DNA of 64,000 nt, taken from the NCBI RefSeq assembly GCF_026191475.2, contig NZ_JAOSLC020000003.1, forward strand, positions 1,395,001 through 1,459,000, in the 5' to 3' direction. A program made the position numbers and the translations under genes. Every line of letters starts with the position of its first letter. Position 1 is the stretch's first letter. This document shows positions 1 to 64,000 of the stretch, piece by piece. Below the pieces are notes generated by a model. The model ran no database searches. It saw only the letters and a list, made by a program, of their open reading frames with translations, and was not told where the DNA came from. Origin of the DNA: Polaribacter ponticola. GTDB lineage: Bacteria > Bacteroidota > Bacteroidia > Flavobacteriales > Flavobacteriaceae.

Positions 1-230
1 CCAGCTTCTGCTCCTTCCATAGCAACAATTTTATCTACAAACTCTGTTGTATTTGGGTTTGTAAATCGGCTATATAAATTACGTTGTTTTTCTTCTGCGA
101 AGGAAGCTCGCATTTCTTCCGCATCATCAAAAACAAAACTAGATGTTAAATATAATGGCGTAGAATGCTCAGAAAACTGACTTCTTTCTGTTTGAGTTCT
201 TATTGCTTTTGTTTCGAAATGTTTTTTCAT
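1..230 (-). CDS. O-succinyl/acetylhomoserine sulfhydrylase-like PLP enzyme, N-terminal part (cut by window edge)
   Basis: Only the first 76 codons are in the window; the gene runs off the left edge. The product begins MKKHFETKAIRTQ and contains YSRFTNPNTTEF and the start of an EGAEAG motif, the normal N-terminus of the Cys/Met-metabolism PLP family (MetZ, MetB, MetY). The active-site lysine lies outside the window. It is the third gene of a minus-strand run behind metY and the metX-thrA fusion, so methionine synthesis from an activated homoserine is the likely role. MetZ-type sulfhydrylase is my first choice and cystathionine gamma-synthase the alternative; the fragment cannot separate them. 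Confidence 0.8.
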   Translation of the reverse strand, partial: MKKHFETKAIRTQTERSQFSEHSTPLYLTSSFVFDDAEEMRASFAEEKQRNLYSRFTNPNTTEFVDKIVAMEGAEA

Positions 231-304
231 ATTATGTTGTTTAGAATCAAGACCGATAACGCTTCTAGAACCAAGAACAAGGACTAAAACACATCATTCT
301 CCTC

Positions 305-346
305 TTTTATCTTGTTTCTTTTATCTTGTTTCTTTTATCTTGTTTC
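305..346. repeat. three perfect tandem copies of a 14-base unit
   Basis: TTTTATCTTGTTTC is repeated three times without change and a fourth copy begins at 347. Read on the minus strand it is a purine-rich GAAACAAGATAAAA array in the 183-base gap between the metX-thrA fusion and the sulfhydrylase gene. No coding sequence is seen in the gap. A related purine-rich GAAACGAGAAGCAAGAGACA stretch lies at about 36512. Confidence 0.9.
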
Positions 347-413
347 TTTTATATTTTTATCAATCAGTTTTATTATTGACTGAATTACTGCCAACTGAAA
401 ACAGCCTACTATT

Positions 414-3400
414 TTAGTTGTTATGTTTTGCCAGTCTTAAAATGTCTCCGAAAACGCCTCTTGCCGTTACTTTAGAACCTGCTCCTGCTCCCTGAATAAC
501 AATAGGTTGTTCTCCATAAGATTCTGTATAAATTTCAAAAATTGCGTCCGATCCTTTTAAAGACCCTAAAGGAGAGTTTTTACAAACCGACACCAATTTC
601 ACGTCTAAATTCCCTTTATTTTGTGATAAATCTCCACTCAGTTCTCCAATATAACGCAAAACATGATTTTCTTCTTGATTTTCTTTTAATTCCTGATATT
701 CATCATTCATTAAATCTAAATTAGACAGAAAATCTTCCACTGTTCCTTCTCTTAAATTTTCTGGAATTAAATTCTGAATATTAACATCTTTGAATTCGTT
801 TTCTAACTCTAATTCTCTTGCTAAAATCAGTAATTTTCTTGCAACATCATTTCCACCTAAATCTTCTCTTGCATCTGGCTCTGTAAATCCACTATCAATT
901 GCTTCTTTTAAAACCTCAGAAAAAGTCCTGTTTTCTGCTGAAAAAGTATTGAATAAATAACTTAAACTTCCAGAGAAAACACCTCTAATTTTAGTGATAT
1001 TCTCTCCAGATTCATGTAATAAACGAATCGTATCAATTAATGGTAAACCAGCACCAACATTAGTTTCATACAAATATTGCTTTTGGTATTCTTTTAATTT
1101 TGCTCTTACTTCTTTGTAAAAAGAAAAAGACAAGGTATTTGCAATTTTATTACAAGAAACTAAATCGAAACCTGCTTCTATAAACTGAATATAATTCCCC
1201 ACAAAAGGCACGTTTGCAGTATTATCAACGGCAATTAAGTTTTCGAAATGATGCGATTTTGCAAACTCAATAATATCTTCAATTGAAGTATTTTCTTGTC
1301 CGTTTGCAATTAAATCTTGCTCCCAGTTTTTAGAAACGCCATTTTTATTTAGCAAAGTTCTTTTAGAATCTGCAACAGCAAAAACGTTTAACTGTATTTT
1401 TCTTCGTTCTAAAACTGAAGCTGTATTCTCTAAAATTTGATCAATTAAAGTTCCACCAACAGTTCCTTTACCAAAAATTGCAATGTTTATTTTCTTCGCA
1501 ATTCCAAAAACTTGACCATGAATTACATTTACAGCTTTATGAAGTTCATCTTTCTTAACAACTAAACTCACATTTTTACCTGTAACTGTATTGTTAAATA
1601 AAACGGGTACAATTTGATTTTTTATCAATGCGTTATAAGGCAAATGAAATTCGCTTAAATCTTGACCAATTATAGAAATAACAGCAACATTATCTATTAT
1701 TGAAATATGATTTACATCTTGAGAATAAAAATCACTTTCAAATTCTTTTTCTAATGCTAAAATAGCATCAGAAGCCTTATCTGTATCTATTATTAAACCA
1801 ATTCCTCTTTCAGATGAACCTTGAGAGATGATACTTACACTAATATTTCTATCGCTTAAAGTTTTAAAAATACGTGCATCTACACCAACTTTACCTAGTA
1901 AACCTCTTCCTTCAAAGTTTAAAAGTGAAACATTGCTAATTGTTGAAATTGATTTTATTCCTTTTTCTGTAGATTTCGATGTTATTAAAGTTCCTTTATC
2001 TTCTTTATTAAAAGTATTTAAAATTCTTAAATTGATATTTTTCTCTAAAAGTGGAATAATGGTTTTTGCATGTAAAATTGTTGCTCCAAAATTAGCCAAT
2101 TCATTTGCTTCTGAAAATGAAAGTTGTTCAATTTTTTTAGCATCTGCAACTAAATCTGGGTTTGCAGTAAAAATTCCGCTTACGTGTGTGTAATTTTGCA
2201 ACTCTTCTGCATCTAAATAATTAGCCAATAAAGCAGCAGTATAATTACTTCCGTTTCTCCCTAAAGTTGTGGTTTGTCCTTTTTTATTAGAAGAAATAAA
2301 ACCAGTAACAACGTTTATTTTATCTGCATTATTTTTAAAGTAAGCAACTACATTTTCTGAAGAAACAGCATTTATAGGTTGTGCGTTTCCAAAATTTTCA
2401 TCGGTAATAATTAATGCTCTTGCATCTGTTACGTTTGCCTCAACATCAGATTTTTGTAATAAACTTGCAACTAATTTTACAGATAAAAGCTCACCTTGTG
2501 CTAAAACCTCATCTTTAATTTTCTCACTATAATCGCCTAATAAAGAAACACCTTCAAAAATAGTTTCTAACTTTAAAAATTCTTCTGATAAATCAACAGA
2601 ATTATTAGGAGCTTGTTGATACTCTTTTAATGTAGAAAATGCAGTTTTATATTCCTTTTTAGCTGCTGCTTTGTCTAAAATATCCTCTAAACTGTCTGTT
2701 GTATTTCCTCTTGCTGAAGCTACAACTGTTATTTTTTCTCCGTTTTGATGCTTATTAAGGATAATTTCTATCGCATTTTTAAGTCCTTCACCATTTGCTA
2801 AAGACTTTCCTCCAAATTTTAATACTTTCATTTTCTTTGCTCTATAATCTTTATTGAAAATAGGTTCTATTATTTTCTGTAATTGGTCATATTCCATTAA
2901 AAATGCATCATGACCATGCACAGAGTTAATTTCATTATACGTTACGTTTTCTTTTGTTAAGGCAAGTTTTTTATGCGTTTCTCTATTTTCTTCCGCAGTA
3001 AAAAACAAATCGGAATCTACACCTATGATGTGAATGTTAGCTTCAATCTTATCTAAAATCTCAATGTTTTTCTCATTATTTTTAGTAACATCAATACTCT
3101 TAAGTAATTGATTCATCAATTTATAAGAAGATAATTGATAGCGTTCTTGTAATTTTTTACCATGATGCAACAACCAACTTTCTACATCAAAAATATCTGA
3201 ATCGTTTTTTTTAGAACGATGAAAACGTTCTTTAAAAGATTCTGGCGTTCTGTAACATAACATTGCGTGCATTCTTGCATCGTGCACCGGATTGTTTGAA
3301 TTTACGAGAAACTGTTCTTGAATTTGACAATTTGCAATTAACCAATCTGTAGATTTCCAATCGGTGGCAATTGGTAAAAAATGTTTGGTTATTTTATTGT

Positions 3401-3815
3401 CTAAAACCATCATTTCCCAAGCAATTCCGCCACCTAAAGAACCACCAATTAATGCAAATAATTCTGTTATTTTTAATTGATTTAATCCTTCAAGAAAAAT
3501 GGTAGCAATATCTCTAGCAATAAAATCTTTATAATTTTCAATTAAAAAACCATCAAAACCATTTCCAGGAATATTAAAAGATAAAATTGTGTATACATTT
3601 GTATCAATTGCTTTTTCAGCACCAACAATATCTTGCCACCAACCGTTTTTACCAGCAACTTCAGAGTTTCCTGTTAATGCATGATTTACCAAAATTACTG
3701 GCGCACTTCCTAAATTTTGACCAAAAACTTGATAACTTAAATTCAATTCAGAAATAAAAGCCCCCAATTCTGTGGTGAAATTTTTAATTTTAATATGTTG
3801 TAATTGATGTTTCAA
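414..3815 (-). CDS. trifunctional fusion: homoserine O-acetyltransferase (MetX-like) - aspartokinase - homoserine dehydrogenase
   Basis: One 1133-residue frame joins two normally separate proteins. Residues 1-328 are an alpha/beta-hydrolase of the homoserine acetyltransferase type: nucleophile Ser126 in GGSLGG, likely acid Asp269 and His302 in HGHDAFL. Residues 329-1133 are a full-length ThrA. The aspartokinase part opens with MKVLKFGGKSLA, is followed by ACT-like regulatory sequence, and a homoserine dehydrogenase begins near 777 with the nucleotide-binding GKGTVGG at 782-788. About 805 residues for the second part matches E. coli ThrA (820). The polypeptide would phosphorylate aspartate, reduce aspartate semialdehyde and activate homoserine; only the Asd step is missing. 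It lies 104 bases behind metY, probably under the same SAM-I leader. Met329 could be an internal start, but the frame is continuous. Confidence 0.93.
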   Translation of the reverse strand: MKHQLQHIKIKNFTTELGAFISELNLSYQVFGQNLGSAPVILVNHALTGNSEVAGKNGWWQDIVGAEKAIDTNVYTILSFNIPGNGFDGFLIENYKDFIARDIATIFLEGLNQLKITELFALIGGSLGGGIAWEMMVLDNKITKHFLPIATDWKSTDWLIANCQIQEQFLVNSNNPVHDARMHAMLCYRTPESFKERFHRSKKNDSDIFDVESWLLHHGKKLQERYQLSSYKLMNQLLKSIDVTKNNEKNIEILDKIEANIHIIGVDSDLFFTAEENRETHKKLALTKENVTYNEINSVHGHDAFLMEYDQLQKIIEPIFNKDYRAKKMKVLKFGGKSLANGEGLKNAIEIILNKHQNGEKITVVASARGNTTDSLEDILDKAAAKKEYKTAFSTLKEYQQAPNNSVDLSEEFLKLETIFEGVSLLGDYSEKIKDEVLAQGELLSVKLVASLLQKSDVEANVTDARALIITDENFGNAQPINAVSSENVVAYFKNNADKINVVTGFISSNKKGQTTTLGRNGSNYTAALLANYLDAEELQNYTHVSGIFTANPDLVADAKKIEQLSFSEANELANFGATILHAKTIIPLLEKNINLRILNTFNKEDKGTLITSKSTEKGIKSISTISNVSLLNFEGRGLLGKVGVDARIFKTLSDRNISVSIISQGSSERGIGLIIDTDKASDAILALEKEFESDFYSQDVNHISIIDNVAVISIIGQDLSEFHLPYNALIKNQIVPVLFNNTVTGKNVSLVVKKDELHKAVNVIHGQVFGIAKKINIAIFGKGTVGGTLIDQILENTASVLERRKIQLNVFAVADSKRTLLNKNGVSKNWEQDLIANGQENTSIEDIIEFAKSHHFENLIAVDNTANVPFVGNYIQFIEAGFDLVSCNKIANTLSFSFYKEVRAKLKEYQKQYLYETNVGAGLPLIDTIRLLHESGENITKIRGVFSGSLSYLFNTFSAENRTFSEVLKEAIDSGFTEPDAREDLGGNDVARKLLILARELELENEFKDVNIQNLIPENLREGTVEDFLSNLDLMNDEYQELKENQEENHVLRYIGELSGDLSQNKGNLDVKLVSVCKNSPLGSLKGSDAIFEIYTESYGEQPIVIQGAGAGSKVTARGVFGDILRLAKHNN

Positions 3816-3840
3816 TTATTTGATAAATTAAAGTTACTTG

Positions 3841-3911
3841 TCTGTTCGAGCACAGTAGAAAACTCATAGGTTACAAAAGGTAAAAAGACCTTTCTACTGC
3901 ACTCAAGGAAA
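3841..3911. repeat. intergenic inverted repeat (palindromic, REP-like)
   Basis: The arm GAGCACAGTAGAAA (3848-3861) faces TTTCTACTGCACTC (3891-3904); 12 of 14 positions pair around a 29-base loop. The flanks GTTCGAG and CTCAAGGAAAC resemble the GTTCGAGCGCAGTCGAGA-type interspersed palindromes I know from Flavobacteriaceae genomes (from memory). It fills the gap between metY and the metX-thrA fusion and could form a processing or stability hairpin. Confidence 0.7.
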
Positions 3912-3919
3912 CAATAATA

Positions 3920-5194
3920 TTATATTTCTGAAAAAGCCGCTTTTAAATCTGCTTTTAAATCTTCTAAATCTTCAATACCAACAGACAATCTTATTAAATC
4001 TTGCGAAACACCTGCACTTGTTTGTGCTGCTTCATCTAATTGTTGATGTGTTGTACTTGCTGGGTGAATAATTAGCGATTTTGTATCACCAATATTTGCT
4101 AACAAAGAGAATACTTTTGTTTTATCTGCAATTACTTTTGCAGCTTCAAAACCTTTTTTCGGTCCAAAAGTTACAATTCCACTTTGCCCTTTTGGTAAAT
4201 ATTTATCTGATAATTTCTTATATCTATTACTTTCTAAACCAGGATAATTAACCCAAGCAACCTCTTCTTGTGCTTCTAACCAACTAGCTAATGCCAATGC
4301 ATTTTCTGAATGTTGTTTAATTCTAATAGGTAAAGTTTCTAAACCTTGAATAATATTAAACGCGTTTGTTGGACTTAAAGCGCCACCAAAATCACGTAAT
4401 CCTTCTAAAATTAATTTAAAAACATACGATGCTGCACCTAGAGTTTCATAATATTTTAAACCATGGTAACCTGCAGAAGGCTCTGTAAATTCTGGAAATT
4501 TACCATTAGCCCAATTAAAAGTACCAGCATCTACAATTGCGCCTCCTAAAGAAGTACCTTGTCCGCCAATATATTTAGTAAGTGAATGAATTACAATATC
4601 TGCACCATGTTTAATAGGATTTAATAAAACCGGTGTTGCAACAGTATTATCAACAATAAAAGGAACTTCTGCTGCTTTAGAGTGTACAGAAATTGCTTCT
4701 AAATCTAACACATCTAATTTAGGATTTCCTAAAGATTCTACAAAAAATGCTCTTGTATTTTCTTGAACTGCTTCTGCAAAATTATCTGGATTAGATGCAT
4801 CTACAAACGTAGTTGTAATTCCGAATCTTGGTAAAGTAACACTTAACAAATTGTAAGTTCCACCGTATAAACTACTAGAAGCCACAATATGATCTCCAGA
4901 TTTTAATAATGTTAATAATCCGGTAGAAATTGCTGCTGTACCAGAAGCAAAAACGACAGCGCCAATACCACCTTCTACAGCCGCTAAACGGTCTTGTAAA
5001 ATTTGATTTGTTGGGTTGTTTAAACGCGTGTAAATAAAACCTAATTCTTTTAATGAAAAAAGGTTTGCTGCATGTTCTGAATTGTTAAAAACATACGATG
5101 ATGTTTGGTAAATAGGTACTGCTCTTGTACCACCGTTTGTTGTTACATCATGCCCTGCGTGCAAAGCATTGGTTGCTAATTTTAATGTACTCAT
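3920..5194 (-). CDS. metY: O-acetylhomoserine sulfhydrylase (aminocarboxypropyltransferase)
   Basis: This PLP enzyme makes homocysteine from O-acetylhomoserine and sulfide. At 424 residues it has the usual MetY length. It carries YTRLNNPTNQILQDRLAAVE near residue 55, the substrate-region FVESLGNPKLDV, and the Schiff-base lysine Lys207 in HSLTKYIGGQG. The length and the GTSLGGAIVDAG segment after the lysine favour MetY over MetB or MetZ. It is the first gene after the SAM-I leader (aptamer 5320-5425), so it should be repressed when SAM is plentiful. Its substrate would be supplied by the acetyltransferase domain of the next gene downstream. Confidence 0.93.
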   Translation of the reverse strand: MSTLKLATNALHAGHDVTTNGGTRAVPIYQTSSYVFNNSEHAANLFSLKELGFIYTRLNNPTNQILQDRLAAVEGGIGAVVFASGTAAISTGLLTLLKSGDHIVASSSLYGGTYNLLSVTLPRFGITTTFVDASNPDNFAEAVQENTRAFFVESLGNPKLDVLDLEAISVHSKAAEVPFIVDNTVATPVLLNPIKHGADIVIHSLTKYIGGQGTSLGGAIVDAGTFNWANGKFPEFTEPSAGYHGLKYYETLGAASYVFKLILEGLRDFGGALSPTNAFNIIQGLETLPIRIKQHSENALALASWLEAQEEVAWVNYPGLESNRYKKLSDKYLPKGQSGIVTFGPKKGFEAAKVIADKTKVFSLLANIGDTKSLIIHPASTTHQQLDEAAQTSAGVSQDLIRLSVGIEDLEDLKADLKAAFSEI

Positions 5195-5290
5195 TTTTCT
5201 ATTTTTTTGAGTTAATAATTGATTAAAACAAAAGTTAAATGCATCATTGTAAATGATTGCTTACTAGAAAAATGTTATTAAGAAAATAGG

Positions 5291-5310
5291 ATTTTCCAGA
5301 ACAGGAAAAT
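5291..5310 (-). terminator. hairpin after the SAM-I aptamer, possible expression platform
   Basis: On the minus strand ATTTTCC-TGTTCT-GGAAAAT forms a perfect seven-pair hairpin 9 bases after the aptamer P1 stem and about 100 bases before metY. The following CCTATTTTCTTAATAAC is U-rich but not a clean U-run, so the terminator reading is tentative. Hairpin: seen. Function: inferred. Confidence 0.5.
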
Positions 5311-5319
5311 TCTTTTTTG

Positions 5320-5425
5320 TTATCTATCCAAATTATAAACATTTAGGTAGAATGTAGCACCTTCTTTATTTCTAAAGGGTTGCTAAGGCTTCATTGGGTC
5401 TAATCCCTCTGCCTTTCTTGATAAC
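5320..5425 (-). ncRNA. SAM-I (S-box) riboswitch aptamer
   Basis: On the minus strand the S-box core appears in order: P1 strand GTTATC (5420-5425), AAGAAAGGCAGAGGGA, GACCCAATGAAGCCTTAGCA, ACC, a P3-like arm, GGTGCTACATTC, and closing P1 strand GATAAC (5320-5325). P1 pairs perfectly over six bases. This matches the SAM-I consensus (AGAG-GxxGGAGGGA, UGAARCC-GGCAACC, GGUGCUAAUUCC). It sits between a good promoter and metY, as expected for SAM-dependent control of sulfhydrylase and homoserine genes. Confidence 0.95.
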
Positions 5426-5455
5426 ATTTCAATAAGTTATTGAACTTTGTGAGTG

Positions 5456-5488
5456 CAAATATATGCTCAGAAAATTTTAATAACCAAA
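5456..5488 (-). promoter_or_regulatory. Bacteroidota-type promoter of the SAM-I/metY transcript
   Basis: Read on the minus strand: TTTG (5485-5488), 21-base spacer, TATATTTG (5456-5463), then CACTCAC. This fits the flavobacterial housekeeping pattern TTG-N17-23-TAnnTTTG. The start of transcription would fall about 25 bases before the aptamer P1 stem. Confidence 0.75.
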
Positions 5489-5642
5489 TAAAAAATCAAT
5501 TATTTTTAAAACATTGCAAATAATGCATTTATATTAGGCTATTTATAAGAATCATTAAAATTAAAACTAGCCTTCTATATTTTTACTGATAAAACTATAA
5601 ACAAATATTATTAAATAAATTCTATTATTTAGATTTTAAACG

Positions 5643-5650
5643 TAACTTTG
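5643..5650 (+). promoter_or_regulatory. -7 element TAACTTTG ahead of the SAM-II/metK leader
   Basis: TAACTTTGCACC is a perfect TAnnTTTG -7 match. I see no clear TTG at the expected distance upstream. The implied start, near 5655, is just before the SAM-II aptamer, which supports the assignment. The rest of the 5489-5642 interval shows nothing beyond A+T-rich sequence. Confidence 0.6.
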
Positions 5651-5661
5651 CACCATAATTA

Positions 5662-5749
5662 CGAGGAAAAATTTGAACTGATTGCAACCTCTTTGTTGAA
5701 ATGTTTTAGATACTGAAACAAGTTCAGCAGAACAAAATGCTAAAGCAGT
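5662..5749 (+). ncRNA. SAM-II riboswitch (likely) upstream of metK
   Basis: The SAM-II core is recognisable: P1 strand GAGG (5663-5666), an A/U-rich linker, ACTG (5677-5680), ATTGCAA, P1 strand CCTC (5688-5691), and the 3' signature GCTAAA (5739-5744) followed by CAGT (5746-5749). CAGT pairs with ACTG to give the H-type pseudoknot. An extra hairpin CTGAA/TTCAG (5713-5727) fills the loop before GCTAAA. SAM-II is known from alpha-proteobacteria and Bacteroidota. The aptamer starts at the predicted transcript start and lies about 135 bases before metK. The call rests on motif order and pairing, not on a covariance-model search. Confidence 0.78.
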
Positions 5750-5884
5750 AATTATCTACTCCTTTTAGCGACCAAGCAATCTTTATATAGTTTTCAATTG
5801 ATTTCCATTGTTATGAAAATCATAGATTTAAAGAACCCTTCTGTTTACATTAAGGATTCAATTTTAATACATAATAAGATTTAT

Positions 5885-7141
5885 ATGTCATATTTATTTA
5901 CCTCAGAAAGTGTTTCTGAAGGACACCCAGACAAAGTTGCAGATCAAATTTCTGATGCTTTAATTGATAATTTTTTAGCTTTCGATAAAAATAGTAAAGT
6001 TGCTTGTGAAACTTTAGTTACTACAGGACAAGTTATTTTGGCCGGAGAAGTAAACTCTAAAACGTATTTAGACGTTCAAAAAATTGCACGTGATGTAATT
6101 AACAAAATTGGTTATACAAAAAGTGAATATATGTTTGATGGAAACTCTTGTGGAGTTTTATCTGCAATACATGAACAATCACCAGATATTAACCAAGGTG
6201 TAGACAGATCTAAACCAGAAGAACAAGGTGCTGGAGACCAAGGAATGATGTTTGGTTACGCAACCGATGAAACAGAAAACTATATGCCTTTGGCTTTAGA
6301 ACTTTCTCATAGGTTATTAATAGAATTAGCTGCTTTACGTAGAGAGAATAAAGATATTGGTTACTTAAGACCAGACGCAAAAAGCCAGGTAACAATTGAG
6401 TATTCTGATGACAATGTTCCGCAAAGAATTGATGCTATTGTAATTTCTACACAACACGACGATTTTGATGCTTCTGAAGAAGTAATGTTAGCTAAAATTA
6501 AAAAAGATATTGTAGAAATTTTAATTCCTAGAGTTGTTGCAAAATTACCTGCACATATTCAAACATTATTTACAGACAATATTACGTATCATATTAATCC
6601 AACTGGTGTTTTTGTAATTGGTGGACCTCATGGAGATACTGGTTTAACAGGTCGTAAAATTATTGTTGATACTTATGGAGGAAAAGGTGCTCACGGTGGT
6701 GGAGCTTTTTCTGGAAAAGACCCATCTAAAGTAGATAGATCTGGTGCTTATGCTACAAGACACATTGCAAAAAACTTAGTTGCTGCAGGTCTTTGTAAAG
6801 AAGTTTTAGTACAAGTTTCTTATGCAATTGGTGTTGCCAAACCTACAAGTATTAACGTAGAAACATACGGAACTTCTACTGTAGATTTAACGGATGGAGA
6901 AATTAGTAAAATAGTAGAAACTATTTTTGATATGCGTCCTTATTTCATAGAGCAAAGATTAAAATTAAGAACACCAATATATTCTGAAACTGCTGCTTAC
7001 GGGCATATGGGAAGAACTCCTGAAATTAAAACTGTTACCTTTTCTAATCCAATGGGAGAAACTGTTTCTGAAGAAATAGAAACTTTTACCTGGGAGAAAT
7101 TAGATTATGTAGAAACCGTAAAAAAAACTTTTAAGTTATAA
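5885..7141 (+). CDS. metK: S-adenosylmethionine synthetase
   Basis: It makes SAM from ATP and methionine. The sequence has [18 protein letters not shown] at the N-terminus, the ATP-binding [12 protein letters not shown], and [20 protein letters not shown] towards the C-terminus; 418 residues is the normal MetK length. I start at the ATG of [13 protein letters not shown]. The frame is open upstream to 5798, but those 29 residues ([10 protein letters not shown]...) are not part of the family and lie in the riboswitch leader. It is monocistronic, with a leader carrying a SAM-II-like aptamer and a strong terminator at 7165. Confidence 0.96.
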
Positions 7142-7164
7142 ACTTAAAAACACCTTATAAATTT

Positions 7165-7196
7165 AGCCTTTAGAAAATTTTCTAAGGGCTTTTTTT
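7165..7196 (+). terminator. Rho-independent terminator of metK
   Basis: AGCCTTTAGAAA-att-TTCTAAGGGCT forms a long stem with one G-U pair, followed by seven T. It begins 24 bases after the metK stop. Confidence 0.9.
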
Positions 7197-7300
7197 ATTC
7201 AAAACCTAACATAAATTCCTAAATCTCTTTAACAAAACTTTAAGATATCACCTTTTATAGTTTACGTATTTTCGAAAACAATTCAAATCAAACAATTATC

Positions 7301-9794
7301 ATGACAAAAAAAGTACTATCTCAACTATTTATAGTTGCACTTGTTTTTGGTTTTTCTTTAGATGCAGATGCACAAATCTGGAAGAAAAAAGAAAGCAGAA
7401 CCAAAAAAAGCAGCTCCAAAACCAAAAGCGAAACCAAAAAAAGGAGCGATAAAACCTTACTCTAAAGTGGTTACTAAAGACCATAAAACAGACGAAGGAT
7501 TATTTAAAGTACATTCAAAAGATAATTCTTATCTTTTCGAAATTCCAGATTCTTTATTAAATAGAGAAATGTTAATGGTTACTAGAATTGCAAAAACAGC
7601 TAGCGGAATCGGTTTTGGCGGCGGTAAAACAAATGAACAAGTTTTACGTTGGGAAAAGAAAAACAAGCAGATTTTATTACGTGTAGTTTCTTACAACGTA
7701 GTTGCAGATACTATTTTACCTGTTCATGAAGCAGTTGTAAACTCTAATTTAGAGCCTATTTTATTTTCATTTCCAATAAAAGCTTTTAGTAAAGACTCTA
7801 CAGCAACAGTTATTGATGCTACTACTTTATTTTCTACAGATGTTAAACCTCTTGGTTTTCCTAGCTGGAGAAGAAGAGGATATCAATTAACTAGAATGGA
7901 CAAAACTCGTTCTTACATAGATAGAGTAAATAGTTATCCTAAAAATATTGAAATAAGACACGTAAAAACTTACTTTGCTAACAAAGCTCCATCAAATAGT
8001 TCTTTAGGATCTATTACTGTAGAAATGAGTAATTCTATGGTTCTTTTACCAAAAGTACCAATGAAACGTCGTTACTTTGATGAAAGAGTTGGTTGGTTTA
8101 CAAGCGGCCAAACAGATTATGGTTTAGACGCTCAAAAAAGTAAAACTGTTACCTACTTAGATAGATATCGTTTAGAAGTAAAAGACGAAGACATTGCTAA
8201 ATTTAAACGTGGTGAATTAGTAGAACCAAAAAAACAAATTGTTTATTATGTAGATAGAGCTACTCCAGAAGAATGGGTACCTTATATAATACAAGGTGTA
8301 AACGATTGGCAAGTTGCTTTTGAAGCAGCAGGATTCAAAAATGCTATTATCGCTAAAAGAGCGCCTACAAAAGAAGAAGATCCAGAATACAGTCCAGAAG
8401 ACATTCGTTATTCTGTAATTCGTTATTTAGCGTCTCCAATACCAAATGCAAACGGACCTCACGTAAGCGATCCTAGATCTGGAGAAATCTTAGAATCAGA
8501 TATTAACTGGTATCATAATGTAATGTCTTTATTACATAATTGGTTCTTTATTCAAACTGCAGCAATTAATCCAGATGCAAGAGGAAACAATTTTAAAACA
8601 GAAACAATGGGAGAATTAATCAAATTTGTGTCTTCACACGAACTTGGTCATACTTTAGGATTACCTCATAATATGGGAAGTTCTAATGCATATCCTGTAG
8701 ATTCTTTACGTTCTGCTTCATTTACTAAAAAATTCGGAACCGCACCTTCTATTATGGATTATGCTCGTTTTAATTATGTAGCACAACCAGAAGATAAAGG
8801 AGTTGCTTTAATGCCAAATATTGGAACTTATGATAAGTATGCAATTTCTTGGGGTTATAGACCAATTTTAGATACAGATGCTAAAGATGAAAAAGCTACT
8901 TTAGATGCCTGGATTCTTAAACATGCTGGAGATCCAATGTATCGTTTTGGACACCAACAGGCAACAGGTGTTGTAGACCCTAGTTCTCAAACAGAAGACT
9001 TAGGAGACAATGCTATGAAAGCTTCTATGTATGGTATTAAAAACTTGAAAAGAATTTTACCTAGATTAGAAGAATGGACTTCTGAAAAAGGTGAAAATTA
9101 TAGCAACTTGCAAACTATGTATGGCCAAGTCTTAAGCCAATTTAATAGATATATGGGCCATGTAACTTCTAATGTTGGTGGTGTTTATGAACACTTTAAA
9201 ACTACAGACCAAGATGGTGCAGTGTATACACATGTAGATAAAGCTACACAAAAAGAAGCTTTAAAATTTGTGATCGATAATTTATTTAAAACTCCTACTT
9301 GGATGTTAGATAAAAACATTTTTAGTAAAACAGAATTTTCTGGTTCTATAGAAAGAGTTCGTGGGCTACAAGCTAGAACTTTAAACAACATCTTAGATGC
9401 TGGAAGAATGGCTAGAATGATTGAGAATGAAACTACAAATGGTTCTAAAGCGTATTCTTTAGTAAATATGATGAGCGATTTACGTAGAGGTGTTTGGAGT
9501 GAAATTTACAACGGAAAATCTATTGATACATACCGTAGAAATTTACAAAGAGCACATTTAGATAGATTAGATTATTTATTAAATAAGGCTAAAAACCAAA
9601 GAGGTAGAAATGGCGGATACTATAAAATAAGTGGTATTAACATTAACCAATCTGATGTAAAATCTGTTGCTAGAGGAGAACTTAAACGTCTTAAAAAAGA
9701 TGCAAAAGCTGCTGCTTATAGAGGTAATACTTTAACTCGTTATCATTTACGAGATGTTGTAGATAGAATTAATACAATTTTAGATCCTAAATAA
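7301..9794 (+). CDS. secreted zinc metalloprotease, met-zincin (DUF5117/DUF4953 type), apparent frameshift in the signal-peptide junction
   Basis: The main frame holds HELGHTLGLPHN near residue 425, a met-zincin zinc site (HExxHxxGxxH), in the large domain of the DUF5118-DUF5117-DUF4953 family common in Bacteroidota. The open frame begins at 7362 with no signal peptide. Just upstream, ATG 7301 opens another frame encoding MTKKVLSQLFIVALVFGFSL followed by DADAQ, a clear Sec signal peptide, which joins the main frame if the A6 run at 7385-7390 is one base shorter. The repaired gene is 830 codons plus stop and reads IWKKKKAEPKK across the join. Substrate unknown; secreted or periplasmic location inferred. 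A strong terminator follows at 9822. Confidence 0.85.
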
Positions 9795-9821
9795 TTTTAG
9801 AATTATTTTTATAAAAACGGA

Positions 9822-9851
9822 AAGCCTTATCTTAATTGATAAGGCTTTTTT
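9822..9851. terminator. strong terminator after the metalloprotease gene
   Basis: AAGCCTTATC-ttaatt-GATAAGGCTT is a perfect ten-pair stem followed by T6. The remaining bases to 9983 show no gene. Confidence 0.9.
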
Positions 9852-9983
9852 ACAATAATTTGGTTTGATGATATCCTAAAAAAACTAACTGAGTTATATA
9901 CGTTGAACTTGTTTTTGTATCGTCTGATATAATGAGTTAAAAATCATCATATTAATGAAGTTAGCTGTAAGTAAAAAAACGTA

Positions 9984-10625
9984 TTAAGATATTAATTGGG
10001 GAAAATCATTCGAACTTATTATTTCATTAAATTCTATTTTTCCTTTTAAAGTTAAATAAGGATAAAGTATACTTATCATAGTATTTGCTTTTTCTTCTAT
10101 TATGCTTTCGTTTATTCTTCCTCCATATAATGCTATAGAATACAACCAAGTATTATTATTGAGAATCATTTGTTCAGAAAGGTTCTGGAATTCCCATTTA
10201 AATATTGACGCTTTAATTATTTTATTTTTTCTCAATCCCTTAAACAACAACATATAACTCTTATAACGAGAACTATAAACCTCATGGAAATGAGTTCTTA
10301 TATTTTCATTAGAGTTTATGATATTGTATAAATCTGTCCAGAAAAATTGATAATCAATCATTCTTCTCATAGTTAACTTAATCTCAACTTTTAATTGATT
10401 CATAGAAAATTCCATTTCAGGAAAATCCACGAGTCTTTGTTCAAACTCACTTGACATTTCAAAATATAGTGACTCTAAAATTTCTTCACGCTTTTTAAAA
10501 TGATAATTTAAATTGCCTGAACTCATTTTTAATGACTCTGCAATCATTCTAATAGTTACTGAACTAAATGATTTTTGATTAAATAAAAGCCTTGAAGCAT
10601 CTAAAATTTTTTTAGTCGATCTCAT
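9984..10625 (-). CDS. TetR/AcrR-family transcriptional regulator
   Basis: This 213-residue protein has a TetR-type N-terminal DNA-binding domain: TKKILDASRLLFNQKSFSSV, then the helix-turn-helix TIRMIAESLKMSSGNLNYHF and the trailing KKREEILESLY. The C-terminal ligand domain is not recognisable to a named subfamily. It is divergent from a CPBP-family membrane protease across 80 bases that contain two copies of an 18-base near-palindrome, one overlapping its own start codon. Autorepression and control of the neighbour are therefore likely (inference). Confidence 0.88.
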   Translation of the reverse strand: MRSTKKILDASRLLFNQKSFSSVTIRMIAESLKMSSGNLNYHFKKREEILESLYFEMSSEFEQRLVDFPEMEFSMNQLKVEIKLTMRRMIDYQFFWTDLYNIINSNENIRTHFHEVYSSRYKSYMLLFKGLRKNKIIKASIFKWEFQNLSEQMILNNNTWLYSIALYGGRINESIIEEKANTMISILYPYLTLKGKIEFNEIISSNDFPQLIS

Positions 10626-10642
10626 TAGTAAACTTGTCCTAA
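10625..10642. promoter_or_regulatory. operator-like repeat, copy 1 (over the tetR start codon)
   Basis: TTAGTAAACTTGTCCTAA, an imperfect dyad (TTAGnAnA....TnTnCTAA). It differs by one base from copy 2, and the two copies are 31 bases apart, about three helical turns. It overlaps the first base of the tetR start codon and contains the TTG that would be the -33 element of the divergent promoter. Confidence 0.65.
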
Positions 10643-10655
10643 TTTTAATTAATTA

Positions 10656-10673
10656 TTAGTAAATTTGTCCTAA
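10656..10673. promoter_or_regulatory. operator-like repeat, copy 2, overlapping the CPBP promoter
   Basis: TTAGTAAATTTGTCCTAA contains a perfect -7 element TAAATTTG (10660-10667) on the plus strand. A TTG at 10634-10636 lies 23 bases upstream. A regulator bound here would block transcription of the CPBP gene that starts at 10706. Sequence seen; role inferred. Confidence 0.65.
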
Positions 10674-10705
10674 ATATACATGAATATTTAAAATAACATT
10701 ACAAG

Positions 10706-11422
10706 ATGGAGCACAAAAAGACTTATATAAAATCATTTGATATAAAAATAATTAAAGAAATAATAATTGTATTCACAACAGTATTGAGCATAAAACACCT
10801 AATGGATTATTTTAATGTTATAGGTGCAGGCTCGATAGCTATTTGGTGCGGTGTGATTATAGCCACACTTTTTATGAAACAAAAGAAACTAAAATGGAAA
10901 GAATTAGGGCTTCAACTTCCTGTTGGTCTCCGTGAATGGATAATTAATATATTACTAGCCTTTATGGCGGTAATTATTGTTTTCTTAATTATGGGATTAA
11001 TTATAAAGCCATTATTAGAAAATTTCGGTTTTACTAATCCAACTGATGTTGCTGATAGATTTGCCTTTTTTATGGGAAAACCAATCATTTTTATAGGTTA
11101 TTTAATTGTTGTTGTTTGGTTTGGTGCTGCTTTAGGTGAAGAATTATTATTTCGTGGATATTTACTAAATAGATTGGTAGATTTTACTGGAAATAATAAT
11201 TCTAGAATAATTTTAGCACTAATTATACATTCAACAATATTTGGGAGCTTACATATTTATCAAGGGTTAGCAGGCGTTATTGCAACTGGTTGCATTGCGC
11301 TGATATTGGGTTCAATATATTTTATAATAAAACGAAAACTCTTTCCTTTAGTAATTGCACATGCCATTATTAATTCTATCAGTCTTATAGCATTATACTT
11401 AAATGAAGGAATAATAAATTAG
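10706..11422 (+). CDS. CPBP-family intramembrane metalloprotease (Abi/CAAX-type)
   Basis: The 238-residue protein is mostly hydrophobic with about six to seven membrane segments. It has the CPBP motifs: Glu145-Glu146 in EELLFRGYLL (EExxxR), HSTIFGSLH about 30 residues later and HAIINS near the C-terminus. Family members cleave membrane substrates or act in bacteriocin immunity; the substrate here is unknown. It is divergent from a TetR regulator and its promoter overlaps an operator-like repeat, suggesting inducible expression. No second gene follows in the unit. Confidence 0.88.
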   Translation: MEHKKTYIKSFDIKIIKEIIIVFTTVLSIKHLMDYFNVIGAGSIAIWCGVIIATLFMKQKKLKWKELGLQLPVGLREWIINILLAFMAVIIVFLIMGLIIKPLLENFGFTNPTDVADRFAFFMGKPIIFIGYLIVVVWFGAALGEELLFRGYLLNRLVDFTGNNNSRIILALIIHSTIFGSLHIYQGLAGVIATGCIALILGSIYFIIKRKLFPLVIAHAIINSISLIALYLNEGIIN

Positions 11423-11548
11423 TGACTTAAACACGATAAAACTCATAAAAAAACACGATAATGAAACTATAAATCCATATCAACTTAAACAAAACACGTC
11501 TTAAATTGATTAAAAAATAATGCCTCTTAAATACTTTAAAAAGTACAC

Positions 11549-11556
11549 TATATTTG
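11549..11556 (+). promoter_or_regulatory. -7 element TATATTTG ahead of the Dus gene
   Basis: TATATTTGCACA lies 17 bases before the Dus start codon and matches TAnnTTTGCA. No convincing -33 TTG at the right spacing. The interval 11423-11548 shows no gene. Confidence 0.5.
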
Positions 11557-11572
11557 CACAATTATTTTTTTC

Positions 11573-12526
11573 ATGAATCACACATTACTTTCTTCTCCTT
11601 TACAGGGCTTTACAGATTTTAAATTTCGAAATGCATTCAATCATTTCTTTGGTGGAATAGATACTTTTTATTCGCCATATATTAGATTGAACGGTAAAAT
11701 GGTGATTAAAAACTCTTACAAAAGAGACATTGAATTAGAAAACAATAGGGATTTAGAAGTAATTCCGCAGATTATAACAAATGACGTAGATGAATTTTTG
11801 TTCGTTTCTAAATACGTTAGAGAGTTAGGTTACAATGAATTAAACTGGAATTTAGGTTGCCCTTACCCAATGGTTACAAAACGTGGTATGGGTTCTGGTT
11901 TAATAAATGATGCTAAAAAAATTGATGCAATTCTTCATCAAATTCATAATGAATCAGACATTTTAGTTTCTATGAAAATGAGAATGGGTTATGAAAACGC
12001 ACAAGAAATTTTAGGTACTTTGCCTATTCTAGATAAATATCCTTTAAAAAACGTAGCTATACATGCAAGAATTGGAAAACAATTATATAAAGGTGGAACT
12101 GATTTAGATGCGTTTCAAAAATGTTTAGATAACAGTAAACATAAAATGTATTATAATGGTGATATTACTTCTGTAGCAGCATTTAAAAAGTTAGAAGAGC
12201 GCTTTAATACAATAGATCACTGGATGATTGGCAGAGGCTTAATTGCAGATCCTTTTTTACCAAGTATGATTAAAAATAATACTACAGAATACCCAAAAAA
12301 CAGGTTTGAAATTTTTAATGAATTTCACGATCGCATTCATAGAGAATACGACGCAGCCCTTTCTGGGCCTACACCTATAAAAATGAAAATGCAAGGGTTT
12401 TGGGAGTACTTTTCTCAAAGCTTCCCTAATCCGCAGAAAACCCTTAAAAAAATTAAAAAAGCAGGTAATGCAAAATCGTATTCAATTGCTGTAAATGATA
12501 TTTTTAAAGAAGCAAAAAGTTATTAA
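11573..12526 (+). CDS. tRNA-dihydrouridine synthase
   Basis: This FMN enzyme reduces uridine to dihydrouridine in tRNA D-loops. The N-terminal LLSSPLQGFTDFKFRN corresponds to the APMxGxTD region of Dus proteins. The catalytic cysteine is Cys96 in NWNLGCPYPMVTKRGMGSGL, followed by SMKMRMGY, an AIHARIGKQLYKG segment (HxR, flavin phosphate and substrate region) and IGRGLIADPFL. At 317 residues it is of normal length. It resembles the DusC branch in size, but I would not assign the tRNA position. It ends two bases before the convergent gene. Confidence 0.92.
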   Translation: MNHTLLSSPLQGFTDFKFRNAFNHFFGGIDTFYSPYIRLNGKMVIKNSYKRDIELENNRDLEVIPQIITNDVDEFLFVSKYVRELGYNELNWNLGCPYPMVTKRGMGSGLINDAKKIDAILHQIHNESDILVSMKMRMGYENAQEILGTLPILDKYPLKNVAIHARIGKQLYKGGTDLDAFQKCLDNSKHKMYYNGDITSVAAFKKLEERFNTIDHWMIGRGLIADPFLPSMIKNNTTEYPKNRFEIFNEFHDRIHREYDAALSGPTPIKMKMQGFWEYFSQSFPNPQKTLKKIKKAGNAKSYSIAVNDIFKEAKSY

Positions 12527-12527
12527 A

Positions 12528-13505
12528 TTACTTCAACTTAAACTTCATAAAAACTGGCAAATGATCTGATGCTTGCTCAAAATCATTTAGCACTTTACCC
12601 GAAACATATTCTATTGAGTTTTCTGTGTAAAAGATATAATCAATTCTCTCATACGGATCTTTTGAGTTAAATGTATTCTCAATATTTACAACATCAAAAG
12701 CAGCATTACCAACGTTTTTCATTGAAAATATTTTTTGAATAATGGCACTCTCATCTGTTGCACTTGAATTAAAATCTCCTAATAAAATTGTTGGATATCT
12801 ATTTTTATAACGATTAAATAATTCTAAAACTTCATTAAACTGTTTTATTCTTGTAGCTTTATCAAATGCTTCTAAATGGATATTAATAAGCACCACTTCA
12901 CTACCATTTAAAACAACTTTAACAACCTGAGCTAATCGTTCTAAATAAAATACACCCCTATAAAAAGGTTCATTTGCTACTCTTTCTAAAACAATCCTTT
13001 TTTGATCTTTCAAAGGGTACTTACTAACAATAGATTGCCCTGAAACAACTTTGCCGTAATGCATACTAATTGGCCAATAAGGGAAAGGCAAATAATGTTC
13101 ATCCCAATTAATGGTTTCTGCACCGTAATTAAACCCAATTTTAGAAATTTCTTCTTGCTGATTTACATGATAACTTCTAGAAGCATCAAAATCTATTTCT
13201 TGAAAAGCCATAATATCTGGATTCACTTTTTTTGTTTCAGATACTACTTTTGCTAAATTAGTATCAAACAATTCTTTTGGCGATTCTACGGCAAGATTAT
13301 TTGTCATACCGCTTAAATATCCAATATTGTAAGTTACAATACTAAAAATTGAATCGTTTTCAGGAAGTTTTATTTCCTCTACCTCGGTTAATTTAGCATA
13401 TTCAGTTTCATCTAAAGTAGGTGAAGATGCCCAGAAAAAGAAAACTACAAAAGCTACAATTACTAATAATAAAAAACGAAATAAATATTTTAAAGTTTTT
13501 TTCAT
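12528..13505 (-). CDS. endonuclease/exonuclease/phosphatase-family protein, membrane-anchored
   Basis: The 325-residue protein has one N-terminal transmembrane segment (about residues 7-27) and then an EEP domain with its usual metal and catalytic motifs: TYNIGYL, FQEIDFD, INIHLEAF, LLGDFNSS and the C-terminal SDHLPVFM. Substrates of such anchored EEP proteins range from nucleic acids to phospholipids or inositol phosphates, and nothing here decides between them. Its start overlaps the stop of the upstream mscS gene by four bases, so the two are translationally coupled. Confidence 0.88.
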   Translation of the reverse strand: MKKTLKYLFRFLLLVIVAFVVFFFWASSPTLDETEYAKLTEVEEIKLPENDSIFSIVTYNIGYLSGMTNNLAVESPKELFDTNLAKVVSETKKVNPDIMAFQEIDFDASRSYHVNQQEEISKIGFNYGAETINWDEHYLPFPYWPISMHYGKVVSGQSIVSKYPLKDQKRIVLERVANEPFYRGVFYLERLAQVVKVVLNGSEVVLINIHLEAFDKATRIKQFNEVLELFNRYKNRYPTILLGDFNSSATDESAIIQKIFSMKNVGNAAFDVVNIENTFNSKDPYERIDYIFYTENSIEYVSGKVLNDFEQASDHLPVFMKFKLK

Positions 13506-15130
13506 ATGCTATCTGTTGGATTTTCTTTGGAAAAATCTGATACTATTTTCTGAATCGAAGTATCAATTTTTTCTGCATTTATATTATACCTTAAATCTAA
13601 TGATTTTTTTTCAGGAAATTGCTCAATTGTAACAGTTGTTGATGGAAAAGCAAAATCGACTCCTATTTCTTTAGCTAATCTTATAATTGCCATATGCAAT
13701 CTGTGTTTAGAAGATTGCTCTGTACCCCAAGCTAAACTTTTAAAATAAACGTTTACCATAATTAATAACGCTGAATCTCCAAAACCTGTAAACTCTACAT
13801 TATAAGAATCTGAGCGCGTTTCTGGATGCGCAATTACAATCCCTTTAACTCCTTTTACAAAGGCTTCTATAAGTTCTGGTGGCGTATCGTATCGCAAACC
13901 TAGGTTTGTGTTATAACGTCTATACAATCGTAAACCTTTATTATTTATAACAATTTCAGACAATTTACTATTAGGAATTTGATAGACAGATGTATCTGCA
14001 GCACGAATTCTTGTAGACCTAAAACCAACTTGCTCTACCGTACCAGAAAACTCACCAGACTCAATCCAATCCTCTATATGAAAAGGTTTGTCTAAAAAAA
14101 TCATGATGGTCCCAATTAAGTTCTTAACCGTATCTTGAGAAGCTAGAGCAAACGCTAAACCACCAATAGTTGCACCAGCAATAAGTGTTGTAGTATCTAC
14201 ACCAAATAAAGTAAGCAATCTAAAAATACCAACAATAATTACTAAACCCGTTAAAAAGTTATGTAAAATTGGTACTAATTGATCATCTAATCTACTGTGT
14301 GTTCTTTCTGTAAAAACAGAATAAATACTCATTAATACTTGTACTAGCTTTAAGAAAACATAAATCCAGAATACTGTTTTTGCAATATTTAAAGCAAGAA
14401 AAAACCAAGTATTCGTAGTTAAACCAAATTGTAAAGAAGGGAAAATTTTGTCTATAAAAGTTAAAGTAATTAATAAGCTTATTGGATGTGCTAATTTTTT
14501 TAGCACCTTTTTTATTTCTAAATTGGTGTTTTTAGTAACTAGTTGTTGTATTCTATTTAAAATAAAAAAGGCTAACTTTTTAATGATAAAGAAAATAATA
14601 ATAGCTAAAAGAAGCATTAAAAACACACCTACAAATTGCCACAACTCTATATTCAATATTTTTTTATGGCCAGAAACAGGAATAATATTTTGCAGTTTTT
14701 GTACATACCAAGGAAAAACTTCTTTGTATAAACTTTCTATTTTAACTACAGTTTCAGAAGAATAATACCATTTACCTTCTACCTTTTCTACATAAATCTC
14801 TGGCATTCTTTGAGGGAACAATACATACCTTTCATAAGATGCGTAACCAACAGTATCTTTATAACTTTTGTTTGCTGGCACTCTATTTAAATCTACAAAC
14901 AATCCCTTACCATCTAAAACTTGTTTAATTTTTATAGCTTTTTCTATGGCTAATTTTTCTTCTAAGCCTAAAATTGTTGATGCGGCTTTTTTAGGTTGAT
15001 AAGAATCATTTTGTAAAAAATATAAATGAGAGTAAATAGTAGCTCTAGGGCTACTTAAGTCCACTTTAACTATTTCTTGACCACTTGCTAAAAATGAAAC
15101 AAATAAGAAGAAAACTAAAATTTTTTTCAT
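13502..15130 (-). CDS. MscS-family mechanosensitive ion channel
   Basis: The 542-residue protein begins with a signal peptide (MKKILVFFLFVSFLASGQE), has a periplasmic domain to about residue 165, four to five membrane segments and the MscS core. The pore-helix region is TTTLIAGATIGGLAFALASQ followed by DTVKNLIGTIMIFLDKPFHI, which matches the MscS signature. A cytoplasmic beta domain follows. Such channels open on membrane tension and release solutes in hypo-osmotic shock. It is the first gene of a two-gene unit with the EEP protein and has a good promoter at 15168-15201. Confidence 0.92.
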   Translation of the reverse strand: MKKILVFFLFVSFLASGQEIVKVDLSSPRATIYSHLYFLQNDSYQPKKAASTILGLEEKLAIEKAIKIKQVLDGKGLFVDLNRVPANKSYKDTVGYASYERYVLFPQRMPEIYVEKVEGKWYYSSETVVKIESLYKEVFPWYVQKLQNIIPVSGHKKILNIELWQFVGVFLMLLLAIIIFFIIKKLAFFILNRIQQLVTKNTNLEIKKVLKKLAHPISLLITLTFIDKIFPSLQFGLTTNTWFFLALNIAKTVFWIYVFLKLVQVLMSIYSVFTERTHSRLDDQLVPILHNFLTGLVIIVGIFRLLTLFGVDTTTLIAGATIGGLAFALASQDTVKNLIGTIMIFLDKPFHIEDWIESGEFSGTVEQVGFRSTRIRAADTSVYQIPNSKLSEIVINNKGLRLYRRYNTNLGLRYDTPPELIEAFVKGVKGIVIAHPETRSDSYNVEFTGFGDSALLIMVNVYFKSLAWGTEQSSKHRLHMAIIRLAKEIGVDFAFPSTTVTIEQFPEKKSLDLRYNINAEKIDTSIQKIVSDFSKENPTDSI

Positions 15131-15167
15131 ACTTTAAAAATTGTTAAACACTTGTTAAATTGAAATA

Positions 15168-15201
15168 CAAATTTAAACCTTTTATAAAATTTTGTGTCAA
15201 A
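15168..15201 (-). promoter_or_regulatory. promoter of the mscS-EEP unit
   Basis: Minus strand: TTTGA (TTTG at 15198-15201), 22-base spacer, TAAATTTG (15168-15175). This is a full match to TTG-N17-23-TAnnTTTG, 38 bases before the mscS start codon. Confidence 0.68.
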
Positions 15202-15236
15202 GAAGTGAAAATAAAAAATAATTAAACGTTTATAAC

Positions 15237-15641
15237 ATGAAAAAAATAGCAAGCATTTTAATTTTAGTATTCGCTTTTACTTTTACTGCACACGCACAAA
15301 AAAGCAGAAAAGATAAAGCACCAAAACTATCGATTGAACAACATACAGAATTAGCTGTAAAAAAAATGACATTAGCTTTAGATTTATCAAATAAGCAACA
15401 AAACCAAATAAAGCCGTTACTTAAAGCACAAGCTCAAGAAAAAAAGGCAATGATGTTAAAAAGAAAGGAAGCTAGAAACAACAAAAGAAAACCTTCTGCT
15501 GATGAAATTTTTGCCATGAAAAATAAATATTTAGATAATCAGATTGCTTTTAAAAATAATATGAAAAACATATTAAATAAAGAACAGTATGAGCAATTTG
15601 AAAAAATGAAAAAAAACAAAAAAATGAAAGGAAAAAAATGA
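15237..15641 (+). CDS. small secreted Lys-rich protein, Spy/CpxP (LTxxQ)-like
   Basis: The 134-residue product has a clear signal peptide (MKKIASILILVFAFTFTAHA, then Q). The mature part is helical and very basic, with two LTxxQ-like motifs, LDLSNKQQNQI and ILNKEQYEQF, spaced as in Spy/CpxP periplasmic chaperone-like proteins. The tail is almost all Lys and Met. It stops in an A7 run; one or more length changes in the A7 runs at 15632-15658 would extend the Lys/Arg-rich tail to about 15690, so the C-terminus is uncertain. Divergent from mscS. Function unproven. Confidence 0.72.
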   Translation: MKKIASILILVFAFTFTAHAQKSRKDKAPKLSIEQHTELAVKKMTLALDLSNKQQNQIKPLLKAQAQEKKAMMLKRKEARNNKRKPSADEIFAMKNKYLDNQIAFKNNMKNILNKEQYEQFEKMKKNKKMKGKK

Positions 15642-15731
15642 TGATGAAAAAAAGAAATTAAAAGAAAGAGAAGAACGCAAAAAAAGTAAATAAAGGATTA
15701 CAAAACTAGTTTGGTTGATTAGTTAAGTACG

Positions 15732-15765
15732 AAAACCCGATTTCAATTAAGAAATCGGGTTTTTT
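15732..15765. terminator. terminator between the Spy-like and carbonic-anhydrase genes
   Basis: AAAACCCGATTTC-aattaa-GAAATCGGGTTTT, a perfect 13-pair stem with T-rich 3' and A-rich 5' sides, so it can serve both convergent genes. Confidence 0.92.
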
Positions 15766-15792
15766 AGTTTTAAGTAATATTAATTTAAAAAT

Positions 15793-16308
15793 TTAATCTT
15801 TAAACCAACTAGAATATTTTACATAATTATTAGCTATTCTATCAATTTCTCCAGAAATTAATTCCTGAGAAATATCTTTTACTTTTTTAGCTGGCACACC
15901 TGCATAAATACTTCCGCTTTCTACAACTGTATTTTTAGTAACTACTGCTCCTGCAGCAATTATCGAATTAGATTCTACAATACAATCATCCATAACTATA
16001 CTTCCCATACCTACTAAAACATTATCATGAATTGTACAACCGTGCACAATTGCATTATGCCCAATAGAAACATTATTACCAATGGTTGTTGGCGATTTTT
16101 GATATGTTGCATGTATTACAGCGCCATCTTGTATATTTACTTTATTTCCTATTTTTATATAATGCACATCGCCTCTAATTACTGCATTGTACCAAATTGA
16201 ACATTCTTTACCTAATGAAACTTCGCCAAGAATGGTTGCATTTTCCGCTACAAAACAATCTTCGGGTATTTGCGGATGTTTATTGTTTACTGTTTTAATA
16301 ATTGGCAT
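15793..16308 (-). CDS. gamma-carbonic anhydrase-family protein (YrdA/PaaY-like hexapeptide repeat)
   Basis: The 171-residue protein is a left-handed beta-helix: repeated hexapeptides such as IGNKVNIQDGAVIH, IGNNVSIGHNAIVHG and VGMGSIVMDDCIV. The histidines in the VIHA, IGHNA and IVHGC segments are placed as metal ligands of the gamma-class carbonic anhydrases. Whether it hydrates CO2 cannot be told; many YrdA-like members are inactive in assays. It ends with the usual C-terminal helix. It lies seven bases behind the LytTR regulator gene and may be cotranscribed with it. Confidence 0.9.
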   Translation of the reverse strand: MPIIKTVNNKHPQIPEDCFVAENATILGEVSLGKECSIWYNAVIRGDVHYIKIGNKVNIQDGAVIHATYQKSPTTIGNNVSIGHNAIVHGCTIHDNVLVGMGSIVMDDCIVESNSIIAAGAVVTKNTVVESGSIYAGVPAKKVKDISQELISGEIDRIANNYVKYSSWFKD

Positions 16309-16314
16309 AAATTT

Positions 16315-17046
16315 CTATTTAAAATATGTTAATAAATTACTTTTTTGAGAGGCAGATACTAAAATTTCTTTTCCGTTAGAAACGATAACACTTCCTCCTT
16401 TTCCTTTTTTATATTTGATTATTGTATTTACATTTACCAAATAAGATTTATGTATTCTTGCAAATGTATACTCCTTTAAAACTTCTTCAAAATACTTTAA
16501 AGTTTTGCTTACTAATTTTTTAGAATTTGCTAAATGAATTTCTGTATAATTGTCATCAGCTTTACAAAAAACAATATCATTAATATCTAAAACTTCAAAA
16601 CCATCTTGCTGTGGAATCGTAATTTTACCTGTTATTGCATTTGTTTTTGGTGATAAAATTTCGTTTTGTAAATGATTTTCTTTCTCCTTAATTTCTGTAA
16701 CAATGTTTACAGCTTTTATAAGCTCATCAATAGAAATTGGTTTTAATAAATAATAACTTGCATCGTTATTTAACGCTTCTATTGCATATTGATCATAAGC
16801 GGTTACAAAAACGGTTTCAAAAGTTCTGTTTTCTACTTTTTCTAATAAATCAAAAGCGTTTCCGAATGGCATTTCTACATCTAGAAACACTAAATCTAAT
16901 TCGTTTTTTTGGATTAAATTATACGCTTCATCAATATTACTTGCTTCACCCAACAACTGAACATTAGGGCAATATTTACCAATATAATTACGAAGAATAT
17001 CTCTGCTTATTTGCTCGTCTTCTACTATTATTGCTTTTAATTTCAT
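16315..17046 (-). CDS. LytTR-family response regulator
   Basis: The 243-residue protein has a receiver domain (residues 1-120) with acidic pocket Glu9-Asp10, phospho-acceptor Asp56 in LVFLDVEMP and the conserved Thr and Lys (FVTAYD, YLLKPIS). A LytTR DNA-binding domain follows (about 145-243) with DIVFCKADDNYTEIHL and FARIHKSYLVNV. It partners the histidine kinase encoded just upstream; a small lipoprotein gene lies between them. Its start overlaps the lipoprotein stop by four bases, so the three genes form one unit. Confidence 0.95.
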   Translation of the reverse strand: MKLKAIIVEDEQISRDILRNYIGKYCPNVQLLGEASNIDEAYNLIQKNELDLVFLDVEMPFGNAFDLLEKVENRTFETVFVTAYDQYAIEALNNDASYYLLKPISIDELIKAVNIVTEIKEKENHLQNEILSPKTNAITGKITIPQQDGFEVLDINDIVFCKADDNYTEIHLANSKKLVSKTLKYFEEVLKEYTFARIHKSYLVNVNTIIKYKKGKGGSVIVSNGKEILVSASQKSNLLTYFK

Positions 17047-17482
17047 GAAATTTTCGTTGAAACAATTAATATTAATTTGTTATTATGAAAATGTACTTGT
17101 GATTTAATAAATGCTGGATCTAAAAACCTTAAATTCTTTATTAAACTTTCTTCAATATAAATATCTTTTAAAAATTTTTTATCATAAACAATACCATCTA
17201 TAATAATTACACCTATTTCCTTAAGGTTTTTATATTTATTCTCTAATAAATTCTTCAAGGATTTAATACCTGGTTTGTAAATTTTTATAATTCTTTTTTC
17301 TTCTTCTATAATTAAACTAGTATTAGTTAAAAAGTAGTTTTTAACTAATACTAGTTTATCATTTACATAAATAAAATAACCTTTATTCTGTTTTTTTACT
17401 AATCTTTCCTTGTTGAAAAACAAACTATTTGAAGAACAACTTGATAATAAGACCATGAAAATTGCAAATAAAAAAACTTCAA
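17043..17482 (-). CDS. small predicted lipoprotein between kinase and regulator, start region probably frameshifted
   Basis: The ATG at 17456 gives a 137-residue frame beginning MVLLSSCSS. The LSSC lipobox is good, but six residues before the cysteine are too few for a signal peptide. If the T7 run on the coding strand (17470-17476) were T8, a TTG start at 17480-17482 would give M-KFFLFAIFMVLLSSC, a complete lipoprotein signal, and a gene of 147 codons. That start lies just after the kinase stop. The mature part is rich in Lys, Ile and Asn and I recognise no domain. Its position between kinase and regulator, overlapping both tightly, suggests an accessory or sensor role (inference). Confidence 0.6.
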
Positions 17483-17483
17483 C

Positions 17484-19677
17484 TTACTTTTTTAATAACA
17501 ATTCAACTTTTGTACCTTCTCCATTTTCTAAAGCATTAGAAATAGTAACTGCAACTTTATCCTTATACATTTCATTTAAAATTGCAATTCTATTTTTAAT
17601 AGTGCTCATACCTTTAGACTTCTGTTTCAATTGATTCTTAGTTTTTAACTCTTGAGATTTTTTTCTACCAATTCCATCATCAATAATTAAAATTGTAATT
17701 GTTTCTTTATTTTTTTTGTTAATAGAAATGTCCAAAAAACCTTTCTCTTTTCGGTACCTTAACCCATGCCAAATAGCATTTTCTATATAAGGTTGCAACA
17801 ACATTGGCGGTATAGAAAACTTCTCTAAATCTATAGTTTTATCTACTGTAATTTCATAATCAAACTTTTCTTTAAAACGATTATGTTCTAATTTTGCATA
17901 CAATTCCAACAACTCTATTTCTTTGGTTAAAGGAATAAAATCTTCATCAGAATTTTCTAAAACAGAGCGCATTAATACAGAAAATTCGCTTAAATATCTA
18001 TTTGCATTTCGCTCATCATTTACGGCTATAAAACTATTTACAGAATTTAAAGCATTAAAAATAAAATGCGGATTCATCTGAGAACGCATCGATTTTAATG
18101 CCAATAAATTATTAGCAAATTTTTGTTGTTTACTATTCCTATACATGTAATACACCAATAAACTCATCAATAAAAAACCACCAAACAAAGAGTATATAAT
18201 TAATCTTTGTCTTTGATTACTTTCTTCTGATAATTTTTGATCTACGTATGCTAAACTAATTTTGCTTTCTGATAATTCTTTGTCTTTTTCTAAACTAGAT
18301 ATTCTGTTCTGGTTATCCGAAATTTTCTTTGAAAAACGTTTTACTTGTTGTATTTCTTGTTCCTTTTTAATATATAATTCATCTACTAACTTTACATATT
18401 CTTGGTAACTTTTAAGGGCATTATCATAATCTCCTACTGTTGCAAAAACTTCAGACAATTTACGTGTGGCATCTTTTTTAACAACAATATCCTCATTAGA
18501 AGCAGCATCTTCAATACTTTTTTGTAAAAACGGAATTGCTTCTTTATAATCTTCCTTTAAAATATAAGCATTCCCTATTTTATAGTTTATTTTTTGCGAT
18601 GTTATAGAATCTCTTTCTTTAGATTTTTTTATTTGATTGCTGCTCTTTTGCTTTAATTAAACTCTTTTTACGTAACTGAATCTCATCATCAAAACGTCTA
18701 TTCGAATTATAAAAATCTGCCACTTTTTCTTCTTCTTCTAAAGCTCTAGATGTGCTTTCTTTTTCCGCAAGGTTTAAAGAACTTTTAAACAATGTTTCTG
18801 CCTTATTCGTTTCGCCTTTAGAGGCAAAAACATTTGCAATCTTAGAATTTAAATCTGTTATTTTAGAGGTTATCAAACCTTTGTTTGCAATTTTTAATGC
18901 ATTCTGATAGTTCTTTACCGAAGCATCATTCTTTTTTGTTGCAAAAAACACATCGCCTAAACCTTCAAACACTTTAATGCGCTCGTAATTACTTAATTTT
19001 TCATCTTTTAATTCTTGATAAACCTGCTCACTTTCGGTGTAGTTTTCTAGTAAAAACAATGCTTCTGCTAATAGATTTTTAGTAGTAACATCTTTATAGA
19101 TTTGATAAGATAATTTGTAATTATACACAGCTAAATCGTACTGTTTCCAATGCAAATAAATATCTGCCAACAACTTATATGTTGCAGCATTTCTTTTCTT
19201 ACTTTCTTTATTTTTTAATGCTTTTTCTATAAAAGATAAGCTCTTATCAATATTTTTATTTTTATAAAAAGTAGCCGAATCTAAATGCACTAAATAAAAA
19301 TCTGTCTGTATTCTTTTAGAAGTAGTTTTTAATTTAGAAGACGATTTTCTTGTATCTAAATAATCTTTAACAACAACCTTAATATCTTCACTAGATTTTA
19401 TGGTATAATAAACCGTTTCAAAATCTGGGTGAGACACCCTAATCTCGTCCCCAACTTTAACTTTAATTATAAAATTCCCTTTTACATTAGGAAAAGAATA
19501 ATATCGACCATTTGCTTCTATTTCTGTATTTCGTGTAATTTTTCGATCTTCTTCATCAACTATGCTAACACGAACAGGAAAAATAATTCCTTTTTGATAA
19601 ACAATATTCTCTTGCGAGAAAACATTGGATAAGCTAAAGAATAAAACAACAAATAAAAGGTACGTTTTTTTAATCAT
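17484..19677 (-). CDS. TPR-containing LytS-type histidine kinase (apparent frameshift at 18624-18630)
   Basis: Two frames form one gene. The 5' part (to 18619) encodes a signal peptide (MIKKTYLLFVVLFFSLSNVF, then SQ), a short beta-rich region and TPR-like repeats. The 3' part continues with KINYKIGNAYILKEDYKEAI, further TPR sequence, a coiled coil, a membrane segment (LIIYSLFGGFLLMSLLVYYM) and a His_kinase domain with phospho-acceptor His537 in NPHFIFNALNS and ATP-site motifs ENAIWHGLRYR and IIDDGIG. Joining requires one A fewer in the A7 run; the result is 730 residues. This TPR-TM-LytS architecture is common in Flavobacteriaceae. I start at MIKKTY rather than eight residues upstream. It pairs with the LytTR regulator. 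Confidence 0.86.
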
Positions 19678-19913
19678 AAAACTATTTAGAGATGTAAACA
19701 TACATACAAAAAATCAACCAAAAAAATATTAAAATTCACATACTTATAACTAAAAACATAAAAATAAAGGTTAACTAATCCTTTTAACTTAATCCCTCAT
19801 CCAAAAGATAGTTTCACTCATTATCGTTTTTTAATAAACTAAGTTGGTTGTAATATTGAGTAATAACAACCACTAAACTTTTAATAGATATATAAATTAT
19901 TAAAACAAAAATT

Positions 19914-21043
19914 ATGAAATCACTTGTATTAAAAATAACCTTAATTTTATGCATTCTAACAAGTACATTTAGTTATGCAAATCATCAATCAGAAATAGAA
20001 AACATAAAAAGCCAAACAATTAAAGTAGCACTTTTATTAGATACTAGCAATAGTATGGATGGTTTAATTAACCAAGCAAAAGCGCAATTATGGGAAATTG
20101 TAAACGAACTTTCGTATGCTAAATACGGTCTTAAAAGACCTAATTTAGAAATTGCGTTATATGAATACGGTAACTCTAATCTCTCTTCTAGAGAAGGTTA
20201 TATAAGGCAAGTTTTACAGTTTAGTAACGATCTAGATGAAATCTCAGAAAAACTATTTTCATTAACTACTAATGGCGGAAATGAGTTTTGCGGACAAGTA
20301 ATACAAACTTCATTAAACGAACTTTCTTGGGGTAAAAATAAAAATGATTTACGCTTGCTTTTTATTGCAGGTAACGAACCTTTTACACAAGGAAAAATCA
20401 ATTATAAAGATGCAATTACAAATGCAAAAGAAAAAGATATTGCAGTAAATACTATATTCTGTGGTAATTACTCTAACGGAGTTTCTGGCATGTGGAAAGA
20501 CGGTGCAGATTTAGGCGGCGGTGATTATTTAACCATAAATCAAGATAAAAAAATAGCACATATTGTTACTCCGTTTGATACAGAAATTATCATCCTAAAT
20601 AAAAAACTGAATAAAACTTATATTTATTACGGTAATAAAGGTCAATCTAAATTTTCATCTCAAAAAGAACAAGATTCTAATGCCGAATCTTTAGATGAAG
20701 TTGTTATCGTAAAAAGAGCCGTTACTAAAAGTTCTCGTTTATACAACAATTCTAGTTGGGATTTAATTGATGCCGAAAAAAAGGAAAAATTAATTATGAT
20801 AAAATTGAAAAGAAAAAACTCCCAAAATCGCTTCAAAATAAAACGGGAAAAGAAATAAAAATATATGTAAAAGAACAAGCTAAAAAGCGAAATGAAATTC
20901 AGAAAAAAATTAAAGAATTAGATCTTAAAAGAAGAAATTACATTACTAAAAAAGAAAAGGAAGTTGTAAAAAAAGACGCATTAAATAACGTGATGCTAAA
21001 AGCTATAAAAAAACAAGCTAAATTAAAAAACTATCATTGGTAA
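19914..21043 (+). CDS. secreted VWA-domain protein (apparent frameshift at 20776-20782)
   Basis: The product starts with a signal peptide (MKSLVLKITLILCILTSTFS) and a von Willebrand A domain whose MIDAS motif is DTSNS at residues 43-47. Family-typical segments FCGQVIQTSL and DGADLGGGDYL follow. The first frame ends at 20858, but the next one encodes KINYDKIEKKKLPKSLQ, KTGKEIKIYVKEQAKKRNEI and a Lys-rich coil ending KNYHW, which continues the protein as in Bacteroidota VWA proteins. The join needs A8 instead of A7 at 20776-20782, giving 376 residues. Adhesion or scaffolding in the periplasm is a general inference; no partner gene is apparent. Confidence 0.82.
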
Positions 21044-21095
21044 AAAATTTAACTATAAAACACTCAATAAGTCTAGAGCATATAAAGTTTTAGGT

Positions 21096-21926
21096 TTATT
21101 GAGTTTTTAAAACTTTACCAATAGAAATGGTATTGTTTTGCAAACTATTTATTTGTTTCAGTTTTTGTACTGAAATATTAAATTTCCTAGAAATAGAATA
21201 TAAAGTATCTCCTTTTTTAACTTTGTAAAACTTATTTGAAAAATTCTTATTTCTTTTTTTAACCTCTTTTGGTTTTGTGTACTTAAACCCTTTCTTTTTT
21301 ACTTTATCAAACTCATATAGCCTATAATCTTCAATAATTTTGATTAACTTATTTGGATATTTTTTATCTGTAGCATAACCTGCTTTTCTTAAACCTTTTG
21401 CCCATTTCTTATAGTCTTTAGAACCATAAGTAAACAAAAAATTATAACGTTTCCTTTTGGTTAAGAACTCAGAATGATCATGGTAAGACGTTTCTACATA
21501 TTTATATTTCCGAAAACATTCTCCCCTTGCATCGTCATCATGATATACGCGTTCTCCTTTCCATTTCGTGTGGCATTTTATACCAAAATGATTGTTAGAT
21601 TTTGAAGCTAAATCACTTCTACCACTTCCAGATTCGAGAACTCCTTGTGCTAAAGTTATACTGGCAGGAATTTTATGCAGATGCATTTCTTTTACAGCAA
21701 TAGAAGCATAATTTTTAATATACTTAAGTGTATTTTTACTAAGTTTTTTATTAGACCTCTCTAATATTTTAACATGTTTTAATTCATTTACTGAAGATAA
21801 TTTAACTGGTATTGCTTCAACTTGTACTACTCCAGGGTTTTTCTTTTGCTTTCTAGCATTTCTAGAAGAAGCACAACTTGCTAAGAATAAAACTAAAACA
21901 AAACTTATTAAAATTCTTACTTTCAT
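21096..21926 (-). CDS. lipoprotein glucosaminidase with C-terminal LysM domain
   Basis: The 276-residue protein has a lipobox (LASCASS, Cys18) and a mannosyl-glycoprotein endo-beta-N-acetylglucosaminidase domain (FlgJ/Acm type). The likely catalytic Glu is in SITLAQGVLESGSG, followed by NNHFGIKC and YHDHSEFLTKRKRY. A single LysM peptidoglycan-binding domain ends the protein (FYKVKKGDTLYSISRKFNIS). It should trim peptidoglycan from the outer-membrane side of the periplasm. Its start codon shares one base with the stop of the upstream PLP gene (TAATG), so they are coupled. Confidence 0.9.
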   Translation of the reverse strand: MKVRILISFVLVLFLASCASSRNARKQKKNPGVVQVEAIPVKLSSVNELKHVKILERSNKKLSKNTLKYIKNYASIAVKEMHLHKIPASITLAQGVLESGSGRSDLASKSNNHFGIKCHTKWKGERVYHDDDARGECFRKYKYVETSYHDHSEFLTKRKRYNFLFTYGSKDYKKWAKGLRKAGYATDKKYPNKLIKIIEDYRLYEFDKVKKKGFKYTKPKEVKKRNKNFSNKFYKVKKGDTLYSISRKFNISVQKLKQINSLQNNTISIGKVLKTQ

Positions 21927-22882
21927 TAAATATTTATAGTTTCTTGATTTTTAGCTAATAACAACTCATTAAAACCTTCAATTCCTTGGATTCCTCCTGT
22001 ATGAATTGCTAAAATTTTACTTCCTTCTTCAAAAGAACCTTTTTCAACTAGATCTAGTATTCCAAATAACATTTTACCTGTATAAATTGGGTCTAATTGA
22101 ATACCTGTATCTTGTTTAAATTTGTTGATAAAAGTAATCAACTCCTCGGTGTGTTTAGCATAACCACCAAAATGATATCCTTTTTCTAAACGCCAATTTT
22201 TTCTATTAATTGTATATTTTTTTATCTCTTCTGATAAAAACTGACCTTTTAGAGCAGGAAAACCAATCACTTTTTGACGTCTACCAATAGTATTAATTAC
22301 TCCAGAAATTGTACCTCCAGTTCCTAAAGCTGCACATACATAATTGAATTTTTTATCTTCTTTAGTTAAGATTTCTTCACAACCTTTAACAGATAAAATA
22401 TTAGTTCCGCCTTCTGGTATTAAATAGAAATCTCCCCATTTATTTTTCATCTTCTCTATAAAACCAAAAGATGTTTTTTGTCTATATTCTTCTCTCGAAA
22501 TGAATTGTAATTTCATTCCATTTTCATGTGCTTTTCTTAATGTTGGGTTTTCTTCTAAGGTTTTCGTTAGATTTTTACCTAACTCATCTCCTCTAATTAC
22601 TCCAAAAGTTTTTAATCCACACAACTTACCTGCAACAGAAGTAGCTAAAATATGATTAGAGAAAGCGCCTCCAAAAGTAAGTACCGCTTTCTTTTTAAGT
22701 TTTTTTGCTTCTACTAAATTATATTTTAATTTTCTAAATTTATTCCCCGAAACAAAAGGGTGTATTAAGTCTTCTCGTTTTATAAAAAGTTCTACTTTTT
22801 TATCCTCTAAAAGAGGTAGATTAATTTGTTGATTTTCGATGATAAAATCACTGTCAAAAAAAGAATTGCCTGATGTTTCCAA
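21926..22882 (-). CDS. ACC deaminase/D-cysteine desulfhydrase-family PLP enzyme
   Basis: The 318-residue protein belongs to fold-type II PLP enzymes. Lys48 in SGNKFRKLKYN is the expected Schiff-base lysine, followed by TFGGAFSNHILATS (phosphate and carboxylate contacts) and the glycine loop ALGTGGTISG. In Bacteroidota these are usually named 1-aminocyclopropane-1-carboxylate deaminase/D-cysteine desulfhydrase; D-cysteine desulfhydration is more plausible than ACC use, but the sequence alone does not decide. A -7-like TATTTTTG (22902-22909, minus strand) lies just before the start; otherwise 22883-23050 shows nothing. Confidence 0.87.
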   Translation of the reverse strand: METSGNSFFDSDFIIENQQINLPLLEDKKVELFIKREDLIHPFVSGNKFRKLKYNLVEAKKLKKKAVLTFGGAFSNHILATSVAGKLCGLKTFGVIRGDELGKNLTKTLEENPTLRKAHENGMKLQFISREEYRQKTSFGFIEKMKNKWGDFYLIPEGGTNILSVKGCEEILTKEDKKFNYVCAALGTGGTISGVINTIGRRQKVIGFPALKGQFLSEEIKKYTINRKNWRLEKGYHFGGYAKHTEELITFINKFKQDTGIQLDPIYTGKMLFGILDLVEKGSFEEGSKILAIHTGGIQGIEGFNELLLAKNQETINI

Positions 22883-23050
22883 TATTGATATTTTGTTGGC
22901 ACAAAAATAATAGATAATAATTTGATAACATATAAAAGCGTATTATAAAATTAAATAATTTACTTTTATAAGTTATATTTAATAATCTTTTATTTTTTTA
23001 TAGATTATAAATTTGTTTTTCTTAATAGAACATTATTATTAAAATACACA

Positions 23051-24967
23051 TTAAAAATTAGAAACTTGAGCTTCTATTTTTTCCCAATTTTCCATTAAAG
23101 AATCAACTTTTGCTTTTTTTGCTTTGTATTTTTCGAAAAAATTAGGTCTAGATGAAACTTCATCATAATTATTTGCAAGTTCAATATCTATTTTAGCAAT
23201 TTCTGTTTCTAAATCAGATATTTCTGTTTCTATATTAGAAAGCTTATTTTTTAATTTTTTAAGCTGTTTCTCTTGGTCTCTAGATAATTGATGTGCTTCT
23301 TTCTTAGAAGAATCTTTATCAACCTTAACAACAGTTCTCTTTTCTGCTTCTCTTAAGCTTTCAATTTTATGTTGCTCTAAGAAATAATCTATATCTCCTA
23401 AATACTCTTTAATTTCTTTATCTTTAAAACCATATACGGTACTAGTTAATCCTTGTAAAAAATCTCTATCATGAGACACTACAATTAAAGTTCCGTTAAA
23501 TTGCCTTAAAGCTTCTTTTAAAACCGTTTTAGACGCAATATCTAAGTGATTGGTTGGCTCATCCATTATTAAAACATTAAATGGTTGTAATAATAATTTA
23601 CATAATGCCAATCTATTTCTTTCTCCTCCAGAAAGTACTTTTGCTTTTTTATCTACAGCGTCTCCACCAAATAAGAACGAACCTAACATATCTCTAACTC
23701 TCATTCTGTTAGTATCTGTTGCAGCGTCTTCCATAATTTCTAACACTGTTTTTTCTGGTGGTAATTCTTCTGATTGATTTTGAGCAAAATAACCAACTTC
23801 TACGTTATGCCCCAGTTTTAGATGCCCTCCAAAAGGAATTTCTCCAACCATCATTTTTGCTAAAGTAGATTTTCCTTGACCATTTTGACCTACAAAAGCA
23901 ATTTTACTATTTCTTTCAATAAGTAAGTCTACACCTTCTAAAACATGCTTTTCGCCATAACTTTTACTTAACCCTTCAGCTTCAACAATAATTTTACCTG
24001 GCTCTTTCGATATTGCAAAACGCACATTCATTGCCTGATTATCATCTTGATCAACTTCAATTAACTCTACTTTATCTAGCTGTTTCATTAAAGACTGAGC
24101 CATAGAAGCTTTACTTGCTTTAGCTTTAAATTTGTTTATTAAATGCTGCTTTTGTTTAATCTCCTTTTCTTGATTTTTTTGAGCCTGTAATTGTTTTTCT
24201 TTAATTTCTCCTCTTAGTAGTAAAAACTGAGAATACGGCTTCTTGTAATCGTAAATCTGACCCAAAGAAATCTCTATTGTTCTATTCGTTACATTATCTA
24301 AAAACATTTTATCATGAGAAACCAATACGATAGCACCTGCATATCCTTTTAAAAAGTTTTCTAACCAAATAATAGATTCTATATCTAAGTGATTGGTAGG
24401 CTCATCGAGCAAAAGAATATCATTGTTTTGTAATAATAATTTAGCCAATTCAATACGCATTCTCCAACCTCCAGAAAAAGTGTCTGTAAGTTTATCAAAA
24501 TCTTCTCTTTGAAACCCTAAACCTTGTAAAATCTTTTCAGTATCACCTTGATAGTTATAACCTCCTAAAAGTTCATAACGTTCTGTATTATCTGTTAAAT
24601 CGTGTATTAATTGCGTGTAAGCTTCACTTTCATAATCAGTTCTAGTAGCTAATTGCTCATTAATTTCATCAAGTTTTAATTCGATTTCTTTAATTTCTTC
24701 AAACGCTTGGTATGCTTCTTCTAAAATTGTTCTTCCTTCAACAAAATCTATATCTTGTCTTAAAAAACCCATTCTTATATCTTTATCAAAAGCCATAGTA
24801 CCACCACTACTTTCTATATCCTTAGAAAGCACTTTTAAAAGTGTAGATTTTCCTGCTCCATTTTTTCCAATTAGACCAATTCTATCTCCTTTATTTAATT
24901 TGAAAGTAATTCCTGAAAATAAATCAGTTCCCATAAAGGAAACTGTTAAGTTGTGTACGTTTAACAT
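23051..24967 (-). CDS. ABC-F ATPase (Uup-like)
   Basis: The 638-residue protein has two ABC domains and no membrane segment. The first has Walker A GLIGKNGAGKSTLL and signature FSGGWRMRIELA; the second has VGQNGQGKST and LSGGERNRL. Both have DEPTNHLD Walker B motifs. A linker between the domains (KQLQAQKNQEKEIKQ...) and a C-terminal coiled coil of about 100 residues place it in the ABC-F group, nearest Uup. ABC-F proteins act on ribosomes or on DNA intermediates rather than in transport. It is divergent from the DUF983 gene over 54 bases that hold facing -7 elements. Confidence 0.93.
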   Translation of the reverse strand: MLNVHNLTVSFMGTDLFSGITFKLNKGDRIGLIGKNGAGKSTLLKVLSKDIESSGGTMAFDKDIRMGFLRQDIDFVEGRTILEEAYQAFEEIKEIELKLDEINEQLATRTDYESEAYTQLIHDLTDNTERYELLGGYNYQGDTEKILQGLGFQREDFDKLTDTFSGGWRMRIELAKLLLQNNDILLLDEPTNHLDIESIIWLENFLKGYAGAIVLVSHDKMFLDNVTNRTIEISLGQIYDYKKPYSQFLLLRGEIKEKQLQAQKNQEKEIKQKQHLINKFKAKASKASMAQSLMKQLDKVELIEVDQDDNQAMNVRFAISKEPGKIIVEAEGLSKSYGEKHVLEGVDLLIERNSKIAFVGQNGQGKSTLAKMMVGEIPFGGHLKLGHNVEVGYFAQNQSEELPPEKTVLEIMEDAATDTNRMRVRDMLGSFLFGGDAVDKKAKVLSGGERNRLALCKLLLQPFNVLIMDEPTNHLDIASKTVLKEALRQFNGTLIVVSHDRDFLQGLTSTVYGFKDKEIKEYLGDIDYFLEQHKIESLREAEKRTVVKVDKDSSKKEAHQLSRDQEKQLKKLKNKLSNIETEISDLETEIAKIDIELANNYDEVSSRPNFFEKYKAKKAKVDSLMENWEKIEAQVSNF

Positions 24968-24977
24968 TAAATTTGCT

Positions 24978-25000
24978 TAATTTTGTAATTTGCAAAACTA
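24978..25000. promoter_or_regulatory. divergent -7 elements between ABC-F and DUF983 genes
   Basis: Plus strand TAATTTTG (24978-24985) points to the DUF983 gene. Minus strand TAGTTTTG (24993-25000) points to the ABC-F gene. Both match TAnnTTTG; the plus-strand TTG at 24951 is 24 bases away, slightly long. Confidence 0.5.
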
Positions 25001-25021
25001 ACTAAAAAATTACAGTTTATC

Positions 25022-25399
25022 ATGTTTAAAAAAGGGACAAAATTATACAGCATAACTAAAGGTAAATGCCCTAAATGTCATGAAGGAGATTTTTTTAGAT
25101 TTGGATTCACTTTCAATCCATCAAAAGTTACTAAAATACATGATAATTGCTCTAATTGTAATTTAAAATATATGCTAGAGCCTTCTTTTTTCTACGGAGC
25201 TATGTATATAAATTATGGTATTACTGTAGCAATTTCTGTAATTGCATTTTTAATTGCAAAAATTGGGTTTCAATTAAACCTATTCCAATCATTTATATCA
25301 GTATTTACAGTTCTGATTTTATTAGCGCCATTAAATTTGAGATTAGCCAGAATTCTTTGGATAAATATGTTTGTGTCTTTTGAAACTAAAACGAATTAA
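25022..25399 (+). CDS. DUF983 family membrane protein
   Basis: The 125-residue protein has two CxxC pairs typical of DUF983, CPKCHEG near residue 18 and CSNCNLKY near residue 43, followed by two transmembrane segments (about 60-80 and 88-108). A zinc or other metal knuckle is likely. The family has no established function. It is convergent with the FAD oxidoreductase gene and the two overlap by four bases. Confidence 0.88.
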   Translation: MFKKGTKLYSITKGKCPKCHEGDFFRFGFTFNPSKVTKIHDNCSNCNLKYMLEPSFFYGAMYINYGITVAISVIAFLIAKIGFQLNLFQSFISVFTVLILLAPLNLRLARILWINMFVSFETKTN

Positions 25400-26445
25400 T
25401 CTTTTTTACGAAACCTTTTAATATCTATTTCTACGTCTAGCTCTTCACTATTTTCTAGGTGATTAAATAAGTTTTTAGCTATTGTTGGTGCTATCATAAC
25501 TCCACGAGTTCCTAAACCATTTAAAACTATTAATTGGAAATATTCGTCATGCACACCAACCAAAGGTCTTCTACCTGCAACTGTGGGTCTTATTCCTGCG
25601 GATTGAGAAACAATTGTATAAGGCACATTAATTACTTTTTTTAATTTTTCTACTAATTCGTCTTTCCCTTCTTTTGATGGATTAGAAGTTTTATCAGTCC
25701 AATTAAAAGTAGCTCCTACTTTGTAGTTATTATCACCCAAAGGAAGTACAAATAGTGTAGATTTTAATAGAAAATCAATATTTAACTCAGGTGCATTTAT
25801 TGTTAGCAACTCTCCTTTGGCTTCGTTTAATGGAAGGTGATTAAAAAATGGATTTTGTTGAATGCCAAAACCTTCGCAAAAAACAATTTTAGAAGCAGTA
25901 ATATTATTATAAGTAACATCATCCTTATTAAATATTATTTGCTGATGCTTAAAGTTCTCAAAACGAATTAAGTTTTTTCCTTTTAAATAATCTCTATAAG
26001 ACTCAACTAATTTGTGTGTGTCTATTCTACCTGTTTCGTTTACATTACCGAAACAAAAGTCTGCAATAACTCCGTTATAAGATTGATTATCTAAAATAGG
26101 GTCTAAATAATCAATCAATTTCGGCTTATCTAAAGCAGTAAACCAATTATTCTGATCTTCTATAGATTTAAAAGCTTTTTTAATAACAAATTTTTTATCA
26201 ATTTTAATATCTAATCGATCTTCAATCTTTTTATAAAATGGAAGTGCTACTTCTAATTGTTTTTTAGCATTCCAAACTGGTGTAAATCTTTTTAAAATAA
26301 CTGGATTATATACTCCGCCCGCAACAAGTGAAGAGCTTTGAGAGTTATCTTCAAATACCAAAAAATTTTTACCCGCTTCAATTAACTCTTCAACAAAAGC
26401 AATACCTGCCAATCCTAAACCTACAATTATATAATCTAATTTCAC
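25396..26445 (-). CDS. FAD-dependent oxidoreductase (D-amino-acid-oxidase fold)
   Basis: The 349-residue protein opens with a Rossmann FAD site (DYIIVGLGLAGIAFVEEL; GxGxxG) and continues as a DAO-family enzyme: AGGVYNPVILKRFTP, a KVGATFNW substrate-domain segment, and the C-terminal FAD segment SAGIRPTVAGRRPLVG with NGLGTRGVMIAP. No signal peptide. It is downstream of gldN but separated by a strong terminator, so it is probably expressed on its own or by read-through. Substrate unknown; genes of this type often neighbour gldN in Flavobacteriaceae (from memory). Confidence 0.87.
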   Translation of the reverse strand: MKLDYIIVGLGLAGIAFVEELIEAGKNFLVFEDNSQSSSLVAGGVYNPVILKRFTPVWNAKKQLEVALPFYKKIEDRLDIKIDKKFVIKKAFKSIEDQNNWFTALDKPKLIDYLDPILDNQSYNGVIADFCFGNVNETGRIDTHKLVESYRDYLKGKNLIRFENFKHQQIIFNKDDVTYNNITASKIVFCEGFGIQQNPFFNHLPLNEAKGELLTINAPELNIDFLLKSTLFVLPLGDNNYKVGATFNWTDKTSNPSKEGKDELVEKLKKVINVPYTIVSQSAGIRPTVAGRRPLVGVHDEYFQLIVLNGLGTRGVMIAPTIAKNLFNHLENSEELDVEIDIKRFRKKD

Positions 26446-26514
26446 ACTGCAAAAATACTTCTTAAATTTTTAATTGGATTTTATTTGAGAAACATTCTTA
26501 AATAAATTAAGCAT

Positions 26515-26548
26515 AAAAAAAGCGTTCCAAAATTGGAACGCTTTTTTT
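26515..26548. terminator. bidirectional terminator after gldN
   Basis: A7-GCGTTCC-aaaatt-GGAACGC-T7, a palindrome with A-run and T-run on both sides, 20 bases after the gldN stop. Confidence 0.93.
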
Positions 26549-26568
26549 ATATTTTAATAAAATTATGT

Positions 26569-27429
26569 TTAGTAATTCCACATATCCATTTCTCTATTTC
26601 TAATATCTTCTTTTATTTTATTTGCTTCTAAAAGCTGAAATAAAGAGTTCCCTCTTACATAATCTTCAATAGCTCTATTTCCATATATATTTTCCTCTCT
26701 AACAATTACCGAACTAAACCTACGTGCATTCAATAAATGATCATAAGAAATTGGTTGTGATGAGTTTTTAGGATTAAAAACCTTAGCATTATGTAAAACA
26801 TCTCTTGCGTTTGGGAAGAAAATCCAAAACAACTCGTATAAATTTTCATCTTCAACATTTTCAACACCAATAGTCTGTACGTCTTTTCCCATAGGAGCTA
26901 ATGCTAATAATCGGTATTTCATTTCACCTTGACGCTTATCAAAATACCACATTCCTTTTAACATGTATCCTTCTACATCTTGTGTTTGAATTCTAAATGT
27001 ATCTGTATATCCGTTTTCTTCTCTAACATTAACTAATCTAGAATCAATTTCATCTTGAGTAATTTTAGAGGTGAAAAAAGAATCTGTATATGCTTCTTTA
27101 ATTTTGCCTTGTTTAATTCCTTTAATTAAAGAATCGAACAAAGATCTTCTGTTAGAAGAAATACTTGTAGTATCGATAGGAAAATAATATGGTAAATTTA
27201 TTTTTTGATTCAAGTCAATAAATTCCCAAACAACTTTAGACCACATGATATCTCTATCATCTACATATCCATAAGGAATTGGGGCATCATTATCTGAAGT
27301 TAATTGTTGTTCGTTTTTTTTACCAATATCACTTACAGACTTTGCGTTTAGTAAATTTGATTGCGCATTTACTATACCAGAAGTCAGAAAGACTAAAAAT
27401 ATTATGAAACAATTTCTAACCATATTCAT
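26569..27429 (-). CDS. gldN: gliding motility / type IX secretion protein GldN
   Basis: GldN (PorN) is a periplasmic part of the type IX secretion machine, associated with the GldK ring and GldM. The 286-residue protein has a signal peptide (MVRNCFIIFLVFLTSGIVNA; start either Met1 or Met3) and GldN-typical segments DDRDIMWSKVVWEFIDLNQK, NLPYYFPID, LLALAPMGKDVQ and ELFWIFFPNARDVLHNAKVF. It is the last gene of the minus-strand gldK-L-M-N unit, 11 bases behind gldM, and is followed by a strong terminator. There is no gldO paralogue in the window. Confidence 0.95.
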   Translation of the reverse strand: MNMVRNCFIIFLVFLTSGIVNAQSNLLNAKSVSDIGKKNEQQLTSDNDAPIPYGYVDDRDIMWSKVVWEFIDLNQKINLPYYFPIDTTSISSNRRSLFDSLIKGIKQGKIKEAYTDSFFTSKITQDEIDSRLVNVREENGYTDTFRIQTQDVEGYMLKGMWYFDKRQGEMKYRLLALAPMGKDVQTIGVENVEDENLYELFWIFFPNARDVLHNAKVFNPKNSSQPISYDHLLNARRFSSVIVREENIYGNRAIEDYVRGNSLFQLLEANKIKEDIRNREMDMWNY

Positions 27430-27440
27430 TTTTTTAATTT

Positions 27441-28973
27441 CTAATTTGTTAATTCGATATTAACAGGCAATACCTTTTTAAGCTTATAAGAATTTCCAAT
27501 AATAGAAGCTTTAATATCATAAATATTAATAATATCTCCTCTTTTAGCTTTAGATAATTTTTGCTTTGCAGCTGCATTTAACCTAGAACCATTAACAATA
27601 ATTGTTAATTGACCTGGTACTTTTATTTTAAAGCTATTAACTTGTAATTTTAAATCGAACATAAAATCTGGTAAACCTGCGCTAATTGGTGCATTAGACA
27701 AACCTGATTTTGGCATTCTTACAGTACCAAATTGATTACGTACAGACCCCATGGCAGCTGGTATATCTTTAACTCTAAAAGTCTTTTTAGAATTTACAGT
27801 TTTACCACTACTTAGTTTTGCACTTACATTAATTACAGCAGTATTTCCTGCTCCTGGTCTCATACTGTATTTTCCTCTACTACCTGTTAACCTTCCTCCA
27901 GTTGCAGATACATTTAAGTTATTATCTCCAACACCAGGTAAAGAAACTGAAATTGGATTATCTAAACCTCTATAAACAACATTCATAGCATCTGCAGAAA
28001 CTACTGCATTGCTAGGTTCTGGTATTACTGAATAAGAACTTTCAAAATCAACATTTACAGGTTTTCCATCTTGAGTAAACGTTATTTGTCCTTTAATATC
28101 ATGATTACCAACATTACCTGCTGGCATATCTATAATAACTTGTCCGTCTTTTATATTCGTATATGGTCTTCTATTAAGTGTAACCTTATCTGGAACCATA
28201 GTTGCATCATAACGACCAAGTACAATTTTACCTGTAACTTTTTCACCTGCAAAATATGCATTCTTATCTAACGCTACAATACCTTTATAATTATCTAATG
28301 ATAATGCCTCTTCTAATTTACCTCCTAATAAACCAGATACTATATCTGCTTCAGTATTTTTAATATCAGCCTGCATTTGTGTAAGATTCGTTAAAGAAGC
28401 TACTAGAGGAAATCCTTCGTATCTATAATTTAACCATGGTACTACATTACCATCTTTATTTGTTGCGTCTGTTGTATTAAATCTTTTATTAATTAGAGAC
28501 TCAAAACTATTACCAGAACCTAGTTCTGCGTTTACATTTGTTCTATAATTATTAATTTTATCTAGGAACTCTTGTCCTTCTGGAGTAAAACCATCACCTT
28601 TAAAAAAGTAAGTATCCAAAAAGTCTGTTTTATCCATAGATTCATAATCATTTTTTTCTTCTATATCAGAAGTCATTTTAGTCTTTAATTCGGCTAAATA
28701 TGAATAAAAATCAGATGAATGTTTCTTAATTTTTATAGCTTGTTCATTTAGTTTTCCAAACTTTGCAGATTGCTCTGAAGCTTTTGTTGCTAAATTAGCG
28801 TATGATAATTTATTTTTTTCTGTTGTTGATGCATTATTAGACACCAATTTCTCGTTCATAAAACCAAAAGCAGATAAAACTTCTTTACTCATGTTCATTG
28901 CTAACATTGCAATAAATACAAGATACATTAAGTTTATCATCTTCTGTCTTGCGGACATTTTTCCTCCTGCCAT
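27441..28973 (-). CDS. gldM: gliding motility / type IX secretion protein GldM
   Basis: GldM is the inner-membrane-anchored periplasmic shaft of the type IX secretion motor, working with GldL. The 510-residue protein starts MAGGKMSARQKMINLMYLVF with one transmembrane segment near residues 13-30. A helical N-domain and Ig-like periplasmic domains follow (KVTGKIVLGRYDATMVPDKV, DLKLQVNSFKIKVPGQ). Length agrees with F. johnsoniae GldM (about 510). It lies 38 bases behind gldL and 11 bases before gldN. Confidence 0.96.
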   Translation of the reverse strand: MAGGKMSARQKMINLMYLVFIAMLAMNMSKEVLSAFGFMNEKLVSNNASTTEKNKLSYANLATKASEQSAKFGKLNEQAIKIKKHSSDFYSYLAELKTKMTSDIEEKNDYESMDKTDFLDTYFFKGDGFTPEGQEFLDKINNYRTNVNAELGSGNSFESLINKRFNTTDATNKDGNVVPWLNYRYEGFPLVASLTNLTQMQADIKNTEADIVSGLLGGKLEEALSLDNYKGIVALDKNAYFAGEKVTGKIVLGRYDATMVPDKVTLNRRPYTNIKDGQVIIDMPAGNVGNHDIKGQITFTQDGKPVNVDFESSYSVIPEPSNAVVSADAMNVVYRGLDNPISVSLPGVGDNNLNVSATGGRLTGSRGKYSMRPGAGNTAVINVSAKLSSGKTVNSKKTFRVKDIPAAMGSVRNQFGTVRMPKSGLSNAPISAGLPDFMFDLKLQVNSFKIKVPGQLTIIVNGSRLNAAAKQKLSKAKRGDIINIYDIKASIIGNSYKLKKVLPVNIELTN

Positions 28974-29011
28974 TCTTAATTAGTTTTTAAGTTAAAAATT
29001 TAGTGCACTAA

Positions 29012-29647
29012 TTATTTATTTGACATTGCAGAAAGCATGTTCCCATAAACTCCATTAAGAGAAGATAAATTCTTAGCTAAAGAATCCATTTGTTCTTTTA
29101 ATTTTTCTGCATTTTCTGCAACTGCAGAATTCATTTCTGTTTGTTTTTTAGAATTCTCTACTTGTACTTTATACAAGTTATTTAAAGTTTCCATTTGAGC
29201 AGCAGCCATAGATACTTGCTCATTATATTTATTTGTTGATGAAACAGATTCTGATGCTGCAGATAATCCTTCTGCTGCACCTTGAAAGTTTTTCATACTA
29301 CTTCCTAAACTACTCATTAATGCTGAATCTATTTTTGCTTCTTGTAATAGATTGTCTAATTTTTGGGATAACATACCATCTGCTCCAACTTTTTCTTCAG
29401 AAGAGAAACCTTCTGTTCCTAACTCCGGATAAACTTTAGTCCAATCAAAATCATCTTCTGGAGTATCAAATGCAGAAATAGCAAATACTAATGCTTCAGT
29501 TACTAAACCAATAGTTAACATTAAACCTCCTGTTAAAAAACCATAAGATATATGTTGAATTTTAAATAACGCTCCAATGATAACAACTGCTGCTCCCATT
29601 CCGTATACGAAATTCATTGTTTTTTTATAAGATCTTGATTGTGCCAT
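29012..29647 (-). CDS. gldL: gliding motility / type IX secretion protein GldL
   Basis: GldL forms the proton-driven inner-membrane motor with GldM. The 211-residue protein begins MAQSRSYKKTMNFVYGMGAA and has two transmembrane helices (about residues 12-30 and 36-58: VVIIGALFKIQH, GGLMLTIGLVTEALVFAISA). The second contains the conserved Glu in TEALVF that has been linked to proton use. The rest is a cytoplasmic helical region rich in Ser, Ala and Met. It lies between gldK and gldM in the usual order. Confidence 0.96.
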   Translation of the reverse strand: MAQSRSYKKTMNFVYGMGAAVVIIGALFKIQHISYGFLTGGLMLTIGLVTEALVFAISAFDTPEDDFDWTKVYPELGTEGFSSEEKVGADGMLSQKLDNLLQEAKIDSALMSSLGSSMKNFQGAAEGLSAASESVSSTNKYNEQVSMAAAQMETLNNLYKVQVENSKKQTEMNSAVAENAEKLKEQMDSLAKNLSSLNGVYGNMLSAMSNK

Positions 29648-29685
29648 ACTTTTAAAATATTTTTTTATTTGAGTTTGAATTAATT

Positions 29686-31043
29686 TTACTTGTTTGAGGT
29701 ACCTATATAATTTTGTACTGTTCTAAAACCGATATAACTTCTTGCTGTATCTGCATATTCATAATCTCTAGAACTTACTTCTAAATAATATGCTACATCT
29801 TTCCAAGAACCTCCTCTAATTATTTTTCTTCTATTTTTTCTATCTTCTACATTTGGGTTCATCGTAGAAGCCATGTAATAAGAAGATAAATTATAAGCTG
29901 TATTTGTCCATTCTGCTACATTTCCTGCCATATTATACAAACCGTAGTCATTAGCATTAAATGATTTTGCCTCCATTGTATATAAAGCTCCATCAACAGA
30001 ATAGTTACCTCTAACAGGTTTAAAGTTTGCTAAGAAACAACCTCTATCGCTAGTTGTACTTCCTGTTCCCCAAGGGTATGTTGCAAATTCCAATCCGCCT
30101 CTTGCAGCATATTCCCATTCTGCTTCTGTTGGTAATCTAAAATCTGGCACTTGAGTTGCATTTTTTCTTGTTCTTAAATAATCGTTTTTCTTTTTGTTCT
30201 CCAGTTACAAAAAGCATTTGCTTGTTCCCAAGTAACACCAACAACAGGATAATCTCCATAAGATTGATGATAAAAATAATCTTGGTGCATTGGATCGTTA
30301 TAAGAATAATTAAAATCTTTTACCCAAACTGTTGTATCAGGGTATATATTTAAAACCTCTGTTTGCACAAAATCTTTTCGGTTACCTCCTTTTCTTGCTG
30401 CATTATCTCTATCAAACCAAGAGTATTTGTAGTTTAAAAATTTAGTATTAAAAGTTCTTATTCCATCAACAGCTTCTTCTCTATCAATAAATAAAGAATC
30501 CATTACTTCTACATAATCTACATCTGGAAACTCTTCTTTTTTCCAAATAATTTCCTCATCCCAATTTAAAGGTTGAATTGTATCAAAACTATAATAGTTT
30601 TCGTACATATATTTTTGGTAAGGTGTAGCATTAGCTACTGTATCTTTAAATTTATAATTTTGAATTCCTCCAGACGGAAGCACTCCATTTGCATTAGGAG
30701 TAGCACCTAAACCTGCAAATTCTGCTTGATATGCTAATTTAGTTCTAACCACAGAATCTCTAACCCAGTTTACAAATGCTTTATATTCGTTATTTGTAAT
30801 CTCAGTTTCATCCATATAATATGGTCTAACAGTTACGGTTTTTGTAGGCGTATTCATTGTTCCTACTACATCTTCATCTTGTTTACCCATAGTAAATGAT
30901 CCTCCAGGAACAAGCACCATTTCATGAGGCTTTTCTGAAAACCATTTCTTCTTCACTTTTACACCTACTAATTCTCCCCTATCGTTAGAACCACAGCTGT
31001 AAAAAACAGTTATTAAAAGTGCAAATATTGCTGCTTTCTTCAT
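29686..31043 (-). CDS. gldK: gliding motility lipoprotein GldK (apparent frameshift at 30185-30195)
   Basis: GldK (PorK) is an outer-membrane lipoprotein ring component of type IX secretion with an FGE/sulfatase-modifying-factor fold. The 5' frame has a lipobox (FYSCGSN), EMVLVPGGSFTMGKQDEDV and VTWEQANAFCNWRTK, then stops. The 3' frame continues DYLRTRKNATQVPDFRLPTE, AEWEYAARGG and GGSWKDVAYYLEVSSRDY to RSYIGFRTVQNY. One extra A in either A5 run (coding strand) restores 452 residues, close to known GldK. The break falls inside a conserved, essential motility/secretion gene whose partners are intact, so a sequencing error is more likely than a pseudogene. Confidence 0.9.
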
Positions 31044-31145
31044 ATTTTATTCTTGTCTTTACTAAAAGTTCGTAAACCTATTATTTTTTTTCTAAAATAC
31101 AATGTTGAAACCGAATTTTAACGTATTGTTTTTTACTATTATTAA

Positions 31146-32306
31146 TTACATCATTTTTTTCATAGCCTTATACCATCTTTCTGGAATAATTTGCTTTGTA
31201 GCCTGAACGTAATCTTGGTATGTACATGGTATTAACGCATGTCTTTTGTATTTATTATCTGATAAAATTTTAATCTCGATCCACCAACGTCCTGTTTTAT
31301 TACTTTTATAAAATGTTAAAGGATCATCTTCTTCAAGTAAAACCGTAAATTTTTGATAATTTTCTTTCCCTGAAAAAGGATAGTCTTTTACTCTAAAATT
31401 AACTCCTTCAATAAAATACCAAATCATTTGCGATATTAAATTGGCTGTTTGATAATTATTATCAAATTTAGAGTTGTATTCATAAATACCAAAAGAAGAT
31501 ACTTTATCACTTATTCCTGCATATCTAGCAATAGCGCAAATCTCTTCGCCATAAAAACCATTTGGTGAAGCATTATTATTTGCTGGAGCTTCACTTTGTC
31601 TAACAGCTCCCATATCTATAGAAACAATATCTGCATTTCTAAAAGCGGGTTCAATATTTTCTAACTCTTTTGCTTTTCCTAATCTATATGCATCAAAAAA
31701 TAAATTATCTAATAATTGTATTTCTTCTTGAGCGTTAAAGTAAGTTTGATAACCAACATTACTATAATTAAACAAATTATTAGGTTGTTGCATTATAATT
31801 TTACTCAAATAAGATTGTGAGGTTAATTCATCTTCTATATCTCCTAAATCAAATCTGCTATCTACAGCAGTAATATTTACAGATTGCTCCAACTTATCAT
31901 AAGCTCTGTAATTTACATATGTAATATCTTGACCTCCACCAATTATAATAGGGATAATATTCTTTTTTAACAAACCTGTTATAATTTCTGAAACTGCGAA
32001 ATAGGTGTCTGCAACGGTATTCCCTTTTTGAACATTTCCTAAATCCGCAATCTCTGTTTCCCATTTTCCTGGAAATAAGTCATACAGTTTTTTACGAATA
32101 ATGTGTAAGTTTTCGCCACAACCAAAATTGTTTTGAGAATTCCTATCTTCTTGAACCCCAAATATTGCAATTTGCACATTATCTAAATCTGGAAAATCAT
32201 CTTCACTAGAATGAATTCTAATTTTATTACCAAAACACATAGGTGATTGCAATAGTAAATGCTCTAAAACAGATTCTTTTACAGGGGATAAAAAGTCTTG
32301 ACTCAT
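31146..32306 (-). CDS. arginase/formimidoylglutamase-fold protein with degraded metal site
   Basis: The 386-residue protein has the ureohydrolase fold (AIFGVQEDRNS, IPIIIGGGQD, SIDMGAVR), but the manganese ligands are largely changed. The family GGxHS/D histidine is Gln126; DAHxD is DSRFD (Asp149, Arg151, Asp153); SxDxDxxDP is SIDMGAVRQ (Asp231, Gly233). Loss of two His and one Asp makes normal binuclear catalysis doubtful, so it may be a pseudoenzyme or scaffold despite the formimidoylglutamase name such proteins receive. It sits between topA (39-base gap) and gldK, on the same strand. The TTG one codon upstream could be used; I prefer the ATG of MSQDF. Confidence 0.85.
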   Translation of the reverse strand: MSQDFLSPVKESVLEHLLLQSPMCFGNKIRIHSSEDDFPDLDNVQIAIFGVQEDRNSQNNFGCGENLHIIRKKLYDLFPGKWETEIADLGNVQKGNTVADTYFAVSEIITGLLKKNIIPIIIGGGQDITYVNYRAYDKLEQSVNITAVDSRFDLGDIEDELTSQSYLSKIIMQQPNNLFNYSNVGYQTYFNAQEEIQLLDNLFFDAYRLGKAKELENIEPAFRNADIVSIDMGAVRQSEAPANNNASPNGFYGEEICAIARYAGISDKVSSFGIYEYNSKFDNNYQTANLISQMIWYFIEGVNFRVKDYPFSGKENYQKFTVLLEEDDPLTFYKSNKTGRWWIEIKILSDNKYKRHALIPCTYQDYVQATKQIIPERWYKAMKKMM

Positions 32307-32345
32307 CAATTTTTTTTAACTTAGGCATGCAAGATACCTAAATAT

Positions 32346-34847
32346 TTATTTCTTTTTTACAGTTTTCTTTCTTGTAGTCGTTTTCTTTTTCGCTGCTTTT
32401 TTCTTTGGCGTTTTTGCCTCAATCATTTTAACAGCTTCAGCTTTAGAAAGCTTTTCTATTTCTGTTGTTTTTGGTAATTCAATTTTTATTTTTCCTTTAA
32501 TCACATTAAATCTACCCCAACGCGCTTTTTCTACACGAATAGCAACATCTTCCCAATTATGGATAACTTTATCTATTTCTTTTTGTTTTTTAACCTCAAT
32601 TAATTCAATAATATTGGCTTCTGTAAGATTATCAAAATCGTATTTTTTATTTACATTAATAAAAATTCCGTTCCATTTTAAGAAAGGTCCAAAACGTCCA
32701 ACTCCTTTTTGCACAGGTAAATCTTCGTAATGATAAATTGGTGCATCTGCTTTTTGTTTTGCAACAATTAATTCTTGTGCTCTTGGCAAATCTACTTCCA
32801 TTGGGTTTTCTCCTTTATCAAGAGAAACAAACATAGTTCCGAAGCGAATATAAGGTCCAAAACGACCGTTAGAAACAATTACCTCTTCACCTTCATAAGT
32901 ACCTAACGTTTTTGGAAGCAAGAATAATTCTAATGCTTCCTCCATAGTTATTGTACCTAAATTTTGATCTTTATTTAAGCTAGCAAATACTTTTTCTTCA
33001 TCTTCCGGCGCTCCAATTTGTGCAATTGGCCCAAATTTACCTAAACGTACTAAAACTGTTTTTCCTGTTTCTGGGTGTTTTCCTAAAATACGCTCTCCAC
33101 TTTCTCTCTCTGCATTTTCTTTAACATCTTCTACAGTTTCATGAAAATTTGTATAAAAACCTTTTATCATTTCTATCCAATCTTCATCTCCTTCAGAAAT
33201 ATCATCAAAAGAACTTTCTACTTTCGCCGTAAAACCAAAATCTAAAATATTAGAAAAATTAGCTACTAAAAAGTCGTTTACAATATTACCAATATCGGTT
33301 GGCACTAATTTATTTTTATTAGAACCAGTTTTCTCCGTTAAAGTTTGGCTTTTTACAGTTCCTGCAGTTAAAATCATTTGCTCGTAACCTCTTTCTAATC
33401 CTTCATCTTCTCCTTTTTCTACATAACCTCTTCTTTGAACAGTAGAAATTGTTGGCGCATACGTAGACGGACGTCCAATACCCAATTCTTCTAATTGCTT
33501 TACTAAAGATGCTTCTGTAAAACGGTAAGGCGGACTTGTAAATCTTTGCGTTGCGTTTATAAACGTATAATCTAATGCTTCTCCAACCTTTAAGTTAGGT
33601 AACATTCCTGCTTGCTCTTCATCTTCATTATCATTTCCTTCTAAATACACTTTAAGAAAACCATCAAACTTTATCATTTCTCCGTTTGCAGTAAAGATTT
33701 TTGCGTTTTCAGAATTTTCAATCTTAAAATTGGTTCTTTCTAATTGCGCATCACTCATTTGAGAAGCTAATGTTCTTTTCCAAATTAAATCATACAATCT
33801 GTTTTGATCATATTCTGAATCTATTGAATGCATTTTCATGTTTGTAGGTCTAATTGCTTCATGCGCTTCTTGAGCTCCTTTTGCTTTCGACTTAAAAACA
33901 CGTTGTTTACTATATTCTTTTCCGTAATAATTTGTAATTTCTTCTTCAGCCGCATCTCTTGCATCTACAGATAAGTTTACACTATCTGTTCTCATATAAG
34001 TAATTAAACCGGCTTCGTATAAACGCTGTGCAACTTGCATTGTTTTGGCAACAGGAAAACCTAATTTTCTTGATGCTTCTTGCTGTAATGTTGATGTTGT
34101 AAATGGTGCTGCTGGAGATTTCTTTGCTGGCTTTTTTGTTAAATCAGCAATAGAAAAATCTGCATTAGCACAAGATTCTAAGAAACTTTCTGCAGCTTTT
34201 TTAGAATCGAAATTCTTTGGTATAGCAGCCTTAAATTTCTTTCCTTCGTTGTTAGAAAATTCTGCAACAACTTTATAATGTGTTTCAGATGTAAAATCCT
34301 GAATACTTCTTTCTCTTTCTACTATTAAACGTACGGCAACAGATTGAACTCTACCCGCAGATAATCCACCTTTAACTTTACGCCATAAAACTGGTGATAA
34401 TTCGTACCCAACAAGCCTATCTAAAACTCTACGCGCTTGTTGTGCGTTTACCATATTGTAATCTATATCTCTAGGATTCTCAACTGCTTTTAAAATTGCT
34501 TTTTTAGTAATTTCATGAAAAACAATACGTTTTGTATTTTCTTCTTTTAAATCTAATTGCTCTTTTAAATGCCACGCAATAGCTTCTCCCTCTCTATCCT
34601 CATCACTTGCTAACCAAACAGTATCTACTTTTTTTGCTAAACTCTTAAGTTTTTTAACTACAGGTTTCTTATCATCAGATATAATATATTTTGGACTAAA
34701 ATCTCCTTCTACATCTATACCCAACTCTTTGGATGGTAAATCTGCTATATGCCCATAACTAGATTCTACTTGAAAGTCTTTTCCAAGAAATTTCTCTATG
34801 GTTTTTGCTTTTGCTGGTGACTCTACTATTACTAAATTCTTTGCCAT
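32346..34847 (-). CDS. topA: DNA topoisomerase I
   Basis: It relaxes negative supercoils as a type IA enzyme. The sequence starts MAKNLVIVESPAKAKTIEKF (Toprim), with Toprim acidic residues in LASDEDREGEAIAWHL, and the DNA-linking Tyr284 in GLITYMRTDS. The C-terminus has repeats such as GRFGPYIRFG and GRFGPFLKWNG in place of Cys4 zinc fingers, and a Lys/Thr-rich tail (TPKKKAAKKKTTTRKKTVKK). At 833 residues it is normal for Bacteroidota. I use the ATG of MAKNLV; the frame extends nine codons upstream without family similarity. Probably cotranscribed with the arginase-fold gene. Confidence 0.96.
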   Translation of the reverse strand: MAKNLVIVESPAKAKTIEKFLGKDFQVESSYGHIADLPSKELGIDVEGDFSPKYIISDDKKPVVKKLKSLAKKVDTVWLASDEDREGEAIAWHLKEQLDLKEENTKRIVFHEITKKAILKAVENPRDIDYNMVNAQQARRVLDRLVGYELSPVLWRKVKGGLSAGRVQSVAVRLIVERERSIQDFTSETHYKVVAEFSNNEGKKFKAAIPKNFDSKKAAESFLESCANADFSIADLTKKPAKKSPAAPFTTSTLQQEASRKLGFPVAKTMQVAQRLYEAGLITYMRTDSVNLSVDARDAAEEEITNYYGKEYSKQRVFKSKAKGAQEAHEAIRPTNMKMHSIDSEYDQNRLYDLIWKRTLASQMSDAQLERTNFKIENSENAKIFTANGEMIKFDGFLKVYLEGNDNEDEEQAGMLPNLKVGEALDYTFINATQRFTSPPYRFTEASLVKQLEELGIGRPSTYAPTISTVQRRGYVEKGEDEGLERGYEQMILTAGTVKSQTLTEKTGSNKNKLVPTDIGNIVNDFLVANFSNILDFGFTAKVESSFDDISEGDEDWIEMIKGFYTNFHETVEDVKENAERESGERILGKHPETGKTVLVRLGKFGPIAQIGAPEDEEKVFASLNKDQNLGTITMEEALELFLLPKTLGTYEGEEVIVSNGRFGPYIRFGTMFVSLDKGENPMEVDLPRAQELIVAKQKADAPIYHYEDLPVQKGVGRFGPFLKWNGIFINVNKKYDFDNLTEANIIELIEVKKQKEIDKVIHNWEDVAIRVEKARWGRFNVIKGKIKIELPKTTEIEKLSKAEAVKMIEAKTPKKKAAKKKTTTRKKTVKKK

Positions 34848-34900
34848 TGTCTTTTCTTTTGTCGTAATCAACACAACATTAACTGTGTGTTTTAGAAATG

Positions 34901-34908
34901 CAAAAGTA
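34901..34908 (-). promoter_or_regulatory. -7 element TACTTTTG upstream of topA
   Basis: Perfect TAnnTTTG on the minus strand, 54 bases before the topA start. No clear -33 TTG upstream. It shares the 200-base divergent region with the miaB promoter. Confidence 0.45.
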
Positions 34909-34987
34909 TGCAGTTTTTTTTATAAAAAATTATTTCGTTAGTTTTCATCTAATAATTAACAGAATTAAAGCGCTATTTTTCTGCCAA

Positions 34988-35022
34988 TTTGTCATTAAAA
35001 ATGATTTTTGGTTGTATCTTTG
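34988..35022 (+). promoter_or_regulatory. promoter of miaB
   Basis: TTTG (34988-34991), 23-base spacer, TATCTTTG (35015-35022), then CTCTCC. Full match to the Bacteroidota pattern, 26 bases before the miaB start. Confidence 0.62.
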
Positions 35023-35048
35023 CTCTCCTTTAAATGGTAAATTGATAC

Positions 35049-36505
35049 ATGGAACAAGTAGAAAAAATCATCGACGAAAAAATACAAGGTAAAGCTCTTG
35101 TAACAGAAAATAAAAAGGATAACACTAAAAAATTATTTATTGAAAGCTATGGCTGTCAAATGAATATGAATGATAGTGAAATTGTTGCTGCTATTTTAGA
35201 TAAAGAAGGTTACAATACAACACAAATTCTTGAAGAAGCAGACTTAGTGTTAGTAAACACCTGTTCTATAAGAGAGAAGGCAGAAACCTCTGTACGAAAA
35301 AGATTACAAAAATATAATCGTGTAAAACAAGAATCTAACAAAAAAATGAAGGTTGGCGTTTTAGGATGTATGGCAGAACGTTTAAAAGAAAAATTTTTAG
35401 AAGAAGAAAAAATTGTTGATTTAGTTGTTGGCCCAGACGCTTATAAAGATTTACCAAACTTATTAGAAGAAGTATATGAAGGAAGAGATGCAGTAAACGT
35501 AATCTTATCTAAAGAAGAAACGTATGGAGATATCTCTCCTGTACGTTTAAATACTAATGGAGTTACGGCATTTGTATCTATTACAAGAGGCTGTGATAAC
35601 ATGTGTACTTTTTGTGTTGTTCCGTTTACACGTGGACGAGAAAGAAGTCGTGATCCTAAAAGTATTTTAGAAGAAATTCAATCTATGGTTGATAAAAACT
35701 TCAAAGAAATTACGCTACTTGGGCAAAATGTAGATAGTTTTTTATGGTTTGGAGGTGGTTTAAAAAAGGATTTTAAAAAAGCTACAGAAATGGCACAAGC
35801 AACCGCTGTAGATTTTGCGCAATTGTTAGATATGTGCGCAACTAAGTTTCCAAAAACACGCTTTCGCTTTTCTACATCTAATCCGCAAGACATGAGTTTA
35901 GATGTAATTCATACAATGGCTAAACACAAAAATATTTGTAAATATTTGCATTTACCTGTTCAAAGTGGTAGTAACGCCATGTTAAAAGCCATGAATAGAC
36001 AACATACTCGTGAAGAATACAAAACTCTAATTGACAATATTTTTAAAATTGTTCCAGAAATGTCTTTATCACAAGATATGATTGTTGGCTTCTGTGGAGA
36101 AACAGAAGATGATCATAAAGATACTTTAGAGTTAATGGAGTATGTAAAATACGATTTCGGTTTTATGTTTACCTACTCAGAAAGACCAGGAACATTAGCT
36201 GGTAAAAAGATGGAAGATGATGTGCCTTTTGAAGTAAAAAAAGAAGGTTACAAGAAGTTATCGACTTACAACAAAAACACGCACTTTATAGAACACAACA
36301 ACATTTAGGTAAAATAGAAGAATTTTTAATTGAAGGCACTTCTAAGAAAAACCAAAATGAATGGAAAGGAAGAAACACACAAAACACTGTTGCAGTTTTT
36401 GCTAAAGGAGATTATAAATTAGGAGATTTTGTAATGGTTAAAGTTGAAGATTGCACGTCTGCAACTTTAAAAGGAACTGTTGTTGGGTATTCTGATAATA
36501 ATTAA
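35049..36505 (+). CDS. miaB: tRNA-2-methylthio-N6-dimethylallyladenosine synthase MiaB (apparent frameshift at 36236-36242)
   Basis: This radical-SAM methylthiotransferase modifies A37 of tRNAs. The N-terminal UPF0004 cluster cysteines are in YGCQMNMND, NTCSIREKAE and VLGCMAERL; the radical-SAM CxxxCxxC is in RGCDNMCTFCVVPF. The first frame stops at 36308 in a non-family tail. The next frame carries RRLQEVIDLQQKHALYRTQQ and the TRAM domain (NTVAVFAKGDYKLGDFVMVK). A8 instead of A7 at 36236-36242 restores 485 residues with the family-typical VKKRRLQEVIDLQ. Monocistronic or leading the sigma-54 activator gene. Confidence 0.93.
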
Positions 36506-36587
36506 TTTTTAGAAACGAGAAGCAAGAGACAAGACATAAGTCAATTTCTTTTCTCTCTATTCTTTTTTCTCTATTCTAAAGAAAGAT
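36506..36587. repeat. purine-rich then pyrimidine-rich spacer
   Basis: AGAAACGAGAAGCAAGAGAC is followed by TTTCTTTTCTCTCTATTC and similar sequence, giving a partly self-complementary purine/pyrimidine tract between miaB and the activator gene. It resembles the GAAACAAGA units at 305-346. Function unknown. Confidence 0.5.
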
Positions 36588-37811
36588 ATGGAAAATTTAC
36601 AAGCATTAAAACAACGTTTCGGAATTATTGGTAACGACCCGCACCTTAACAGAGCATTAGAAAAAGCTGTAAGAGTTGCGCCTACAGATATATCTGTTTT
36701 AGTAACAGGAGAGAGTGGTGTTGGTAAAGAAAACATCCCTAAAATAGTGCACTCTTTATCTCACAGAAAACATGCTAAATACATTGCTGTAAACTGTGGG
36801 GCAATACCAGAAGGAACTATTGACAGCGAACTATTTGGTCATGAAAAAGGAGCTTTTACTGGCGCAACACAAGACAGAAAAGGATATTTTGAAGTAGCTG
36901 ATGGCGGAACAATTTTCTTAGATGAAGTTGGAGAATTACCTTTAACAACACAAGTACGTTTATTACGTGTTTTAGAAAATGGTGAATTTATAAAAGTTGG
37001 TTCTTCTAAAGTACTAAAAACAGATGTAAGAATTGTTGCTGCTACAAATGTAAACATGCAGTCTGCCATCGAAAAAGAAAAATTTAGAGAAGATTTATAT
37101 TATAGATTAAGTACCGTTGAAATTCATTTACCTGCATTAAGAGAGCGTAATGATGACATCCACTTACTGTTTAGAAAATTTGCTTCAGATTTTGCTCAAA
37201 AATACAGAATGCCATCAATTAGATTAGATGAAAATGCAATTAGTGTTTTATTAAACTATCGTTTTCCTGGAAATATTCGTCAGCTTAAAAATTTAGCAGA
37301 ACAAATTTCTGTTATTGAAGAAGAAAGAATTGTTTCTGCAGTAAAGTTGCAACAATACTTACCTAATAATAATGGTAATTTACCCGCTGTAATTGGTGGT
37401 AAAAAAGAGAATGATTTTTCTACAGAAAGAGATATAATGTATAAAATATTGTTCGATATGCGTAACGATATTAATGATTTAAAGAAATTAACTCTAGATT
37501 TGATGAAAAACGGAGACGTTGAACAAGTGCAAGAAGAAAATCATCAACTGATAGAAAAAATATATCGAGATCAAAACACCCAAAATACAAACATAGAAGT
37601 AATGAATATTCCGCAGAATACATCTGCAGAAAAAGATTATGATTTTATTGAGACTATTGAAGAGGATGAATCTTTATCTTTACAAGAGAAAGAAGTTGAA
37701 ATGATTAAAAAGTCTCTTGAGAAAAATAGCAACAAACGCAAACTTGCTGCTAAAGAATTGGGAATTTCTGAAAGAACTTTATATAGAAAAATTAAACAAT
37801 ACGATTTGTAA
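36588..37811 (+). CDS. sigma-54-dependent activator (AAA+ and Fis-type HTH, no receiver domain)
   Basis: The 407-residue protein starts almost directly with the AAA+ domain: Walker A GESGVGKE (41-48), the sigma-54 contact loop GAFTGA (88-93), Walker B TIFLDEVGEL (Asp112-Glu113), and arginine-finger region FREDLYYRL. After an acidic linker, a Fis-type helix-turn-helix ends the protein (KRKLAAKELGISERTLYRKI). There is no receiver, GAF or PAS domain, so activity must be set by level or by a partner. It heads a run with lptE, a TPR-like gene and secG, a gene order I remember as conserved in Flavobacteriaceae. A sigma-54-like element lies before groES, 1.8 kb downstream. Confidence 0.94.
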   Translation: MENLQALKQRFGIIGNDPHLNRALEKAVRVAPTDISVLVTGESGVGKENIPKIVHSLSHRKHAKYIAVNCGAIPEGTIDSELFGHEKGAFTGATQDRKGYFEVADGGTIFLDEVGELPLTTQVRLLRVLENGEFIKVGSSKVLKTDVRIVAATNVNMQSAIEKEKFREDLYYRLSTVEIHLPALRERNDDIHLLFRKFASDFAQKYRMPSIRLDENAISVLLNYRFPGNIRQLKNLAEQISVIEEERIVSAVKLQQYLPNNNGNLPAVIGGKKENDFSTERDIMYKILFDMRNDINDLKKLTLDLMKNGDVEQVQEENHQLIEKIYRDQNTQNTNIEVMNIPQNTSAEKDYDFIETIEEDESLSLQEKEVEMIKKSLEKNSNKRKLAAKELGISERTLYRKIKQYDL

Positions 37812-37911
37812 AATATTGGCATTTGCTTAAACATTAAATTGTTTATTAAAAAAATCATAAGTCGATGAATTTTGAATTTTTATCAAATTATATCGATAAC
37901 TTTATAAAATT

Positions 37912-38409
37912 ATGAAGAAAATTATTTTATCACTAATAATTATTACAACTTTAATTGGTTGTGGCGCATATTCTTTTACCGGAGGAAACACGGGTGACGC
38001 AAAAACTATACAAATTGATTTTTTCCCTAATCAAGCTCCCTTAGTAGAGCCAGCATTAACACAACGTTTTACAAACGATTTACAAGACTTATTTACACGT
38101 CAAACAAACCTAACACTCACTAATTCTAACGGAGATTTACATTTTAGTGGAGAAATTACTGGATACAGAGTTACTCCTTTAAGCGGAACTTCTGCACAAA
38201 CTGCTGCACAAAACAGATTAACTGTTACTGTAAATGTTCGTTTCGAAAATAAATTAGAAGAAAAAGATGATTTTGAAAAGAATTTCTCTTTTTATTCGGA
38301 TTTTGACGCTAACTCTCAATTAACAGGTAGCATTCTAGAGAATGCTTTAGATGAGATCTTAGAACGTTTAACTCAAGATATATTTAACGCTTCGGTTGCA
38401 AAATGGTAG
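37912..38409 (+). CDS. lptE: LPS assembly lipoprotein LptE
   Basis: The 165-residue protein has a lipobox (LIGCGAYSF, Cys17) and the LptE/LptE-like fold of Bacteroidota: AYSFTGG, KTIQIDFFPNQAPLVEP, LTQRFTNDLQDLF and GEITGYRVTP. LptE plugs the LptD barrel and helps deliver lipopolysaccharide to the outer leaflet. It overlaps the next gene by seven bases and follows the sigma-54 activator by 100 bases. Confidence 0.9.
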   Translation: MKKIILSLIIITTLIGCGAYSFTGGNTGDAKTIQIDFFPNQAPLVEPALTQRFTNDLQDLFTRQTNLTLTNSNGDLHFSGEITGYRVTPLSGTSAQTAAQNRLTVTVNVRFENKLEEKDDFEKNFSFYSDFDANSQLTGSILENALDEILERLTQDIFNASVAKW

Positions 38410-39158
38410 AACATAAAAACACAAATCAAAAAGAGCAAGATATTCAGCAATTACAAACTGCTGAATTAAGGTCTGTTATTGATGAGTTTCCTTATTTTCA
38501 ATCTGTAAGAGCTTTATACCTAAAAAGTTTAAAAAACCAAAATAGCTTTAAATATAATAACGAATTAAAAATTACAGCTGCATATACAACTGATAGAAGT
38601 GTTTTATTTGATTTTATAACTTCAAAAAAATTTAATACTAAAAATGAAGACAGTAAAATTAAAACTGAAGAAACTATTCCGAATAAAAATATTTCAGAAG
38701 TAAAAATAGCACCTTTAGAAATAGTAGAAAAAGCAATAATTGAACCTATTGTAGAAGCTGAAGAAAAACTAGAAATTGGTAAACCGATTACGTTTTCTAG
38801 TTCAGAAAGCCACTCTTTTAACCAATGGCTTCAATTATCAACAAAGAAACCTATTGTTAGAAAAGAGACACCAAAAAAACGAATTCTGAAAAAGGTAGAA
38901 TTAATTGAGAAATTTATTCAGAACAATCCTAAAATAAGCCCTTTAACTAAAGACAAAAATGTTTCAATCTCTATAGCACAAAACAAACAAGATTCATCTT
39001 TAATGACAGAGACTTTAGCTAAAGTTTACCTAGAACAAAAGAAGTACGAAAACGCTATTCAAGCATACCGAATTTTAAGTTTGAAATATCCAGAAAAAAG
39101 TGGTTTCTTTGCAGACCAAATTAAAAGAATACAAATTTTACAAAAAAATAGATCATGA
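38403..39158 (+). CDS. uncharacterised protein with C-terminal TPR-like motif
   Basis: The 251-residue protein has no signal peptide or membrane segment. The middle is Lys/Glu-rich and low in complexity. The C-terminal 45 residues, LAKVYLEQKKYENAIQAYRI and LSLKYPEKSGFFADQI, form one TPR unit. It overlaps lptE by seven bases and secG by four, so it is firmly within the operon. I recognise no named family; a cytoplasmic scaffold linked to envelope biogenesis is only a guess. Confidence 0.8.
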   Translation: MVEHKNTNQKEQDIQQLQTAELRSVIDEFPYFQSVRALYLKSLKNQNSFKYNNELKITAAYTTDRSVLFDFITSKKFNTKNEDSKIKTEETIPNKNISEVKIAPLEIVEKAIIEPIVEAEEKLEIGKPITFSSSESHSFNQWLQLSTKKPIVRKETPKKRILKKVELIEKFIQNNPKISPLTKDKNVSISIAQNKQDSSLMTETLAKVYLEQKKYENAIQAYRILSLKYPEKSGFFADQIKRIQILQKNRS

Positions 39159-39490
39159 GTTATACAGCATTTTTAATCCTAATATTAATTGTAGCGATTG
39201 CTTTAATATTAATAGTGATGGTTCAAAACCCTAAAGGTGGAGGTTTATCTTCTTCTTTTGGTGGCGGTGGTGCACAATCTTTAGGCGGTGTACAAAACAC
39301 AAATAATTTCTTAGACAGAACAACTTGGACTTTAGGTATTGCAATGTTTGCTTTAATATTATTAGCCAACTTTGCTATTCCAAGAGAAGGTGAAAATAAT
39401 GTTAACTTAAATAATACCTTAGACGGTATTGAAACAACTACTACTCCTGTAGAAAATAGTATTCCTTCTACTAATGATAGTATTAAGTAA
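39155..39490 (+). CDS. secG: protein translocase subunit SecG
   Basis: SecG is the small SecYEG subunit. The 111-residue protein has two transmembrane helices (about 4-24 and 57-75) around the hallmark loop VMVQNPKGGGLSSSFGGGGA, followed by an acidic Asn/Thr-rich tail typical of Bacteroidota. It overlaps the upstream gene by four bases and ends the unit, with a strong terminator 24 bases after the stop. Confidence 0.94.
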   Translation: MSYTAFLILILIVAIALILIVMVQNPKGGGLSSSFGGGGAQSLGGVQNTNNFLDRTTWTLGIAMFALILLANFAIPREGENNVNLNNTLDGIETTTTPVENSIPSTNDSIK

Positions 39491-39514
39491 GCAACAATAT
39501 AAAAAAGATATAAA

Positions 39515-39547
39515 TGCCAACGTGAATGACACGTTGGCATTTTTTTT
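39515..39547 (+). terminator. strong terminator after secG
   Basis: TGCCAACGTG-aatga-CACGTTGGCA, a perfect ten-pair stem followed by T8. Confidence 0.95.
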
Positions 39548-39585
39548 GCGTAAAAAATAGCTAAAAAATCAATCAAAGAAAAAAT

Positions 39586-39617
39586 GTCAGTTTTAATATA
39601 ATGGCACAATTTCTGAC
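39586..39617 (+). promoter_or_regulatory. sigma-54-like -24/-12 element with flanking GTCAG/CTGAC arms ahead of groESL
   Basis: TGGCAC-AATTT-CTGA (39602-39616) resembles the -24/-12 consensus TGGCAC-N5-TTGC; the -24 half is perfect, while the -12 half has TG but lacks the final C. GTCAG (39586-39590) and CTGAC (39613-39617) form an inverted repeat around it. No TAnnTTTG element is seen before groES. It lies about 50 bases before the groES start. I recall similar TGGCAC elements ahead of heat-shock genes in flavobacteria; the assignment stays inferential. Confidence 0.5.
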
Positions 39618-39664
39618 TATTACTAAACGTAATTAATAAACTTATTATCAAAAAATATATAAAA

Positions 39665-39940
39665 ATGGGATTAAACATTAAACCTTTAGCAGATAGAGTT
39701 CTTGTAGAACCAGCTCCAGCAGAAACTAAAACAGCATCTGGATTAATTATACCTGATAACGCAAAAGAAAAACCACAAAAAGGAACTGTTGTTGCTATTG
39801 GAAATGGTAAAATTGACGAGCCTTTAACTGTAAAGGTTGGAGATACTGTATTATATGGAAAATATGGTGGTACAGATTTAAAACTAGAAGGGAAAGATTA
39901 TTTAATGATGCGTGAATCTGATATTTTAGCGATTATTTAA
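39665..39940 (+). CDS. groES: co-chaperonin GroES
   Basis: GroES caps the GroEL cage. The 91-residue protein has [20 protein letters not shown], the mobile loop near residues 17-32 ([19 protein letters not shown]) and [20 protein letters not shown]. Normal length. It is followed by groEL after 98 bases and preceded by a sigma-54-like element instead of a standard promoter. Confidence 0.97.
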
Positions 39941-39944
39941 AATT

Positions 39945-41673
<1,729 letters not shown>

Positions 41674-41722
41674 TTATTAATAATAACAGGCAAGTATTTT
41701 TTCTTGCTTAATCTGTAAAATA

Positions 41723-41755
41723 AAAATCCGTTAGAAATAATTTCTAACGGATTTT
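41723..41755 (+). terminator. terminator hairpin after groEL
   Basis: AAAATCCGTTAGAAA-taa-TTTCTAACGGATTTT, a perfect 15-pair stem with A-rich and T-rich ends. It is nearly the same sequence as the hairpin at 44194-44225. Confidence 0.88.
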
Positions 41756-41834
41756 CGTATTTTTATAGAAATAAACACTAACTATCCTTTAACTTATTGG
41801 CATAGAAATTGATAATATAACTCTCAAAAAACTT

Positions 41835-44188
41835 ATGACTAAAAAAACCTCTTCTTTATAATGCTTAGTTTTTGCATAACTCAATTATCTAGTCAAAACA
41901 ACTCAATCGATACTTTCGAAGCTAAAGTTGGTGAATATTTTAATTTAGATTATGAAACTTTTTACACGCATGTAAATAAAACTACTTTTTTTAAAAATGA
42001 AGAAATTTGGTTTAAGACTTATGTTTATAACACCAAAACTCAACTTCCTTACATGAGCGCTACAAACATCTATACTAGCCTTTACAATGAAGATGGTAAG
42101 CTTATAACAAAAAAATATACGCTGCTAGCGAAGGTATGATGAATGGTAATATTAAAATTGATTCTACTTATAAAACAGGAACATATTACTTAAAAACGAA
42201 TACTAATTGGTCTAAAAACTTTAGCCTCAATAATAGTTTTGTTCAAAAAATTGAAATCATTAACAAAATAGATAAATCCAAAAAAAGAAGAACAAGTTAA
42301 GTTATCATATGATTTTCAACTTTTACCGGAAGGAGGCCATCTAATTCAAGAAATACCGAATACTGTTGGGTTTAAAATTATAAATTCATTTGGTAAAAGC
42401 GCTAACATATCTTTAGGAATGTTAATGGACTCTAACAATGAAATTATCACCCTATTTAAAGGCAATAAATTTGGTCTTGGTAAATTTGTTTTTAAACCTC
42501 AAAAAGGTAAAAATTATCATTGCAAAATAACATTAAAAGACGGGGAAGTTATTACCAAAAAAATTGAAAGCATAACTCATAAAGGTATCGGCTTAAATGT
42601 AATAAATCATAAATTAAAAAATACAATTATAAACATAAACACAAACGAAGATACTCTACCAGAATTAATAAATGAATCTTGTTATTTAATTATTCATAGA
42701 GATGGTTTAATTAAAAAAATTGAAGTTCCTTTCATAAAAAACAAGCTAAACTATTCCTTTAAAATTAAAAAATCTCTTTTACATAGCGGAATTAACATTG
42801 TTACTTTATTAAATCCGAAGATGAAACCAATTGCAGAAAGAATAATATTTAACGATTATAATTCTCCTATAAAAAATATTAATGTTAAAGAAATTACAAA
42901 AGAAAAAGACTCTAGTATTATAAAACTACAGGTAACAGATTCCGAAATTAAAAATATCAATTTAAGTATTTCTGTTCTACCTTCTAAAACAAAGGCTAAC
43001 AAACACAACTCAAGTATTGTTTCCTCTTTATTAATAAACCCATATATAAAAGGTAAAATAGAAAATCCTTGGTACTATTTTAACAAAATTAATAGCGAGA
43101 AAAAGTACAACCTAGATTTACTATTACTAACGCAAGGTTGGAGCAAATATTATTGGGGAGATATTTTTAACAATCCACCTAAAATATCTTATAATTTTGA
43201 AACAGGTTTTTTAATAAAAGGTAAAATTAATACTACGTTTAAAAAAGGAGATAAAATGATTGTTCAATCTAAAGAAAATGGATTTTCTCAAGAATCTGTT
43301 ATTTCAAAAGAAGGGATTTTCACTTTTAATAAGCTTTTTATAGCGGAAAATAGCACAATTAATTTTTCTTTAAAGAGTAAAAAAGAAAAATACAAAAAGC
43401 CAAAAATATATTATAACATATACCCAACATACATTTATAACTTACTTAGAATAAATAAAAAAGACAACCCAAATTCAATCTTTTTAAGTGAAGATTTAGA
43501 ATCTTTTACATTTGATAAAAAAGCTATTATTTTAGATGAAGTTAAGATAAAATCAGCTAATGTTAAACCGAAACCGAAAAACTCTCCAAGAGGTATGTTT
43601 TTAGCGAAACATATAAATTTTGAAAACATACAAAACCAAAGCACACTAATAACAGAAAAACTAAGGCCATATTTTAACGTATCTAATAATGGAGGAGTTG
43701 TATCCATTACCTCTAGAAGATATAGAAGCCTCTATACTCAAAGTAAACCTGTTGTGTTTTTAGATAATGTAAATATTTCTGAAAGTTTAGATATTATTGC
43801 AGACTTAAGAGTTTTTGAAACAGAAGAAATGTTTGTTTCAACAAGCAACTCTAGTATTTATAACGCAGCTGGTGTAATACATCTTTATACAAAAAGAGGT
43901 GTTTCAAAACCTAATGAAAATAAATATTCAGACTCAACTGTTGGTTTTGGTTTCTCTATTCCAAAAAAATATTACAACCCTATATATAATGAACTAAATG
44001 AAGAGAATTTTAAAAGTTATGGTGTGTTAAATTGGGTTCCTAATTTAACTAGAGATGAAAACGGAGAATTATCTTTTAAAATTTCGAATAAGTTTGACGG
44101 TCCAATAAATTTATACATAGAAGGTATCTATAAAGACGGGTTTCTTTTTTCAAAAATAAAAACAATATCCAGCCATATAAGCTTCTAA
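41835..44188 (+). CDS. secreted MG/TonB-plug-domain protein without a barrel (three apparent frameshifts)
   Basis: Four segments in alternating frames read as one 784-residue protein after three single-base corrections: A7 to A8 at 41841-41847, A7 to A8 at 42109-42115, and A7 to A6 at 42280-42286. It then has a signal peptide (MTKKNLFFIMLSFCITQLSS, Q), a macroglobulin MG2-like region (THVNKTTFFKNEEIWFKTYV), further beta-rich domains, a TonB-plug-like domain near the end (GGVVSITSRRYRS, KPVVFLDNV, YNAAGVIHLYTKRG) and a final Ig-like segment. No TonB-receptor barrel follows. Such MG/plug proteins are frequent in Flavobacteriaceae; role unknown. It is more A+T-rich than groEL and flanked by near-identical hairpins. 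Confidence 0.78.
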
Positions 44189-44193
44189 TAATA

Positions 44194-44226
44194 AAAATCC
44201 GATAGAAACATTTCTATCGGATTTTT
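44194..44226. terminator. bidirectional terminator between the MG/plug gene and the copper operon
   Basis: AAAATCCGATAGAAA-ca-TTTCTATCGGATTTT, 15 perfect pairs with A and T runs, placed between two convergent stops. Confidence 0.92.
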
Positions 44227-44235
44227 ATTAACTTC

Positions 44236-44642
44236 TTATTGTTTTTTCTGCTTTTTTAAACCTCCTTTATGGTCTAAAACAATTTCCTCATCTCTATACT
44301 TACAACAAGGGTGTACAGAATTATAAGCCTCATCTTCTGCTTTTAAAGTCTTCTTATTTACTCCAACTACATCATGCCCAACTTTTAAAATGTTTTTTTG
44401 AATGGCAGAAACATCCGTTTTACGCTCATCCATAATAACGTTTAACTGATGTGTTTCTACGCTCCAAATAGCAAATTTTACACCTTTAGATTTTAAAGCA
44501 GCAGTTTCAATTCGCTTTTTACACATACCGCAAATACCATCTACTTCGAAAGAAATTTTAGCATTTTTTTCTTTTTAACCTCTTGTGATTGTACAGAAAA
44601 GCCAATCATAAACAAACATATTACTACTATTATTTTTTTCAT
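44236..44642 (-). CDS. secreted heavy-metal-associated (HMA) domain protein (apparent frameshift at 44564-44570)
   Basis: The long frame (44236-44526) starts mid-domain at MCKKRIETAALKSKGV. Upstream, ATG 44642 encodes a signal peptide (MKKIIVVICLFMIGFSVQSQ), then KISFEVDGICG in the right frame if the A7 run (coding strand) is A8. The repaired 135-residue protein has the HMA metal site CGMC, a betaalphabetabetaalphabeta-like fold and a C-terminal HPCCKYRDEE motif with further possible ligands. It is the last gene of a three-gene unit with a TonB receptor and a HYC_CC_PP protein, suggesting periplasmic copper handling. Confidence 0.84.
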
Positions 44643-44673
44643 TTTTATTGATTTTAATTATTATAAACTTCGG

Positions 44674-46917
44674 TTACTTTATCTTAAAACGTAATCCGGC
44701 ATAAAATGCTCTACCAAAAATTGGAGAGTATATAATTGTGGTGTCAAAACTTGTACCAAAAGGGTCGTCACTTGCTAAAATAGGATTATCTTGTTTAACA
44801 TTTGTTATATTCTCTGCTCCCATATATATTTCAAACCGATTAGAAAATACTTTTGTTATCTGTGAATTTAACAATTGATAAGCATCCGAAAATTCTGCTA
44901 ATTGGTATTGTACAGGGTTTGAGCTTGTACTTGGCAATCTTTGTTTACCTATATTATTAAAAGTAACGTCAAATTTCCATTGACTATCATTATCTTTTAA
45001 ATGAGTTTCATAAGATAAGTTAGCAAAAAATCTGTTTTTTGGCTGAATTGGTTTCTGCAAATTACCACTTTTAAAATCTGTAGAGATATCAAAATATTTA
45101 TAGGCTGTTCTTAAATTAAAATGTTCTGCTAAATTATAACTCAATTCTACCTGAAAACTATTAGCTATACTTTTACCTTCTAAATCATAAAACGATATTT
45201 CTTGTGGGTTTTCCCAATCTACAACAACTTGATTTTCGAAGTTTGTTTGATAATAATCAAACGTAATATCACCTTTCTTTTCGAATAAATTAAACTTCTG
45301 CATATAAGAAACTCCATAATTCCAAGCTACTTCAGGGTTTAGTCCATAAATATTTCCATCAACATCATCAATATTTATTTGCCTATTACTTGCAAATAAT
45401 TGTTGGTTTTCTGCAAAAATATTAGCACTTCTTTTTCCTCTACCCGCAGAAGCTCTAAAAACTCCTTTTTCCCAAGGAACATAACGAAGATGCAATCTTG
45501 GTGTAACAAAAAATCCTAACAAATTATGTGTATCTGCACGCAAACCAGCAGTAAAACTAAAGTTCTCTAAATTAGAGAAAGCATATTCAAAAAACACTCC
45601 TACAGATTTTTCATTTCTACTAAAATCTGTTGTATTTACAAGTTCATCAAATTTATCGTACGTAAAATTAAATCCAGTTTTAAACTTATTTCTTGTATCT
45701 CCAATTATAGAATTAAAAATGATATTCGAATACACACTTTCGTGTTTAACATCATAAACATTTAATCCAAAATAAGAATCTTGCTCATGATTGCTATATG
45801 CCATTTGAAAACCAATACTTTGAAAAGGTAATTCGGGAAAAACATACCCTAATTTAGCTGATGTTTCAAATCGTCTCGTATCAATTTCACTTCCCCAAGC
45901 ATTTGTTGTTCCTTTATCTAAAGCCGGATTAAAATCTATTTCTCCTGTTTGCTTTTCATCGTTTAAAAAACGAACATTTATAAAACTTACCCAACCTTTT
46001 TCGGCATCTGTAAACTGCCATCTATTCATTACATTTATCTGATTTGCTAACGGAGCATCTAAAAAGTTATCATTATTTTTATCAAATTTTTCACCTCTAT
46101 AATTTCCATGCACATACAAACCTGTTTGCCATTTGTCCGACACTTTTTGATTAAGATGTGTGTTTAACTCTAATCTACCATTTAAGGATGAATAGGCATT
46201 TAAGAAAAATTTATTATCAGAAAACGGCTTTACCAATTCTGCATTTATTTGACCAGATATACTCTCAAATCCGTTTACAACAGAACCTGCTCCTTTTGTA
46301 ATTTGTATACTTTCTACCCAAGTTCCTGGTGTAAATGTGAGCCCGAAAACCTGACTTGCTCCTCTAACCGAAGGAATATTCTCTTCAGTAATTAACAAAT
46401 ACGGACTTGTTAAACCTAACATTTCTATTTGTTTTGTACCTGTTAAAGCATCAGAAAAACTAACATCTATAGAAGGGTTGGTTTCAAAACTTTCTGCTAG
46501 ATTACAACATGCAGCTTTTAATAATTCATCAGAATTTACCGTAAAAACATTTGCTGTTGTTAAAAACGATTTTTGAATTGCCTTTCTTTTACTTCTTATT
46601 GTTACCTCTTCTAACTCGCCTGCTTGGGTTAAAAAATGATGAATTGGTTTTAAATTAGAAACTGTTATTGTATCGGTTTTATACCCTAAATAACTTATTA
46701 CTAACTTCTTGTAAGATGCTTTATAATCAATTACAAACCAACCTTTACTATTTGTTATTGCACTTACATTTGTATCTAGCCAATGAACACTAACTCCTTC
46801 GACTCCTAAATTATTTTTGGGGTTATCTCTATCCATAATCATCCCTTTAAAAGTTGATTGAGAAAAGAGAATAATTGGGATAAATAGTAGAATACTACTT
46901 ATAATATATTTTTTCAT
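44674..46917 (-). CDS. TonB-dependent outer-membrane receptor, probable copper-related
   Basis: The protein (747 residues) has a signal peptide (MKKYIISSILLFIPIILFSQ), a carboxypeptidase-regulatory-like domain (KGMIMDRDNPKNNLGVEGVS), a plug (LLKAACCNLAESFETNPSID, with a Cys-Cys pair) and a full 22-strand-type barrel ending in FYAGLRFKIK. The plug motif and the neighbours (HYC_CC_PP protein upstream, HMA protein downstream) fit a copper or similar metal substrate; that is inference. I start at MKKYII; the frame extends ten codons upstream. 78 bases follow the upstream gene. Confidence 0.9.
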   Translation of the reverse strand: MKKYIISSILLFIPIILFSQSTFKGMIMDRDNPKNNLGVEGVSVHWLDTNVSAITNSKGWFVIDYKASYKKLVISYLGYKTDTITVSNLKPIHHFLTQAGELEEVTIRSKRKAIQKSFLTTANVFTVNSDELLKAACCNLAESFETNPSIDVSFSDALTGTKQIEMLGLTSPYLLITEENIPSVRGASQVFGLTFTPGTWVESIQITKGAGSVVNGFESISGQINAELVKPFSDNKFFLNAYSSLNGRLELNTHLNQKVSDKWQTGLYVHGNYRGEKFDKNNDNFLDAPLANQINVMNRWQFTDAEKGWVSFINVRFLNDEKQTGEIDFNPALDKGTTNAWGSEIDTRRFETSAKLGYVFPELPFQSIGFQMAYSNHEQDSYFGLNVYDVKHESVYSNIIFNSIIGDTRNKFKTGFNFTYDKFDELVNTTDFSRNEKSVGVFFEYAFSNLENFSFTAGLRADTHNLLGFFVTPRLHLRYVPWEKGVFRASAGRGKRSANIFAENQQLFASNRQINIDDVDGNIYGLNPEVAWNYGVSYMQKFNLFEKKGDITFDYYQTNFENQVVVDWENPQEISFYDLEGKSIANSFQVELSYNLAEHFNLRTAYKYFDISTDFKSGNLQKPIQPKNRFFANLSYETHLKDNDSQWKFDVTFNNIGKQRLPSTSSNPVQYQLAEFSDAYQLLNSQITKVFSNRFEIYMGAENITNVKQDNPILASDDPFGTSFDTTIIYSPIFGRAFYAGLRFKIK

Positions 46918-46995
46918 TATATGTTTTTTGATTTTATTTAATAACAAGACTATTTTCCATCTTAAAAAGATGAAAGTTCTAGGTAAAAAAAAGAA

Positions 46996-47400
46996 TCAAA
47001 TTAGGAAAGTCTGATATAAGACCTGATAATCTATTCGAATATCTGGTGGAGAAAAATCTTTATAAAAATTATTTTTAGATTCAGTTTCTAAAAATAACTC
47101 TTTATAAGAAATAAAATAAGCAGTTAAAAACTGTACTTTTTCGAAGGTGAAGTTTTCAATTTTATTTATTTGAAGTTCATCTTGTCCTTCAAATTTCTGA
47201 ACCTCGTCTTTACAACAGTTTTTCTTTTTTGTAAATGCAGCTGCATCCATATTCATTGCACAACCTTCTGTTTCTCCTGTAAAAGAAACATCAACTAAAA
47301 AATCTCCACAATAATGTTTATCTACCGTAAAAGAAAAGGTAGAAAACAACACTAAAAATGCTAATGCTATGGATGATATTTTTGTGAAAAATTGTTTCAT
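46996..47400 (-). CDS. HYC_CC_PP-family protein
   Basis: The 134-residue protein has a signal peptide or anchor (IALAFLVLFSTFSFTV) and the three motifs that name the family: KHYCGDF, KNCCKDE and FSPPDIR. The order and spacing agree with the HYC_CC_PP family, which is usually found with copper-handling genes. The motifs could ligate a metal in the periplasm. First gene of a minus-strand unit with the TonB receptor and HMA protein. A -7 element lies only 11 bases before its start. Confidence 0.88.
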   Translation of the reverse strand: MKQFFTKISSIALAFLVLFSTFSFTVDKHYCGDFLVDVSFTGETEGCAMNMDAAAFTKKKNCCKDEVQKFEGQDELQINKIENFTFEKVQFLTAYFISYKELFLETESKNNFYKDFSPPDIRIDYQVLYQTFLI

Positions 47401-47410
47401 TATCTAAATG

Positions 47411-47418
47411 CAAATTTA
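47411..47418 (-). promoter_or_regulatory. -7 element TAAATTTG ahead of the HYC_CC_PP operon
   Basis: TAAATTTGCA on the minus strand, 11 bases before the start codon, implying a very short leader. No -33 at the usual spacing. Confidence 0.45.
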
Positions 47419-47510
47419 CAAAAAGTTATACTAACTTAATGTTAAAACAATTTTCTTGTAAGTTTTTAACTAAAAAAACGAATAATATAGTCAAAAAGTA
47501 ATTTTTGAAT

Positions 47511-47518
47511 TATTTTTG
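47511..47518 (+). promoter_or_regulatory. -7 element TATTTTTG ahead of the GAF gene
   Basis: TATTTTTGCAATC matches TAnnTTTGCA and lies 20 bases before the start codon. No clear -33. Confidence 0.5.
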
Positions 47519-47538
47519 CAATCAATTTTAGATACATT

Positions 47539-47991
47539 ATGAATTTAGCAGCTTTACAACAAGAAATAGATACAATTTTAGTATCTGCAGCAACCAAAAA
47601 AGAAAAATTACAAGGAATTTGTGATTTTTTAGAAGGTGAAATTTCTTATTATGATTGGGTAGGTTTTTATTTTAAAAACGGTGATAAAAACGAACTAAAA
47701 CTAGCACAATATACTGGTGAGGAAACTGAGCATACTATTATCCCTTTTGGAAAAGGTATTTGCGGGCAAGTTGCTGTAAGTAACGAAAACTTTGTGGTGC
47801 AAGATGTTTCTGAGCAAGACAATTATATTTCTTGTGGTTGGAAAGTAAAATCTGAAATTGTAATTCCTATTTTTGTAAACGAAGAAAACATTGGTCAAAT
47901 AGATATCGATTCTCATACAGCAAATACGTTTACAGAAAACGATACAGAACTACTAGAATATATTTGTAAAAAAGTTTCAAAAATATTATAA
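47539..47991 (+). CDS. GAF-domain protein, free methionine-(R)-sulfoxide reductase-like
   Basis: The 150-residue protein is a single GAF domain similar to fRMsr (YebR): YDWVGFYF, FGKGICGQVAVS, SCGWKVKSEIVIPIF and IGQIDIDSH. fRMsr uses up to three cysteines; by spacing, two are present (Cys75 in GICG and Cys99) and the third position is His65. Reduction of free methionine-R-oxide is therefore plausible, possibly with an altered thiol relay. Alternatively it is a small-molecule-binding GAF protein. Monocistronic. Confidence 0.8.
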   Translation: MNLAALQQEIDTILVSAATKKEKLQGICDFLEGEISYYDWVGFYFKNGDKNELKLAQYTGEETEHTIIPFGKGICGQVAVSNENFVVQDVSEQDNYISCGWKVKSEIVIPIFVNEENIGQIDIDSHTANTFTENDTELLEYICKKVSKIL

Positions 47992-48065
47992 TTTTTAACT
48001 TTTATTTAAATTTCATATATTAGTTGCTTATAACATAATTCTATTAATCATTAATCCCCTATAAA

Positions 48066-48184
48066 ATGAGAAAAAAGAATATTCTACAGGATATAATTCT
48101 GAGAAAAACTTCAAATTAGATGAAGTTTCTATTATTAATGAATTTATTTATTGGTTTCGAAATTTTTTAGATAGTTCAGAATAA
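48066..48184 (+). CDS. possible 39-residue small protein (uncertain)
   Basis: In the 302-base gap before purH, ATG 48066 encodes MRKK and stops soon, but if the A6 run (48071-48076) is A7 the frame reads MRKKEYSTGYNSEKNFKLDE and VSIINEFIYWFRNFLDSSE before a stop. The composition looks protein-like, but I do not recognise it. It may be a small gene, a decayed fragment or chance. The rest of the gap holds the purH promoter. Confidence 0.3.
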
Positions 48185-48239
48185 AAGAAAGAAACTCTTA
48201 CATTGTTAATTACTCCCTTATTTTGTTACTATCTTTCTA

Positions 48240-48270
48240 TTGCGATTTAGTCAATGTTTATGTAGTTTTG
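48240..48270 (+). promoter_or_regulatory. promoter of purH
   Basis: TTG (48240-48242), 20-base spacer, TAGTTTTG (48263-48270), then CGTGC. Full match to TTG-N17-23-TAnnTTTG, 24 bases before the purH start. No PurR box or purine riboswitch is apparent. Confidence 0.72.
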
Positions 48271-48293
48271 CGTGCTTAACAACACAACAAAGA

Positions 48294-49820
48294 ATGAGCA
48301 CTTCAAAAACAATTAAATCTGCATTAATTTCAGTTTTTCATAAAGATGGTTTAGAACCAATTGTAAAAAAACTAGACGAATTAAATGTAACTATTTACTC
48401 TACAGGAGGAACAGAAAAATTCATTAAAGAACTAGGAATAAATGTAGTTCCTGTTGATGAAGTTACCTCTTACCCATCTATTTTAGGCGGAAGAGTTAAA
48501 ACTTTACACCCAAAAGTTTTTGGAGGTATCTTAAACAGACAAGATAATGAAAGTGATATTGCAGAATTAGCAGAATTTAACATACCACAAATAGATTTAG
48601 TAATAGTAGATTTATATCCGTTTGAAAAAACAGTTGCTTCTGGTGCTTCAGAACAAGATATTGTTGAAAAAATTGATATTGGAGGAATTTCTTTAATTAG
48701 AGCATCAGCAAAAAACTTTAAAGATACTTTTACGGTTTCTTCTATGGATCAGTATGAAGAATTTTTATCAATTCTTTCTGAAAACAATGGTAAAACATCT
48801 ATTGGACAAAGAAAGAAATTTGCTGCAAAATCTTTTAATATTTCTTCTCATTACGATACTGCAATCTTTAATTACTTTAATGAAGATGAAGTAGTATACA
48901 AAGCAAGTGAACAAACATCTAAAACATTACGTTACGGAGAAAATCCGCATCAAAAAGGATATTTCTTTGGCGATTTAGATGCAATGTTTGATAAGTTACA
49001 CGGTAAAGAACTAAGTTACAACAACCTATTAGATGTAGACGCTGCAGTAAATTTAATGAATGAATTTAAAGGAGAAGACCCAACATTTGCTGTTTTAAAA
49101 CATAATAATGCATGTGGTTTTGCACAAAGAAGCACAATTAAACAAGCCTATGTAGATGCTTTAGCAGGAGATCCTGTTTCTGCTTTTGGTGGCGTTTTAA
49201 TTGCTAATAAAGAAATAGACTTAGAAACTGCAGAAGAAATTCATAAACTATTTTGTGAAGTGGTAATTGCTCCAAGTTATTCTGATGAAGCATTAGCAAC
49301 TTTAAAAGGAAAGAAAAATAGAGTAATCTTAATTCAAAAAACTACAGAACTTCCTACTCAAAATGTAAGAACTGCTTTAAACGGTTTATTAGTGCAAGAT
49401 AAAGACGCTATTACTGACAAGTTAGAAGATTTATCTTACGCTACAGATACTAAACCATCAGAAGCTGAGTTAAAAGATTTATTATTTGCATCAAAAATTT
49501 GCAAGCACACAAAATCTAACACTATCGTTTTTACAAAAAACAACCAACTATTAGCTAGTGGAACAGGGCAAACAAGTAGAGTTGATGCATTAAGACAAGC
49601 AATTGAAAAAGCTACAAGTTTTGGTTTCGATTTAAACGGAGCTGTTATGGCAAGTGATGCATTTTTTCCTTTTCCAGATTGTGTAGAAATTGCAGATAAA
49701 GCAGGTATAAAAAGTGTTATTCAACCAGGAGGATCTATTAAAGACCAATTAAGCATAGACTATTGTAATGCCAACAAAATATCTATGGTTATGACAGGAA
49801 CAAGACATTTTAAACATTAA
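48294..49820 (+). CDS. purH: bifunctional AICAR transformylase/IMP cyclohydrolase
   Basis: PurH carries out the last two steps of IMP synthesis. The N-terminal MGS-like IMP cyclohydrolase domain has LISVFHKDGLEPIV, STGGTEKFI and GGRVKTLHPKVFGGIL. The C-terminal transformylase has LRYGENPHQKG, LKHNNACGFA, DPVSAFGGV and the final MTGTRHFKH. At 508 residues it is the usual Bacteroidota length. I start at MSTSKTIK; the frame runs 18 codons further upstream through the promoter and lacks similarity. Confidence 0.96.
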   Translation: MSTSKTIKSALISVFHKDGLEPIVKKLDELNVTIYSTGGTEKFIKELGINVVPVDEVTSYPSILGGRVKTLHPKVFGGILNRQDNESDIAELAEFNIPQIDLVIVDLYPFEKTVASGASEQDIVEKIDIGGISLIRASAKNFKDTFTVSSMDQYEEFLSILSENNGKTSIGQRKKFAAKSFNISSHYDTAIFNYFNEDEVVYKASEQTSKTLRYGENPHQKGYFFGDLDAMFDKLHGKELSYNNLLDVDAAVNLMNEFKGEDPTFAVLKHNNACGFAQRSTIKQAYVDALAGDPVSAFGGVLIANKEIDLETAEEIHKLFCEVVIAPSYSDEALATLKGKKNRVILIQKTTELPTQNVRTALNGLLVQDKDAITDKLEDLSYATDTKPSEAELKDLLFASKICKHTKSNTIVFTKNNQLLASGTGQTSRVDALRQAIEKATSFGFDLNGAVMASDAFFPFPDCVEIADKAGIKSVIQPGGSIKDQLSIDYCNANKISMVMTGTRHFKH

Positions 49821-49852
49821 AATTTTTAACGTTTTAAACAAATTAAATTTAC

Positions 49853-49860
49853 TAAATTTG
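49853..49860 (+). promoter_or_regulatory. -7 element TAAATTTG ahead of mreB
   Basis: Perfect TAnnTTTG, 37 bases before the mreB start and 32 bases after the purH stop. No TTG at the ideal distance. Confidence 0.48.
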
Positions 49861-49897
49861 TAAGGATACATTAAGAACAAAACAAGAAAAATATTTT

Positions 49898-50926
49898 ATG
49901 GGTTTTTTCGATTTTATGACTGAAGATATTGCAATCGACTTAGGGACTGCAAATACATTAATAATTCACAACGGTAAAGTGGTTATTGATAGTCCTTCGA
50001 TTGTTGCTAGAGATAGAACTACTGGCAAAATTATTGCAATTGGTCAAGAAGCAAATTTAATGCAAGGAAAAACCCATGAAAATATTAAAACTATACGTCC
50101 GTTAAAAGACGGGGTTATTGCAGATTTTCAAGCATCTGAAGAGATGATTAAAGAGTTTGTTAAAAAAATTCCTTCTATAAAGAAGAAATTATTCCCTCCT
50201 GCATTAAGAATGGTTATTTGTATTCCTTCGGGAATTACAGAAGTTGAAAAACGAGCAGTAAGAGATTCTGCTAAGCATATGAACGCTAAAGAAATCTACT
50301 TAATTTATGAACCAATGGCAGCAGCTATTGGCGTAGGTATTGATATTATGGAACCTAAAGGAAACATGATTATTGATATAGGTGGAGGTACAACAGAAAT
50401 TGCTGTAATTGCTTTAGGAGGTATTGTTTGTGATCAATCTGTAAAAGTAGCTGGAGATTTATTTACTAGTGACATTATGTATTATATGCGTACTCAACAT
50501 AATTTACATGTTGGTGAAACTACCGCAGAAAAAATAAAAATTACTATTGGCGCTGCAACAGAAGATCTAGATACTCCACCAGACGAGATGTTAGTACAAG
50601 GTAGAGATTTACTAAGTGGTAAACCTAAACAAGTTCAAGTTTCTTTTAGAGAAATTGCTAAAGCTTTAGACAAGTCTATCCTAAGAATTGAAGATGCTGT
50701 AATGGAAACTTTATCTAAAACCCCTCCAGAATTAGCTGCAGACATCTATAATACAGGTATTTATTTAGCAGGCGGTGGCTCTATGTTAAGAGGCTTAGAT
50801 AAAAGATTATCTCGTAAAACAGATTTACCAGTTTATGTAACTGAAGATCCTTTAAGAGCAGTAGTTCGTGGTACTGGTATTGCCTTAAAAGAACTTAATA
50901 AATACAAAAATGTATTAATGAATTAG
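49898..50926 (+). CDS. mreB: rod-shape-determining protein MreB
   Basis: MreB is the actin-like filament that directs cell elongation. The 342-residue protein has the actin-fold phosphate motifs IDLGTANTLI and IDIGGGTTEIAVIALGG and an adenosine motif in IYLAGGGSMLRGLD. Canonical length and sequence. First gene of mreB-mreC-mreD-mrdA-rodA on the plus strand; mreC follows after 17 bases. Confidence 0.98.
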   Translation: MGFFDFMTEDIAIDLGTANTLIIHNGKVVIDSPSIVARDRTTGKIIAIGQEANLMQGKTHENIKTIRPLKDGVIADFQASEEMIKEFVKKIPSIKKKLFPPALRMVICIPSGITEVEKRAVRDSAKHMNAKEIYLIYEPMAAAIGVGIDIMEPKGNMIIDIGGGTTEIAVIALGGIVCDQSVKVAGDLFTSDIMYYMRTQHNLHVGETTAEKIKITIGAATEDLDTPPDEMLVQGRDLLSGKPKQVQVSFREIAKALDKSILRIEDAVMETLSKTPPELAADIYNTGIYLAGGGSMLRGLDKRLSRKTDLPVYVTEDPLRAVVRGTGIALKELNKYKNVLMN

Positions 50927-50943
50927 TATTTTTAAGTTTAACA

Positions 50944-51768
50944 ATGCAACAACTTATTTACTTTTTTCAGAAGTTTAAATATTTTCTATTTTTTTTATTA
51001 TTGCAATTAATTGCACTTATTCTTACGTTTAATAACCTGAATTTTCATAAAAGTAAATTTGTAAATTCGGCTAATTCTGTTACAGGTGGCTTATACTCTA
51101 AAGCGTCTAACATTTCAGAATACTGGAATTTAAAACCCGAAAACAAACTTTTATCGGAAGAAAACAATCGCCTAAAAAACCTCTTAGAAAAGAATATTTC
51201 TATAAGTTTTAATTCAGATTCTACAGTTATAGATTCTTTAATTTACAAACAAAGGTATACATATACAAGTGCTAAAATTATAAACAACAATTACAGTAAG
51301 CAATTTAATTTTTTAACTATAAATAAAGGAAAAAACCAAGGGATTGGAAGAGAAATGGCAATAATTAATAGTAAAGGAATTATAGGTTTTACAGATAATA
51401 TAAGTAATAATTACGCTAGAGTACAATCTATTTTAAATAAAAATAGCACAATTAACGCTCGTTTAAAACATAGTAATTATTTTGGTACTTTAGGATGGGA
51501 TGGGAAAGATTATAATATAGTTCAACTTTCTGATATTCCAAGACAAGCCCCATTAAAAGTTGGCGACACGATTGAAACTGGAGGAAAATCAACCATTTTT
51601 CCTGAAGGTATTTTAATTGGTACCATTTCTAAAATAAACAAAGGAAATTCTGCTGACAACAAAGTAGATGTTACCCTTTTTAACGACATGAGTAATTTAG
51701 GATATATCTATGTTGTAAAAAACCTTCATAAAGATGAAATTAAATTATTAGAAACTCAAAATGAATAA
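50944..51768 (+). CDS. mreC: rod-shape-determining protein MreC
   Basis: MreC is the periplasmic scaffold of the elongasome. The 274-residue protein has one N-terminal membrane segment (about 12-30), a coiled coil (LLSEENNRLKNLLEK) and beta-barrel domains with VGDTIETGGKSTIFPEGILI and IGTISKI. Overlaps mreD by eight bases. Confidence 0.93.
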   Translation: MQQLIYFFQKFKYFLFFLLLQLIALILTFNNLNFHKSKFVNSANSVTGGLYSKASNISEYWNLKPENKLLSEENNRLKNLLEKNISISFNSDSTVIDSLIYKQRYTYTSAKIINNNYSKQFNFLTINKGKNQGIGREMAIINSKGIIGFTDNISNNYARVQSILNKNSTINARLKHSNYFGTLGWDGKDYNIVQLSDIPRQAPLKVGDTIETGGKSTIFPEGILIGTISKINKGNSADNKVDVTLFNDMSNLGYIYVVKNLHKDEIKLLETQNE

Positions 51769-52264
51769 ACCACTAAACATGGTCTTCTTATTTATATTCC
51801 TGCTTTTTCTGCAGGTTTTTGTGTTGAATAATATTTTGTTTTTAGATTTTATTAATCCCTATTTATATATAACCTTTGTTTTTTTATATCCTTTAAAAGA
51901 GAATAGAATACCATTTCTTTTCTTTAGCTTTTTACTCGGATTATTTGTAGATTTCTTTTCCGATTCAGGAGGGATTCATGCTTTTTCAATTTTATCTATT
52001 GCATATTTAAGATTATTTTTTGTAAAAGTTTATTTTAGAAAAGTAACTGCAGATTATCCTTTCTTTAAATTAAAATCAGAGTCTTTTGGTAAAATATTTA
52101 ACTACGTTGTAACTTTAACAGTAATTCATCACCTAATCTACTTTTCTTTTGCTAATTTTAGTTTTCATAATTTATCTAACGTATTCTTAAACACACTTTT
52201 TTCAAGTATTTTTACGTTAACCTTATATTTTTTAGGAACTTATATTTTTACTAAAAGCAAATAA
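51761..52264 (+). CDS. mreD: rod-shape-determining protein MreD
   Basis: The 167-residue protein is almost wholly hydrophobic with five to six membrane helices, including FFSFLLGLFVDFFSDSGGIH, an MreD-like motif. Identification rests on topology and position between mreC and PBP2. Its stop shares one base with the mrdA start. Confidence 0.9.
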   Translation: MNKPLNMVFLFIFLLFLQVFVLNNILFLDFINPYLYITFVFLYPLKENRIPFLFFSFLLGLFVDFFSDSGGIHAFSILSIAYLRLFFVKVYFRKVTADYPFFKLKSESFGKIFNYVVTLTVIHHLIYFSFANFSFHNLSNVFLNTLFSSIFTLTLYFLGTYIFTKSK

Positions 52265-54156
52265 TGCAGAGAAGTTTTTTACTTTATTTTCTAATAACCC
52301 TTGTTGGAGTGGTTTTTATTGGTCGTCTTTTCCAACTTCAAATTATAAAAGGTGAAACTTACGACCCAATACATAATGCTGCAGTAAAAATTGAGTATGA
52401 TTACCCAGAACGTGGTTATGTTTATGATAGAAATGGCAAACTATTAGTTGCTAATCAACTCTCTTATGATGTTATGGTGCAACCAAATCAAGTAAAACCA
52501 TTAGATACTTTAGAATTTTGTAAATTACTTAAAATTGATAAAGAAGATTTTATAAAACGGTTTAAAAGAGCCAAAAGGTACGCATCTTATTTACCTTCTG
52601 TATTTTTAAAACAACTCGCTAAAGAAGATTTTGCATTCCTACAAGAAAAGATGCATAAGTTTAATGGTTTTTATATTCAAAAAAGAATTATAAGAGATTA
52701 TCCTATAAAAGCTGCAGCCAATGTTTTAGGTTATATTGGAGAGGTTAATGAACAAAAAGCTAAGAAAAGTGATTATTATCAACCCGGAGAATTAGAAGGT
52801 AAAGAAGGGGTAGAAAGACAATATGAGGATATATTAAGAGGGAGAAAAGGAAAAAAATATTTACTCAGAAATCGATTTAATAAAGTTACAGGTTCATACA
52901 AAAACGGAATTAACGATACATTACCAGAAAATGGTAAAGATCTAACTTTAACTTTAGATATCGACTTACAATTATACGCACAACAATTAATGAAAGGAAA
53001 GCGTGGAGGAATTGTAGCTATTGAACCTTCTACAGGTGAAATTTTAGCTCTTGTTACTGCTCCTTCTTACGATCCAAATATGCTTGTTGGAAGAAAACGT
53101 TCTAAAAACTCTATTATTCTAATGGACCAAAACAATCCAGAAAAACCTACTTACGATAGAGGTTTAATGGGAGCATACCCTCCTGGATCTCCTTTTAAAA
53201 TGATGAATGCCCTTATTGGATTGCAAGAAGGTGTTATTTCTAATCAAACTTATTTTAAATGTTTTGGAGGGTATAGATATGGTAGTAGAGCTAATGAATT
53301 TATGAAATGTCATTGTAATATTTACAATTCTCCTATAAGGTTAAAAACAGCCATTGCTAAATCTTGTAACAGCTATTTCTCTGGAACTTATAAGAGAATT
53401 GTTGAGAAAGATAAAAAACCATCTGAAGGACTTGATAATTGGAACAGACATGTAACTAGTTTTGGTCTAGGTAATTATTTAGGTTACGATTTACCTGCTG
53501 GTCAAAAAGGTTTTATTCCTAATGGAAAGTATTATGACGATAGAAATAAATATACTTGGAATGCATCTACAAACATTTCTAATGCAATTGGTCAAGGAGA
53601 AGTACTAACTACACCAATTCAGTTAGCTAATTTTACTGCTGCAATTGCAAATAGAGGTTATTTCTACACGCCACATATCGTTAAAAAAATTGATTCTAAA
53701 ATTATAGATAATCCAAATTACACTGTTAAAAAACAAACAACTATAGAAAGAGAACATTTTAAACCAGTAATTGAAGCAATGCACGAAGTATTTAAAACCG
53801 GTACTGGTATGTGGAGTCAAGTTAAAGGCATTGAAATATGTGGGAAAACTGGTACAGCAGAAAATTCTATTAAAATGGTAGATGGTATTAAAATACAGGC
53901 AGAAGATCATTCTATATTAGTTGCCTTTGCCCCAAAAGACAAACCTAAAATTGCATTGGCTGTATTTGTAGAAAACGGTGGTTATGGGTCTACAATTGCT
54001 GCTCCTATTACTAGTCTATTAATAGAAAAGTATATAAATGGTAGTATTTCTGAAAGAAATAAGTATCGAGAACAGAGTATGTTAAATATGAGTTTACAAG
54101 AAATTTACAACCTACAAATACCAAAATCTAAAGAATTTGCGTCAGGAACGAAATAA
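52264..54156 (+). CDS. mrdA: penicillin-binding protein 2 (elongation transpeptidase)
   Basis: PBP2 cross-links peptidoglycan in the elongasome with RodA. The 630-residue protein has an N-terminal anchor (LLYFLITLVGVVFIGRLFQL), a dimerisation domain (ERGYVYDRNGKLLVANQLSY) and the transpeptidase with Ser309 in PPGSPFKMMN (SxxK), SCN in AKSCNSYFSG, and KTGTAEN. It overlaps the rodA reading frame by 20 bases. Confidence 0.96.
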   Translation: MQRSFLLYFLITLVGVVFIGRLFQLQIIKGETYDPIHNAAVKIEYDYPERGYVYDRNGKLLVANQLSYDVMVQPNQVKPLDTLEFCKLLKIDKEDFIKRFKRAKRYASYLPSVFLKQLAKEDFAFLQEKMHKFNGFYIQKRIIRDYPIKAAANVLGYIGEVNEQKAKKSDYYQPGELEGKEGVERQYEDILRGRKGKKYLLRNRFNKVTGSYKNGINDTLPENGKDLTLTLDIDLQLYAQQLMKGKRGGIVAIEPSTGEILALVTAPSYDPNMLVGRKRSKNSIILMDQNNPEKPTYDRGLMGAYPPGSPFKMMNALIGLQEGVISNQTYFKCFGGYRYGSRANEFMKCHCNIYNSPIRLKTAIAKSCNSYFSGTYKRIVEKDKKPSEGLDNWNRHVTSFGLGNYLGYDLPAGQKGFIPNGKYYDDRNKYTWNASTNISNAIGQGEVLTTPIQLANFTAAIANRGYFYTPHIVKKIDSKIIDNPNYTVKKQTTIEREHFKPVIEAMHEVFKTGTGMWSQVKGIEICGKTGTAENSIKMVDGIKIQAEDHSILVAFAPKDKPKIALAVFVENGGYGSTIAAPITSLLIEKYINGSISERNKYREQSMLNMSLQEIYNLQIPKSKEFASGTK

Positions 54157-55417
54157 TATTTTTGCAGGCATAGATTGGATTTTAGTTTTCCTTTACATCG
54201 CTTTAGTTGGCTTTGGCTGGTTAAATATATTTGCAGCATCTAAAACTGAAGAAAATAATCAAATTTTAGATTTTTCTACCAAGTATGGAAAACAAATTCT
54301 TTGGATAGGATTTAGTTTTCCATTAATTATTGGGATTCTATTTTTTAATTCTAAATTTTACGAAAAATTTGCAAGTGTACTTTATATAATTTCTATACTT
54401 TCTTTAGTGTTATTATTCCCTTTTGGTAAAGAAATTAATGGCGCCAAATCTTGGTTTAATTTTGGAGCTATGAGCTTACAACCATCAGAATTTGTAAAAG
54501 CTTGTACTGCCCTAGCAGTAGCTAAACTCTTAAGTGATAGGCAATACAATTTTAAGCTTGTTAAAAATCAAATTAAAGCATTTATAATCGTTTTTTTTCC
54601 AGCTTTTTTAATCACCTTACAACCAGATGCTGGTTCTGCACTTATTTACTTATCCTTCTTTTTTGTATTAAATAGAGAAGGTTTAACATTAAATTATATT
54701 CTTTTAGGTGTTACCTTAATTACATTATTTATTCTCACTATCTTTTTTGGAGCAAGTAATATGATTATTTCACTTTTTATCGTTATTTCTCTAGCAACTG
54801 CATACCTAATACGCAAAGGAGGTAAAAGGTTTTTTAGGTTTAATTGGCATAAAGTTCTAGGAATTTATCTTGTAGTTGGGCTTTTTGTTTTTGGTACTGG
54901 TTTTACTTATAATAATATTTTTAAACAACATCACAGAGACCGCTTTGAAGTTTTATTAGGTTTAAAAATCGATAATAAGAATATTGGATATAATTCTCAT
55001 CAATCTGAATTAACCATTAGTTCTGGTGGATTTTTTGGAAAAGGCTTTTTAAAAGGAAATATTACGCAAGGCGATTTTGTACCCGAACAACATACAGATT
55101 ACATATTTAGTACCGTAGGAGAAGAATGGGGGTTTTTAGGAACCTCTATTGTTGTCATTTTATTTATGCTTATGATGTATCGAATAATTTATTTATCTGA
55201 AACACACTCAAATAAATTTGGTAGAATTTACGGCTACGGATTAGCTTCTATACTATTTTTTCATGTTATTGTAAATATCGGTATGGTTATTGGCTTATTA
55301 CCTACAGTTGGAATACCATTACCTTTTTTTAGTTATGGAGGTTCTTCTCTATGGGGATTTACAATTTTACTTTTTATATTTATTAGATTAGATGCTCATA
55401 AAGATTACGATTGGTAA
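54137..55417 (+). CDS. rodA: peptidoglycan glycosyltransferase RodA
   Basis: RodA is the SEDS-family glycan polymerase of the elongasome. The 426-residue protein has about ten membrane helices with SEDS motifs LQPSEFVKACTALAVAKLLS, LITLQPDAGSALIY, FVPEQHTDYIFSTVGEEWGF and VGIPLPFFSYGGSS. The first possible start is TTG at 54137 (MRQERNNIFAGIDW), inside mrdA, and no ATG lies near it, so a non-ATG start with translational coupling is likely. Confidence 0.95.
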   Translation: MRQERNNIFAGIDWILVFLYIALVGFGWLNIFAASKTEENNQILDFSTKYGKQILWIGFSFPLIIGILFFNSKFYEKFASVLYIISILSLVLLFPFGKEINGAKSWFNFGAMSLQPSEFVKACTALAVAKLLSDRQYNFKLVKNQIKAFIIVFFPAFLITLQPDAGSALIYLSFFFVLNREGLTLNYILLGVTLITLFILTIFFGASNMIISLFIVISLATAYLIRKGGKRFFRFNWHKVLGIYLVVGLFVFGTGFTYNNIFKQHHRDRFEVLLGLKIDNKNIGYNSHQSELTISSGGFFGKGFLKGNITQGDFVPEQHTDYIFSTVGEEWGFLGTSIVVILFMLMMYRIIYLSETHSNKFGRIYGYGLASILFFHVIVNIGMVIGLLPTVGIPLPFFSYGGSSLWGFTILLFIFIRLDAHKDYDW

Positions 55418-55591
55418 AATTACCTCTCTCGTATTATAAATATCATTTTAAGGCCTTTTATTAAAAACTTAATAAAAGCGAAAGAATCGACCTAAAAATA
55501 TTTTCAAAGCTTTATCTTTAAAAGAGTTATAATAAACTTAAAAATAATTTTACAAAGTTAACGTCGTAATATGTATTTATCTAGAATAAAA

Positions 55592-55621
55592 AAACTTAAG
55601 TAATAGATATCACTTAAGTTT
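55592..55621. terminator. hairpin downstream of rodA
   Basis: AAACTTAAGT-aatagatatc-ACTTAAGTTT, ten pairs, preceded by an A-run. Probable terminator of the mre-rodA unit; 55418-55591 shows no gene. Confidence 0.65.
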
Positions 55622-55630
55622 AAAACAATA

Positions 55631-55658
55631 AAAACTCTGAATTTTCATTCAGAGTTTT
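55631..55658. terminator. terminator of rpsT
   Basis: AAAACTCTGAA-ttttca-TTCAGAGTTTT, eleven perfect pairs with A/T runs, 24 bases after the rpsT stop on the minus strand. Confidence 0.85.
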
Positions 55659-55682
55659 AAAAATTTTTTAAATTTTAAATCC

Positions 55683-55934
55683 TTACAATGCAGCAACGTG
55701 CTTTGTTAATTGAGATTTTAAATTAGCAGCTTTATTTTTATGGATAATGTTTTTCTTTGCTAATTTATCTAGCATAGAAATTACATTCCCTAATTTACCT
55801 TCAGCATCTTTTTTATCTTCAACCGCACGTAAGTCTCTTACAGCATTACGTGTAGTCTTATGTTGATACTTGTTAAGTAACCTTTTAGCTTCGTTACTTC
55901 TAATTCTTTTTAAAGCTGACTTATGATTTGCCAT
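55683..55934 (-). CDS. rpsT: 30S ribosomal protein S20
   Basis: The 83-residue basic protein starts MANHKSALKRIRSNEAKRLL and has NKYQHKTTRNAVRDLR and NIIHKNKAANLKSQLTKHVA, the helical-bundle sequence of S20. It lies 37 bases after tRNA-Glu on the same strand and may be cotranscribed with it and proS. Confidence 0.97.
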   Translation of the reverse strand: MANHKSALKRIRSNEAKRLLNKYQHKTTRNAVRDLRAVEDKKDAEGKLGNVISMLDKLAKKNIIHKNKAANLKSQLTKHVAAL

Positions 55935-55970
55935 AATTCTTAATTATTAGTTTTTTATATTAAAACTTTG

Positions 55971-56042
55971 TAGTCCGTACGGGAATCGAACCCGTGTTAC
56001 ATGGATGAAAACCATGCGTCCTAACCCCTAGACGAACGGACC
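55971..56042 (-). tRNA. tRNA-Glu (anticodon TTC)
   Basis: The minus strand gives acceptor GGTCCGT paired with ACGGACT (G-U at the top), TC, D-arm GTCTAGGGGTTAGGAC, anticodon arm GCATGG-TTTTCAT-CCATGT with TTC at 56007-56009, and T-arm ACGGG-TTCGATT-CCCGT. The 3' CCA is not encoded. It lies between proS and rpsT. The D-loop and variable region match bacterial tRNA-Glu. Confidence 0.96.
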
Positions 56043-56147
56043 ATAACAATTAAAGAATGAATTAAATACGCTTCAATTGCGGGTGCAAATATACACCCTT
56101 TTTTTACTTCTGCAATTATTTTTTAAAAAAATTCATTTTTTTAATTA

Positions 56148-57623
56148 TTAATATGCTTTTGCAAAAAGAACCCTTTTAGTAGAAGGATTTCCTGTTAAAA
56201 CACAGACTCCTGTCTCTTCTTTTGCGTCATTAGGAATACATCTTATAGTTGCTTTCGTATATTCTTTTATTCTATCTTCTGTCTCTTCCGTTCCATCCCA
56301 GTGTGCAGAAACAAAACCTCCTTTTTTAATTGCTTTTTTAAATTCTTTAAAATCATCAACTACAGTTGTATATTCTTTTCTGTAATTAATAGCTTTAGAA
56401 AACAAGTTTTCTTGAATTTCATCTAAAAGTTGTTCGATATAAATAACTAAACCATCCTGAGAAACTGTTTGCTTCTCAAAAGTATCTCTTCTTGCTACTT
56501 CTACAGTATTACTTTCTAAATCACGACTACCAATTGCAATTCTTACTGGAACCCCTTTTAATTCATATTCCGCAAATTTTGCGCCAGGTCTATAAGTATC
56601 TCTTGTATCAAACTTAACAGAAATACCTTTTTCACGAAGTTCTTTAACTAAAACATTTATTTTTTCTGAAATAGCTTCTAATTGTTCATCACCTTTGTAA
56701 ATTGGCACAATAACAACTTGAATAGGAGCTAATTTTGGAGGTAATACTAATCCATTATCATCTGAATGAGTCATAATTAACCCACCAATTAAACGTGTAG
56801 AAACACCCCAAGAGGTTGCCCAAACATATTCCTTTTTTCCTTCTTTAGAAGTAAACTTAACATCAAAAGCTTTAGCAAAATTTTGTCCTAAAAAATGACT
56901 TGTACCTGCTTGTAAAGCCTTACCATCTTGCATTAAAGCCTCAATAGTATATGTATCTTCTGCTCCTGCAAAACGCTCACTATCAGACTTAACCCCCTTA
57001 ATAACAGGCATAGCCATAAAATTTTCTGCAAATTCTGCATAAACTTCTTGCATTTGTCTTGCTTCAACTACAGCTTCATTTTTAGTTGCATGTGCAGTAT
57101 GACCTTCTTGCCATAAAAATTCTGCTGTTCTTAAAAATAAACGAGTTCTCATTTCCCATCTTACAACATTTGCCCATTGATTTATTAATAATGGTAAATC
57201 TCGGTGAGATTCAATCCAACCTTTATAGGTGTTCCAAATAATAGCTTCAGATGTTGGTCTAACTACTAACTCTTCTTCTAATTTTGCCTCAGGATCTACT
57301 CTTAACTTCCCTTCATTATCTGGGTCATTTTGTAAACGGTAATGTGTTACAACTGCACATTCTTTAGCAAAACCTTCAGCGTTTTTTTCTTCAGCCTCAA
57401 ACAAACTTTTAGGTACAAATAATGGAAAATATGCATTTTCATGCCCTGTTTCCTTAAACATTCTATCTAATTCTGCTTGCATTTTTTCCCAAATAGCATA
57501 ACCATAGGGTTTTATAACCATACAACCTCTCACTGCTGAGTTTTCAGCTAAATCAGCTTTTACAACTAATTCGTTATACCATTTAGAGTAATCATCTTCT
57601 CTTTTTGTTAACTTCTTGCTCAT
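56148..57623 (-). CDS. proS: prolyl-tRNA synthetase (archaeal/eukaryal-like short type)
   Basis: It charges tRNA-Pro. The 491-residue protein is the short class-II form without the editing insertion: [37 protein letters not shown] (motif 1), [17 protein letters not shown] (motif 2), [20 protein letters not shown] (motif 3 region) and the C-terminal zinc-binding-like domain ending FAKAY. Single gene with tRNA-Glu and rpsT downstream on the same strand. Bacteroidota normally carry this type. Confidence 0.96.
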
Positions 57624-57775
57624 ATTCTTTACTTTGGCACAAATATTGTTATATTTAAAGTGAAATTTTTGTTAAAAACAATTCTTATTCACTGAAACGT
57701 TACAAAACTACTATAATTTAGTGTTTTTAGGGCAAAATTTCCATAATAAAAAAGCATCCATTAAAACATCTCTTT

Positions 57776-58828
57776 ATGAAACTACTCTATAAAAATCTAA
57801 ACTCTAGTAAACTCTTCTTTTTTATTACTGTTAATTTACTTTTGATTTCTTGCGGAACATACCAAAGTGTTTATAATGATGATGGTATTTATGATAATGA
57901 AACAGAAGTTAGAGAGAAAAAGAAGGTAATTGTAGTAAATGAAGAAGAATATAATGAGTATGAAGAGAATTATTTTTCTAAAGAACTAGAAAGATTGCAA
58001 TCTCTAAGTAGTTTCGATATTTTTACTGATGTTGATTCTTATAACTCAGATGATGATGATATTGATATTGATAATAATATAGAAGATGAAAATATAAATT
58101 ACAGCACTAACCAACCTTGGGGATATGAAGATAATGATGTAGTTATTAACATTAATTACAACAGAAACCCATATTGGGCATACAACAACTGGGGTTTTTA
58201 TGATTATTGGGGATACAATAATTGGAGATATGATTATTGGGGTTATAACAATTACTGGGGACACAACCCATATTGGCACCCATACCACTCAGGCTATACT
58301 TGGAATTTTGGTTATAATAATTTTTACTATGGCTCTTCATATTACTACAATAGACCTTGGAACAACTATAGATATAACAGAAATTACACTTACGGTAGAA
58401 GGTTAGCTTACAATAACACTTACAATAGAAACACAAATTCTAGATACACAAGAAGAACAACTACTAACACCAGATTAAGTAAAAATAGTGTAAGAAATAA
58501 CAAAAGGTACAGAACAAATGGAGTTAAACCTTCAAGGAATACAAAATCTACTAAAAACACAAGAGTAACCAGAAACAATAGAACTTACAGAAACACTCGT
58601 AACACAGGCGGAGTAAAATCTGGTAGAAATATTAAAATTAGGAGAAATTCTAACTATACTAAAAAAAACAATTCTTCTACTCAAAGAAGAGATAGCTATG
58701 TTCCAAGAACTAGGAGGAGTTCTACTAGAAGTTCATCTTCTAACATGTCTAGAAACAATAACACGAGTAACTCATCTACTAGTAGAAGCAGAAGTTCTTC
58801 ATCTTCAAGTAGAAAAAGAAGAAACTAA
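57776..58828 (+). CDS. Tyr/Trp/Asn-rich lipoprotein with basic Ser/Arg tail
   Basis: The 350-residue protein has a lipobox (LLISCGTYQ, Cys27). It has three parts: an acidic segment (40-110; EEEYNEYEENYF, DDDDIDIDNN), an aromatic repeat segment (about 125-220) with many YWGYNNW-like units, and a very basic Asn/Arg/Thr/Ser-rich tail (220-350). I know no catalytic motif. Such proteins often lie next to proS and an OmpP1 gene in Flavobacteriaceae (from memory). A surface or outer-membrane structural role is a guess. The OmpP1 gene follows after 18 bases. Confidence 0.78.
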   Translation: MKLLYKNLNSSKLFFFITVNLLLISCGTYQSVYNDDGIYDNETEVREKKKVIVVNEEEYNEYEENYFSKELERLQSLSSFDIFTDVDSYNSDDDDIDIDNNIEDENINYSTNQPWGYEDNDVVININYNRNPYWAYNNWGFYDYWGYNNWRYDYWGYNNYWGHNPYWHPYHSGYTWNFGYNNFYYGSSYYYNRPWNNYRYNRNYTYGRRLAYNNTYNRNTNSRYTRRTTTNTRLSKNSVRNNKRYRTNGVKPSRNTKSTKNTRVTRNNRTYRNTRNTGGVKSGRNIKIRRNSNYTKKNNSSTQRRDSYVPRTRRSSTRSSSSNMSRNNNTSNSSTSRSRSSSSSSRKRRN

Positions 58829-58846
58829 AAACACTCTTAAAATCTT

Positions 58847-60235
58847 TTGAAAATGAAAAAAATATTCACTATAGCGGCATTGTTCGCAGCAACACTTATG
58901 TCTAATTCCCAATCATTAGGCTACCAAGATTTAGGTATATTATTCTCTCAAGACACCCAAAATGGTTCAGCTCGTTTTACTGCTCTGAGTGGAGCTTTTG
59001 GTGCGTTAGGTGGAGATATTTCTGCAATAAATGTAAATCCTGCTGGAATTTCAGTATTCAAAAACAGCATATTTACTGGTACTTTTAACTCTAGAAATAC
59101 AGAGATAACCACAAACTATTATGGAAATTCTAGAACCAATCAAGATCAGTTTATAAACTTATCTCATGCCGGTGCTGTTTTAGTTTTTGACAGCGCTTAC
59201 AGTAACGAATGGAGTAAATTTGCTATTGGTTTCAACTATAGAATAACTAAAGATTTTAATGAAGATTTTTCGATACAAGGAAATAGTGGTATTGCTACAT
59301 TTACAGAATATCCTTTAGACAATAACTCACCTACTTTTTTGTATAACATAGCAGATGAACAACGTTTTTCTAATACTACTTCTGGTGAATTAAGTGAATT
59401 AAATATTGGCTTTTCTTCTGTATATCAAAACAAACTACATGTAGGCTTAGCATTAAATTTTTATGACTTAAATTTTAGTCAACAATCAACCTTAACAGAA
59501 TTTAATAGTGATGCTAATGGAAATGAACTCGATGCAAATTTATATCAAGAAAATTTTACAACTGGAACTGGTTTTTCATTAAATGCTGGTTTTATTTATA
59601 AAGCTCATCAAAATTTTAGATTTGGATTATCATACCAAACTCCAACTTGGTTTACAGAAATCATAGAAGAAAGTAATATTATAAATAACGATGGCTTTAA
59701 TGGAGATACAGAAATTGTAGTAAGTAATGATAACTTAATATACGACAATACAGCTGGTGGTTATTTTCCTTCACAACAACTATTATACCGCCTAAAAACA
59801 CCAAGTAAATTAACTGCCAGTGCCGCATTAATTTTTGGAAAAAACGGATTATTAAGTTTCGACTATACTAATAAAAGCTATAGTAAAATTAAACTTTCTG
59901 GCGCTGATTTTTCTTCTGAAAATCAATCTTTTCAAAACAACTTTAAAAATACAAATAATTTTAATGTAGGTACTGAGTGGAGATTTGATAGATTAAGTGT
60001 TCGTGCTGGCTATAGATTTGAAGAAAATCCTAATAAATTAGCAGTAGAGACTAACAATATAGAAGCTTATTCTTATGGAATTGGTTATAATTTTGGCAAT
60101 TTTAAGTTAGATTTTTCTTATAGTGATAATAATAAAACCTCTACTTACAATATGTATCCGGGTTTTAATGTAAAGGCTACAAATTTAACAATAGACAATA
60201 GCGTATTTACAACAACTGTAACTATAAGCTTATAG
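58847..60235 (+). CDS. OmpP1/FadL-family outer-membrane transport protein
   Basis: The 462-residue protein has a signal peptide (MKMKKIFTIAALFAATLMSN, SQ). It opens with an OmpP1-type plug and strand region, NGSARFTALSGAFGALGGDI and SAINVNPAGISVF, followed by a barrel rich in alternating aromatic strands (FRFGLSYQTPTWFTE, LSVRAGYRFEENPNK) and a C-terminal strand ending TTVTISL. FadL-type channels take up hydrophobic compounds; the substrate is unknown. Second gene after the Tyr-rich lipoprotein; terminator at 60257. Confidence 0.9.
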   Translation: MKMKKIFTIAALFAATLMSNSQSLGYQDLGILFSQDTQNGSARFTALSGAFGALGGDISAINVNPAGISVFKNSIFTGTFNSRNTEITTNYYGNSRTNQDQFINLSHAGAVLVFDSAYSNEWSKFAIGFNYRITKDFNEDFSIQGNSGIATFTEYPLDNNSPTFLYNIADEQRFSNTTSGELSELNIGFSSVYQNKLHVGLALNFYDLNFSQQSTLTEFNSDANGNELDANLYQENFTTGTGFSLNAGFIYKAHQNFRFGLSYQTPTWFTEIIEESNIINNDGFNGDTEIVVSNDNLIYDNTAGGYFPSQQLLYRLKTPSKLTASAALIFGKNGLLSFDYTNKSYSKIKLSGADFSSENQSFQNNFKNTNNFNVGTEWRFDRLSVRAGYRFEENPNKLAVETNNIEAYSYGIGYNFGNFKLDFSYSDNNKTSTYNMYPGFNVKATNLTIDNSVFTTTVTISL

Positions 60236-60256
60236 CTATAAGTTTATTCTATAATT

Positions 60257-60293
60257 AAGACTCTGTATATATAAAACATACGGAGTCTTTTTT
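60257..60293 (+). terminator. terminator after the OmpP1 gene
   Basis: AAGACTC-(t)-GTAT ... ATAC-(g)-GAGTCTT, an interrupted 11-pair stem followed by T6. Confidence 0.85.
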
Positions 60294-60315
60294 ATTTCAA
60301 TTCAGTTTTTTGCCG

Positions 60316-60323
60316 TAATTTTG
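60316..60323 (+). promoter_or_regulatory. -7 element TAATTTTG ahead of the nfu operon
   Basis: TAATTTTGCAACTC matches TAnnTTTGCA, 17 bases before the start codon. Confidence 0.5.
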
Positions 60324-60340
60324 CAACTCATTTTAAGATT

Positions 60341-61249
60341 ATGCAAGAGACTAAAATTACAATACAAGAAACTACAAACGAAACAATATTAAAATTTAAT
60401 AGTACTAAAATTTTAATTAACGGTGGAAGTTATGAGTTTTCTAACATAGACGAAGCTAAAAACTCACCATTAGCACAACAATTATTTTACTTACCGTTTG
60501 TTAAAAAAATATTTATTACAGCAAATTTTATTGCTATTCAAAGATTTGATATTGTTGAATGGATTGATGTACAAGACGAAGTAGCAGAACAAATAGAAGC
60601 CTATATTAGTGCTGGAAATGTCGTTGTAAACGAACAAACTTCATCAACTAAAAAAGAAGCTATTGAAGTATATGCAGAGGTTACTCCTAACCCAGCAGTA
60701 ATGAAGTTTGGAACAAACAAGGCTTTAACACAAACTGATGTTGAATACAAAAACATCGATGAGGCAAGTAAATCTTCTCCCTTAGCTCTTGCTATTTTTA
60801 ACTTTCCTTTTGTAAAAGAAGTTTTTATTTCTGATAATTATATTTCTGTAACAAAATATGAAATGGTTGAGTGGAAAGAAGTTTTTGCTGAAGTAAGAAC
60901 TTTTATTCGCGAATATCTAGTTGAAGGCAAAACTATTATTAAGGAACTACCAAATGAAGAAAAATCTCAATTTACAGAAAAAAATGAAGAACCTAAAGTA
61001 GTATTAGAGGGAATTCCTGCTCAAATTGTAGATATTTTAGATGAATATATTAAACCAGCTGTAGCTGGTGATGGAGGTAATATTGCTTTTAGATCTTATG
61101 ACGAAAAGAACAAAATTGTTAGTGTTGTTTTACAAGGCGCTTGTAGCGGATGCCCTTCTTCTACTGCAACTTTAAAAAACGGTATTGAAACTTTATTAAA
61201 AGACATGTTACCGAATCAAATTAACGAAGTAATAGCAATTAACGGATAA
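60341..61249 (+). CDS. NifU-family Fe-S scaffold with duplicated Nfu N-terminal domain
   Basis: The 302-residue protein carries two similar Nfu_N domains (about residues 10-95 and 110-195; compare SPLAQQLFYLPFVKKIFITA with SPLALAIFNFPFVKEVFISD) and a C-terminal NifU domain with the cluster cysteines Cys268 and Cys271 in GACSGCPSSTATLKNGIETL. It would assemble or carry Fe-S clusters. The doubled N-domain differs from the single copy in eukaryotic NFU1. It is the first gene of nfu-ubiE-porT; ubiE follows after three bases. Confidence 0.92.
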   Translation: MQETKITIQETTNETILKFNSTKILINGGSYEFSNIDEAKNSPLAQQLFYLPFVKKIFITANFIAIQRFDIVEWIDVQDEVAEQIEAYISAGNVVVNEQTSSTKKEAIEVYAEVTPNPAVMKFGTNKALTQTDVEYKNIDEASKSSPLALAIFNFPFVKEVFISDNYISVTKYEMVEWKEVFAEVRTFIREYLVEGKTIIKELPNEEKSQFTEKNEEPKVVLEGIPAQIVDILDEYIKPAVAGDGGNIAFRSYDEKNKIVSVVLQGACSGCPSSTATLKNGIETLLKDMLPNQINEVIAING

Positions 61250-61252
61250 AAA

Positions 61253-61984
61253 ATGTCAGCAGAAAAAATTAACCCATACAAAGATTCAAATTTAGGTAAG
61301 AAAGAACAAGTTGCTCAAATGTTTGATAACATTTCTGAAAACTATGATGGCTTAAACAGAGTTATTTCTTTAGGTATTGATGTAAAGTGGCGTAAAAAAG
61401 TTGTTAAAATTGTTGGCAAAAACAATCCTAAACAAATTTTAGATATTGCTACAGGAACGGGTGATTTAGCTCTAATGATGTCTGCATTAAAACCAGATAG
61501 AATTGTTGGTTTAGATATTTCTGCCGGAATGCTAGAAGTAGGAAAACAAAAAATTGCTAAAGCCAATTTATCTAACAAAATAGAAATGATTGTTGGCGAC
61601 TCTGAAGAAATGCCTTTTGAAGACAATACTTTTGATGCTATTACCGTTTCTTTTGGAGTTCGTAATTTTGCACATTTAGACAAAGGAATTAAAGAAATTT
61701 CTAGAGTATTAAAACCTACAGGTGTTTTAGTTATTTTAGAAACCTCTAACCCAACTAAATTCCCTTTTAAACAAGGTTATAAGTTTTACACTAATTTTAT
61801 ACTACCAATTATAGGAAAGCTCTTCTCTAAAGATAAAGTAGCTTATTCTTATTTATCAGAATCTGCAAATTCTTTTCCTTTTGGTGAAGCTTTCAACAAT
61901 ATTTTACAAAAAAACGGGTTTACAAATACAGAAGATACCCCTGTAACTTTTGGAGTTGCAACAATATATACTGCAAGTAAATAA
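61253..61984 (+). CDS. ubiE: demethylmenaquinone methyltransferase (UbiE/MenG)
   Basis: This SAM-dependent C-methyltransferase makes menaquinone. The 243-residue protein has [20 protein letters not shown], motif [16 protein letters not shown] and the family signature [17 protein letters not shown]. Flavobacteriaceae use menaquinone, so MenG activity is expected. It lies three bases after nfu and two before porT. Confidence 0.95.
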
Positions 61985-61986
61985 TA

Positions 61987-62685
61987 ATGAATAAAAAAGT
62001 ATTCCTTTTTGGCGTTTTTATAATGATTTCTAGTCTTTTTTATGCGCAAAGAGAACGTGTAGAAAATTTACCTACTTTCGATAAAAAGAAATTACGTTAT
62101 GGGTTTTACCTAGGCTTAAATCAAAATGATTTTAAACTAAACTTAAGAAATAGTAATATTTCTAATGCAAATATTACAGTTGAACCTACTTCTGGTTTTA
62201 ATGTTGGCTTAATAGCAGACTTACGTTTACATAAAAATTTAAACCTACATTTAGAACCTGGTTTAGTTAGTAACTCTAAAAATATATATTTTAATCATTT
62301 AGACACAAAACAAGATAGTGTTAGAGAAATAGGCTCTACATACCTACACATACCATTACTTTTAAAATTTAGTACCGATAGATATAAGAATATTCGACCA
62401 TACTTATTGGGTGGTATTTCTTATGATTATAATTTTTCTAGTAACGAAGCTAATCAAGATGATAACTCTGCAGGACAATTTAGAATGAAAACACACAACT
62501 TTATGTATGAAGTTGGTATTGGAGTTGATATTTATTTATATTTCTTTAAATTTTCTCCTTCTATTCGCGGAGTATTTGCTATTAATAATGAAATAAAATA
62601 TGATGATGATGCGAATAGTAAATGGACTGCACCTGTAAATTACATGGGAACTCGTGGGGTTTTCTTAAATTTTTCTTTTCAGTAA
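61987..62685 (+). CDS. porT: type IX secretion outer-membrane protein PorT (SprT)
   Basis: The 232-residue protein has a signal peptide (MNKKVFLFGVFIMISSLFYA, Q), LPTFDKKKLRYGFYLGLNQN and an eight-strand beta-barrel ending GVFLNFSFQ. Length, motifs and the position directly after ubiE fit PorT/SprT of Bacteroidota, a protein needed for type IX secretion and gliding. It ends nine bases before the convergent RNA methyltransferase. The gldKLMN genes of the same machine are 30 kb away. Confidence 0.9.
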   Translation: MNKKVFLFGVFIMISSLFYAQRERVENLPTFDKKKLRYGFYLGLNQNDFKLNLRNSNISNANITVEPTSGFNVGLIADLRLHKNLNLHLEPGLVSNSKNIYFNHLDTKQDSVREIGSTYLHIPLLLKFSTDRYKNIRPYLLGGISYDYNFSSNEANQDDNSAGQFRMKTHNFMYEVGIGVDIYLYFFKFSPSIRGVFAINNEIKYDDDANSKWTAPVNYMGTRGVFLNFSFQ

Positions 62686-62693
62686 ACGCTATA

Positions 62694-63425
62694 TTAAAGC
62701 CCTCGTTTAAACTCACTTAGCAAAATAGCTGTTGCGGTTGCTACATTTAAACTTTCTGTTTGTTGAGTTTTACCAAATCTAGGGATTGAAATTTTGTTTT
62801 TAATCAATGTTTTAACTTTATCAGAAACTCCATTTGCTTCATTTCCCATAATTAGAATACCCTCTTTCGGTAATGTAGTCTTGTAAACATTTTCACCATC
62901 CATATCTGCTATAAATGTTGGCAAATTGCTTTCTTTTAAATACGATTCTAAGTTCGTATACTTTACAGAAATTCTTGTTAATGATCCCATAGTAGCTTGT
63001 ACTACTTTTTGATTATAACAGTCTACAGTATCTTTAGAACATACTAATTGAGAAACACCAAACCAATCGCATAAACGAATTATTGTTCCTAAATTCCCTG
63101 GATCATTCACTGCATCTAAAACAACAGAAAAACCTTTATTTTGAAGTGATTTTTCTTCTGGAATTTTAAACAATCCTAAAACCTTATTAGGTGTTTTTAG
63201 ATTGCTTATTTTTTGTAAATCACTTTCGGCTATTCTAATAATCTTCTTAGAAGATATACTATTATTATAATCATCAGTAGCAAATAACATTTCAACTTTA
63301 AAAGTAGAATTTAGTAATTCGTTTACGACTTTAACACCTTCTGCAATAAATAAATTATGCTTTTGCCTATACTTTTTTTGAGTTAAACTTGTTATGATTT
63401 TAAGTTGATTCTTTGAGATGCTCAT
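62694..63425 (-). CDS. TrmH/SpoU-family RNA 2'-O-methyltransferase
   Basis: The 243-residue protein has an N-terminal SpoU substrate-binding domain (KKYRQKHNLFIAEGVKVVNE) and a knotted SPOUT domain with VVLDAVNDPGNLGTIIRLCD (motif 1), LIMGNEANGVSD (motif 2) and QTESLNVATATAILLSEF (motif 3). It methylates ribose in rRNA or tRNA; the target is not predictable here. Convergent with porT and divergent from the TamL-like gene. Confidence 0.92.
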   Translation of the reverse strand: MSISKNQLKIITSLTQKKYRQKHNLFIAEGVKVVNELLNSTFKVEMLFATDDYNNSISSKKIIRIAESDLQKISNLKTPNKVLGLFKIPEEKSLQNKGFSVVLDAVNDPGNLGTIIRLCDWFGVSQLVCSKDTVDCYNQKVVQATMGSLTRISVKYTNLESYLKESNLPTFIADMDGENVYKTTLPKEGILIMGNEANGVSDKVKTLIKNKISIPRFGKTQQTESLNVATATAILLSEFKRGL

Positions 63426-63463
63426 TTATTGTATGTAAATAATAATAAACCGTTGAAAAATAC

Positions 63464-63471
63464 TATTTTTG
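63464..63471 (+). promoter_or_regulatory. -7 element TATTTTTG ahead of the TamL-like gene
   Basis: Perfect TAnnTTTG, 23 bases before the start codon at 63495; no -33 at the right distance. Confidence 0.45.
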
Positions 63472-63494
63472 ATTTTCTTTGTAGTGCTAAAATA

Positions 63495-64000
63495 ATGAAA
63501 AAACTTTCGTCCTATTTCTTATTAATAACCTTTTTGGTATCATGTAATTCTACAAAACATGTTACCGATGAAGATCACATGCTTACAAATAACTATTTTT
63601 TAATAGATAGTGTAAAAACAAATGCTACAGAGCTACAAAAATACGTTTTACAAAAACCAAATGCACGTTTTTTAGGATTACCTTTAGGTTTATATTTTCA
63701 CAATATAGGTAACCATAACAAACCAAATACTCCTTCTAAATGGGCTATTAAAAACCCAAGATCTTACAACTTTGTAAAAAATATTTTTTCAGAAAAACAA
63801 AGTATCGCCTATGCCAATTCATTTATTAATTTAAACAAATGGTTTTTAAGCTACAAAGCCCCAGAAATAATAAATGACATTAAAGTTAATCGAACAGCAA
63901 ATAATTTATCTGCATATTACAAAACACAAGGATATTTTAAATCGTCTGTAAATACTAAAACAGTAAAAGATTCAATAAACAAAAAAGCTTCGGTAACCTA
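63495..64000 (+). CDS. translocation and assembly module lipoprotein TamL-like, N-terminal part (cut by window edge)
   Basis: 168 codons are present and the gene runs off the right edge. The product has a lipobox (LITFLVSCNSTKHV, Cys17) and POTRA-like sequence (EIINDIKVNRTANNLSAYYK, TQGYFKSSVNTKTV) typical of the lipidated BamA/TamA relatives of Bacteroidota. KPNARFLGLPLGLYFHNIGN is a family-typical segment. The barrel is beyond the window. It would insert outer-membrane proteins or link inner and outer membrane with TamB. The position next to the RNA methyltransferase gene agrees with other Flavobacteriaceae (from memory). Confidence 0.85.
   Translation, partial: MKKLSSYFLLITFLVSCNSTKHVTDEDHMLTNNYFLIDSVKTNATELQKYVLQKPNARFLGLPLGLYFHNIGNHNKPNTPSKWAIKNPRSYNFVKNIFSEKQSIAYANSFINLNKWFLSYKAPEIINDIKVNRTANNLSAYYKTQGYFKSSVNTKTVKDSINKKASVT

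Follow-up and report, generated by a model that had tools for sequence, protein, structure and literature searches.

A widespread arginase-fold protein of the Bacteroidia, probably a pseudoenzyme, encoded between topA and gldK in Polaribacter ponticola

Introduction

The closest described relatives of the protein reported here, in fold as well as in named family, are formimidoylglutamase HutG and the Trypanosoma cruzi formiminoglutamase (PDB 4MXR, 4MYN, 2A0M). The T. cruzi enzyme binds two Mn ions and, to judge from a PDB title ("N114H variant"), would carry Asn at the position of a matching His ligand. Our protein differs from this family in that the binuclear site is lost, an extra C-terminal domain is present, other residues are conserved, and there is no hut operon around its gene.

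Arginase-fold proteins without a binuclear metal site are, as such, already known. The Trypanosoma brucei arginase-like protein, attributed to Hai et al. 2015 (PDB 4RHI-4RHQ), reportedly has no binuclear Mn although it keeps the arginase fold. One of its mutants is titled R151H in the PDB, which implies an Arg at the expected His ligand, as in our protein, but it is a eukaryotic protein whose sequence matches ours weakly (E 0.011 or worse). The arginase domain of a Fusobacterium ornithine decarboxylase/arginase is likewise said to be without a binuclear centre; by its title it is fused to a decarboxylase, and we liken it to our protein by description only. A further case is MetCb/MfmB, the metal-free subunit of metformin hydrolase, an arginase-family pseudoenzyme that works by binding (PMC11271267). 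That subunit pairs with an active paralogue whose gene is adjacent (PMC11271267), whereas in the genome studied here we found a single match to the arginase family and no such partner. What sets the present case apart is its range in the class, the C-terminal domain, the fixed residues, and the lack of an active paralogue in the genome.

We analysed a window of 64,000 nucleotides of Polaribacter ponticola (contig NZ_JAOSLC020000003.1, positions 1,395,001 to 1,459,000), from a genome of 3.58 Mb in five contigs that is 94% complete. In the open-licence literature we found no treatment of such a protein beside gldK, an absence that is weak evidence; in the part available of an open-licence paper that names both gldK and arginase, the latter is a biochemical strip result.

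Results

An arginase-fold protein between topA and the gld genes

The gene under study, hereafter the pseudo-arginase gene, lies on the minus strand together with topA and gldKLMN (Table 1). Its product matched Pfam Arginase PF00491 with 65.7 bits against a curated cut-off of 22. All 22 members of the orthologue alignment A1 matched the same model, and a very divergent member, L206, stayed under the cut-off with 18.1 bits. An AlphaFold2 model calculated from 55 sequences (pLDDT 87.7, pTM 0.83) superposed on the T. cruzi formiminoglutamase with Z 36 and an rmsd of 2.0 over 277 residues at 18% identity, and on arginases and formiminoglutamases generally with Z 27-36. By family match and fold alike, the protein belongs to the arginase/ureohydrolase superfamily, as the original prediction had it. 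We found no second PF00491 protein in the genome at its 94% completeness. As far as can be read from the gene product, in which no signal peptide is apparent by eye, the pseudo-arginase should be cytoplasmic.

Table 1. Features of the locus, in window coordinates.
Feature	Coordinates	Strand	Remarks
Pseudo-arginase gene	31146..32306	-	386 aa, ATG at 32306; ORF and translation, PF00491 E 6.1e-18
Arginase-fold core, residues 1-302	31401..32306	-	PF00491 over residues 45-298
C-terminal domain, residues 303-386 (84 residues)	31149..31400	-	Carries W341-W342, C361, D365-Y366
Gln126, in place of first metal-ligand His	31929..31931	-	Alignment with canonical proteins
Arg151, in place of His of DxHxD	31854..31856	-	Alignment with canonical proteins
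Gly233, in place of second Asp of DxD	31608..31610	-	Alignment with canonical proteins
Span with Arg208, Glu219, Arg223	31638..31685	-	Kept in 229, 233 and 233 of 234 orthologue rows
topA (DNA topoisomerase I)	32346..34874	-	ORF; upstream end of block
gldK	29686..31043	-	Split by frame break: 30174-31043 and 29686-30150
gldL	29012..29647	-	TIGR03513 205.5 bits
gldM	27441..28973	-	ORF; named by place and sequence
gldN	26569..27429	-	ORF; named by place and sequence

The placement given earlier, between topA and gldKLMN on one strand, is correct: topA ends 39 nt upstream of the gene and gldK begins 102 nt downstream of it. The 39-nt gap suggests that the pseudo-arginase may be co-transcribed with topA. 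Among 80 related loci, topA lay upstream in 79 and gldK downstream in 79, both misses falling at contig ends, and the loci of relatives L003-L031 had both genes in 29 of 29. In other families a porP-like gene is inserted between the pseudo-arginase gene and gldK. Of 95 distant loci, 39 were flanked on both sides, by topA upstream and by porP/gldK downstream; another 5 had just topA, 3 just a gld neighbour, and 48 neither; counted by family (n = 62), the order topA–pseudo-arginase–(porP)–gldK occurred in 30, topA only in 4, gld only in 2, and neither in 26, where the share of "neither" is raised because the sample was deliberately enriched in the most divergent families and is not random. The recurrence in 30 of the 62 families shows that the linkage is real and old, and the gene lies in an old block topA–pseudo-arginase–porP–gldKLMN. 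The expected linkage to gldK thus holds as a gene order found in 30 families, but not as a general rule, with 48 of the 95 distant loci lacking both topA and gldK/porP.

Other neighbours were observed as well. Within the 26 families without topA or gldK/porP, an NAD-dependent epimerase-like gene was the divergent neighbour in 10, at 19 of 47 loci (L161-L164, L181, L184, L191, L192, L194, L196-L198, L204, L206, L210-L212, L215 and L217), in clusters drawn by single-linkage BLAST that may merge a large dehydrogenase family. Two of these epimerase-like proteins were scanned and came nearest to HpnA, with 169 and 156 bits, under the cut-off of 368. In family f19, the gene stood tail to tail with murF-like and gldJ-like genes, named by eye, in two of four loci (L170:2121-6819 and L172:5617-9503); in L170 a porP-like gene follows further out.

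The original prediction was silent on the split of gldK in the window. The two halves of gldK share one frame in 177 of the 179 loci that have both, and the two exceptions are the window genome itself, in which no other full-length GldK was found. Since other long genes of this genome also look broken (L261:9414-12853), a sequencing indel is a more likely cause of the break than a real loss.

The binuclear metal site is lost throughout the clade

At the six ligand columns, where canonical proteins have H, D, H, D, D and D, the pseudo-arginase has Q126, D149, R151, D153, D231 and G233. The original prediction had named the substitutions Gln126, Arg151 and Gly233, and the columns read exactly so; in rat-arginase numbering we take the lost ligands to be H101, H126 and D234. 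Asp149, Asp153 and Asp231 are still present. The protein accordingly does not have the full set of an active binuclear ureohydrolase. In an alignment of 130 rows, four of them canonical proteins, the 126 orthologue rows had Q at position 126 in 118, R or K at 151 in 112, and G, S or N at 233 in 121. The three substitutions are therefore conserved and lineage-wide, not a matter of chance.

In a larger set of 234 orthologue rows (some genomes counted twice, the window gene as one row), the number of ligands kept was 0 in 3 rows, 1 in 15, 2 in 11, 3 in 184, and 4 in 21. Orthologues with intact ligands, which the original prediction had listed as evidence that would count against it, did not appear: none of the 234 rows kept 5 or 6. 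By comparison, the control set of 25 canonical members of the arginase family, taken from the same class and phylum, kept six ligands in 20 cases and five in 5. A tree of 111 sequences, calculated without the ligand columns, separated these 25 from 86 orthologues with a support of 1.0.

The loss of the binuclear site leaves room for a single ion. A possible single-metal set (H/Q/N126, D149, D153 and D231) is kept in 200 of the 234 rows, and in view of the T. cruzi enzyme, which binds two Mn with its inferred Asn, the protein may yet bind one metal and carry out a new reaction. Position 151 is tied to the rest of the site: Arg or Lys accompanied D149 and D231 in 168 of 175 rows vs 43 of 59 (p 3e-6, kinship ignored), and in the distant rows alone in 41 of 48 vs 31 of 47 (p 0.03, kinship ignored). 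We infer that Arg/Lys151 would supply a positive charge where the His of the second metal used to be, which may let the Asp cluster fold without that metal.

A different set of residues is held in place of the metal site

Conservation in the 234 orthologue rows centred on other positions. In the core, Q187 was kept in 233 rows, C257 in 225 and W296 in all 234, next to the Arg208, Glu219 and Arg223 of Table 1; in the C-terminal domain, the counts were 233 for F332, 233 for W341, 231 for W342, 233 for C361, 213 for D365 and 231 for Y366. Q187 is not new, as most canonical rows have it too. At loosely aligned columns, the 25 canonical rows had R208 in 0, E219 in 6, R223 in 6, C257 in 4 and W296 in 5, and one of them, L252, had E219, R223 and C257 together, so that the clade is marked by the set and not by each residue. 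The W-W, C and D-Y of the C-terminal domain occurred in none of the 25 canonical rows, nor was the domain itself found in them.

The two sets come apart in the 18 rows that retain no more than a single metal ligand. Here the 12-residue set (Q187 included) was complete in 11; it deviated at one residue in 3 (L169, L194 and L212) and at two or more in 4 (L126, L127, L171 and L172). Judged from these alignments, the old metal site is drifting while the new residue set is mostly held.

These counts also bear on the reading of the protein as an enzyme with new chemistry, either with a mononuclear metal at the Q/D/D/D site or metal-free through R208, E219, R223 and C257. The wide retention of H/Q/N126 with the three Asp residues (200 rows) and of C257 (225 rows) speaks for such an enzyme, but the single-metal set is missing in 29 of the 95 distant rows, and the rows that have shed nearly all ligands mostly have the new set whole. 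We regard an enzyme of this kind as improbable, and favor a protein that acts by binding.

We could assign no named fold to the C-terminal domain, although it may well have a known one. No Pfam family other than Arginase matched more than one of the 22 orthologues. Predicted alone, the domain gave a pLDDT of 73 and a pTM of 0.59; its fold found no close counterpart by Foldseek (best E 0.88) or VIA-align (best Z 4.0, none at 5 or above). Weak spectrin SH3 matches stood at E 0.28-0.78. One of the 22 orthologues showed weak SecA matches (NCBIfam E 2e-4 and 7e-4, Pfam 0.013), perhaps by chance.

The gene is under purifying selection and spread across the class

The pseudo-arginase gene is under strong purifying selection, with a dN/dS of 0.048 and 0.092 against two relatives, as compared to 0.111 and 0.267 for gldL and 0.026 for gldN (one relative). 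An internal stop occurred in one orthologue row, G336, among the matches listed. A decaying pseudogene, which we also considered, is rejected by these dN/dS values and by the open frames of the orthologues. Fold kept, binuclear set lost and selection maintained are what a metal-less arginase-fold pseudoenzyme would display. The original prediction of a pseudoenzyme is thereby strengthened, by clade-wide loss of ligands, strong selection and newly conserved residues, with the proviso that one metal ion is possible.

A match was present in 54 of 59 genomes, our own included, and 50 were counted as orthologues by score; the remaining nine were three incomplete genomes of the genus and six of other families. 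In the class sample, 279 of 296 genomes had a match at E 1e-20 or better, which is an upper bound because canonical proteins reach 7e-48 with the profile (G175). Seven of the 279 scored no better than G175 (G093, G120, G213, G217, G517, G550 and G570), and none of the three of these that were read (L169, L170 and L172) had six ligands. Outside the class, 16 of 89 matches in the phylum sample were read; each proved canonical, and in none was the C-terminal domain present.

The protein is not the formimidoylglutamase of its genome

Transfer of the nearest name would make the pseudo-arginase the HutG of its genome. The best named model is indeed hutG TIGR01227, which all 22 members of A1 matched at E 0.001, and the genome has hutU, against our expectation that it would be without, with no PF00491 protein besides the pseudo-arginase. 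However, the score against TIGR01227 was 89 bits vs an equivalog cut-off of 229.15, hutU lies on another contig, and the genome encodes a formimidoyltransferase (FTCD, 229 bits). The pseudo-arginase gene thus neither keeps company with hut genes nor fills a missing step: FTCD can fill the formimidoylglutamate step, and the pseudo-arginase is not the HutG of this genome.

A comparison of 17 genomes, chosen from 36 of the Polaribacter group (G000-G035), pointed the same way. While hutU was found in 16 of the 17 (15 over the cut-off; G034 without), the last step of histidine use was covered by a HutG-like paralogue only in 7, by FTCD only in 7, by both in one (G020), and by neither in two (G017, with hutU, and G034, without). 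G017, with hutU but neither a second arginase-family match nor FTCD, is the one that fits a HutG role; against it, the pseudo-arginase is present in all 17 genomes, G034 included. With a low score, an alternative enzyme, and this indifference to the pathway, we consider the HutG reading scarcely credible, and the warning of the original prediction that the name formimidoylglutamase misleads was well placed. As a side observation, seven of the eight HutG-like paralogues, identified by score, lay within 2.5 kb of hutU, and the three that were read had all six ligands, the one of G021 with one internal stop. The genus appears to swap a HutG beside hutU for a formimidoyltransferase elsewhere.

Gene order ties the protein to type IX secretion more firmly than function does

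The neighborhood raises the question of whether the pseudo-arginase assists or regulates the type IX secretion system (T9SS) and gliding machine as a working component on the cytoplasmic side of GldLM. Such a role would explain why the gene stays next to porP-gldKLMN, in nearly all related loci as in the 30 families (39 of 95 distant loci) with the block, and the gldJ-like neighbor in two of the four f19 loci would fit it as well. Across the 296 class genomes, the pseudo-arginase occurred with GldL in 275, neither was present in 5, GldL only in 12, and the pseudo-arginase only in 4 (Fisher p 3.7e-5, kinship ignored).

Several observations speak against this reading. The 26 families with neither topA nor gldK/porP adjoining show that the gene can live elsewhere, and the pseudo-arginase is missing in 12 of the 287 GldL-positive genomes. 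Three of the five "neither" genomes belong to one family (f25), and another, G493, has SprA and is hence probably a T9SS genome without pseudo-arginase. Conversely, G401 (99% complete) has the pseudo-arginase without GldL or SprA, where SprA is a weak marker given that G060, of the same genus, gave no SprA match despite having GldL, and G491 (95% complete) likewise has the pseudo-arginase and neither of the two. In G555 and G678, which have the pseudo-arginase and no GldL, the presence of SprA makes an assembly gap the probable cause.

The block was also seen without the gene. Among six order-level genomes without pseudo-arginase, five had GldL (G043, G044, G046, G047 and G056), the exception being G050 (0.3 Mb). 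In G046 the gene that follows topA is porP, ahead of gldKLM, and in G044 topA is followed at once by gldKLM; neither block has a pseudo-arginase gene. The two blocks are natural knock-outs (L265:4263-9999 and L266:2-6694; G044 and G046), where the profile gave no match within the block and a single-sequence search covered the rest of the genome. As topA-(porP)-gldK persists without the pseudo-arginase, the neighborhood alone proves little and may be inertia. In the other eight loci examined, topA was not found beside gldK.

Evolutionary rates gave no sign of coupling either. Given TopA, the partial rate correlation of the pseudo-arginase was 0.013 with GldL (permutation p 0.44) and -0.018 with GldK (41 loci), while the positive control, GldL-GldK, reached 0.77 in the same test (41 loci). 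A core component would be present wherever the core is, which the 12 of 287 genomes and the two blocks without the gene do not bear out. The pseudo-arginase is thus probably not an obligatory part of the T9SS, and the data speak weakly for a T9SS function; a working accessory role is a minority reading, and a doubtful one. Of the proposed tie to gliding and secretion, the link in gene order stood, while the functional link met with several tests against it.

Discussion

We conclude that the pseudo-arginase is likely an ancient pseudoenzyme of its class, which has kept the arginase fold and given up the binuclear metal site; it would work by binding and cannot be an ordinary ureohydrolase. Its most likely form is that of a scaffold or binding protein in the cytoplasm, where the core and the C-terminal domain together would make a putative docking surface for a protein or a small ligand. 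More speculatively, and in our estimate unlikely, the family, with its dedicated WW/C/DY domain, could be a regulator in the cytoplasm that has escaped notice: a cytosolic signal held in the former active-site pocket would be passed on to the T9SS/gliding motor, or more broadly to the assembly of the envelope.

The finding has consequences for annotation. An apparently class-wide protein family is masked by the name of a histidine-degrading enzyme, and through the misnaming metabolic maps acquire a step that is not there. In a Mariniflexile genome paper, histidine degradation is given as not detected "except for formiminoglutamase" (PMC11278836), and we infer that this formiminoglutamase may be an orthologue of the pseudo-arginase.

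For the biology of these bacteria, a conserved gene inside the T9SS core block offers a direct deletion target. For the arginase family, the clade shows, in a broad sample, how a defunct active site drifts while another set of residues is held.
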